IMG/VR virus record: IMGVR_UViG_3300048922_000095 | Coordinates: 1-34,070 of that record | Origin: a virus | DNA length: 34,070 nt | Strand: one strand, 5' to 3' | In this document: positions 1 to 34,070 of the stretch, in pieces | How positions within the stretch are numbered: the first letter of the stretch is position 1 | How the letters are laid out: each line of letters opens with the position of its first letter | The notes under the pieces: model-generated | The model's database searches: none | The model's input: the letters and a program-made list of their open reading frames with translations, nothing else | What the model was told of the DNA's origin: nothing | Translations under genes and position numbers: made by a program

Positions 1-1996
1 GCTGTGTTATGGATTCAATTGCCTGTGCGGTAGTAGAAGGCTCAGAAATATGTTGTAAGGATACACCAAGTTTATCCAATGTAATGAATTTAAGCAGAGT
101 ATCCATGACAGTACTATTACCACCAGAACCACTTCCAGAAGCATTTTCGCTATTCCCCATCTGCACAACTGTTTTAGGAACAATATCAACCGTGGTGTTT
201 TTAATGGCATCTGTTAACTTATCAGTAACCTCCTGAATAACACGGAATTCAGCGCCACCATAGGCTTTGACCTGTGCTTCAATGGCCTGTGCCTTGGCTA
301 GACCTACGTTTGACTCTTTGAAAGCTTCTGCTTCGCCTTCCAACTTGATTTTGGAAGCATTGGCTCTTGCCAGCGCAATGATCTGGTTAGATTCTTGTTC
401 GGCTCGGCTTGCAAGAGCTGCACCATTGTTACCTTCAATTTCAATTTGAATTTTAGATTTGGTGAGGAAACTCTGCTGTTCTGCAATTGCTTGAGCCTCA
501 CGCAGGGATTTTTCGCTTTCCGCTGCAGATTGCTGTTTTTGGTAGGTGACCCTTTTTTCTTCAGCAATCTGTCGTTCCCTAAGCTGCATTAAAATGTTTT
601 CAATTTGGGTATCCGTTACCGTTGTTTTCGGCGTTCCAATTAAAACTTCCTCCAGTTGAAGATTGTATTTCTCAAATTTCTCCTTCATTTCTAAGACTGC
701 GCGCTCACGAATCGCACTACGTTCCTGTATCAGTTCAATAAGAGTTTTCGTCTGCGCTACATCTTTAAAATATGCGCTGACTAACGGATCAAGAGACTGG
801 TTTACCAACATTCCGATATCCCCAAAACGCTGAATGACCCACGGTGCCTGCTTGTAGTCAATATGCATTACAACTGAGAGCGGCAATGAAGGCTCAAATG
901 CATCCTTTGTGATGATATCCACTTCCGTTAGATTTTCATCATACTTATGATCACCAGTTTCGGTTTTGTTCCATTTTAAGATGATATTGGTCGTAGGAAC
1001 AAGCACAACTTTACCCGCATCCGTATTAAAAGCATATTTTCCGGGCATCAGAGGTTTTTCAAGTACACCTTTTGAGCCTACACTAACAAGCTCTCCATGC
1101 TTATAATTCTCTCCCGAGGTATCCACTCCCTCACGACCAAAGAAAGAAACCACAACGCCTACAAATCCAATGGGAACCACTGTTTTAGGCCGAAATTCCA
1201 CAGTAGCAAAAAGGCGATTAATGTAATACGTACCATCTGTTAAAACCTGAATCTGTTTTCCTCGCCTTCCACCAAGCTCCAGAAATTTCTCTGGGTCCTG
1301 AAAGCTGGCATGCTGCTCGCCCATATCTGGAGCGATAATCTCCCCTTGTTGAATAGACGTTCCATCATGCACCGTAACTATGCCCATCATGTCACTGGAC
1401 TCATTGCCTCTGCCCATAATTACCACAGGGGTGAACCCATTCCTTTCAGCCAGGGTTTTTTGCATGCTAACCAGCTCGCTCTGCTCCTGCTTGAAGTTGC
1501 TGGAGATAGATTTTATGGAATTAGGGGTAATTACAATAAACTGAGCTAAATTAATTGCATAGGTACCTTCCCTCAAGATCCCCCTCTGCGGACCACGCTG
1601 TCCACCATTTTTTAGGAATCCTGAAACATCCTGAAAATTATTTGCCTCCTCCACGATACGACCCAGAGTCTGCACCGGGGCAAGAGGAGAACCATCGCGG
1701 GCAAATAAATAGGCTATCTGTCCCTGTGGAATTGTAATAAGGGGGTATTTATGTATTTTGTACATAAGAACGGATTTAAAATGGATTCCACCACGAAGCA
1801 ATCCTGGCGCATATCCAGCTTCCCCGTTGAGAGCAATAATTGAATCTTTAAGAGAACCCTTGGGACTCCACCATTTTTCAACTACAGCTACCTCATTAGA
1901 ACTAATTACTCTTAATCCAAGAATCTTGAAAATGAGCAGGTAAAGCAGTATAACGATTCCTAAAGAAATACCTGCTATGGTTAGCCATTGTTCCAT
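1..1996 (-). CDS. SPFH/flotillin-like membrane protein (C-terminus cut by window edge)
   Basis: The frame stays open from an ATG at 1996 to the left edge (about 665 codons), so the C-terminus is missing. A consensus AGGAGG site lies 8 nt upstream. Residues about 3-24 form one hydrophobic segment (start WLTIAGISLGIVILLYLLIF), then NEVAVVEKWWSPKG, as in the N-terminus of SPFH/Band-7 proteins that scaffold membrane microdomains. The middle carries an SPFH-like stretch with VPTTNIILKWN. From about residue 470 to 590 it is rich in E, A, Q and K with heptad-like spacing, typical of flotillin coiled coils, followed by a Gly/Ser-rich linker (NASGSGSGGNS). It is longer than FloA/FloT and resembles the larger clostridial SPFH proteins. 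It lies downstream of the hydrolase on the same strand. I see no phage character. Family call is confident; the specific role is unknown. Confidence 0.85.
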   Translation of the reverse strand, partial: MEQWLTIAGISLGIVILLYLLIFKILGLRVISSNEVAVVEKWWSPKGSLKDSIIALNGEAGYAPGLLRGGIHFKSVLMYKIHKYPLITIPQGQIAYLFARDGSPLAPVQTLGRIVEEANNFQDVSGFLKNGGQRGPQRGILREGTYAINLAQFIVITPNSIKSISSNFKQEQSELVSMQKTLAERNGFTPVVIMGRGNESSDMMGIVTVHDGTSIQQGEIIAPDMGEQHASFQDPEKFLELGGRRGKQIQVLTDGTYYINRLFATVEFRPKTVVPIGFVGVVVSFFGREGVDTSGENYKHGELVSVGSKGVLEKPLMPGKYAFNTDAGKVVLVPTTNIILKWNKTETGDHKYDENLTEVDIITKDAFEPSLPLSVVMHIDYKQAPWVIQRFGDIGMLVNQSLDPLVSAYFKDVAQTKTLIELIQERSAIRERAVLEMKEKFEKYNLQLEEVLIGTPKTTVTDTQIENILMQLRERQIAEEKRVTYQKQQSAAESEKSLREAQAIAEQQSFLTKSKIQIEIEGNNGAALASRAEQESNQIIALARANASKIKLEGEAEAFKESNVGLAKAQAIEAQVKAYGGAEFRVIQEVTDKLTDAIKNTTVDIVPKTVVQMGNSENASGSGSGGNSTVMDTLLKFITLDKLGVSLQHISEPSTTAQAIESITQ

Positions 1997-2080
1997 ATAT
2001 AATTCCTCCTAATCTAATATTGCTGATACATTTCAATTGGCTTGTGATAAAACATATTATTATAGAAGCTATATTACACA

Positions 2081-2824
2081 TCATCCTATAAAGCCATTGA
2101 CCAGCGCTAGATACTCTTTGCTTCTGGCAAGACTCAGCTCGCCATGTTTCATACCGGGACATTTGCACATCTGAGCCTGAGGAAGAACGCTTATTAGTTT
2201 TCGAGCCGACTGATCCATAACGTTCAGCTCTCTTCCACCAACAACAATCATTACCTTTGCTTTTGAATCCTTAAATTGATCCGGTATGGTGTAGCCTGCA
2301 TTGCTCAAACTAACATTCACCAAAGATTCTTTTGACATTTTTTTACTATCATTATAATATCGATCAAATAAATTATCATTAATGTAAAGAGCCTTTGCCT
2401 GCAATTTTGCAAACCATTTATATTGTATAAGACCATAAAACATTCCGCTGCTCTTAGCCAGAAGGCGTGTTAATCTGCCAGGTGGAATCACCATTGCACT
2501 TTCAATAATGGCGTATTTTGCAATATCCACTCTTCGGGAAAGAACTTCAATGATGATTTGACCCCCTAAAGACAAACCGCATAACGCATGCACATTTCCC
2601 TTACAATTTGTGTCAATATACTGTATGAGCTTTTGAGCCGATTCTTCTATACTTATAAAAGTTGTTTTTCCATCATCTCCATGTCCGTCTATAATCGGAG
2701 TTACAACACGGTATTTCTGCTTTAATATTGGGATTATGTCTGTAAAAGCCCACCAGGAAAGCCCTCCGCCGTGTAACAGAATCATTGTAGGTAGAGCTTT
2801 ATCACCAAACTCTTTAAATATCAC
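2081..2824 (-). CDS. Alpha/beta hydrolase
   Basis: This is a soluble alpha/beta-hydrolase fold protein of about 247 residues if it starts at the GTG at 2824, which has an AGGGGTGAAGG ribosome site just upstream. An in-frame extension to 2971 exists, but its residues look non-coding. Visible motifs are the oxyanion-hole HGGG (LLHGGGLSWW), the nucleophile elbow GLSLGG with the catalytic serine, and a late MKHGE carrying the probable catalytic histidine. The expected acid region reads VVGGRELNV, so the acid may be Glu rather than Asp. Substrate cannot be told from sequence. It precedes the SPFH gene in the same direction with a gap of about 85 nt, so the two may be cotranscribed. Probably chromosomal rather than phage-borne. 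Confidence 0.85.
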   Translation of the reverse strand: MIFKEFGDKALPTMILLHGGGLSWWAFTDIIPILKQKYRVVTPIIDGHGDDGKTTFISIEESAQKLIQYIDTNCKGNVHALCGLSLGGQIIIEVLSRRVDIAKYAIIESAMVIPPGRLTRLLAKSSGMFYGLIQYKWFAKLQAKALYINDNLFDRYYNDSKKMSKESLVNVSLSNAGYTIPDQFKDSKAKVMIVVGGRELNVMDQSARKLISVLPQAQMCKCPGMKHGELSLARSKEYLALVNGFIG

Positions 2825-2971
2825 TTCTGTACCTTCACCCCTTTGCCTATTAAAATATACAGCCAAAATGCAACAATGTGGCGGTATTTTACTCTCTGAC
2901 AAATTACTCCTATTATGTATATTCGCCTGGAATAAGGTTCGTCTATGAGCTTTAAGGCCGTAAAAAATCAC

Positions 2972-3377
2972 TTTTTATAATTCTATCTCCTTTCAAATAG
3001 GACAGATCATTTTTTTCATTAGCCTTAATGCCATATTACTCCTTGTGATACCAAATATCAATATTCATTTTTCAGTGTGTACCTCATTAAAAAAATAATA
3101 TATAATTTACATGATTTATGTCAAAAAACCATCGGATTTCTAATGACAGTTTCTGGCTTTTATCAACAAAATACTATTTACTATGGTGAGTATTATAATA
3201 GGTAGGTATTGCTTCAATTCTTTGGGGGCATATACGATAAATATTAATACCTCCATTATTTACACTTCACAGTTTTTTCACAAATTAGAGAAATGCTTTA
3301 AATACGATAGTTTGTACAGGAATGTTGCATAATACGTTCATATCTTTAAAAATTGAAATTACTTTATTTTCTTTTTT
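2972..3377. other. AT-rich gap at the left junction of the phage element
   Basis: No convincing gene. This gap separates the cellular-type hydrolase from the end of the tape-measure gene. It contains a 12-bp string at 3166-3177 (ACAAAATACTAT) that recurs in the same orientation at 32288-32299, beyond the other end of the phage block. It probably also holds the promoter of the hydrolase/SPFH unit, which I could not place with confidence. Confidence 0.4.
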
Positions 3378-3407
3378 AAGCCGCCAGAAAATTATAACTG
3401 GCGGCTT
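3378..3407 (+). terminator. Perfect 10-bp GC-rich hairpin beside the tape-measure stop
   Basis: AAGCCGCCAG pairs exactly with CTGGCGGCTT around a 10-nt loop. The T-rich run (ATTTTTAAC) follows on the plus strand; on the minus strand the hairpin is followed by A residues. As an intrinsic terminator it therefore reads better against the phage operon than with it, although it sits only 9 nt past the tape-measure stop. It may be a leftover from a plus-strand gene or protect the 3' end of the minus transcript. Confidence 0.6.
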
Positions 3408-3416
3408 ATTTTTAAC

Positions 3417-6400
3417 TTAGATTGGAACAGGTGCTTTCTTATTTCTGGAATATTCTTTAGTCCATTTATTCTTAACATTTCCATATACCTTTTCTGAATC
3501 CAATTCGGCAATGATGTTGGCTCTTTCCAACTTTTCAGCCAGAACACTTCCCAGGCGATCATAATCAATAATACCAGATAATGCTGCGTTTAACTCAGCG
3601 GATATTCCGGCCTTAAAATCATAAGAAGCTTTATCAAAAGAAACAGAAGCTTTCGTGTCTACCTTGTCAAAGAATTCCCTGTTAACACTGTATGTAGTTC
3701 CAATATTAGGAGTTATGACATTTGCCACTTCAAACGCCTGGGATACGTTATCTGCCCACTGCTCAATCAGACTGTTAGAGGAATCCATGTTATCAGATAT
3801 CCCGGTATTAAATCCTGCGACAGTAAAACCACCGAACTTAGAAAATAATTTGGACGGTGAATGAATATCAAGCAAATCGGTAAACCAGTTTTTTATATTG
3901 CCAACCCAAGTACTTATTATTCCTCTGCTGCTATCTTGGTTGTTCTTAATGCCATCATTTAATCCCTGCACTATATAGCCGCCAAATCCAGCAAAAACAG
4001 TAGATGGTGAATGAATACCCATAGCAATTTGAAATGGATCAGTAATACCTACTTTCGCAAAATTTCTCATGATGTCCGGTGTACTGGATTTCTGTAATTC
4101 CTCAAACTTTTGCTTTAATCCATCATTTGAATAAGCAGCCCAACCGGAACCTAGATTTTGCAGTTCAGTGTTTAGAGATTTACCACCTTCCAAAACTTTG
4201 TTTGCCCCATAGATTCCAGAGTTAATAAATTTTGTTGTATTTTCCTCATTCTGCAATCCACCTGTTACGGCATCTGTAACAGTATTAGCTGTAATATTTG
4301 CATCCGCTTTTCCTCCGTCGCCTATGGCCTTTACCAGTAGCTTTCCTCCGTCATAAGACACTTGGTACCCTTTTGATTCATAATCTGCTTTTACTTTGGC
4401 CCACAGCTCATCATTCATGGTGCTCACTGCTACCGGAACTCCGTTCTTACCGCCCTGCCCAAACTGAACGACGCCTTTCTCTCCAAGATCATACATATCT
4501 TGGTCAGTGTTCCCGTAGGCTTCAATAATTGACTGGTATAGCTCTACGGCAGCTTTTCCAACTACTTGTTTACCGTCAACAAATACTCCGCCGAGATCAT
4601 CAATAGCCTTTGATGCGTCAATCGTAACTTTCCCAAAATTCATGGAATTAACGGTATCTTCCAAATCTTTATATTTCTGCTTATGTCCATCTAAAACTTG
4701 ATTGGCAGTATCATATGCCATACTTGCATCTTCCACTGCTTTTTTTGCGTTATTCTGTGCTTCTGCAGACTTCCCCAATTCCTGTTCATAAAAAGAAAGT
4801 TGCTGTGCTAATTGATAGGATGCTTTTTCGTTATCCCCCAATACAATTCCTTGCTTTTCCAGTGAATCTCTATTCTTTTCAAGCCAAACATAATCATCTA
4901 TACCATCATTTACCAAATTATTCATTGCTTCTTGCAAGGCTTTTATTTTCTTTTCGTTGTTTCCATACTGCTTTTCGGAAATAGCCATTTGCACATTTGC
5001 TTCTGATAATGCAGCTCCATATTCTTCTACTACCTTTTGATAACCCATCAATTGATAATACTCTTGTTGCTTTTCAATGACCTTCTGTATCTCATCTTTT
5101 TGAGCCGTATAACGCCCAGTTGTCTTATCAATCATTCCCTGCAGTTCTGGAGCTTTATCAATCAGCTGTTGAGCATAATTCTTTAATTTGTCTTGTTCTG
5201 ACGATGTGAGGGAAGCTTGATCTGCAAGATCAAAATATGCCTGAGTAAGCGTACTTAACTTTTCAGCGTCCTGATCTGCACTTTCAATTACTTTTCGACT
5301 GTTTGCTGCTATATTGGAAAAAGCATCTGCAGTATTATTCAATTCATCAGTGTTGGAACCTATTTTATCCTGGAATTCAGAGAACTCGTCTGCCATTTTC
5401 TTTTTCCAGTTCTGGTTCATGGCAATCAAGCCACCTGCAATAGCCGCCAGACCTGCTGCCAATGCCACATATGGATTTGCCGCAACCCAACCAATTGCCT
5501 TTATAAAGAAATCATCTAAGACAACGTACAACCCTGTAATTCCAGTCTTAATAGCATCAATGACTGTTACAACAGTTTGGTATGTTATAAACATTGTTAA
5601 GAATCCTGCAACTGCTCCAGTCAGGAATACTAACGTATCTTCTGGTATAGCCAAAATCACAGAAGCAAAACCTTTCAGCACCAAAGATAAACCGCTTACC
5701 AACCCAGAGAGAACAGGAGTAAGCACTTTTGCCAAACCTTCAACAAACGCAATGAGCCCATTTCCTATACCTAACGTAAGATGAGAAAGTGCTTTATATA
5801 CATCGTCTAAGGAACCAACAAACTGATCCCATTTTATTTTTTTTGATAAATTTGTCATTAAATCCAACAAACGAGGAAGCCCATTCCCAATTCCCCAGAC
5901 AGCGACAGGCTTAAGGAAGTCACCGTAGAAATCTAACATAGTGGTAAAGGTAAGAATTGTTAACCTTGATAGTTCTTTGTAAAGACCGCTGAGACTGGTA
6001 CGGAGCTTAGACCAGTTAATGTCCGTTAACATGGCATTGGTGATATTCAGGAACCTAGCCAAGCCATTCTCTCCTAATGTCCATAAACCAACTGGAACAA
6101 GAAAATTATTATAAAAGTCTTTGAGTGTATCCGCACTAAATTCTCCAAATTCTTTAAATCCTTCATTCCATAATCGTTTCATTGCTTCCCTGGTAGGCGC
6201 GGCAGCTTCCCAAACTCTTTTAAATGCATTCTCAATTTTATCTGCCATTCCTTGAGCAGAGTTTTCCATATTAGAAAAGGCTTTGTCCCAAGCAGCCTGA
6301 TAATCTGAAAAAGCATCTAAAAAAGCATCATCAAGCAGGCCGCCAGCTCCAGCCTTTTTTCCACTACCACTTCCAGATCCATCATTAGAGCTTATAACGT

Positions 6401-8447
6401 TTAAATTATCAAATCCTTGTAAATTACTGGCCATCTTCTTGGATTTTTTGGCGGCGTCATCCATTTTATCAGCTGCTCCACCAGCGGCATCTTCCAAGCC
6501 ACTCATATCTGCAGCTGCCGATCCTACGGAGGATCCCAAAGAGCCAATCTGAATTCCGAGCAAACCACCTATCCAAGAAAACAATCTTTGAACAGCAATA
6601 ACCAACGCATTAACATAAGGAAGCACGGCTGCTACAATTGGTAAAAATAAGTTACCTATAGTTCTGCCCAGATTGGCAAAATTAGACTGTAAAAGTCTTA
6701 ACTGATTAGACGGCTGCCCCAGAGTATTCGCCAAATCTCCCCATGCATATTTGGTAGAGTCCAATATGATGATGGTTCTAAGTAACACCTTGTCCTGCTG
6801 GCTAAGCGCTGATATTTTCGCTATAATCCCAAGCTCACTTAATTTTTGCTGTAAATTGGCTTCACGAATATTAACACCATACTTATCTACAGTCTCGCTC
6901 ATACCTACCATACCCGAAGCTAAGTTCTGCCATACATCTTTGAAATCCATGTTTCGCACAGACGCAAGATCGGCTCCGATCATGGTCAGCGCATTGGATA
7001 ATTTGAGGGCCGTTTCAGAAGCCACATCCATGGAAGAAGCCATCTGGCCGAAAGTTGCCTGGTAGTTCATGAGCATATCCGGATCTATACCCAGACTTGG
7101 CATACCAGTGGAAATAAGATTCCCTTTGGCATCAGCTTGAAATCCAGACATCTTTCCGGTTAATTCTTTTGCTCTCTCGCTAAACGAATTGGCATATGCT
7201 TCAGCTGAATCATAACCAGACTGTTTCCATGAAGCAATTGCATTGTCTGCAACTTGTCCCCAAGCTGCATCAAAGTAGTTCAGCGTTTCTATGTAGTCCA
7301 TGGAAGATTCTGTGGCTTTCCATAATCCCTTTACACCTCGAACGAGCATGAAATATTTTGCATAGAGCATTCCTATTTGGGAGGCAAGGCTTCTGGTACT
7401 ATCTTTTGCTTTTCCTGCACTATTGGAGTATGAATTTAATCCGTTTTTTATAGACTGACTGGCAGTTGATACTTTAGAACCATTGGAAGCCAGGCTTGCC
7501 AAAGCGTTAGTCATTTGGATAAGATTTTGACTAACAACCGGCGCACGAGACAACGTTGTCATCAGCTGCGACAAGGCGGCGCCTAACTGCTGAATATTAG
7601 GTATAGCTACAGTAGCCGCCTTTCCTCCTAATTTTGTTATAGAAGAAACGAGATTTGCTAACCCACTTGTATCAAAATTGAGCGTACCTATCCCGTTCAA
7701 ACCGCTTACAAATCTAAAAAGTTGATCTTTAATTGGCTTAAGATTGGCTGCCGCCTGTGTGGCTTTTGTACCGCCAAGACGACTAATGTTATTTACAAGA
7801 CTATTTAGTCCCTCGATGTTAAACGTGACACTGCCAACGGAATTCATACTCGATACCAAACTGTGCAAGGAGGTTGAAATTTGGGGAAGATTCTTTACTG
7901 CCTGCGTGGCATTAACTCCTCCCAATCTGCTTACAGAGGACACCAGTTTATATAGCGAAACCGGGTTAAAATTCAAGCTTCCTACATTGTTCATTCCAGA
8001 AACAAAATCTGCCATACTTGTTTTTAAAAACTCCAAATTCTGTGTTGCCTCCGTAACAGAAGAACGTCCTAACTTTGAAATAGAATTTGCCAAATTTGTC
8101 AAAACTTCCGTGTCGAATTTTAAAGAACCAATCCCACTTATACTATTGGCAAAGCTTTCCATAGCATGAGCAGTATTACTTACGCCTTGAACATCAACAG
8201 ATGCCAACTTGTTAAGCCCACCGGTTACTCTGGAAAAATCTGCCGTTTTGATATTATTAGAAAAATTCTGGATTGAACTTGAAATTTGATTAATTCCAGA
8301 AGCAACCTGACTAGCACCGGACATTTCGATCCCGGATATAGCAGACTGTAGAGACATCATCTTTTGTATAAATTTATCTATTTTGGCGTCAGCACTGTTC
8401 GTACTGGCGTCTATTTGGACTTTCAGGTCATCAATTACATCAGCCAT
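3417..8447 (-). CDS. Phage tail tape measure protein
   Basis: At 1676 residues this is the largest gene here. It sets tail length and is threaded through the tail tube of a siphophage. Start is an ATG with AAAGGTGG upstream. Residues about 110-320 hold four tandem repeats of about 49 residues built around LVxxISRLGG and (A/T)xAxxNL motifs. A minor-tail-protein core follows (FMLVRGVKGLWKATESSMDY). Hydrophobic stretches lie near residues 599-632 and 895-955, as in tape measures that insert into the host membrane. A charged coiled-coil region spans about 1010-1250. Near 1476 and 1527 it carries two copies of IHSPSxxFxxFGG, common at tape-measure C-termini. It follows the frameshifted chaperone pair, the usual position, and an intrinsic terminator separates it from them. 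Confidence 0.95.
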   Translation of the reverse strand: MADVIDDLKVQIDASTNSADAKIDKFIQKMMSLQSAISGIEMSGASQVASGINQISSSIQNFSNNIKTADFSRVTGGLNKLASVDVQGVSNTAHAMESFANSISGIGSLKFDTEVLTNLANSISKLGRSSVTEATQNLEFLKTSMADFVSGMNNVGSLNFNPVSLYKLVSSVSRLGGVNATQAVKNLPQISTSLHSLVSSMNSVGSVTFNIEGLNSLVNNISRLGGTKATQAAANLKPIKDQLFRFVSGLNGIGTLNFDTSGLANLVSSITKLGGKAATVAIPNIQQLGAALSQLMTTLSRAPVVSQNLIQMTNALASLASNGSKVSTASQSIKNGLNSYSNSAGKAKDSTRSLASQIGMLYAKYFMLVRGVKGLWKATESSMDYIETLNYFDAAWGQVADNAIASWKQSGYDSAEAYANSFSERAKELTGKMSGFQADAKGNLISTGMPSLGIDPDMLMNYQATFGQMASSMDVASETALKLSNALTMIGADLASVRNMDFKDVWQNLASGMVGMSETVDKYGVNIREANLQQKLSELGIIAKISALSQQDKVLLRTIIILDSTKYAWGDLANTLGQPSNQLRLLQSNFANLGRTIGNLFLPIVAAVLPYVNALVIAVQRLFSWIGGLLGIQIGSLGSSVGSAAADMSGLEDAAGGAADKMDDAAKKSKKMASNLQGFDNLNVISSNDGSGSGSGKKAGAGGLLDDAFLDAFSDYQAAWDKAFSNMENSAQGMADKIENAFKRVWEAAAPTREAMKRLWNEGFKEFGEFSADTLKDFYNNFLVPVGLWTLGENGLARFLNITNAMLTDINWSKLRTSLSGLYKELSRLTILTFTTMLDFYGDFLKPVAVWGIGNGLPRLLDLMTNLSKKIKWDQFVGSLDDVYKALSHLTLGIGNGLIAFVEGLAKVLTPVLSGLVSGLSLVLKGFASVILAIPEDTLVFLTGAVAGFLTMFITYQTVVTVIDAIKTGITGLYVVLDDFFIKAIGWVAANPYVALAAGLAAIAGGLIAMNQNWKKKMADEFSEFQDKIGSNTDELNNTADAFSNIAANSRKVIESADQDAEKLSTLTQAYFDLADQASLTSSEQDKLKNYAQQLIDKAPELQGMIDKTTGRYTAQKDEIQKVIEKQQEYYQLMGYQKVVEEYGAALSEANVQMAISEKQYGNNEKKIKALQEAMNNLVNDGIDDYVWLEKNRDSLEKQGIVLGDNEKASYQLAQQLSFYEQELGKSAEAQNNAKKAVEDASMAYDTANQVLDGHKQKYKDLEDTVNSMNFGKVTIDASKAIDDLGGVFVDGKQVVGKAAVELYQSIIEAYGNTDQDMYDLGEKGVVQFGQGGKNGVPVAVSTMNDELWAKVKADYESKGYQVSYDGGKLLVKAIGDGGKADANITANTVTDAVTGGLQNEENTTKFINSGIYGANKVLEGGKSLNTELQNLGSGWAAYSNDGLKQKFEELQKSSTPDIMRNFAKVGITDPFQIAMGIHSPSTVFAGFGGYIVQGLNDGIKNNQDSSRGIISTWVGNIKNWFTDLLDIHSPSKLFSKFGGFTVAGFNTGISDNMDSSNSLIEQWADNVSQAFEVANVITPNIGTTYSVNREFFDKVDTKASVSFDKASYDFKAGISAELNAALSGIIDYDRLGSVLAEKLERANIIAELDSEKVYGNVKNKWTKEYSRNKKAPVPI

Positions 8448-8474
8448 AATTCCACCACCTTTTATACATACAAA

Positions 8475-8511
8475 AAAAGGCGAGTGAAATTTTACTTATC
8501 ACTCGCCTTTT
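8475..8511 (-). terminator. Intrinsic terminator between chaperones and tape measure
   Basis: AAAAGGCGAGTG pairs perfectly over 12 bp with CACTCGCCTTTT around a 13-nt loop. On the minus strand the stem runs straight into a T tract. It lies between the stop of the chaperone gene and the tape-measure start, so full expression of the tape measure needs readthrough, antitermination or a separate promoter. Confidence 0.85.
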
Positions 8512-8513
8512 GA

Positions 8514-8882
8514 TCATCTTTTACTTTTATCCTTCTCCATACCATTGAAAAAGGATATAAATTGATTTAATGCATTTTCTTCTTCAATCTTCTTCTCTTC
8601 TTCTGTCATAGGATTTACCCTAATTGGCTTCTCAAAATACTTCCCCTTTTGCCTACGCTTAACAAACGGCATTGCATTACATACTGTTGCGTCCAACGCA
8701 GAAGCTACATACTGACCCATAAGCCACATCTCATCACTGCGAGCCTGTTGCTTTTTACGGTGTGCTTCTGCAAATGGCAAGAGTTTTCGAGGATTTAGAT
8801 GCCAGAACAAATCATAAGGTACGCCCAAAACCAATGCTTCTGTCAAATACTGTTTCCAAATTACTTCGTGCCAGTTGATTTC
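8514..8882 (-). CDS. Tail assembly chaperone, -1 frameshift extension (gpT-like part)
   Basis: This frame has no good ribosome site for its only possible start (TTG at 8846). It is open upstream of that point into the end of the preceding gene, reading EINWHEVIWKQYLTEALVLG. Joined by a -1 shift at 8882-8888, it gives a long chaperone fusion analogous to lambda gpG-T, which coats the tape measure during tail assembly. The product continues with VPYDLFWHLNPRKL, a conserved phrase of Firmicute siphophage chaperones, and ends in a charged tail. After the shift it adds about 122 residues. It is followed at once by the terminator at 8475-8511. The frameshift is inferred from frame geometry and phage precedent. 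Confidence 0.8.
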   Translation of the reverse strand, partial: EINWHEVIWKQYLTEALVLGVPYDLFWHLNPRKLLPFAEAHRKKQQARSDEMWLMGQYVASALDATVCNAMPFVKRRQKGKYFEKPIRVNPMTEEEKKIEEENALNQFISFFNGMEKDKSKR

Positions 8883-9364
8883 TTTTTGTGATCCTGAGGA
8901 GCCTTTACGGAGTTGGACTTCTCCTCTGCCTTTTCTGCTTCCTGGTTCATCTGCTCCACCAGTTTGTCCAATCCGGTCAGTTTGAAAAAACCATCATCTT
9001 CCATGCATTCTTTGAGAAACGTAAACATTCCATAAAAAGAAGCCCTATGATCATCTGGATTTTCTCTGATAAACTGTTTAAATAAGGTTTTCGCTTCTTG
9101 CTCATTAGCAATCGGATTGTTTTCAAGCAACCCGGCATAAAGAAAAGACTGAACTACGGCCGGCATATCAGATACCATATCAGCGGTACCGTCAATAATC
9201 ATTTCCATCATAGCCTGTTTATCTTCCTTATCAAAGTTACTGCGACGAGCCATGTAAGATCCTGAAACCACCTTAAACGCTTTGTCTACGCAATCCTTAT
9301 ATTCTGCTGCTTCAAAGGAAAATTCCACTTTGTATTCTTTTCCACCAATAGATAAAATCTTCAT
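8861..9364 (-). CDS. Tail assembly chaperone (gpG-like)
   Basis: A 167-residue soluble acidic protein, starting at ATG with GGGAGG upstream. Its position, directly after the tail tube gene and before the tape measure, and its C-terminal charged segment (QEAEKAEEKSNSVK) fit the short form of the tail assembly chaperone. A centre rich in D, E and F (RENPDDHRASFYGMFTFLKE) resembles other Firmicute phage chaperones. The last codons cross a C-AAA-AAG heptamer, where a share of ribosomes is expected to slip into the next frame and make the longer fusion. It does not enter the mature virion in related systems. Confidence 0.8.
   Translation of the reverse strand: MKILSIGGKEYKVEFSFEAAEYKDCVDKAFKVVSGSYMARRSNFDKEDKQAMMEMIIDGTADMVSDMPAVVQSFLYAGLLENNPIANEQEAKTLFKQFIRENPDDHRASFYGMFTFLKECMEDDGFFKLTGLDKLVEQMNQEAEKAEEKSNSVKAPQDHKKKSTGTK
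8882..8888 (-). promoter_or_regulatory. Candidate -1 ribosomal slippery site
   Basis: On the coding strand the zero frame reads CAC AAA AAG AAA, giving the heptamer C AAA AAG eight codons before the TAA of the short chaperone. A -1 slip places the ribosome in the open frame that encodes the extension. The P-site match after slippage is imperfect (CAA for AAA) while the A-site match is good. Position and frame agree with the conserved tail-chaperone frameshift of siphophages. Confidence 0.65.
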
Positions 9365-9390
9365 ATCTTAATACCTCCCGTTTTCATTGA

Positions 9391-9882
9391 TTAAGGTGTT
9401 TCTGCTGGTTCTGTTGGTACAATAGGAGTATCCCAGCCGATTTCCCCTGTTGGAGTTACAGATACGCTTGTATCCCATGCGCTGTCAACGTCAGATGCCG
9501 CCCAACCCATACGAGCCGGAACGCATGTAAAGAAAAATGCTTTATCCAGTCTTGGATGATAAAATTCCAGCCACATTCTTTTGTTTGTGGCTTTTGCCGT
9601 ATCATATTTATCACAAATATCTTCCCACATTTCCAAAAACACCTGGGACATTCCGAAAGTAAGTGCAATTGCACCACCCGGATCTTTTAGACCGTCAATG
9701 TAACGTTTCCATATAGTGTCATTTAAGGATGTTACATCATAGGTTCCTGTTTCCGGATTAAAATCTGGAATACTCTTTGGGTTCGGCAGATCAGTAAACG
9801 CCGTGGGCTTTGTTCCGGCAGTAGTCTCAATTCCATATCCAACATGGATACCGGCAGTTGATAAATCTACAGCTTTTGCCAT
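9391..9882 (-). CDS. Major tail (tube) protein
   Basis: A 163-residue protein starting with AKAVDLSTAGIHVGYGIETT, with an AAGGAGG site upstream. The N-terminus and the phrase TAGTKPTAFTDLPNPKSIPD match siphophage tail-tube proteins, which stack as hexameric rings around the tape measure. It lies between the tail terminator gene and the chaperone pair, exactly where a tube protein is expected. The C-terminus (ETPIVPTEPAETP type, Pro/Glu-rich) is short, with no added Ig-like domain. An intrinsic terminator at 9912-9935 lies just upstream, so this highly expressed gene may have its level set separately. Confidence 0.85.
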   Translation of the reverse strand: MAKAVDLSTAGIHVGYGIETTAGTKPTAFTDLPNPKSIPDFNPETGTYDVTSLNDTIWKRYIDGLKDPGGAIALTFGMSQVFLEMWEDICDKYDTAKATNKRMWLEFYHPRLDKAFFFTCVPARMGWAASDVDSAWDTSVSVTPTGEIGWDTPIVPTEPAETP

Positions 9883-9911
9883 AGGTCATATCCTCCTTTT
9901 TGCATAAAAAA

Positions 9912-9935
9912 GAACCTCGCCATTAGACGAAGCTC
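9912..9935 (-). terminator. Intrinsic terminator upstream of the tail tube gene
   Basis: On the minus strand GAGCTTCG pairs with CGAGGTTC (8 bp including two G-U pairs) around an 8-nt loop, followed by TTTTTT. The G-U pairs work only in the minus-strand RNA, which supports this orientation. It is the second terminator inside the structural operon. Confidence 0.7.
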
Positions 9936-9955
9936 AAAGTTAATTGCTCATATTT

Positions 9956-10339
9956 TTATATCAAATCGCCCTCGCAGTAGGTTCTGTGAAACCTTGCAAT
10001 CCAGCGATATGCTTCTGATGTGCTTGAACGGTCCACTTCCAGTGGTCCGTATTTTAAAACAAATCCCAGATCTGTCATAATATCTGCCGCAAGGAAGATT
10101 AACTGCTTAGCTTTACTGGAAGAACTGGAATCATACATGGTAATTTCAAAGTCAGCAGATATGGCACACTGCTTATTCTGTAAGGAACTGCTCGTTGTCG
10201 GCTGGCCCAGATTTTTGAAATAAAAATAGGGAAAAGCCGAAGGAGTATTGTTTCTGGTAGTGCCGCTTCCTTTTATATACTTTTTCAGTGTTTCATCATT
10301 AACCAGTCGGGTATATACAAGAGAAGAAATATCAAGCAT
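9956..10339 (-). CDS. Putative tail terminator / tail completion protein
   Basis: A 127-residue protein whose ATG overlaps the stop of the upstream gene in TAATG, implying translational coupling. The content (DISSLVYTRLVNDETLKKYI, then a compact alpha/beta body ending in RWIARFHRTYCEGD) is typical of the small proteins that cap the end of siphophage tails before head joining. Its place directly upstream of the tube gene fits a gpU-like tail terminator. The name rests on length and gene order more than on a diagnostic motif. Confidence 0.65.
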   Translation of the reverse strand: MLDISSLVYTRLVNDETLKKYIKGSGTTRNNTPSAFPYFYFKNLGQPTTSSSLQNKQCAISADFEITMYDSSSSSKAKQLIFLAADIMTDLGFVLKYGPLEVDRSSTSEAYRWIARFHRTYCEGDLI

Positions 10340-10869
10340 TACTGGAAAACCTCCTTTGCTATAGCCGCAACCCGTGCCCGGATAGCCACAGAAGCGTTAT
10401 ACATTGGCATTGTGGCTTTTGTACCGTGGGTGTAATGCCATTTTTCATCTTCGTCCCAATAGTACCAGCCATCTTCAAATGCATGAATCTGTCCGGGAAA
10501 TGTTCCTATTCCATATCCCATCTCTCCAGCTTTTGGATTGTCTGATGGATTATAGAAAGCACCGGCTCCAAATTCAACGAGAAGCAAAGTATTTATGGTT
10601 CCGTAGTCATTGGACTTTGTTTGCCCGGTAGCAACCAGAATCGCTTTGCAACCGTCAGTCCTGGGCTCCATTTCCACGCGGAGGGTTATGGTTTTACCTA
10701 ACGGAGATTCACCGATACTTTGCAGAGCCACGGTCTGGCCGGCTTCTGCCAATCTCTGACACAGTAATTCAGCTTTTCGGTGCAAATCCATTTTATACTG
10801 CTCAAGCTGATTTATGATATCCTGAATTCCTTTTGAGGAAAGGTTTCCTCGGATTACTCTCTTAGCCAT
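10339..10869 (-). CDS. HK97 gp10-like head-tail / tail completion protein
   Basis: A 176-residue protein. After a basic start (MAKRVIRGNLSSKGIQDIIN) comes a helical segment with QLEQYKMDLHRKAELLCQ, then a beta-rich part with LLVEFGAGAFYN and a tail-end ARVAAIAKEVF. The LVEFGTG-type phrase and length are usual for the HK97 gp10 family (tail completion, minor tail). Its ribosome site, AGGAGGTGAG, lies inside the end of the broken zinc-ribbon ORF just upstream. Confidence is good for the family and lower for the exact assembly step. Confidence 0.75.
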   Translation of the reverse strand: MAKRVIRGNLSSKGIQDIINQLEQYKMDLHRKAELLCQRLAEAGQTVALQSIGESPLGKTITLRVEMEPRTDGCKAILVATGQTKSNDYGTINTLLLVEFGAGAFYNPSDNPKAGEMGYGIGTFPGQIHAFEDGWYYWDEDEKWHYTHGTKATMPMYNASVAIRARVAAIAKEVFQ

Positions 10870-10872
10870 AGT

Positions 10873-11043
10873 TTACTCTGCTTTCTCACCTCCTAAATAC
10901 ATCACAAATTTACCACCACATTCACATTTCTCATGACAATCAAACACCTCGAAATATCCAGTAGATTGTTCTTTGTCAGATTCTTGTGGCTTACCACATT
11001 TCTAACAGCGGAAAGCTATTTCAACTTTCTGTTTCCTGGACAT
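10873..11043 (-). pseudogene. Small zinc-ribbon protein ORF with an in-frame TAG
   Basis: An ATG at 11043 opens a 57-codon frame overlapping the end of the upstream gene by 23 nt and ending just before the gp10-like gene. It reads MSRKQKVEIAFRC, then TAG at 11002-11004, then KCGKPQESDK and a second half with FDCHEKCECGGKF. Apart from the stop it is a complete four-or-more-cysteine zinc ribbon, with the TAG inside the first CxxC knuckle. A single C-to-T change (CAG to TAG) would explain it. It is either a recent nonsense pseudogene or a readthrough product. TAG is used as an ordinary stop elsewhere in the element (XkdX-like gene), so general recoding is unlikely. Confidence 0.65.
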
Positions 11044-11452
11044 TCTCCGCACCTCCATCTGGCAACTGTTTAATAGCAAAAAGCACGGAATTAATACTCC
11101 GTGCTACTTTGACAACCTTATAATCTGCTCCTTTGCCTTCCTCTGGCTTACGGTCAACAAATACCTGCGATAATTCATCAATCGGTAGTATAAGGTCACA
11201 GGAACAAATCACTTTATCATAATCGGTCTGTACACCAAAAGGTTCTACCGAAGCCTCCGATCTTGCCGGGGACACATTCGCCCGGAACTTCACCGGGTCT
11301 GCATAGCCAACCGTATAATCACCTGTCAGGAGCGGTTCTCCTTTCACCGGGTCAGTTATGATATTGCCAGCCAAGTCTGTTTCATAGACCGGGATATGCT
11401 TTGAATAAAGCTGGTAATATAACGTTTTCTGGTTCCTTTTCAAACCTCTCAC
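11021..11452 (-). CDS. Putative head closure / head-tail joining protein
   Basis: About 143 residues from a GTG at 11452, which overlaps the stop of the Tad2-like gene. An in-frame GTG at 11503 is possible but would overlap more deeply and has no ribosome site. The body includes QKTLYYQLYSKHIPVYETD, then KFRANVSPARSEASVEPFG and a C-terminal KVVKVARSINSVLFAIK. Length, position after the connector and before the gp10-like protein, and the late phrase on strand-paired sensor residues fit a head-closure protein. Function is inferred from gene order. The weak start signal suggests translational coupling to the gene before it. Confidence 0.6.
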   Translation of the reverse strand: MRGLKRNQKTLYYQLYSKHIPVYETDLAGNIITDPVKGEPLLTGDYTVGYADPVKFRANVSPARSEASVEPFGVQTDYDKVICSCDLILPIDELSQVFVDRKPEEGKGADYKVVKVARSINSVLFAIKQLPDGGAENVQETES

Positions 11453-11922
11453 ATTACCACAATCCAATCTTCTGCCAGCATATCCGTCTGACTTGCAAGC
11501 CACGGAACCCGGTCTTTTGGTGCATCCGGATTATCTGTTTCCAGCCCAGTTGTATCAATGTAGATATACGGGTGTGTCATTTTACTGTACTGGTCCGGGA
11601 CCTGAAGTTCAATGAAGATACCTTTGCCGTTCCATCCTTTACGAGCGACCTTATGACTCTCTTTCAAATTCAGAATTGCAGAACCAAAATCCATAGTCTC
11701 TTCCTGCGTCTCAAAGACATAATTCTCAATCTGGATATTATCGCAGTTGAAATGAACCAAATCATCATTGTATGTCTTGTCAACATATGCCATCTTTTCC
11801 AGCACACGGGGATTAGAAATAATCTCTGTTTCATCAGTTGGCATATGAACGAACAATGTAACACTGGAAACTTTATCTTTTACTTTTGCATACTCTGCAA
11901 AAAGCTCTTCTTTTCTTGTCAT
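11449..11922 (-). CDS. DUF2829 / Tad2-like anti-Thoeris protein with an extra N-terminal region
   Basis: A 157-residue protein; GGGAGA lies upstream of the ATG at 11922. Residues about 78-157 match the DUF2829 domain: FGSAILNLKE (79-88), ARKGWNGKG (93-101), HPYIYI (117-122) and VPWLASQTDMLAEDW (139-153). Proteins of this family include Tad2, which sequesters the cyclic ADP-ribose-type signal of Thoeris defence. Residues 1-77 are a separate, unrecognised alpha/beta-type region (SSVTLFVHMPTDETEII). The gene sits between the head-tail connector and the head-closure gene, an unusual late-operon place for an anti-defence gene. The domain call is secure from motifs; anti-Thoeris activity is inferred from the family. 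Confidence 0.75.
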   Translation of the reverse strand: MTRKEELFAEYAKVKDKVSSVTLFVHMPTDETEIISNPRVLEKMAYVDKTYNDDLVHFNCDNIQIENYVFETQEETMDFGSAILNLKESHKVARKGWNGKGIFIELQVPDQYSKMTHPYIYIDTTGLETDNPDAPKDRVPWLASQTDMLAEDWIVVM

Positions 11923-12046
11923 GATCATTCTCCCTATATCATATCCTCCCAGACATTATAAGCATATCTGCCCACCACCATTATTCTGATATGCACCCTG
12001 CGTCCGGCCGGGAGGTTAGCCAGACACGCACCGTCTTAAATATAAA

Positions 12047-12367
12047 TTACAAACTCTTTACCATAGGCACTACATCAAAATAAAGGTCATCTTCGCTCTG
12101 ATAGCCCCGGGAAATTCCGTTTTCAGAATGAGAACTCTGCCCCTCACTTCCTTGTTTAGCCCAATAAAAAATAACAGCATCAAAGACAACATCTCTATAC
12201 TTTGAAACCGCCATTTCTTTTTCTACATCAGTATATCCATATGGATAACGCTTGGAGCATACCTTGCGAATTGCCCGATTGATGAGAATGAGCAGAACCG
12301 GATTATCCTGTATGCTCACTTCGTCACCAAGATATGTACTTACGTCAACCAGAATATCTGCTTCCAC
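12047..12367 (-). CDS. Head-tail connector protein (gp6-like)
   Basis: A 106-residue, mostly helical acidic protein starting at a GTG with GGTGAGG upstream. It begins VEADILVDVSTYLG and has VLLILINRAIRKVCSKRY, a pattern usual for the short HK97 gp6-like adaptors that form a ring under the portal. It directly follows the major capsid gene, the standard place. Between its stop and the next gene (11929-12046) lies a 118-nt stretch with only a short startless reading frame. Confidence 0.7.
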   Translation of the reverse strand: MEADILVDVSTYLGDEVSIQDNPVLLILINRAIRKVCSKRYPYGYTDVEKEMAVSKYRDVVFDAVIFYWAKQGSEGQSSHSENGISRGYQSEDDLYFDVVPMVKSL

Positions 12368-12384
12368 TCACCTCACCACCTTTC

Positions 12385-13704
12385 TTACGCTTTAGCCGTT
12401 ACTGTAGCATTACCTGCCTTAACTGCCTTGTAGCTAGAATCACACTCAACAACGGTAATCACTTTACCAGTTGCCGCCGTGATATCCGCGCTGCCGTCCC
12501 ATGCACTCCATGTCTGGACATTCTGACCATAGGTTACTGCCGTTGCAGAATCGCCTACCTTATACTTATAAGCATTACCACTTGCCTTTGCCGGGGAAGC
12601 GGTCACCTTAGTATCACCAGTAGCAGTACCAGCAGCTGAATTAACCGTTAAGGTGCCAAGCGTACCAGAACCAGTCACAACAGTGGCAATTACGATTCCA
12701 TACGGGTCTGGAAGAACAGGAATAAACATACCGGAAGCCTTAGTCCATTTAGCCACCGGGTCCTGTGTAGACCACATGGTTACAGTAACAAACATTTTCT
12801 CCAACGCTTCCTGAAATGCTGCATATTCTGATTCTTCTGGAGTCGGTCCCCAAAGGCCAATACCCACATCACCAGAAACACCGGCTGTGTAGAACGTCAC
12901 CTTGTCTTCGTCAAAATATCTCTGACTTACTCTGGAACCATTTGATTTGACATATGCAAACATCTGATCGCATGTAACAAACTGCACACCAAATTCTTCC
13001 TGTAACATTCTCTGCAATTCTGCAAGAGTTACCAGTTTACCAACATTGATAGAGCCGTAAATGGCAATTTGCATAGATTTATTCTTTCTCATACGCTGAA
13101 CCTGTGTGTCGGAAGTCAGCATGCGATTGGAAATCTTACCCTGGTCTTTCAGAATCTTAATTGCTCTCTGGATATCAGAGAAAATATCATACTCCGGATC
13201 AGACCAATCACCAAATGTCATCTTCTGCTCATCTGGAATACCAAAGTCAATAACCATATCAAGGTTGTTCTCCTTGATATTCATAATGCCTCGGCTCATT
13301 AACTGCCCTTTGGCAATTAGGGTTCTGGTTACAACGCTTTCAGCCAAACGTCCCATATCATCAAATACCCACTTGATTAAGCCATCATCATCAGGAACAC
13401 CGTTGGTGATGTATGTCTGGAGCTGTTCAGACTGATTGATTTTCTCTTTAATAAAGAGTTTTTCAGTCAGTACCTTTTCAAATGTAGGCCTGGTGCCGAT
13501 ATGCGCTTCGGTATCCATGGCATGCACAAAAGCCGGAGTTGGCAGGTTCTGCCCCTGCATTAACCGGTAATACTCGGCTTTAAAATGCTGTGTCTTAATA
13601 TCCGGGAAAATGGTATCCAAAACGGTCGGTCTTGCAACCGCAAAGTTCTGGGCAAAGTTCAGTCTTTCTTCTACGCTAATAGAATCCAATACATTAAATG
13701 GCAT
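12385..13704 (-). CDS. Major capsid protein (gpE family) with C-terminal Ig-like extension
   Basis: A 439-residue protein with AGGAGGTACAG upstream of the ATG. The first roughly 345 residues have the layout of the phage major capsid protein E family, with LPTPAFVHAMDTEAHIGTRP near residue 55 and the ending KASGMFIPVLPDPYGIVIAT. This protein forms the icosahedral shell. About 93 further residues (ASGNAYKYKV, QTWSAWDGSADI, GKVITVVECD) look like a small beta-sandwich domain of the Ig-like type that decorates the outside of many phage heads. It lies between a decoration-type protein and the connector. The capsid call is strong; the surface role of the extension is inferred. Confidence 0.9.
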   Translation of the reverse strand: MPFNVLDSISVEERLNFAQNFAVARPTVLDTIFPDIKTQHFKAEYYRLMQGQNLPTPAFVHAMDTEAHIGTRPTFEKVLTEKLFIKEKINQSEQLQTYITNGVPDDDGLIKWVFDDMGRLAESVVTRTLIAKGQLMSRGIMNIKENNLDMVIDFGIPDEQKMTFGDWSDPEYDIFSDIQRAIKILKDQGKISNRMLTSDTQVQRMRKNKSMQIAIYGSINVGKLVTLAELQRMLQEEFGVQFVTCDQMFAYVKSNGSRVSQRYFDEDKVTFYTAGVSGDVGIGLWGPTPEESEYAAFQEALEKMFVTVTMWSTQDPVAKWTKASGMFIPVLPDPYGIVIATVVTGSGTLGTLTVNSAAGTATGDTKVTASPAKASGNAYKYKVGDSATAVTYGQNVQTWSAWDGSADITAATGKVITVVECDSSYKAVKAGNATVTAKA

Positions 13705-13719
13705 TTCTGTACCTCCTAA

Positions 13720-14064
13720 TTAAAATTCAACTTCGGGAGCATCAAGAATAACAAATCCTTTTGCTTCCAAAGCTGTTTTTGCTGTCGCTGATAATACAGT
13801 TTTTAATCTATTTCCATAGATTCTGCCAGCCTTAATAACACTGGCCGGACGTTTTGCATCATCAGTCATGTCAACAGTTTCAAATACAATACCTGTGGCT
13901 GTCCCATCGTTGACCGGGAATACCGTACCACCATAGATCAATTTCTTATCATCTACCGGAACAGCTTTATCCTGAGTAACCATTTCGGTTTTCTGTACCA
14001 ATCCTACGGCACTTTCCAAAAAGTTAGGGAGAGTTTCTCCCTTAAAAACTTTCATATAAGCCAT
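13720..14064 (-). CDS. Putative head decoration / structural protein
   Basis: A 114-residue beta-rich protein with AAGGAGGAATTGAG before the ATG. The phrases KLIYGGTVFPVNDGTATGIV and RPASVIKAGRIYGNRL are typical of small capsid-associated proteins encoded between scaffold and major capsid in gpE-type phages, where lambda gpD-like proteins sit. It is separated from the capsid gene by only 15 nt. The role is inferred from size and gene order. Confidence 0.65.
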   Translation of the reverse strand: MAYMKVFKGETLPNFLESAVGLVQKTEMVTQDKAVPVDDKKLIYGGTVFPVNDGTATGIVFETVDMTDDAKRPASVIKAGRIYGNRLKTVLSATAKTALEAKGFVILDAPEVEF

Positions 14065-14078
14065 ATCTCAATTCCTCC

Positions 14079-14690
14079 TTAAATTAATGTTCCCGGCTGC
14101 GAGCCGATAATAGGCGTCGCAATCGGCTGCGGATTTTTATTCTGGGAATACTGTTTTGCGTATTCGGCTGCAGCACTCTTTTTGCCCGGGTCGGTATTTG
14201 CCGGTGGATCTCCCGCCCCCGGATTCGGCGTATTTTCAAAAGTTTCTTTCTGCCACTGGGTTTTGTTCGCTTCATCACGCTTAGAAATCCCGGCTACAAA
14301 AGCTTCAGCACTGGTCTTGGCAGATTCCAAATCTAAAGCAGCTAACGCCCCCATCATTCCTGCAAACTCCTCACCAGACAAATTGGCTTTTGCAAAAATC
14401 CCTTCTATGGCTGATTGTGTAAGCTGTTTCTGCAAGTCAACGGCATTCTTTTCAGCTGTTTCTCTGGCTTTCTTCTCCTTTTCCAATTCTGTAAGATTCT
14501 GCTGTTCAATCCCATCAAGCTTGGTCTGTAACTCCCCAGCCTTTTCAGCTTCCTTTTTCCACTTATCAACATCGTCCTGAATTTTTTTCACTTCTCCATT
14601 ATGCTGATTAAGGTAGTTCGTGACCTGCTCATCGGTCGGTTCAGCAACGCCTAATGCGATCAAATTCTTTTTAGCCTGTTCTCTGGTCAT
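14079..14690 (-). CDS. Phage scaffolding protein
   Basis: About 203 residues from the ATG at 14690, chosen because AAAGGAGGATATC lies before it; a longer frame to 14753 has no ribosome site. A short N-terminal helical unit (MTREQAKKNLIALGVAEPTD) precedes a long charged coiled coil (about residues 30-100, with ELEKEKKARETAEKN). A Gly/Pro-rich region (NPGAGDPPANTDPG) and a flexible C-terminus follow. This is the usual build of an internal scaffold that guides capsid assembly and is then removed. It sits between portal and decoration protein. No separate protease is seen. Confidence 0.8.
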   Translation of the reverse strand: MTREQAKKNLIALGVAEPTDEQVTNYLNQHNGEVKKIQDDVDKWKKEAEKAGELQTKLDGIEQQNLTELEKEKKARETAEKNAVDLQKQLTQSAIEGIFAKANLSGEEFAGMMGALAALDLESAKTSAEAFVAGISKRDEANKTQWQKETFENTPNPGAGDPPANTDPGKKSAAAEYAKQYSQNKNPQPIATPIIGSQPGTLI

Positions 14691-14793
14691 AACGATATCC
14701 TCCTTTAATCCACGCTTTTGATAACGCAGGTCGCACCTGCTGGATTCTGTCATTTACGGATGACTCCAAATTTAAAATAAAAAAGAAAAGCCA

Positions 14794-16242
14794 TTACGCT
14801 TCTCCTGTTTCAACTGTTGAATTAATTGATTGATTCTTTAGCAATTCATAAGCTCTTTCTTTTTCAGCCTCGGCATCTAATTGCTCTTGAGTTTTAAATA
14901 CTGTGTCCATGTAAGACTGACTCATCACCCAGACTTTTTCCGGATCTCCGAACAGTCCACATGTAGTAAGTGCGATAAGTGGGTGAATTCTATTTCGTAA
15001 GAGATATTCCAGAGATTGCGCTTTCACAAGCATGTTGTCCGTAGAATTTCGTGTTATTTTCACATCAAAATCTCGAACTGTTAGCTGAACATCGTTGTTT
15101 GTCTGTCGAATAATATTGAGTACGATTTGACAATGCTTCTTTTCAGCTTCAATAATAAAAGGTTCATCAAGTCTCGCTCGTTGTTCGGCAAAATCCCAAC
15201 CATTTCTAAGATACACGGCCTGACCAGTATCTCCACCGGTATTCTGCTGACGGTCCGGCATTCCTTCAACTACAAGTACTTGCCGATATACATCGTCCTT
15301 TGACACTTGTGTCTGTTCCTGATTGAGTTCAGCAGTCATGAGCTTTACATCAGATTTATTGGTTTGGGCTGAATCTTTAACCTGAATTGCGCCCAACTGG
15401 CTCATCTCTATAAATTCATCTTTCGAGATTTCGCAGTTTTTAAAGAGCATAAACGCCTGAACGAACTGCTCAATGCCGTTCATTCGGTCAGACTGCATTT
15501 TATTTATCTGATCCAAAGCAGTGATTGTAATTTCTATATCCGATAATCGATCTGGATTGTTCGGATATTCTGTTATTGGTATTCCTCCGAATCCATTCGG
15601 TCCAGATTTCGAAATTCGACCATTTTTTACAATGAAGTACTTATCTTCTGAAAAACACGAATAATATTGTTGCTCATTTTCATCTTTAAGCTGCTGAATA
15701 GAAAGCATATCTCGGCCATCTTCCTGGGAATACACAACAATCGTATTTAGCGGCGTAGGAATGTGAATCCGGAAAGGAACAGGGTTATTCTTGCCAGCTT
15801 TTAAGGTTGCCTTATACGCAGTTCCTACAGAGCTTTGCCATATGCCAAGTTCAATGTCCCTCGCCTGCTTATGTGCGTCCCTCATGTAATCATTAAGAGA
15901 GTCTACAGCTTTATTAACGGTATTATCTTTTTTGCGACTAACGTACTGAATCGGTTCTCCATATGTTTGCCCAGCCTTAAAACGAACAATTTCCAATGCA
16001 TGATTTTCAACCGTTTTATTATTTATTTCTGGCCGGACTGTTTTTTGCCGGTACAAAATCGGCTGATCTCCCATGTAGTAATCATGAAGGTATCGAATGA
16101 ACGGTCTATTGTAATTTAGAACGCTGACTGCTCTACCGAGTACCTTCAGGACATTCTCAGCAGTAATAGCTGAAACACCGGTATAAGATACCTTGCGTCC
16201 AAATGCACCCTTGCAAATATCTATGTAGCTCAGTTTATTCAT
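14794..16242 (-). CDS. Portal protein (SPP1 gp6-like)
   Basis: A 482-residue protein of the SPP1-type portal family, which forms the dodecameric DNA channel at one capsid vertex. Recognisable parts are the early IRYLHDYYMGDQPILYRQ, KTVENHALEIVRFKAGQTYG, the central YSQEDGRDMLSIQQLKDE, and a C-terminal EQLDAEAEKERAYELLKNQS helix. The ATG overlaps the stop of the 43-residue ORF upstream (ATGA), so translation is probably coupled. In SPP1-like phages a terminase precedes and a minor head protein follows; neither is present here. Confidence 0.9.
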   Translation of the reverse strand: MNKLSYIDICKGAFGRKVSYTGVSAITAENVLKVLGRAVSVLNYNRPFIRYLHDYYMGDQPILYRQKTVRPEINNKTVENHALEIVRFKAGQTYGEPIQYVSRKKDNTVNKAVDSLNDYMRDAHKQARDIELGIWQSSVGTAYKATLKAGKNNPVPFRIHIPTPLNTIVVYSQEDGRDMLSIQQLKDENEQQYYSCFSEDKYFIVKNGRISKSGPNGFGGIPITEYPNNPDRLSDIEITITALDQINKMQSDRMNGIEQFVQAFMLFKNCEISKDEFIEMSQLGAIQVKDSAQTNKSDVKLMTAELNQEQTQVSKDDVYRQVLVVEGMPDRQQNTGGDTGQAVYLRNGWDFAEQRARLDEPFIIEAEKKHCQIVLNIIRQTNNDVQLTVRDFDVKITRNSTDNMLVKAQSLEYLLRNRIHPLIALTTCGLFGDPEKVWVMSQSYMDTVFKTQEQLDAEAEKERAYELLKNQSINSTVETGEA

Positions 16243-16370
16243 CCGCTTTTCACCTTCTCAGCTCTAAAGGTCATCCCACTGGAACATTTCCCTTTCGGGT
16301 GTTGTAAGGTTCTGTCTCTCCAGATGGATTCTTTTTTATTCTGTTCTGCTTTTTCAGTTTTCTTTTCCAT
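16239..16370 (-). CDS. 43-residue basic leader ORF before the portal
   Basis: ATG at 16370 follows GGGTGGAATT, and the stop TGA overlaps the portal ATG in ATGA. The product is short and very basic (MEKKTEKAEQNKKESIWRDR, then QHPKGKCSSGMTFRAEKVKSG). It starts 14 nt after the leader terminator's T run. Tight coupling suggests it is translated. I do not recognise it; it occupies the slot where terminase genes would normally end. Confidence 0.6.
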   Translation of the reverse strand: MEKKTEKAEQNKKESIWRDRTLQHPKGKCSSGMTFRAEKVKSG

Positions 16371-16386
16371 AATTCCACCCACAAAA

Positions 16387-16412
16387 AAGCGCCCAGCCGA
16401 AGCCAAGCGCTT
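16387..16412 (-). terminator. Intrinsic terminator in the portal-operon leader
   Basis: AAGCGC pairs with GCGCTT around a 14-nt loop. On the minus strand the stem is followed by TTTTTTGTG. It lies about 20 nt downstream of the probable transcription start of the promoter at 16437-16470 and upstream of the first ORF, so it would stop nascent transcripts unless overridden. A matching hairpin occupies the same place in the other late leader (32184-32210). Confidence 0.7.
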
Positions 16413-16436
16413 GTTGATATACTTTTAACTGATACC

Positions 16437-16470
16437 ATATTAACATATTACGAGTGGGAAATGTGGGAAT
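16437..16470 (-). promoter_or_regulatory. Candidate late promoter, copy B (portal operon)
   Basis: On the minus strand ATTCCCACATTTCCCA (16470-16455) is followed 9 nt later by an extended -10, TGTTAATAT (16445-16437). The same 16-mer at the same spacing from TGCTAAAAT occurs before the tail-hub operon. The 16-mer contains a TTCCCA direct repeat with 9-bp periodicity, and there is no good -35 box, which suggests an activator-dependent promoter. Confidence 0.7.
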
Positions 16471-16500
16471 CTTACAAGCATTTTAAATCAAATATTTTAC

Positions 16501-16731
16501 CTAAGTAAAGTTTTCATGCATCTTTAACCTCTTAGAGCGCTCTTGCCTTATACCTTGAATCTTGCCATAGTGATATATTGTACTTAAAAAAATGTAGAAA
16601 TTATCTTTTTCATTATTCAGCGGCTTGCATCCGTAGGCATCTGCCATATTCTTACAAAACATCATCTCATTCACACCTGCATTCCGCCCCAACCTAATTG
16701 CCTCTATCACTTCGCTTTTGCACCTCATCAT
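16501..16731 (-). CDS. Small phage protein of unknown function
   Basis: A 76-residue basic helical protein; AAGGAGAG precedes the ATG. It reads EVIEAIRLGRNAGVNEMMFC and ends in a Lys/Arg-rich helix (GKIQGIRQERSKRLKMH). It lies just upstream of the late promoter B and downstream of a strong-looking promoter (TTGACA at 16891-16896, spacer 16, TAATAC at 16869-16874). Such size, charge and position would suit a regulator, for instance of the late promoters, but no family is recognised and this is only inference. Confidence 0.6.
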   Translation of the reverse strand: MMRCKSEVIEAIRLGRNAGVNEMMFCKNMADAYGCKPLNNEKDNFYIFLSTIYHYGKIQGIRQERSKRLKMHENFT

Positions 16732-16868
16732 ACTGCATACTCTCCTTTTGTTTAAATGTTTTTAACCCACTTGTTCAAGAAATGGTAGCATATCTGGCAA
16801 AACTTTATAAAATCACCATTCCTTCATAAACAACTTCTTTATACTACATGCCCCTCCTTTACTGTTAT

Positions 16869-16896
16869 GTATTATATTTTAAAACTCTTTTGTCAA
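16869..16896 (-). promoter_or_regulatory. Promoter of the 76-residue ORF
   Basis: On the minus strand a perfect TTGACA (16896-16891) lies 16 nt upstream of TAATAC (16874-16869); TATAAT (16876-16871) overlaps at a shorter spacing. The 18-bp palindrome at 16909-16926 lies 12 nt upstream of the -35 box. Confidence 0.55.
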
Positions 16897-16908
16897 TTTG
16901 TCTCGTTT

Positions 16909-16926
16909 TGCTCGGAATTCCGAGCA
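16909..16926. promoter_or_regulatory. Perfect 18-bp palindrome, candidate operator
   Basis: TGCTCGGAATTCCGAGCA is a perfect palindrome between the stop of the XRE regulator at 16933-17130 and the promoter of the next gene. This is where an operator for that regulator would lie. It is followed on the plus strand by a T7 run, so it could also act as a plus-strand terminator. A shorter relative (CGGGAATTCCCG) occurs at 19309-19320. Confidence 0.5.
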
Positions 16927-16932
16927 CTTTTT

Positions 16933-17130
16933 TTAGATATAAGGTGATTCAACCAAATCACCGATTTTTATTTGCAACCCTTTTGCCAATATTTCCAGCG
17001 TATCGATTCTGGGCATTGCAGCCCCTGTCCTTATCTCATGTATCGTTGATCGTGATAATCCAGTCAACCTGCTCACTTGACGTTCTGTAAGTTTTTTCTT
17101 GTCCATATAATCATTAAGCAGTATTTTCAT
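16933..17130 (-). CDS. XRE-family HTH regulator (65 aa)
   Basis: A compact Cro/CI-type DNA-binding protein that is little more than one helix-turn-helix domain: LTERQVSRLTGLSRSTIHEI forms the HTH, followed by DTLEILAKGLQIKIGDLVE. No clear ribosome site is seen before the ATG at 17130, so translation may be weak. It faces the 76-residue ORF and a perfect palindrome, which could be its operator. The usual role is repression in phage control regions; no partner integrase or recombinase is present here. Confidence 0.85.
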   Translation of the reverse strand: MKILLNDYMDKKKLTERQVSRLTGLSRSTIHEIRTGAAMPRIDTLEILAKGLQIKIGDLVESPYI

Positions 17131-17211
17131 GCTGATATAATAGCATTATTAATTACATAATTGATTTCCATAATCTTCCAATAGTAATGAATGTGGGCAG
17201 AATTGTATATT

Positions 17212-17225
17212 AAAATAGCAATTTA
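17212..17225 (+). repeat. Fibre recombination-like site 1 (plus orientation)
   Basis: AAAATAGCAATTTA, matching the site inside the fibre gene (23105-23118) except for one end base, in the opposite orientation. The 12-bp core AATAGCAATTTA encodes N-S-N-L in the cassette frame. Its arms are near-palindromic (TAAAT/ATTTA around AGCA in the fibre copy). Confidence 0.75.
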
Positions 17226-17522
17226 GCAGTACATAAATCTTCTGGAGATCATGACGGCAGGTATTATACGGAGAATGAGATCAATACAAAATTCAACAGT
17301 CTCGTAAAAACTATACCTACCAGTTACACCGGGAATGGCTCCGGCAGAAGAACAATACCAGTATCTAATTTTACTGTTCATGGTTTTTTTATAAAACCAG
17401 CTAACAGCATTAATATATATGGGGGTGACGGGGGAACGAATGGTTATACCGTAACAGCAGAATGTAATCAGTCCGGTGAACCATACTATGTGATCCTGTT
17501 TGGCATCCCAACTAACACTTAA
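17214..17522 (+). pseudogene. Silent tail-fibre C-terminal cassette B (no start codon)
   Basis: A 102-codon open frame begins exactly at the core site and is preceded directly by a TAA, so it has no start of its own. It reads NSNLAVHKSSGDHDGRYYTE, where the GDHDGRYYTE phrase is typical of phage tail fibres. It continues with KTIPTSYTGNGSGRRTIPVS and ends in YYVILFGIPTNT. If joined at the shared N-S-N-L codons to the fibre gene it would replace the last 87 residues and give a 309-residue fibre, in frame. It is convergent with cassette C, their stops only 8 nt apart. I read it as a stored alternative receptor-binding end rather than a dead gene. Confidence 0.7.
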
Positions 17523-17530
17523 ATGATCAT

Positions 17531-17836
17531 TTATGTAATCGTCAATACCTTCCAACCCGTTGCCACTCCACCAACTGTGGCGTGTATATATATTTTCGTA
17601 CTTCCTTTAGGTATGGCTACCACCGTTTGGTAAGAAGCAAACCCCCCTGTTACTAATGCCATACCCTCAGTTCCAGGCGTGACCCCGGCTTTAAATGGTG
17701 TATTTGCTGTGTTGCCGTCCCAATATAAAAATGCACAGGTGTTTTGTGCTATCATTAAATCGGTAGTATAACGTCCGTTACCGAGTATGTTAGACAGGTT
17801 ATTTAAGTTGCTTTGTAAACCTGTTAAATTGCTATT
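17531..17836 (-). pseudogene. Silent tail-fibre C-terminal cassette C (no start codon)
   Basis: A 101-codon frame on the minus strand starts at the inverted copy of the core site, with a stop codon five codons upstream. It reads NSNLTGLQSNLNNLSNILGN, then GRYTTDLMIAQNTCAFLYWD and VAIPKGSTKIYIHATVGG, and ends WKVLTIT. The -TDLM- and GSTKIY phrases and Gly/Thr-rich strands are those of fibre tips. The site sits in the same frame as in the fibre gene, so a join would make a 308-residue fibre. An in-frame internal ATG at 17755 has no ribosome site. Together B and C form one segment bounded by inverted repeats. Confidence 0.7.
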
Positions 17837-17838
17837 TT
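17825..17838 (-). repeat. Fibre recombination-like site 2 (minus orientation)
   Basis: On the minus strand this is AAAATAGCAATTTA, identical over 14 bp to site 1 and inverted to it. The two bound the 0.6-kb segment carrying cassettes B and C. Confidence 0.75.
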
Positions 17839-17855
17839 CATGACAATATTACCAG

Positions 17856-17884
17856 TTTACTTTTCGAACATTAGTTCGTATAAT
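17856..17884 (+). promoter_or_regulatory. SOS-box promoter
   Basis: TTTACT (17856-17861), a 17-nt spacer and a perfect TATAAT (17879-17884). Inside the spacer lies CGAACATTAGTTCG (17865-17878), a perfectly symmetric Gram-positive LexA box of the CGAAC-N4-GTTCG type. Binding there would block the promoter until DNA damage. Confidence 0.8.
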
Positions 17885-17903
17885 TAGGTATGGAGGTGGT
17901 AAA

Positions 17904-18401
17904 ATGCCATCGTTTGGTATAGGGATAAATCCATACAGGCAGAACAACGGCAGCGTCCGGGGAAATACATATCCCATTGCTTGCATGGCTTGGTATGCTC
18001 CGGGACATGCCCCTACGCCGCTCATGCTTAAGTTTGAGGGCCACAACGGGACCATAGAGACAGTAAGCGGCATAAAAGTCTTAAGCTCCTCCAACAAGAA
18101 CTATGACGGGTCTGGTGTGTATGAGTATAATTGTAATGCCATAATCGGCGGTATCCAGTATGGGTTTAAGCTTATCTTCTATATAACGGCGTGTAAGTGG
18201 GTTATGGTTTGTAGCAATAAAAAAGGCGGCTCCGTAAGGATACCGCCTAAATTTTATGATTTATACTCAACAATATCTCCGATATTACAATCCAATATTT
18301 TACACAACCTTTCTAGGGTATGTGTAGAACAATGCATATTTTTCTTTAACCGGCCAATCTGTCCGGGGCTGACCTTGTACTCATTAATTAACCGATATTG
18401 A
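17904..18401 (+). CDS. SOS-controlled unknown protein, 3' end probably altered
   Basis: ATG at 17904 follows GGAGGTGG, 20 nt after the TATAAT of the LexA-type promoter. The first about 105 residues look like a real compact protein (MPSFGIGINPYRQNNGSVRG; YPIACMAWYAPGHAPTPLML; IIGGIQYGFKLIFYITACKW). No stop follows this part. The frame runs through the terminator at 18224-18248 and antisense across the XRE gene to 18401, giving an unlikely 60-residue tail. The original stop was probably lost when the regulator gene was joined here. I recall short uncharacterised clostridial proteins of this style near SOS genes, but cannot confirm that here. Function unknown. Confidence 0.6.
   Translation: MPSFGIGINPYRQNNGSVRGNTYPIACMAWYAPGHAPTPLMLKFEGHNGTIETVSGIKVLSSSNKNYDGSGVYEYNCNAIIGGIQYGFKLIFYITACKWVMVCSNKKGGSVRIPPKFYDLYSTISPILQSNILHNLSRVCVEQCIFFFNRPICPGLTLYSLINRY
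18224..18248 (-). terminator. Terminator of the second XRE gene
   Basis: AGGCGG pairs with CCGCCT, with an inner TCC/GGA stem and a GTAA loop. On the minus strand a run of six T residues follows. It lies 6 nt past the stop of the regulator gene. Confidence 0.8.
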
Positions 18402-18451
18402 GTTATACCTTTTCTTCGCATAATATTCCAAAGTTTATCATAAGTGATCAT
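18254..18451 (-). CDS. XRE-family HTH regulator (65 aa)
   Basis: Start ATG at 18451 has TAGGAGGCTTGATT before it; a longer frame to 18487 lacks a ribosome site. The protein is a single HTH domain (MITYDKLWNIMRRKGITQYR, VSPGQIGRLKKN, LERLCKILDCNIGDIVE), a type very common in Lachnospiraceae genomes and prophages. It sits between the amidase and the SOS-controlled ORF and has its own terminator. Its target is unknown; nearby palindromes at 19309-19320 and 16909-16926 are candidates. Confidence 0.85.
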   Translation of the reverse strand: MITYDKLWNIMRRKGITQYRLINEYKVSPGQIGRLKKNMHCSTHTLERLCKILDCNIGDIVEYKS

Positions 18452-18514
18452 AATCAAGCCTCCTAGCCTTTTATGAGTATTATACAATAAGATGTAGTCT
18501 AATTGTTGCTGCTT

Positions 18515-19282
18515 TTAAAATCCTCCTATCTTCTGTGCTCCTTGCTGATCGGTCACATATAGCGCACATTCCAAATCGTGCCCTGCCCTGGGTTCGAAAT
18601 AATACCACTTGCCGTCTATCTCTTGCCAGTCAGTGAGGGCATATCCGTCCTCGTTAAAATAATACTTATGGCCATTTATGACCTGCCAGCAAGATTTATA
18701 ATAAGTAGTCTTAGTGTCTGCGTACCACCAGCCATTTTTATCCTGATTCCACCACAAGGTGTATTCCGTCGGTCTATCCACCAGAGCTACTTTAAATGAG
18801 TCCCAGGTATGTTTTGTGTGATTGTAGACATAAGGATTGGGGCATATTTTCCCTGTGACATCGTGGTGCCGGATCACGTGGTCCGCAGGTATGTTGTACT
18901 TTGCCATCAGATCCTTGGTCAGCGCAATGGCAGCCTGTACAGTAGCGTCCTCGAAATACCAGTCCCGGCTCGTATCTGCCATGGAGCCTTTATTTCGGAC
19001 GCACATTTCAATACCGATGCTATTTGCATTACGACATTCAGGATGCACGTACTTTTTTGCTCCGCAATGCCAGGCAATGTTTTTATCCTCAACGGACTGC
19101 CAAATCTCGCCGTTAAATCCCACGTAATAGTGTGCGCTAGCTCCGATGTATTGTGAGGCGTAGTATTTGCAGTTTGCCTCTGCTCCTCCCAGAGCTCCTA
19201 CATAATGAATTACAATATATCTGATTCGGCTAAGTTCGCCGTCTGTATAGTTATATGGTGTTAATAATTGATGGATTTCCAT
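18515..19282 (-). CDS. Endolysin: N-acetylmuramoyl-L-alanine amidase with cell-wall-binding repeats
   Basis: A 255-residue lysis enzyme that cuts the bond between muramic acid and the stem peptide. The N-terminal amidase_2 domain has the zinc ligands in IVIHYVG (H26), RHHDVTGKICPNP (H139/H140 with C147 nearby) and the NSIGIEM phrase near 88-94. Residues about 180-255 are Trp/Tyr/Gly-rich repeats (GHKYYFNEDGYALTDWQEID; GKWYYFEPRAGHD) of the choline/glucan-binding type. There is no signal peptide, so release depends on the holin encoded just upstream. Complete and apparently intact. Confidence 0.95.
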   Translation of the reverse strand: MEIHQLLTPYNYTDGELSRIRYIVIHYVGALGGAEANCKYYASQYIGASAHYYVGFNGEIWQSVEDKNIAWHCGAKKYVHPECRNANSIGIEMCVRNKGSMADTSRDWYFEDATVQAAIALTKDLMAKYNIPADHVIRHHDVTGKICPNPYVYNHTKHTWDSFKVALVDRPTEYTLWWNQDKNGWWYADTKTTYYKSCWQVINGHKYYFNEDGYALTDWQEIDGKWYYFEPRAGHDLECALYVTDQQGAQKIGGF

Positions 19283-19308
19283 ATTAGTATCCTCCTTTAA
19301 AATCGAAA

Positions 19309-19320
19309 CGGGAATTCCCG
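19309..19320. repeat. 12-bp palindrome between holin and amidase genes
   Basis: CGGGAATTCCCG is a perfect palindrome in the short gap upstream of the amidase. It shares the CGGAATTCC-type centre with the larger palindrome at 16909-16926 and could be a second, weaker operator. Confidence 0.3.
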
Positions 19321-19328
19321 CATCGGAA

Positions 19329-19622
19329 TTATTCGGTTTTCATGGTCTGTTTAATGAGCTGATTTACATATGTACTCAGGCCTGCGACCAGAACCCCCTG
19401 TGTAATGGCTGTAAATGCAACCATAGCTATTTCCTGCCCCGTCTGGTGGTCGCTTGTAGCCAGAACATAGATTCCGCAAAGCGCAATACCAACAACTCCG
19501 TTAACGAGTGGAATGTATTTATCCTTAATTGTTTGGCTCTGCTTAATTCCAATCCCCATAAAATAAAGCACCACCGCCACTATAATAAGTTCAGGCTTTA
19601 CATAACTCATAATCTGTTCCAT
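19329..19622 (-). CDS. Phage holin
   Basis: A 97-residue membrane protein with AAGGAGATTG before the ATG. Hydrophobic stretches lie at about residues 12-26 (LIIVAVVLYFMGIG), 38-55 (VNGVVGIALCGIYVLA) and 66-84 (IAMVAFTAITQGVLVAGLS). The C-terminus is short and charged (KQTMKTE). This is the general form of a clostridial phage holin that forms membrane lesions so the amidase can escape. It sits directly between the XhlA-like protein and the amidase. Confidence 0.85.
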   Translation of the reverse strand: MEQIMSYVKPELIIVAVVLYFMGIGIKQSQTIKDKYIPLVNGVVGIALCGIYVLATSDHQTGQEIAMVAFTAITQGVLVAGLSTYVNQLIKQTMKTE

Positions 19623-19626
19623 GATA

Positions 19627-19848
19627 TCAATCTCCTTTATCTTCTAAGTCCGCTATGCGGTGATTTGCAACTTTCATCTGTTCCTCAAGTATGAAAGTGC
19701 GTTCAATAACAGTGTTATGTTTGTCGACTTTCTTTTCCAATTGCCCTATGCGATAATTGGTCAGTTTGGAAGAAGCCACTATTCCAGCAAAAGTCCCTAA
19801 CCCACTTCCTGCCAATCCAACGAGAGCTACCATAAGTTCCGTAGGCAT
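19627..19848 (-). CDS. Holin-associated XhlA-like membrane/coiled-coil protein
   Basis: A 73-residue protein with one N-terminal hydrophobic segment (LMVALVGLAGSGLGTFAGIV) followed by a charged coiled coil (QLEKKVDKHNTVIERTFILE). The B. subtilis PBSX XhlA protein has the same two elements in opposite order and works with a holin. Start has GTGAGGTAAG upstream. Role inferred from position in the lysis cassette. Confidence 0.65.
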   Translation of the reverse strand: MPTELMVALVGLAGSGLGTFAGIVASSKLTNYRIGQLEKKVDKHNTVIERTFILEEQMKVANHRIADLEDKGD

Positions 19849-19867
19849 ATACTTACCTCACGCTTTC

Positions 19868-19999
19868 CTAATTTTTAGTTGCCAGAATTTCTTTCTTTTG
19901 ATCATCAGATATCCAGCCTTTAATAACCGCATTTGCCAGCATGGTGACCGTCAATTTACCTTTTCCACCTTCATATAACCACATTAACATTTCAAACAT
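19868..19999 (-). CDS. XkdX-like small phage protein (43 aa)
   Basis: ATG at 19999 has GGAGGTGT 5 nt upstream; the stop is TAG. It reads MFEMLMWLYEGGKGKLTVTM and ends VIKGWISDDQKKEILATKN. The length, the hydrophobic-aromatic start and the phrase on a Gly-Trp/Tyr-Ile followed by a charged helix match the XkdX family, tiny proteins between tail fibre and holin genes in Firmicute phages. Function is not known. Confidence 0.7.
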   Translation of the reverse strand: MFEMLMWLYEGGKGKLTVTMLANAVIKGWISDDQKKEILATKN

Positions 20000-20001
20000 A
20001 T

Positions 20002-20427
20002 TTACACCTCCAGGCTTGATAATAATAAAGTTCCAACAGTTGCCTTTAAGGATTCATTATCTTTTTTAATTTCCGCATTCTCTGCTTCCAGTGCCGCTAT
20101 TCTTTCGGTCAGATCTGGAGTTTTAAATATGGCAATCATTACAGCAGCTGTAATGTCCGTTACTCCGTCATCTGCTTTACCTATTACATAATTAGCATCT
20201 CTTGACATGAAATCACCATACACCAGATCAGCCCGTGACCAGTCTGTATCACCCGATATGGCAATCTGCTTGATAGTGCCGTTGGCCTGCAGGATATCTT
20301 CAATTTCTTCAAAGGTCTTATCTCCCATCTGAAATTTGATGGTTCCTCCATCAGCTTCAAGATTCACACCTGCAGCAACCAGATCAAATGTCTGCTCGCC
20401 GAATTTGATTTTTTCAATATTGCTCAT
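20002..20427 (-). CDS. Phage protein with C-terminal coiled coil, unknown function
   Basis: A 141-residue protein (MSNIEKIKFGEQTFDLVAAG, then EEIEDILQANGTIKQIAISG) with AAAGGAATTAAT upstream of the ATG. The last about 35 residues form a coiled coil (RIAALEAENAEIKKDNESLK). Proteins of this form are common next to the XkdX-like gene in clostridial prophages and are probably tail-associated. No catalytic motif is seen. It ends 2 nt before the XkdX-like start, so they are one operon. Confidence 0.6.
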   Translation of the reverse strand: MSNIEKIKFGEQTFDLVAAGVNLEADGGTIKFQMGDKTFEEIEDILQANGTIKQIAISGDTDWSRADLVYGDFMSRDANYVIGKADDGVTDITAAVMIAIFKTPDLTERIAALEAENAEIKKDNESLKATVGTLLLSSLEV

Positions 20428-20463
20428 ATTAATTCCTTTCTGTCCTTTTGGACATAAAAATAA

Positions 20464-20525
20464 GAGCCTTTTGGCTCCTTACTATTTTAGTGGTAGAAAA
20501 TAGAGAGGCGAATATCGCCCCTCCT
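20464..20525 (-). terminator. Tandem hairpins after the kelch gene
   Basis: Two hairpins follow the kelch stop. At 20505-20523 GAGGCGA can pair with TCGCC..CTC. At 20464-20477 GAGCC pairs with GGCTC around TTTT, and on the minus strand TTATTTTTATG follows. They isolate the kelch gene from the lysis genes. Confidence 0.7.
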
Positions 20526-20543
20526 GATATGTACTGCTTATAT

Positions 20544-22106
20544 TTATGCTCTTACTCTTACATATATCTTACCAATGACATTCCCGTCTTCATCTTTGGC
20601 TGTAAATAAGACTAATCCTTTTTTCAGTGCTGTAACCTTTCCTTTGCTAGTTACATTAGCGATTGCTGAATCCATTGGTTCCCATGTAGCATTCACTGTA
20701 TTTGTTAAATCATCAACGGTAAGTCTAGCTGACTGGCCAATTTTTAAATCGATTGCTAATCTGTAATCTCCGGCGTCTTCAACAACTAATACGTTAATGT
20801 AGTCCGTATAGGTATTGTCTGGGCTTTTTACTGTTATTACAGTATTTCCAGGTGCTAATGCTGTTACCACACCTTTTTCATTTACTGTTGCAACAGTGTT
20901 GTCTGATGATGTCCAGGTCATATTTGTATTTTCATCTAAATGATCGTCAACGCTTAACTGAAGCTTTTCCTCTGGCTCTAGTACTACTTTTATTTGTTTA
21001 TTTGGACTGGCAGGTAGCCTATATATTTCCATTGAAGAGGTATTCCCTCCTATAGCATATATATTCCCATTTATTACTTGAGTTTGGAACATATACCTTT
21101 CTACAGACATAGGTACTAATTGTGTCCATTTATCAGTCAATATATCATAAACCTCTACACTACTATTCTCGTAGCCTCCAATTACATATATTTTTCCATC
21201 TACAAATTCCGATTCAGAATAGAAAAACTTATCTTGTAACATTGCTGATAATGTTGCCCATTCATTTTTTATTGGATCATAGACTTCTACAATTTTATTG
21301 TTTTCTCCACCATTACTTCCTCCACTAACATATATTTTTCCATTTACAACTTCTGATTGAAAAAAACTTCTTTTTACAGACATAGGCGTTAATTCGGTCC
21401 ATATATCAGTAGATGGATCATAGACTTCTACTGACTCTGTACGATTAGTACTAGTTCTACCTCCCATAGCATATATTTTCCCATTTAATTCTTTTGTTTG
21501 GAAATTTTCCCTTGCTACGGACATCGATGCTAATGTTTTCCATATATTTGTTGATGGGTCGTAGACTTCTACAGATTTTAAATAATTACTACCTCCTCCA
21601 CTTCCTCCAATAACATATATTTTCCCATCAATTACCTCTGTTTGGAAACTACCTCTTGCTACGGACATCGATGTTAATGTCGTCCATATATTAGTTGATG
21701 GGTCATAGACTTCTACAGATTTTAACGGTGTTTGATTATATCCTGTATATCCTCCGATAGCATATATTTTCCCATCTATTACCTTTGTTTGAAAATAGTT
21801 TCTGGCATTATTCATTGGTGCTAATAAAGTCCATATATTTGTTGATGGGTCATAGACTTCTGTGGATTTAAAAAATGTATTATCTTGTCTATTTATTCCC
21901 CCAATAGCATATATTTTCCCATCTATTACTTCTGTTCGAAATTCGCTCCTTTTTTGAGACATTGGCGCTAAAGCTTCCCAATTTGTCATCTCGTTATCTG
22001 CTAATGCAATTGTATTTGGAAAAATAATCATAACTAATAAAAATAGTGTTATCCCCCATATTTTTACCAATCCTGCTTTTGTTTTAATTTCCAATTCCTT
22101 ACTCAT
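20544..22106 (-). CDS. Secreted seven-blade kelch protein with two Ig-like (Big2) domains
   Basis: A 520-residue exported protein; ACGGAGGATAATT precedes the ATG. Residues about 14-37 are a signal peptide (IWGITLFLLVMIIFPNTIAL). From about 40 to 370 come seven kelch repeats with EVIDGKIYAIGG and VEVYDPSTNIWT; the first NWEALAPM strand closes the last blade. Two Big2 modules follow (MTWTSSDNTVATVNEKGVVT; GKVTALKKGLVLFTAK). No LPXTG anchor is present. It has its own promoter and terminators between fibre and lysis genes, so it looks like a cargo gene expressed from the lysogen. A surface-binding role is likely but unproven. Confidence 0.85.
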   Translation of the reverse strand: MSKELEIKTKAGLVKIWGITLFLLVMIIFPNTIALADNEMTNWEALAPMSQKRSEFRTEVIDGKIYAIGGINRQDNTFFKSTEVYDPSTNIWTLLAPMNNARNYFQTKVIDGKIYAIGGYTGYNQTPLKSVEVYDPSTNIWTTLTSMSVARGSFQTEVIDGKIYVIGGSGGGSNYLKSVEVYDPSTNIWKTLASMSVARENFQTKELNGKIYAMGGRTSTNRTESVEVYDPSTDIWTELTPMSVKRSFFQSEVVNGKIYVSGGSNGGENNKIVEVYDPIKNEWATLSAMLQDKFFYSESEFVDGKIYVIGGYENSSVEVYDILTDKWTQLVPMSVERYMFQTQVINGNIYAIGGNTSSMEIYRLPASPNKQIKVVLEPEEKLQLSVDDHLDENTNMTWTSSDNTVATVNEKGVVTALAPGNTVITVKSPDNTYTDYINVLVVEDAGDYRLAIDLKIGQSARLTVDDLTNTVNATWEPMDSAIANVTSKGKVTALKKGLVLFTAKDEDGNVIGKIYVRVRA

Positions 22107-22148
22107 AATTATCCTCCGTTTAATATTAAATATTTAAGGCAAATACTA

Positions 22149-22177
22149 AGTATATCTTATATGGTAATATTTTCCAA
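22149..22177 (-). promoter_or_regulatory. Promoter of the kelch gene
   Basis: On the minus strand TTGGAA (22177-22172), a 17-nt spacer and TATACT (22154-22149), about 42 nt upstream of the kelch ATG. Confidence 0.6.
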
Positions 22178-22211
22178 GTACTTTTGTTTACTAAATAGCA
22201 AAACTGTATTC

Positions 22212-22240
22212 TTGCTTTCCTCTCTTATTTTCCATATAAT
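22212..22240 (+). promoter_or_regulatory. Promoter of the 77-residue plus-strand ORF
   Basis: TTGCTT (22212-22217), a 17-nt spacer and a perfect TATAAT (22235-22240). It is divergent from the kelch promoter. A small GGTG/CACC hairpin lies at 22251-22264 in the leader. Confidence 0.65.
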
Positions 22241-22290
22241 AGTAACTACAGGTGGTTGCGCACCGAGTACATAAGAAAGGAGAACTCATT

Positions 22291-22524
22291 ATGATCAATG
22301 TCCATGCTGTATGGAGTTATGAAGGCGAGACTATTTATAGGGATTATGCGCGCATAGATAAAGCAATATATTTCAACAAAGATGGTAGACAAATTATTAC
22401 TGGTGATGATGTATTGACTCATATTTTCCCATTAAATGCAATAATCTATTTCCAGGGTCCCGATTGTAACTATGTAATAAATCCCCATAATCTTATTTCT
22501 TTAGAGATTAACAAACAGCGTTAA
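22291..22524 (+). CDS. Unknown 77-residue plus-strand protein
   Basis: ATG at 22291 follows AAGGAGAACTCATT; a longer frame to 22252 has no ribosome site. It reads MINVHAVWSYEGETIYRDYA, then FNKDGRQIITGDDVLTHIFP and ends LISLEINKQR. It looks like a small beta-rich soluble protein. It has its own promoter and runs against the surrounding phage genes. Its end overlaps the end of the convergent 90-residue gene by 4 nt. I do not recognise the family; together with the kelch gene it forms a two-gene cargo island. Confidence 0.6.
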   Translation: MINVHAVWSYEGETIYRDYARIDKAIYFNKDGRQIITGDDVLTHIFPLNAIIYFQGPDCNYVINPHNLISLEINKQR

Positions 22525-22793
22525 TGTGTTTGCATGATTGTTTGGTATATTAATACCATGCTACGGCTGATTTCTGCAATTCCCTGATCAGTACATGCTC
22601 TTTCGGATCTCTCCGCTAACAGTTCTAATTGTTGGCGGAGAATTTCTTTTTCTTTTTCTGCGCAATTGTCTGAATTATGCAAAGAATCTAATAGCTGTTT
22701 TACCTCTAACAATGTTTCTTTTAGCAAATTCGCTTTCTCTAATGTTTCTTCAATTCCATTACATCTTAATTCCATATTGATTGTTTTATCCAT
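22521..22793 (-). CDS. Small coiled-coil phage protein
   Basis: About 90 residues from the ATG at 22793, which has AAAGGAATTAATT before it; the longer frame to 22850 would start inside a fibre recombination-like site. The protein is almost all helix, with NLLKETLLEVKQLLDSL and EKEKEILRQQLELLAERSER. Placed right after the tail fibre gene, it may be a fibre assembly factor, but nothing in the sequence proves that. Confidence 0.6.
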   Translation of the reverse strand: MDKTINMELRCNGIEETLEKANLLKETLLEVKQLLDSLHNSDNCAEKEKEILRQQLELLAERSERACTDQGIAEISRSMVLIYQTIMQTH

Positions 22794-22840
22794 AATAATT
22801 AATTCCTTTCTGCTGTTTTCGGACAGCTCCGGATCTAAGT

Positions 22841-22855
22841 TAAATAGCAATTTTA
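22841..22855 (+). repeat. Fibre recombination-like site 3 (plus orientation)
   Basis: TAAATAGCAATTTTA, the same element with one extra T, overlapping the stop codon of the fibre gene and inverted to site 4. Read on the plus strand after the site it gives only NSNFKK and a stop, so inverting segment A alone would leave a truncated fibre. Confidence 0.65.
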
Positions 22856-23737
22856 AAAAGTGACAATTGGCTTGTTACTAATGATATTTCCACCAGAATC
22901 AACTTTTACAGCAATTAACCCAGTGTCACTTAATACTATCTCTGTAATACTACCGTCTTGCATATAATTAGCAATTATCGTTCCGTAATCTACGGTGCTG
23001 TTAGAATTTTTAAGTATTTCTGTAAAACCAATGTTTCCATTAACCTGTAAATGCAAACGATCACCACGAGGAAAAGCGTTCCCATGATTATTTATTACGT
23101 TCGTTAAATTGCTATTTAGTGCATTAAGCCCAGCCGTCAAATTCGCTCCTATCGTCAGCTCATCGCCCATGCCAATACGCTCTGCCAGCTTATGTACATA
23201 AGCCGCAGAATTGACTTTAGTGGAATCATTGACATCCATATTAGTAAGCATTGATTTAAGCAGGGCATTTTCGTTTAACCCCATTGTCACGGCTATGGAC
23301 TTGGAAATTTTGCCGAGTGCTGTAGCAATAGCCTCCCCTGCTATGATGTTGGCCAATTCTGTGGCCTGTGTGAAGAGCGTGTTTACATCAATGCTACCAT
23401 CAGCCCCCACCTTAATTCCGTTACTCCCCTTTACCAACCCCAGAGCGTCCTGCAAGGCTGTCTTTACACTCATACTACCGTCAGTACTGACCTCCGTTGT
23501 TGTGCCGTCTGGCTTAACCGTTCCCACGCTACTAGCCGTAGCCTTGCCGGTTCCCTGAGCTGATACCTGCCAATAGTCTAAATCTGTTGGAAGAGTCCCT
23601 GCAGGCGGTTTTGTATGCACCACATAGCTGCTACCGTCAAAGGATACTAAATTTAATATGTCATACGTCTTGTCAGGATCAAACTCCTCCGCTGGCAGCA
23701 TCCCTATTGTGCCATAAATTACTTCTGTTTCGTCCAT
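22853..23737 (-). CDS. Tail fibre protein with exchangeable C-terminus
   Basis: A 294-residue fibre whose ATG shares the A of the preceding stop (TAATG). The N-terminus (MDETEVIYGTIGMLPAEEFD, YDILNLVSFDGSSYVVHTKP) is a Gly/Tyr-rich attachment module of the kind that starts many Firmicute fibre proteins. A Gly/Thr/Asp-rich shaft and an Ala/Ile-rich helix follow. At codons 208-211 the string NSNL is encoded by the element AATAGCAATTTA, and the 87 residues from codon 208 on form the current variable end. The same element, in the same frame, opens two silent cassettes at 17214-17836. This gene is the likely expression locus of the system. The fibre family is clear; receptor is unknown. Confidence 0.8.
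   Translation of the reverse strand: MDETEVIYGTIGMLPAEEFDPDKTYDILNLVSFDGSSYVVHTKPPAGTLPTDLDYWQVSAQGTGKATASSVGTVKPDGTTTEVSTDGSMSVKTALQDALGLVKGSNGIKVGADGSIDVNTLFTQATELANIIAGEAIATALGKISKSIAVTMGLNENALLKSMLTNMDVNDSTKVNSAAYVHKLAERIGMGDELTIGANLTAGLNALNSNLTNVINNHGNAFPRGDRLHLQVNGNIGFTEILKNSNSTVDYGTIIANYMQDGSITEIVLSDTGLIAVKVDSGGNIISNKPIVTF
23105..23118 (-). repeat. Fibre recombination-like site 4 inside the fibre gene
   Basis: On the minus strand this is TAAATAGCAATTTA, a 14-bp imperfect palindrome (TAAAT-AGCA-ATTTA). It is the only copy within an intact gene, at fibre codons 207-211, and marks the boundary between constant and variable parts. Confidence 0.75.
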
Positions 23738-24855
23738 TAAGTTGCAATCTCCTTTCCTATAAACTTACCAGCGTCCAGTCGGAAACTCATACCTTTAGCC
23801 AAGAAGTTACTTTTTAGTTGCATTGTTTTCATATCAATCCGAAACTGAGGGATAGACATTTTAGTGACTTGATCAATTTGCTTTTTTAGATCCTGCACCT
23901 GCTGCCAATACCACCTTGCGTTATCTTTCGCATCTTCCGGAACAACTCCACCATGAGTAAGGCTTTTGGCTTTTAATGCACTGGCCTGAGCTTCCTCTGC
24001 GCTCTGATTTGCCGCTGTCTGGCTTACTCCTGCTTGGGTTGCCTTATCTCTTGCAATCTGCTCACTTACTCCTGCTGCCGTTGCTTTTTCAGTAGTAATT
24101 AATACGTCTGCCGCGGTTTTGTTTGCCGCTGCCGTTGCCGCTGAAGCTTTTTGAGTTGAAATAGTCTTTTGTTCTTCTGCGAATTCTGCACTGTCTGCCG
24201 CTGCCTGGGCATTCTGGCCAGAAGTTTCTGCATCCGCTTTTGTCTGCTCATAATAATACTTTGCGTTATCGGTTTCACTACCGGGAAACTCCTGATCTCC
24301 TAGGGTGTACCGCTTTGCAAACTTCTGATACTGGAGAGCTGCGTCCCGTGCTGATTGAGTATCCAACATGTATTGTCTGAATTCCGTCTGTATGGAAGCG
24401 TCCAGCTTACTCATGGTTACAGAGCCGTCTACGATCTCAGCGGTAATGGTCCTGTTTAAGATTTTCATAGAAATAGTTGGCGTACTATCCACAGTGTAAA
24501 CGAACCGGGTAAGGTCAATTATTTTCTGAGAGCCGTCTGCCAGAGTAAGAACGAGTTGATTTTGATCGTTAATATCGAAGTTTACTACAACCTTTTCAAT
24601 GTCCAGATCATAAGTTTTCACAGTCCCATTTTGATAGGTTATTGTTAATATTCCGGTATCAGCATCAACCGTGATATCTTTTACCAAAGTATTTACTAAA
24701 GCAATGGAAGCCTTTTCAGCATCTAATTGGACCGCTCTTTTGTCCAGCTCTTCAATACCATTCTCTGAATTAAGTAAATTTTTCCGATTTAGTGGCGTAT
24801 CCTGTGAAGGAAGATTTTTATAATCAGTTTTATTGTAGAATCTTTGTAAGGCCAT
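23737..24855 (-). CDS. Tail fibre/baseplate protein with Ala-rich coiled coil
   Basis: A 372-residue protein (start MALQRFYNKTDYKNLPSQDT, with AATGGCC context and AAGAAGGTG upstream). Residues about 60-165 form a beta-rich head with TVKTYDLDIEKVVVNFDIND. A long Ala/Thr/Gln-rich coiled coil (about 190-310, ASAATAAANKTAADVLITTE) follows, then a short end. The composition is standard for trimeric fibre shafts. It begins just after the 58-residue ORF and ends in a TAATG overlap with the variable-tip fibre gene, so the two are co-translated and probably stacked in one fibre. Confidence 0.8.
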   Translation of the reverse strand: MALQRFYNKTDYKNLPSQDTPLNRKNLLNSENGIEELDKRAVQLDAEKASIALVNTLVKDITVDADTGILTITYQNGTVKTYDLDIEKVVVNFDINDQNQLVLTLADGSQKIIDLTRFVYTVDSTPTISMKILNRTITAEIVDGSVTMSKLDASIQTEFRQYMLDTQSARDAALQYQKFAKRYTLGDQEFPGSETDNAKYYYEQTKADAETSGQNAQAAADSAEFAEEQKTISTQKASAATAAANKTAADVLITTEKATAAGVSEQIARDKATQAGVSQTAANQSAEEAQASALKAKSLTHGGVVPEDAKDNARWYWQQVQDLKKQIDQVTKMSIPQFRIDMKTMQLKSNFLAKGMSFRLDAGKFIGKEIAT

Positions 24856-25031
24856 TAAGTTTCACCTTCTTTCTGTTCCGGCTCTTTAATCTCTCCCGTC
24901 ATTCCAGAATCCAAGATCTGAGCAACTGCAGCAATCTGTTTAAAATTCTGAATACCGGATACTGAAACACAGTTTAAAAGCCCAACAATTTGCTTTACTT
25001 GTTCCTCGGTGTATGCGATTATTTTTTTCAT
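24855..25031 (-). CDS. Small phage protein, 58 aa
   Basis: ATG at 25031 with AAAGGAGGAGCAG upstream; a longer frame to 25097 would start in a terminator-like region. It reads MKKIIAYTEEQVKQIVGLLN, then SVSGIQNFKQIAAVAQILDS and a charged end. Ultra-short helical proteins of this kind are common at the start of fibre operons in clostridial prophages. Its stop overlaps the following fibre gene's start by 1 nt. Function unknown. Confidence 0.55.
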   Translation of the reverse strand: MKKIIAYTEEQVKQIVGLLNCVSVSGIQNFKQIAAVAQILDSGMTGEIKEPEQKEGET

Positions 25032-25122
25032 CTGCTCCTCCTTTCGGGCATAGAAAAAGAACGTCCGATTAAGAACGCCCCTCTTACCTTTTAACAATTA
25101 ATATTCAGAAAATATACATCAG

Positions 25123-25908
25123 TTAATTTGCCTTTGGATTTATCAAATTTAAAATAAATTCTCTCCCAGATTGCGTAATTTTCCGGTGATAAACTACTAC
25201 TCCATTGTCCAAAACTTCCTGTTTAATTTCCTCATATCCCAAATTGCTGTAATCAGAATACATAACCCATGTATTATTAACTTTATACTGTATGTGCAAT
25301 TCCGAAAGTTTCTTATTTAACTCTGCTGCACTTTTAAGGCCTAATTCTTTTGCAATCTCTGTCATGGTATAAGTTTTATTTACATGCATAAGAATAGCAT
25401 TGCGTCGTTCTGCTTTAAGCCTTGCTTGCCGCTCTTCCTTTAGTTTCGTCAATAACTCAATGCCAAAGTCAGGATTGTTGAGAATTTGATCAATAACGTT
25501 GTCCGTAGCATATATACCATTTTTTCTAATTGATGGAAGAACTTCCGTTGCCAACCATTTTTGGAACTTCACTGCTCGTTCATTCCCAGCTTTAAATCCA
25601 AGCATATAAAACAAGCTTTCTGGAATATAATCACCTTTCCCCAGAATGTTGGGGAAACCAAACCCATTGCAATAACCATTAAGAGTTTCCCATCTGACAG
25701 AAGTATACTGCTTTCCTTTTTTGTTCTGCACCTGCACCCATCCATATCCAATCGCCGCATCTTCTGCATTGATAGAAATACTTCCATCTTCGTTTCGAAT
25801 TGCACGAACAGATAAACTAAGTTCATCATTATTAAATATCTCCATTGAATTCTTTATCTCATGTACATTCTTCTCTTTGTCAGCAGTAAAAACTTCTGTG
25901 TTGTACAT
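25123..25908 (-). CDS. BRO-N / phage antirepressor protein
   Basis: About 261 residues from the ATG at 25908 (MYNTEVFTADKEKN), chosen for its CAGGAGGTACAAATT. The N-terminal half carries an antirepressor Ant/BRO-like domain (LSVRAIRNEDGSISINAEDA, FYMLGFKAGNERAVKFQKWL, EVLPSIRKNGIY). A basic linker (KEERQARLKAERRNAI) and a C-terminal DNA-binding winged-helix part (KTYTMTEIAKELGLKSAAEL) follow. Such proteins usually free lytic promoters by inactivating the repressor. It stands alone between the tail genes and the Septu-like pair, far from the XRE genes, with its own upstream region. Confidence 0.85.
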   Translation of the reverse strand: MYNTEVFTADKEKNVHEIKNSMEIFNNDELSLSVRAIRNEDGSISINAEDAAIGYGWVQVQNKKGKQYTSVRWETLNGYCNGFGFPNILGKGDYIPESLFYMLGFKAGNERAVKFQKWLATEVLPSIRKNGIYATDNVIDQILNNPDFGIELLTKLKEERQARLKAERRNAILMHVNKTYTMTEIAKELGLKSAAELNKKLSELHIQYKVNNTWVMYSDYSNLGYEEIKQEVLDNGVVVYHRKITQSGREFILNLINPKAN

Positions 25909-26110
25909 AATTTGTACCTCCTGAATTTTTACTTCCGACTCCACATTCCGCAGAGCCAGTATAATTAATTTGGGGTGTTCTCGGAGCATACCCGGAATGG
26001 AGTTCCCCCCCTATATTATAATATCAAACTTAGCCACAAAATGTTGTCGACTGCATCAAAAATCAACGTCAAATAATTGCATTTATCTACTTACCATTTC
26101 CAAAAAGAAA

Positions 26111-26134
26111 AGAACGTCCGGTTAGGGGCGCTCT
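26111..26134 (-). terminator. Terminator after the HNH gene
   Basis: On the minus strand AGAGCG.CC pairs with GG.CGTTCT (one mismatch) around a 5-nt loop, followed by TTCTTTTT. A similar sequence, AGAACGTCCGATTA, occurs at 25058-25071. Confidence 0.65.
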
Positions 26135-26147
26135 TATTTCTTTTGAT

Positions 26148-26912
26148 TTATTTATGTGTATCTAATTTTATGGAAGCAGCTGTATCATGAAAACCCTGCA
26201 TTTCAGAGTCCCAAAATCCCATTTCCATTAAGATCTCTTTTGTTTCATTATAATCTTCATCATCTAAAATGATAGTTGCCATAAAAGCACTATATTCTGC
26301 CGTGGGCTGTGCCATCTTTAAAATATCTTTGATTCCATTCACAATTCTACTCTTATTGTATTGTTTACCGTCATTTCTGTTTTTCAATTCTACTGCTTTT
26401 TTATGAATATCATTTAGCTTATATCTCATCATATCCACTATTAATAATCTTGGATTTACTAGTCTATCACGATTATTCAGGTCTAACAATTCCACAGTTT
26501 CCCGTCCTTTACTGTCTAAAGCATTATCTTTACTCTTAATATAAAAATGATTAAGATATAAATAATTCTTTGGATCGTCATCTGTAGGATTTAACAGAGA
26601 ATAAACTTTCGTATCCAGAGTTCCTTTGTTAGAATTACATTGACTACAAGATGGTAGCAAATTATTCCAATCAACTACTTCATCTGGGTAATCATCTTTG
26701 CAATGAAAATGTTCGACATGCATTGGCCTACCTTGAGTTTCTAAAGCTGTTTCACAATAACAGCACTTTTTATGAGACATACTCAATAATCTTTCTACTA
26801 TATAAGGTTGCCTCCATACTGCTTTTTTAGTGTTTTTAAAATCCGAAACTAATTCTTTTTCCTTTTCTTCTGTTAATTCAATCGGTTTTTCGGGGCGTAT
26901 TAATTTAATCAT
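26148..26912 (-). CDS. ptuB: Septu-like HNH nuclease (PtuB-type)
   Basis: A 254-residue protein that begins 2 nt after the ATPase stop. The N-terminal half is an HNH/retron-type nuclease domain: CCYCE (50-54), HVEHF (65-69), VDWNNLLPSCSQCNSNKG (80-97) with paired CxxC motifs binding zinc. The C-terminal half is helical (MRYKLNDIHKKAVELKNRND, NETKEILMEMGFWD) and probably contacts the ATPase. AAA-ATPase plus HNH with no reverse transcriptase fits the Septu antiphage system, in which the ATPase holds the nuclease inactive until infection. Catalytic and zinc residues all look intact. Confidence 0.8.
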   Translation of the reverse strand: MIKLIRPEKPIELTEEKEKELVSDFKNTKKAVWRQPYIVERLLSMSHKKCCYCETALETQGRPMHVEHFHCKDDYPDEVVDWNNLLPSCSQCNSNKGTLDTKVYSLLNPTDDDPKNYLYLNHFYIKSKDNALDSKGRETVELLDLNNRDRLVNPRLLIVDMMRYKLNDIHKKAVELKNRNDGKQYNKSRIVNGIKDILKMAQPTAEYSAFMATIILDDEDYNETKEILMEMGFWDSEMQGFHDTAASIKLDTHK

Positions 26913-26914
26913 CT

Positions 26915-28075
26915 CTACTCCTCCAAGCCTGCCATTTGGATTTTCAAGAGCTTCCGTTGCGTACTATTTGGATGAAGCATTTTATCCAATAACTCATAAT
27001 TCTTTTTTATTTCTGAAATATTTTCTTCCATCATGGCTTTATCAAAAGCAGCCATGGTTACTTTAAAAACTTCCGAAGTCGTGCTTGGCATTCCCATTAC
27101 ATCTTGCAAAATTTCTTCAAGCGTCCAGCCTTGTAGGCCATATTCGCCTAATTTCAATTCCTTCACAAAAGTATTCCCATTCTGATCTAAGTCCAATGCA
27201 ATTATTTCATCTTTATTAAGGCTTTGTAAAATACTTGGACTGTGAGTAGTTGCAATTATCTGCGCTTTAGTAAAAATGTTTTTTAAAGCTTTAACTAATT
27301 GAGCCTGCCATGTTGGATGTAAGTGTAAATCAATCTCATCAATTAAAATCACTCCATCAAAGTCTTTAGCAGAAACTTTATCCTGTTTAAATCTATACTC
27401 TATTTCTTTAATGATACCAAGTACAATATAAATACACGTTCTATAACCCGACGATAAATATTCAAACAAAATATCTCCTTTTTTTGTTTCAAGAATAATA
27501 TCGTAAGTGGATCCATTTACACTCTTAAATCGCACACTATTATCAATGATACTAAAGTTGTTTTTTGCTATTTCATAGTTTTCCTTTTGCTCATCAGAAA
27601 CACTTCCTGGTCTATCAACAAATGCAAATCTATTTACAAACCAATTCTTAATATCAACTGCCGACACTTCAATGCCATGCCTATCTTTATAATCGTAAGA
27701 AGGGTCACCGGAAAGATTATCTAACTTCTTATACTTAATATCCCTATCAGAACCAAAATTTAAAACGTAGTTTTTGAATTGAGTTTGAATTGGAGACATA
27801 CTATTATTTTTTTCCGCAGGCTCTGAACTATTAACTACCGTCTTTAATTCAGCCCAACTTCCATCAAAAACACCATGAATAACCACGCTTCCTTCACTAG
27901 AATTCACATTTTTTTTTATGTTTCCACTAAAGACAAAAAAGTCATTAATACAGTTTAATATGGTTGTCTTTCCAATTCCATTAGCGCCACAAATGACATT
28001 CAAACCGTCATTGAAATTAAGAGACAATTCTTTTATTCCTCCAACACCCTGAATCTCTAAGCTTTCAATCCTCAT
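26915..28075 (-). CDS. ptuA: Septu-like AAA ATPase (PtuA-type)
   Basis: About 386 residues from the ATG at 28075, chosen for its GAGGGGGATAAA ribosome site. It is an AAA_15/SMC-like ATPase: Walker A GANGIGKTT (30-38), a signature-like LSSGYR near residue 206, Walker B VILIDEIDLHLHP (about 243-255) and THSPS of the H-loop (about 277-281). The C-terminal residues are charged helices. Related ATPases sense infection and control a partner nuclease. The HNH gene follows at once. An upstream terminator and its own promoter (28116-28144) make the pair a self-contained transcription unit inserted among tail genes. Confidence 0.8.
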   Translation of the reverse strand: MRIESLEIQGVGGIKELSLNFNDGLNVICGANGIGKTTILNCINDFFVFSGNIKKNVNSSEGSVVIHGVFDGSWAELKTVVNSSEPAEKNNSMSPIQTQFKNYVLNFGSDRDIKYKKLDNLSGDPSYDYKDRHGIEVSAVDIKNWFVNRFAFVDRPGSVSDEQKENYEIAKNNFSIIDNSVRFKSVNGSTYDIILETKKGDILFEYLSSGYRTCIYIVLGIIKEIEYRFKQDKVSAKDFDGVILIDEIDLHLHPTWQAQLVKALKNIFTKAQIIATTHSPSILQSLNKDEIIALDLDQNGNTFVKELKLGEYGLQGWTLEEILQDVMGMPSTTSEVFKVTMAAFDKAMMEENISEIKKNYELLDKMLHPNSTQRKLLKIQMAGLEE

Positions 28076-28115
28076 TTTATCCCCCTCGTGTATGACCATT
28101 ATATTTGGTATTATT

Positions 28116-28144
28116 ATATTATCACCACCCATAGTCTAAATCAA
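28116..28144 (-). promoter_or_regulatory. Promoter of the Septu-like pair
   Basis: On the minus strand TTGATT (28144-28139), a 17-nt spacer and TAATAT (28121-28116), about 40 nt upstream of the ATPase ATG. The terminator at 28204-28223 lies just upstream. Confidence 0.65.
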
Positions 28145-28203
28145 CCTTTCAAAGTCCTTTTACAAAGTATACACAAGTTAATAGTTCGATAGACATAGGA
28201 AAA

Positions 28204-28223
28204 GAGCAGGAAAGCCCCTGCTC
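28204..28223 (-). terminator. Terminator upstream of the Septu-like unit
   Basis: GAGCAGG pairs perfectly with CCTGCTC around a 6-nt loop, followed on the minus strand by TTTCC. A close copy lies at 29065-29086. Confidence 0.7.
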
Positions 28224-28239
28224 CTTAAAATCGTTTTAT

Positions 28240-28341
28240 TTAGTTACTTGCCACCGTCTCAACAACCACCTGGCCATCTTTTACCCAGGCCCCATAAGGG
28301 CCTACCGTATAACCATCTGGGGGCGTGGTATCGTGGAGCAT
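28240..28341 (-). pseudogene. Remnant of a choline/glucan-binding protein
   Basis: A 33-codon frame, MLHDTTPPDGYTVGPYGAWV then KDGQVVVETVASN, matches the C-terminal end of Lachnospiraceae cell-wall-binding proteins (DGYxVGxxGAWV). A stop codon lies three codons upstream, and no ribosome site is visible. The parent gene was probably replaced when the neighbouring membrane gene arrived. Confidence 0.6.
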
Positions 28342-28385
28342 AATGCCTTACCGGTCAATATAAATATAAAATATTGTTTACATGT

Positions 28386-28973
28386 TTATATATCAAGTTT
28401 TTTTAATTCATCATTTATTGCATTGCGCAAATCAACTTTAAGTGACTCATAATAATGAGGTCCATCGAAAAACGAAATTCTCATATTGACATATTGTCTA
28501 TATTTCACTTTTATTCTAAAATATCCTTCTATTTGCATTTTAGTTAATTGCCCATCTTTTGCCAAATCTATAATTACATTATCATTCAAAAACGGACTGT
28601 TTTGTAAATTTATAAGTATCATATTATTTGTACTATTAAAATCCATTTTTGGAACTATAAATTTTTCAACCGTTTCTTGATCAAGCAATTTTATATAATC
28701 CAAACATTCTTGATAACATTGGTTAATTAGTAGAGCAGACAATTCTTTTTTATTTTTTTCTCTTTCAATCGTTCTTGCGTCTATTGTTCTGAATGTAATT
28801 AAGTAAAGTATGATAACTACAATGATATTTAGAATGCCCATGCAAAAATTCCAATTAATATTGGACATTCTTAATCCCAAAAAAGATGGGAAGTTTATAT
28901 AATCTAATATTACTAAACTGGAAATAAGTAAGATTAATATCTTAATGTCTTTTTCAATAATTCGTTTTTTCAT
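28386..28973 (-). CDS. Two-TM membrane protein with cytoplasmic domain, unknown
   Basis: About 195 residues from the ATG at 28973 (MKKRIIEKDIKI; TGGGGC just upstream). Two hydrophobic segments, residues about 11-30 (ILILLISSLVILDYINF) and about 42-60 (CMGILNIIVVIILYLITF), are followed by a charged helical domain of about 130 residues. AT content is higher than in the phage genes around it. It lies between two similar terminators and upstream of the Septu-like pair, so it is a separate cargo gene. Small membrane proteins of this layout are often defence or toxin effectors, but I see no diagnostic motif. Confidence 0.6.
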   Translation of the reverse strand: MKKRIIEKDIKILILLISSLVILDYINFPSFLGLRMSNINWNFCMGILNIIVVIILYLITFRTIDARTIEREKNKKELSALLINQCYQECLDYIKLLDQETVEKFIVPKMDFNSTNNMILINLQNSPFLNDNVIIDLAKDGQLTKMQIEGYFRIKVKYRQYVNMRISFFDGPHYYESLKVDLRNAINDELKKLDI

Positions 28974-29064
28974 AATCAGCCCCATAATTTTGGATTTATC
29001 GACTTGTATGTTGTTTTCTTATCACTTACTAATATAGCATATACAGTAAAATGATTCAATAAAA

Positions 29065-29086
29065 GAGCAGGAACAAATCCCTGCCC
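29065..29086 (-). terminator. Terminator after the secreted protein gene
   Basis: GAGCAGG pairs with CCTGCCC (one mismatch) around an 8-nt loop, with TTTT after it on the minus strand. It shares AAAAGAGCAGGAA with the terminator at 28204-28223. Confidence 0.6.
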
Positions 29087-29102
29087 TTACAATTAGATTA
29101 TT

Positions 29103-29663
29103 TTATTCATGGCTTGTACATTCCGGAAGATATTGAGTTGCAAGCCATTGGATGAACTCTGCGCTGTTAGCAGTTACAAGGCCGTCTGCGGCGGTTTTAA
29201 TACCCGGGTAATACTCATATCCTTCTTTTAACTCTCCATATCCGGTAAAAGCATATAACACACCATTAATCTTGGTCACTCCGACCGGGATAGTCTTATC
29301 ATCAAATTCAAAGGACCATGCGCTATCTGCGGACTGGGACCATTTACCGGAATAGGTATCACGGATTTTTCGCTGATAGATACCGTTCCTTTTTTCTGCC
29401 CATGCAGGGGATATCATTCCACGTCCCCAACGATCCTCGAGATATGTTCTGCTAGTATCTGGCAATTTACGGAATCTAACACATAAGTCATCACTTAACC
29501 ATGTCCATTCATAATTAAGCGACTCGTCTTCATATGTCTTTTCGTTTTGTGGGGTTTGGCGTTCAATATCTCCATTATATTTATTCTCCATAGCAAAAGA
29601 ATTAAAGGAAAATAATGTCATTAATAATACAGCAAAGATAGATAATATATTGAAGTTCTTCAT
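29103..29663 (-). CDS. Secreted protein with cell-wall-binding-like C-terminus
   Basis: About 186 residues from the ATG at 29663, chosen because AGGAGGTTTTAATT precedes it and the product then starts with a classic signal peptide (MKNFNILSIFAVLLMTLFSF, cleavage probably after FAM). The mature part has Trp/Tyr-rich segments (YEWTWLSDDLCVRFRKL, SGKWSQSADSAWSFEFDD) and VTKINGVLYAFTGYGELKEG, which resembles glucan/choline-binding repeats. It lies directly after the tail-hub gene in the same direction but is exported, so it is probably a lysogenic-conversion or wall-interacting protein rather than a virion part. Confidence 0.7.
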   Translation of the reverse strand: MKNFNILSIFAVLLMTLFSFNSFAMENKYNGDIERQTPQNEKTYEDESLNYEWTWLSDDLCVRFRKLPDTSRTYLEDRWGRGMISPAWAEKRNGIYQRKIRDTYSGKWSQSADSAWSFEFDDKTIPVGVTKINGVLYAFTGYGELKEGYEYYPGIKTAADGLVTANSAEFIQWLATQYLPECTSHE

Positions 29664-29744
29664 AATTAAAACCTCCTTTTCTATATTATAACCATTATTT
29701 CCCCTCAAATCAACCTCCTTATTTCTAAATTTTGGTAATAGAAT

Positions 29745-31748
29745 TCACCTGCCGAGTGATGCTATTCTGTTCCATAGTTCAATTATATTTCGAGACACAC
29801 TACTCCATTGATAGCCATATTCATTTTCCAGTTCTTTCAAATCAATATCTCCAGTGCTAATACCTCCATGCCCCACTCGAGTTATCATATTATTCCTTCT
29901 TAGTTCAAGCGCTGGTCCTCCGTCCACCCATGCGCTTGTAGATAAGACAACTTCCTGGTTAGTACTGAACAAAGCTCCATATGTGGCGCTTGATACTCTA
30001 AACGCTCCTAAGTCCGTGTAATTTTCTCTTATACTTACGCCGCCTAGATTGATTTCTCCTGCATTGATCGCAGCATTACCTGCAGAATCCACGTAGAAAG
30101 TACCACCGCCGATATTTATGGCGCCACCTTCAAAATAAGAACCGTATATACTGGAACCTCTTATATCACCGCTGAAGGTTGCATTTCCATTACCGTCAAG
30201 CTGAAAATTCGTACTGTTCACTATAAGCCGGTTACCGGATATCGTCACCTTATCACTCTCTACAGAAAGTTGGGAAGAAACATCTCCTTTACTTACTTTC
30301 AAGCTTATCTGCTGTGCTGTCTGCTCAAATCTGGAATTGGTGTTGTTAGTAAGATTTGTCACCGACAAAGCAATCTGATCTGCTTTAATACTCAATGACG
30401 CTTCTGCCTGCTGCGCTCTGGTCGCTTCTGCAAGAATCTGATCTGCAGTAATTTTTAACTGTGCTTCCGTATATTCTTTCAGGTCTGTCACCCGAACAGA
30501 TACTTCTTCCACAGACTTTTTTATAACAGCAGTTTTCCCTTCAAGCTGAATTATTTGATCTCCAAGACCAAAACTCTGCTCCTGTTCAAGGCTCCCTTGT
30601 GCATCGTATGTGTCCATCATTCCCTGAATACCTTTTAGCGTCCGTTCAAGGCAATAGGTTTCTATTACATCGTCCGTAGTATAACATATGATTCCGTCCC
30701 CAACCTCAACCCATGGCAGAGCTGGACCAACGATATGACATGGTCTATAAACTCTTCCTGAAATCTGATCATAGACAGTGGACGCAATAGCAAGAAGTTC
30801 CTGTGCTGATTTTCCATATACAAGGCAATTACCCTGAATTACATAGCAATTATTACCGGGACCGTAAGAAGCTCCAACGTCCCCTTCTTCTTGTCTGATC
30901 TGTACCTTGTCAATTGGATATACTACATAATCTTCATAGTGTGTTTCCATTTGCTTGTAAAAGGATAATGTTTCAGCATTAGTCATTTCAGACGGATACA
31001 ATTCATCATCTGGATATAAGGTTTCTGATGGAAATAAACCGGAAGTTCCCAGAAACTTATATGTAAGCCTACCTGTTTTATCAAAGTTCCCGAAACAACC
31101 GTTTATCTCGCAGATGGCCATTAAAACTTTGCGGCCGTCCAACTGCTCTGGCTCAATGGTCTTTGCTATCTGCATACCATCTAATGGTAAATCAGTTATA
31201 ACCTGCTTAACCCCCACATGATTGCAAAGGGAATCCCTGAATTGCTCTAAGGTCAAAGGAAATGTTAGCCCCTGGTACCAGTCAGCTACATCCATATCAA
31301 AGTTCAGCATACGGTCATAAGCAGTTATCTTCTTACGCCGTCGGTCGGCTTGCTCCCGAACAAAGCTACCAACCTTGTAGATACCGAAAGCCATCTCATA
31401 ACCGCCTATCTCAACTGTTACCATGAATTCTTTCCCGGTCAAATCCATCAGCACATCCGCAACCATGATTTCAAACATAGCTGCACCGCACTCACCGAAG
31501 GTTAATTTCTGGCTTGAGCATACGCTTTCCTTTATGGTCATGGATTCGGATATTAGCTGGCTATTATCAATCACATATACAGGCTCCTGATCAGTGGGAA
31601 ACAGATTGTCAGACGGGAAAAGCATATCATCTGGATAAAGCATATTTATCTTTTCGTCAAAGAAACGCAGTTTTATGTGCCTTTGTGTAGCTGCACTCAT
31701 ATTATCTGCCCTAAACAACTCTTTTATTTCTTCTGGAATATTCAGCAA
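29745..31748 (-). CDS. Tail hub / Tal-like protein with central fibre
   Basis: A 667-residue virion protein at the tail tip. Residues about 1-380 form the hub part, with repeated LYPDDMLFPSDNLFP and LFPSETLYPDDELYP motifs typical of clostridial phages and AVADVLMDLTGKEF-type strands. Residues about 395-490 form coiled coils (KKSVEEVSVRVTDLKEYTEA, IKADQIALSVTNLT). From about 500 on it has beta-helical fibre repeats (GNGNATFSGDIRGSSIYGSY, GGAINIGGGTFYVDSAGNAA) and ends in a helix (NIIELWNRIASLG). In standard phages it follows the tape measure; here it is the second gene of the other late operon. No catalytic domain is visible. Confidence 0.85.
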   Translation of the reverse strand: MLNIPEEIKELFRADNMSAATQRHIKLRFFDEKINMLYPDDMLFPSDNLFPTDQEPVYVIDNSQLISESMTIKESVCSSQKLTFGECGAAMFEIMVADVLMDLTGKEFMVTVEIGGYEMAFGIYKVGSFVREQADRRRKKITAYDRMLNFDMDVADWYQGLTFPLTLEQFRDSLCNHVGVKQVITDLPLDGMQIAKTIEPEQLDGRKVLMAICEINGCFGNFDKTGRLTYKFLGTSGLFPSETLYPDDELYPSEMTNAETLSFYKQMETHYEDYVVYPIDKVQIRQEEGDVGASYGPGNNCYVIQGNCLVYGKSAQELLAIASTVYDQISGRVYRPCHIVGPALPWVEVGDGIICYTTDDVIETYCLERTLKGIQGMMDTYDAQGSLEQEQSFGLGDQIIQLEGKTAVIKKSVEEVSVRVTDLKEYTEAQLKITADQILAEATRAQQAEASLSIKADQIALSVTNLTNNTNSRFEQTAQQISLKVSKGDVSSQLSVESDKVTISGNRLIVNSTNFQLDGNGNATFSGDIRGSSIYGSYFEGGAINIGGGTFYVDSAGNAAINAGEINLGGVSIRENYTDLGAFRVSSATYGALFSTNQEVVLSTSAWVDGGPALELRRNNMITRVGHGGISTGDIDLKELENEYGYQWSSVSRNIIELWNRIASLGR

Positions 31749-31761
31749 ATCATTGACCTCC

Positions 31762-32160
31762 TTAATACTCAGTTATGGTTATCTTGATTGGCTTATAGAG
31801 AATGTCCTTTTTCTCCTCATCAACGTTTACTATCTCATAAGGAATATCGGAAATATAAAACGCTCCCGATTTATACGAGGATGTATTTGGATTCCAATAT
31901 TCTATTTCACATTTTACCCTGTTGCCGTGAGGTACAAAAGCATTCAATCTATCAACGTCCCTTAATCGCAAGTGCGTAGTGGAGAACTCCATCGAGGAAG
32001 CGGTGTGCGGTAGAGCATTTCGGTGTAACAAGCCACTTCCATCACGGTAAGGGTCCAGGTCCATTATCTGGTCAGGCGTGCACTTATATGATTCCAGTGC
32101 AATCAATTCAGTCGGAAACACTGCTCCGTTTATTTTTAATAACCAGCCTTCAAATGCCAA
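31762..32160 (-). CDS. Phage tail protein upstream of the hub (Dit-position)
   Basis: About 132 residues from a TTG at 32160 that has GGAGGTGGGAGA upstream; the frame extends to 32193 without a ribosome site. It reads LAFEGWLLKINGAVFPTELI, LESYKCTPDQIMDLDPYRDG, then KSGAFYISDIPYEIVNVDEE. This is the DUF6711-like short tail protein found before Tal genes in clostridial siphophages, in the slot of a distal tail protein. It is the first gene after late promoter A, with a leader terminator in between. Family from memory of such gene neighbourhoods; the structural role is inferred. Confidence 0.7.
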   Translation of the reverse strand: MAFEGWLLKINGAVFPTELIALESYKCTPDQIMDLDPYRDGSGLLHRNALPHTASSMEFSTTHLRLRDVDRLNAFVPHGNRVKCEIEYWNPNTSSYKSGAFYISDIPYEIVNVDEEKKDILYKPIKITITEY

Positions 32161-32183
32161 TCTCCCACCTCCAGACGCACAAA

Positions 32184-32210
32184 AAAGCGTCATCTCTAGG
32201 ACAACGCTTT
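32184..32210 (-). terminator. Intrinsic terminator in the tail-hub operon leader
   Basis: AAAGCGT pairs with ACGCTTT around a 13-nt loop; on the minus strand TTTTTTGTG follows, the same ending as in the portal-operon leader. It lies about 20 nt past the probable transcription start. Confidence 0.7.
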
Positions 32211-32234
32211 CTTTTCATTCTATACCACAATATC

Positions 32235-32268
32235 ATTTTAGCATATTGAATATGGGAAATGTGGGAAT
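32235..32268 (-). promoter_or_regulatory. Candidate late promoter, copy A (tail-hub operon)
   Basis: On the minus strand ATTCCCACATTTCCCA (32268-32253), a 9-nt gap and extended -10 TGCTAAAAT (32243-32235). The element matches copy B at 16437-16470 in the 16-mer, spacing and -10. Confidence 0.7.
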
Positions 32269-32609
32269 GTTTTATCAAAAAAAAGAGACAAAATACTATG
32301 ACTTCCTTTTTGCTAAGGTCAACAAAATTTCTGCTACTAAATAAAAAATTTTTTATTCAAAAAACAATAAATTTATTTATATAAATACATATTTCATTTA
32401 TTAATGGTAAGTATATTAATATAATCATATTAACAAGATTAAATAATCATTTTTCTAATAATTAAAATTATAAAGTATTATTAATATTTTTTTATTAAAT
32501 TAAATAATATTTTATATCACATATATTATTATATTATAGTTTATTATTTTTGTTAATGATTTATAGAAATGGAGATTCTAAATTAAATCAATTTTTTAAG
32601 GAGGTTATT
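32269..32609. other. Extremely AT-rich gap at the right junction
   Basis: No gene is visible. From about 32340 to 32560 the sequence is almost entirely A and T, far above the rest of the window, which suggests imported DNA. It contains the 12-bp repeat ACAAAATACTAT (32288-32299) shared with 3166-3177, and must hold the promoter of the plus-strand gene that follows, although the base bias prevents a firm call. Confidence 0.5.
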
Positions 32610-33794
32610 ATGGCAAGTATTGAAGAAATGTTAAATGGAGCAACTGCACAATATTTTAATGCACTTACTTCGAGTTTAAATTTGGATAGGTATAAATTTC
32701 AAATTATTTCACCAAGTATGCCTTTAGGTGAAACGTCAGATAGCATCTGGCAATTTTTTAATAACATACCACCAAAATCATTAATTAACAAATTTGATTT
32801 ATCAGGCGGCAATAAGTTTTACGATAATTATCGAGGTGCTTTATCATCTCTATTAGTTGCTGGTGGTAATAGAATCAAATTTATATTAGGTGATGACTAT
32901 GAAGATTGGTACAACTATTTAATCGGTTTAAATCCATTACCCACACCTCAAGAACTTCCTGATATATGTTTTAGATGGACCAGTATCCATGTACCAGATA
33001 AAGCTACTCCTTCAAGAAACGAATATGCGCGACAACTTAATAATCCAATAGGTATTGCACAATATTCCGTACTTGACCAAAACAACTTTATTAATGGGAT
33101 TCCAAATTTTAGCAGAAATTTAGATGACCTTAGATCTGCTATCACTCAGTCAAGCTCAAGTACTATAACTTATGATAGTTCAAATTATTCATCAGATGTT
33201 ACTGATACAAGGTCTGGTGGCAGTTTAAGTGGCTTTTATAAGACTTTTTTTGCTTCTGGTGATACCAATTCTTCTTCCTTGACAGAGAAAATATTGAGTA
33301 ACGGAATAAATGTTGACATTAAATTCGATAAAGTATGTATCTTCAGCGCTGCTCCAGGTTCCTGGTATTTATCCTCTGCTTTAAATATAGCATATAATAC
33401 TAAAGATAATACTGTTTGGGCTCCCGGAGCCAAGCCTGATTGGGAAGATTTTTTTGGTGAAAACGGTAGTATGTGTAGATTTTTAACTTCATTAATTGTA
33501 GTTGACGGAATTACACAGACTATAACATCTCATTCGTCATATTCGCTAGATGAAATTGATAATTATAATTCTGCAGCTTCTGGTGGTGTATGGCCATTTT
33601 TTAGTGCAGGTGGAGGCAGAAGTTTCTCGCATGAAGTAAAAATCAACAATAAAAATGAACTTGAGATTACAGTAAGTGCTCCTCTAGGAAACCCCTTGAT
33701 AATTGGTGCCAATGTCACAGATGTCAATTCTTTTTTAGGTGGAGGTCTGTTTTTTGTAATGGATCTTATTAAAAGTGGGGCAATAACAGTATAA
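32610..33794 (+). CDS. Unrecognised 394-residue protein
   Basis: Start ATG at 32610 (MASIEEMLNGATAQYF) follows TTAAGGAGGTTATT. No signal peptide or membrane segment. The N-terminal half is mixed alpha/beta with DSIWQFFNNIPPKSLINKFD and FILGDDYEDWYNYLIGLNPL. The centre is Ser/Thr-rich (TQSSSSTITYDSSNYSSDVT). The C-terminal half has CIFSAAPGSWYLSSALNIAY, SGGVWPFFSAGGGRSFSHEV and ends near PLIIGANVTDVNSFLGGG. It is AT-rich, stands alone on the plus strand, and is followed by a strong terminator and an insertion sequence, so it looks acquired. I cannot place it in a family. Confidence 0.75.
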   Translation: MASIEEMLNGATAQYFNALTSSLNLDRYKFQIISPSMPLGETSDSIWQFFNNIPPKSLINKFDLSGGNKFYDNYRGALSSLLVAGGNRIKFILGDDYEDWYNYLIGLNPLPTPQELPDICFRWTSIHVPDKATPSRNEYARQLNNPIGIAQYSVLDQNNFINGIPNFSRNLDDLRSAITQSSSSTITYDSSNYSSDVTDTRSGGSLSGFYKTFFASGDTNSSSLTEKILSNGINVDIKFDKVCIFSAAPGSWYLSSALNIAYNTKDNTVWAPGAKPDWEDFFGENGSMCRFLTSLIVVDGITQTITSHSSYSLDEIDNYNSAASGGVWPFFSAGGGRSFSHEVKINNKNELEITVSAPLGNPLIIGANVTDVNSFLGGGLFFVMDLIKSGAITV

Positions 33795-33876
33795 TCATTG
33801 TGAATTTGTTTTTATACTTTCAAATAGTTTATTAAATTATTTTAGGACTTTTGTAATTTATTTTAATTAAAATGTT

Positions 33877-33916
33877 CCTCCCAGTTTAATATTCAATTAA
33901 ATATTAAACTGGGAGG
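33877..33916 (+). terminator. Very strong terminator after the 394-residue gene
   Basis: A perfect 17-bp stem (CCTCCCAGTTTAATATT with its exact complement) around a 6-nt loop, followed by ATATTTTTATA. It ends 65 nt before the insertion-sequence ORF. Confidence 0.85.
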
Positions 33917-33981
33917 ATATTTTTATATAATGAAATGGGTAGAGGGTGCGGACATAATGTTGGACTCTGGAAGGAGTCAAG

Positions 33982-34070
33982 ATGCATTCTAAGTACACCA
34001 ATCAACAAGAAGAAATAGCACTAAAAGAATTTAAGCGAACAGGCTCTATCAGTGCTACCATACAAAAACT
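33982..34070 (+). mobile_element. Start of an insertion-sequence OrfA (IS3-like), cut by window edge
   Basis: ATG at 33982 with AAGGAG 6 nt upstream opens a frame that leaves the window. The 29 visible residues, HSKYTNQQEEIALKEFKRTG then SISATIQKL, have the N-terminal helix-turn-helix style of IS3-family OrfA (transposase DNA-binding subunit). An upstream GTGCGGACATAATG could be part of the left end. Family assignment is tentative, as only the beginning is present. Confidence 0.6.

Follow-up and report, generated by a model that had tools for sequence, protein, structure and literature searches.

The window, that is, the whole 34,070-nucleotide stretch of DNA analysed here, is a 34 kb prophage fragment from IMG/VR with relatives of the Lacrimispora/Hungatella type. 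It carries an active tail-fibre gene, four copies of a short site and two silent cassettes encoding alternative fibre ends, with lysis genes separating the fibre from the distal pair of cassettes (Table 1). The initial annotation had reported the four copies in alternating orientation (17212+, 17825-, 22841+ and 23105-), one of them reading N-S-N-L at codons 208-211 of the fibre, and both the positions and the reading in ORF 23737-22853(-) were confirmed. The two start-less frames that it had described, 17214-17522(+) and 17836-17531(-), proved to be open over 102 and 101 residues, each after a stop and in the same frame as the fibre copy, and joining them at the site to the constant part of the fibre gives the proteins of 309 and 308 residues that it had predicted. 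The silent cassettes face each other between inverted copies of the site, as had been noted, and the same holds for most related fibres. A structure predicted for the window fibre had a mean pLDDT of 40.5, too low for further use, and hints only at a site placed in a long helix with beta strands after it.

Table 1. Coordinates of genes, cassettes and sites at the fibre locus of the window
Feature	Position	Strand	Remarks
Active tail-fibre gene, 294 aa	22853..23737	-	codons 1-207 constant N-terminus, C-terminus variable from 208
Active C-terminal cassette	22853..23116	-	87 codons counted from N-S-N-L
Fibre-associated protein, 372 aa	23737..24855	-	upstream of fibre, conserved; belongs to the constant context
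Site 1, TAAATAGCAATTTA	23105..23118	-	inside fibre gene, codons 208-211, N-S-N-L
Site 2, TAAATAGCAATTTT	22841..22854	+	inverted, at 3' end of fibre gene, cassette-less
Site 3, AAAATAGCAATTTA	17212..17225	+	
Site 4, AAAATAGCAATTTA	17825..17838	-	
Silent cassette A, 102 codons	17214..17522	+	no start codon, stop directly upstream
Silent cassette B, 101 codons	17531..17836	-	no start codon, stop upstream
Amidase-like ORF	18515-19282	-	between the two cassette groups; annotated by sequence and position only
Small holin-like ORF	19329-19622	-	between the two cassette groups; annotated by sequence and position only
Block with amidase-like, holin-like and other small ORFs	18515..20427	-	between the cassette groups; 20002-20427 matches phrog_12931

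Three of the four copies in the window are exact 12-mers matching AATAGCAATTTA; the fourth (22843+ as a 12-mer, within the site at 22841+) has a single mismatch, AATAGCAATTTT, and ends in TTTT. As an exact 13-mer, AAATAGCAATTTA has three copies in the window against no control matches, and in six whole bacterial genomes it is found mostly as site pairs at fibre genes. A loose scan of the window, allowing two mismatches in the 12-mer, was uninformative (11 found against 10.7 expected, not significant), and a DNA search of the phage collection returned weak partial matches only. The copies of the 14-bp element initially described are thus present, but the core that is common to all relatives is only 10 bp long, TAAATAGCAA. 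The contig L018 also has a cassette-less end site like site 2 of the window.

Fibre ends and sites in relatives

Relatives of the fibre were collected by scans with the fibre protein, covering IMG/VR and genomes named Lacrimispora xylanisolvens, Hungatella sp. and others. The window fibre is 73-88% identical to them in amino acids through codon 211 and not at all thereafter, and every relative that reads through the junction keeps the constant part to N-S-N-L (N-S-D-L in L017) and then continues into a wholly different C-terminus. Swapped ends at the same codons, which the initial annotation had named as a check, were seen across 14 related fibres. Among these, the four codons of the site show no synonymous differences in 351 comparable codon pairs, against 997 in 2070 (48%) for the 36 codons before it, and simple protein-level conservation is thereby excluded. 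When 25 cassettes were aligned, N-S-N-L was the sole shared part; annotation with Pfam and PHROGs gave one match to an H-type lectin domain and otherwise little.

A comparison of 57 sites that bear cassettes found no variation in AAATAG or in the A at position 9 and next to none in CA; TTTA is usual yet variable, the sites of L110 and G207 retaining only TAAATAGCAA. The centre of the site varies between phages and agrees within them, each of the three L108 copies having AGTA and the two fibre-proximal ones of L017 AGCG, as would be the case if strand exchange depended on identical centres. The same site stands beside unrelated fibre N-termini in the C8 prophage of G012 and in G289, G230, G207 and L108-L114. 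A silent cassette faces the active one in most relatives, and several have a second facing pair 6-9 kb off, beside the portal gene; in other phages, the two pairs are separated by the recombinase gene. The orientation of sites alternates as +,-,+,- in all eight four-site loci examined (the window, G015, G003, G006, G008, L109, G316 and L110).

Evidence of inversion

Two phages, G315 (IMGVR_UViG_3300043094_000143) and G316 (IMGVR_UViG_3300035516_000911), have in common an 810-bp cassette pair that is 99.75% identical and, relative to the lysis-side flank that they share, lies inverted in one with respect to the other, with both ends in sites. In G316, a 92-aa cassette lies silent behind the recombinase, whereas G315 has it joined in frame to its fibre. 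The flanks are merely 81-89% identical, so G315 and G316 do not represent one clone but related phages. Their left flanks keep their position while the right halves accompany the cassette, so that the exchange falls within TAAATAGCAA. No recombinase of the family described below was found in the 37.6 kb of G315, and this phage may be a locked derivative.

Traces of alternative junctions were found in other contigs. In L108, a 54-bp stretch, consisting of the site and 40 bp, stands behind two different flanks on a single contig, and L112 matches L114 over 7,909 bp with two mismatches before it stops inside a site through which its twin continues. Contig ends at most 120 bp from a site occur in five of 14 contigs, where 0.15 are expected and a count of five was never reached in 20,000 simulations; such breaks are expected when reads hold alternative junctions. 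Swapping is seen directly in the G315/G316 pair; the fragment from the window's own phage displays no inverted state, and inversion may take place there too.

A tyrosine recombinase associated with the sites

The initial annotation had seen no recombinase in the window, and both our family search and a search with PF00239 came back empty for the 34 kb fragment. It had also looked to a serine or tyrosine invertase near the element, and a tyrosine recombinase is indeed found in relatives, adjacent to the element in some of them. In those with the architecture of the window, a 345-aa Xer-like enzyme, separate from the integrase, is encoded about 30 kb upstream, adjoining a late-regulator/terminase-type region; the window fragment does not reach the region where its closest relatives carry this gene. 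Given the distance from the array, the link in the window clade rests on homology and co-occurrence. Physical linkage is close in G289, an independent genome found by the bare 14-mer, where the fibre gene is unrelated and 166 bp separate its facing site pair from a homologue. Close relatives of the G289 enzyme in IMG/VR (L108-L114) come with arrays of the same site, and the gene is inside the array in G289, L108, L109, L111, L113 and L114. Recombinase and sites share a phage or genome in G001, G003, G006, G007, G008, G012, G014, G207 and G230, the homologue being within the genome in the last two and, in G207, within the same prophage.

The catalytic residues R-K-H-R-H-Y are invariant in 12 of 12 homologues and the fold is predicted to be Xer-like (pLDDT 83); matches to the XerA, XerD and XerC models stay below the cut-offs, with the exception of the G289 protein, which passes XerA. 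This XerA/XerD-like family is likely to be the enzyme for these sites. Phage integrases were rejected as the shuffling enzyme, as they belong to unrelated families across the different site-bearing phages, and a small tyrosine recombinase of 192-217 aa, present in G006 and G008, was not considered further, since other site-bearing phages do not have it.

Sites are present and the family member absent in several prophages that look complete, namely in G005, G009 and the prophages of G011, G013 and G016; G012 has one prophage with the recombinase (C16) and one without (C8), the gene of G015 is split, and G054 has a close homologue and no detectable site. Such recombinase-less, site-bearing prophages would be either locked or served in trans. 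In 299 family genomes, the 14-mer was found in 11, the recombinase in 29 and both in three; this raw co-occurrence is weak, as most single 14-mer matches look like chance, and physical linkage was used instead.

Relation to hsdS arrays

Of the proteins in the annotated phage collection, those most closely related to the array-borne recombinase (42-44% identity) are encoded beside type I restriction-modification genes, and several such homologues lie inside hsdS arrays (MT838471, MT835621 and genomes G118 and G119). The site of these arrays, TAAATGATAATTTA, has the same outer arms, TAAAT....ATTTA, and the same reading frame as the fibre site; it reads N-D-N-L, within an I-N-D-N-L motif, where the fibre site reads N-S-N-L, the middle codon being GAT versus AGC. 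In G118, four hsdS sites alternate and the recombinase is located between the pairs. A tree of the recombinases has two fibre lineages and one hsdS lineage, all apart from a phage integrase, with several of the deeper forks unresolved.

The two kinds of array are alike in having homologous recombinases and a TAAAT....ATTTA site in an N-x-N-L frame, and differ in their target, the window fibre and cassettes having no Methylase_S match; a functional parallel among hsdS shufflons is the pneumococcal PsrA/cod (PMC7096588). We consider it possible, though at slightly less than even odds, that one Xer-like family working on these arms serves both fibre shufflons (AGCA, N-S-N-L) and hsdS shufflons (GATA, N-D-N-L) as evolutionary siblings, and that recombinase-less prophages can be switched in trans. 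As we hypothesize, it would be the central codon that sets the identity of the system.

Discussion

We interpret the locus, with a probability of about 0.9, as a tail-fibre shufflon in which a XerA/XerD-like tyrosine recombinase swaps start-less C-termini. The shufflon-like exchange of fibre ends put forward in the initial annotation is supported by the swapped ends, the facing silent cassettes, the G315/G316 inversion and the contig breaks; in relatives, the ends are exchanged with codon precision, the site is strictly conserved, an inverted pair occurs in silent and active form, and the recombinase is found in arrays. Under the proposed mechanism, the constant N-terminus of 207 codons would end at the site, with its core TAAATAGCAA usually extended to TAAATAGCAATTTA, and the alternative start-less C-termini, of about 80-130 codons, would be paired tail to tail between inverted sites, with the recombinase exchanging strands inside the core. 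An inversion within a pair would swap its two cassettes, whereas one that spans from the fibre site to the distal pair would bring distal cassettes to the fibre; a second, larger inversion could then restore the intervening genes, which are the lysis genes in the window and the recombinase gene in other phages. We infer this pair swap by two successive larger inversions from the geometry of the sites. In the window, recombination of sites 3 and 1 would flip the genes of the lysis block, and inversion between sites 1 and 2 would leave a truncated fibre of 213 aa. The window's phage presumably encodes, or is served by, a recombinase and undergoes inversion, and the cassettes may be receptor-binding tips whose exchange would change the host range.

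Fibre ends are mosaic in many phages, and the repeats could be conserved fibre codons, such as an N-S-N-L heptad of a coiled coil, followed by ends that differ by ordinary mosaicism via homologous recombination; a tandem K-V-N-S-N-L repeat in one chromosomal fibre-like ORF of G011 would fit. We find this very improbable, as the four codons are free of synonymous change next to neighbours varying at 48%, inverted copies also precede start-less silent frames, the 810-bp inversion is exact with both ends in sites, and recombinase genes lie within arrays. Classical phage fibre switches use serine invertases, and yet no result here points to an enzyme of the Gin/Cin/Min type driving the inversion: PF00239 has no match in the window or in eight of the 10 records searched, and the two matches obtained are in large open frames of 485-551 aa, which makes the involvement of such an invertase hardly credible.

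The module could also be real and the recombinase be provided in trans, by the host or a co-resident prophage, with the phage holding only sites and cassettes. While the recombinase-less prophages (G005, G009, G011/G013/G016), the two unequal prophages of G012 and the inverted locus without a recombinase reported from bifidophages (PMC6109161) all fit such a dependence, we think it unlikely, since most site-bearing phages of the window's architecture encode their own recombinase and other phages carry it inside the array. Somewhat doubtful, too, is that the window locus is a fossil, with the fibre locked in one state after its recombinase was lost, as in G315 with no family member in 37.6 kb, or broken, as in G015 with its split gene. 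The cassette-less site at 22841+ might be a sign of such decay; against it, cassettes A and B are fully open and the sites intact, and the recombinase region falls outside the fragment, so its absence cannot be judged.

Among known systems, the tail-fibre shufflon proposed here is functionally closest to the Rin shufflon, described from Bifidobacterium prophages (PMC6109161) and also from Eggerthella lenta clade 1 prophages (PMC8778435). Both have a constant RBP N-terminus with variable C-termini that lack a start, and short crossover sites repeated within the coding frame. Both also have a XerD-like tyrosine recombinase that lacks an arm-binding domain and is not the integrase; in our case, this recombinase is carried by relatives and not by the window fragment, and it is likened to that of Rin by published description rather than by sequence. 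The Rin recombinase flanks its array; here, this is so in G289 and L108-L114 and not in the window clade, where the enzyme is some 30 kb from the array. Natural inversions between sites, another feature of Rin, were found in relatives, as the G315/G316 inversion and the double junction of L108. The present system differs in occurring in Firmicutes phages, in having its facing pairs in two groups around lysis genes or a recombinase, and in the site itself (TAAATAGCAATTTA versus TTCCCTAACCC and ttccgtat as printed; PMC6109161, PMC8778435). Compared with Rin, the site is new and the layout is one of two pairs; we found no prior report of this system in open-access papers, which is no proof of novelty.

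The initial annotation had compared the locus to R64-type shufflons and the invertible fibre genes of Mu and P1. With R64 (Rci, IncI plasmids), it shares multiple inverted segments, a constant N-terminus with alternative C-termini and a tyrosine recombinase, but R64 targets a pilus adhesin, and each of its sfx sites combines a core of 7 bp with a right arm conserved over 12 bp (PMC11852207), whereas the site here is of 10-14 bp and lies in a phage fibre; these features of Rci were not found. Invertible phage tail-fibre ends are likewise the target of Mu Gin, P1 Cin and p15B Min; these are serine recombinases, however, and none was found with this site in the PF00239 search of the window and 10 records. 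In its mechanism, the system is closer to the tyrosine-recombinase shufflon Rin than to Rci or the serine invertases.

Overall, the short list of carriers known for tyrosine-recombinase receptor shufflons now includes Firmicutes gut phages, and the defined short site makes such arrays directly searchable. Should the cassettes act as receptor-binding tips, a prophage would specify several fibres, and host-range prediction from a single genome would be incomplete. The link to hsdS suggests that attack, through the phage tip, and defence, through restriction specificity, are diversified by sibling recombinases acting on sites one codon apart; this one-codon difference poses a testable question of orthogonality and may possibly provide a new small-site recombinase tool.

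Shufflons and gene neighborhoods in related loci

In loci L137, L139, L141, and L142, we found shufflons of hsdS; their site is TAAATGATAATTTA, and the recombinase is akin to the XerA/XerD-like tyrosine recombinases tied to the fibre shufflons of relatives.

Genes in the window run in an unusual order that the relatives share, Dit-Tal-fibre-lysis-portal-capsid-tape measure, and host-like DNA follows directly after the tape-measure gene. The PtuA/PtuB pair, a Septu anti-phage defence, is inserted amid the tail genes and lies likewise at the corresponding position in G015, a genome with a related prophage. The lysis and fibre genes flank a protein with Kelch repeats and bacterial Ig-like domains, and the ORF beginning MPSFGIGINPYRQ adjoins the silent distal cassettes, with a homologue at the same position in G007, also from a related prophage. 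Searches of Pfam, PHROGs, and PADLOC assigned no family to a further ORF, which lies on the opposite strand.

Coordinates of features in the window and its relatives
Sequence	Positions	Strand	Feature
Window	1-3300		Host-like DNA: SPFH/flotillin-like frame, alpha/beta hydrolase
Window	17904-18401	+	ORF beside distal cassettes
Window	20544-22106	-	Kelch/Ig-like protein, 520 aa
Window	26148-28132	-	PtuA/PtuB
Window	32550-33794	+	ORF, 414 aa
G007	429-746		Homologue of 17904-18401 ORF
G015:C1	486667-487189		Third facing site pair
L001	10948-12033		Acyltransferase-3-like gene, 361 aa

The third site pair of G015, with cassette-like frames, lies in the prophage early region, 20 kb from the fibre, and the acyltransferase-3-like gene of locus L001, between the fibre and tail chaperone genes, occupies the place expected for the silent cassettes and lysis genes.
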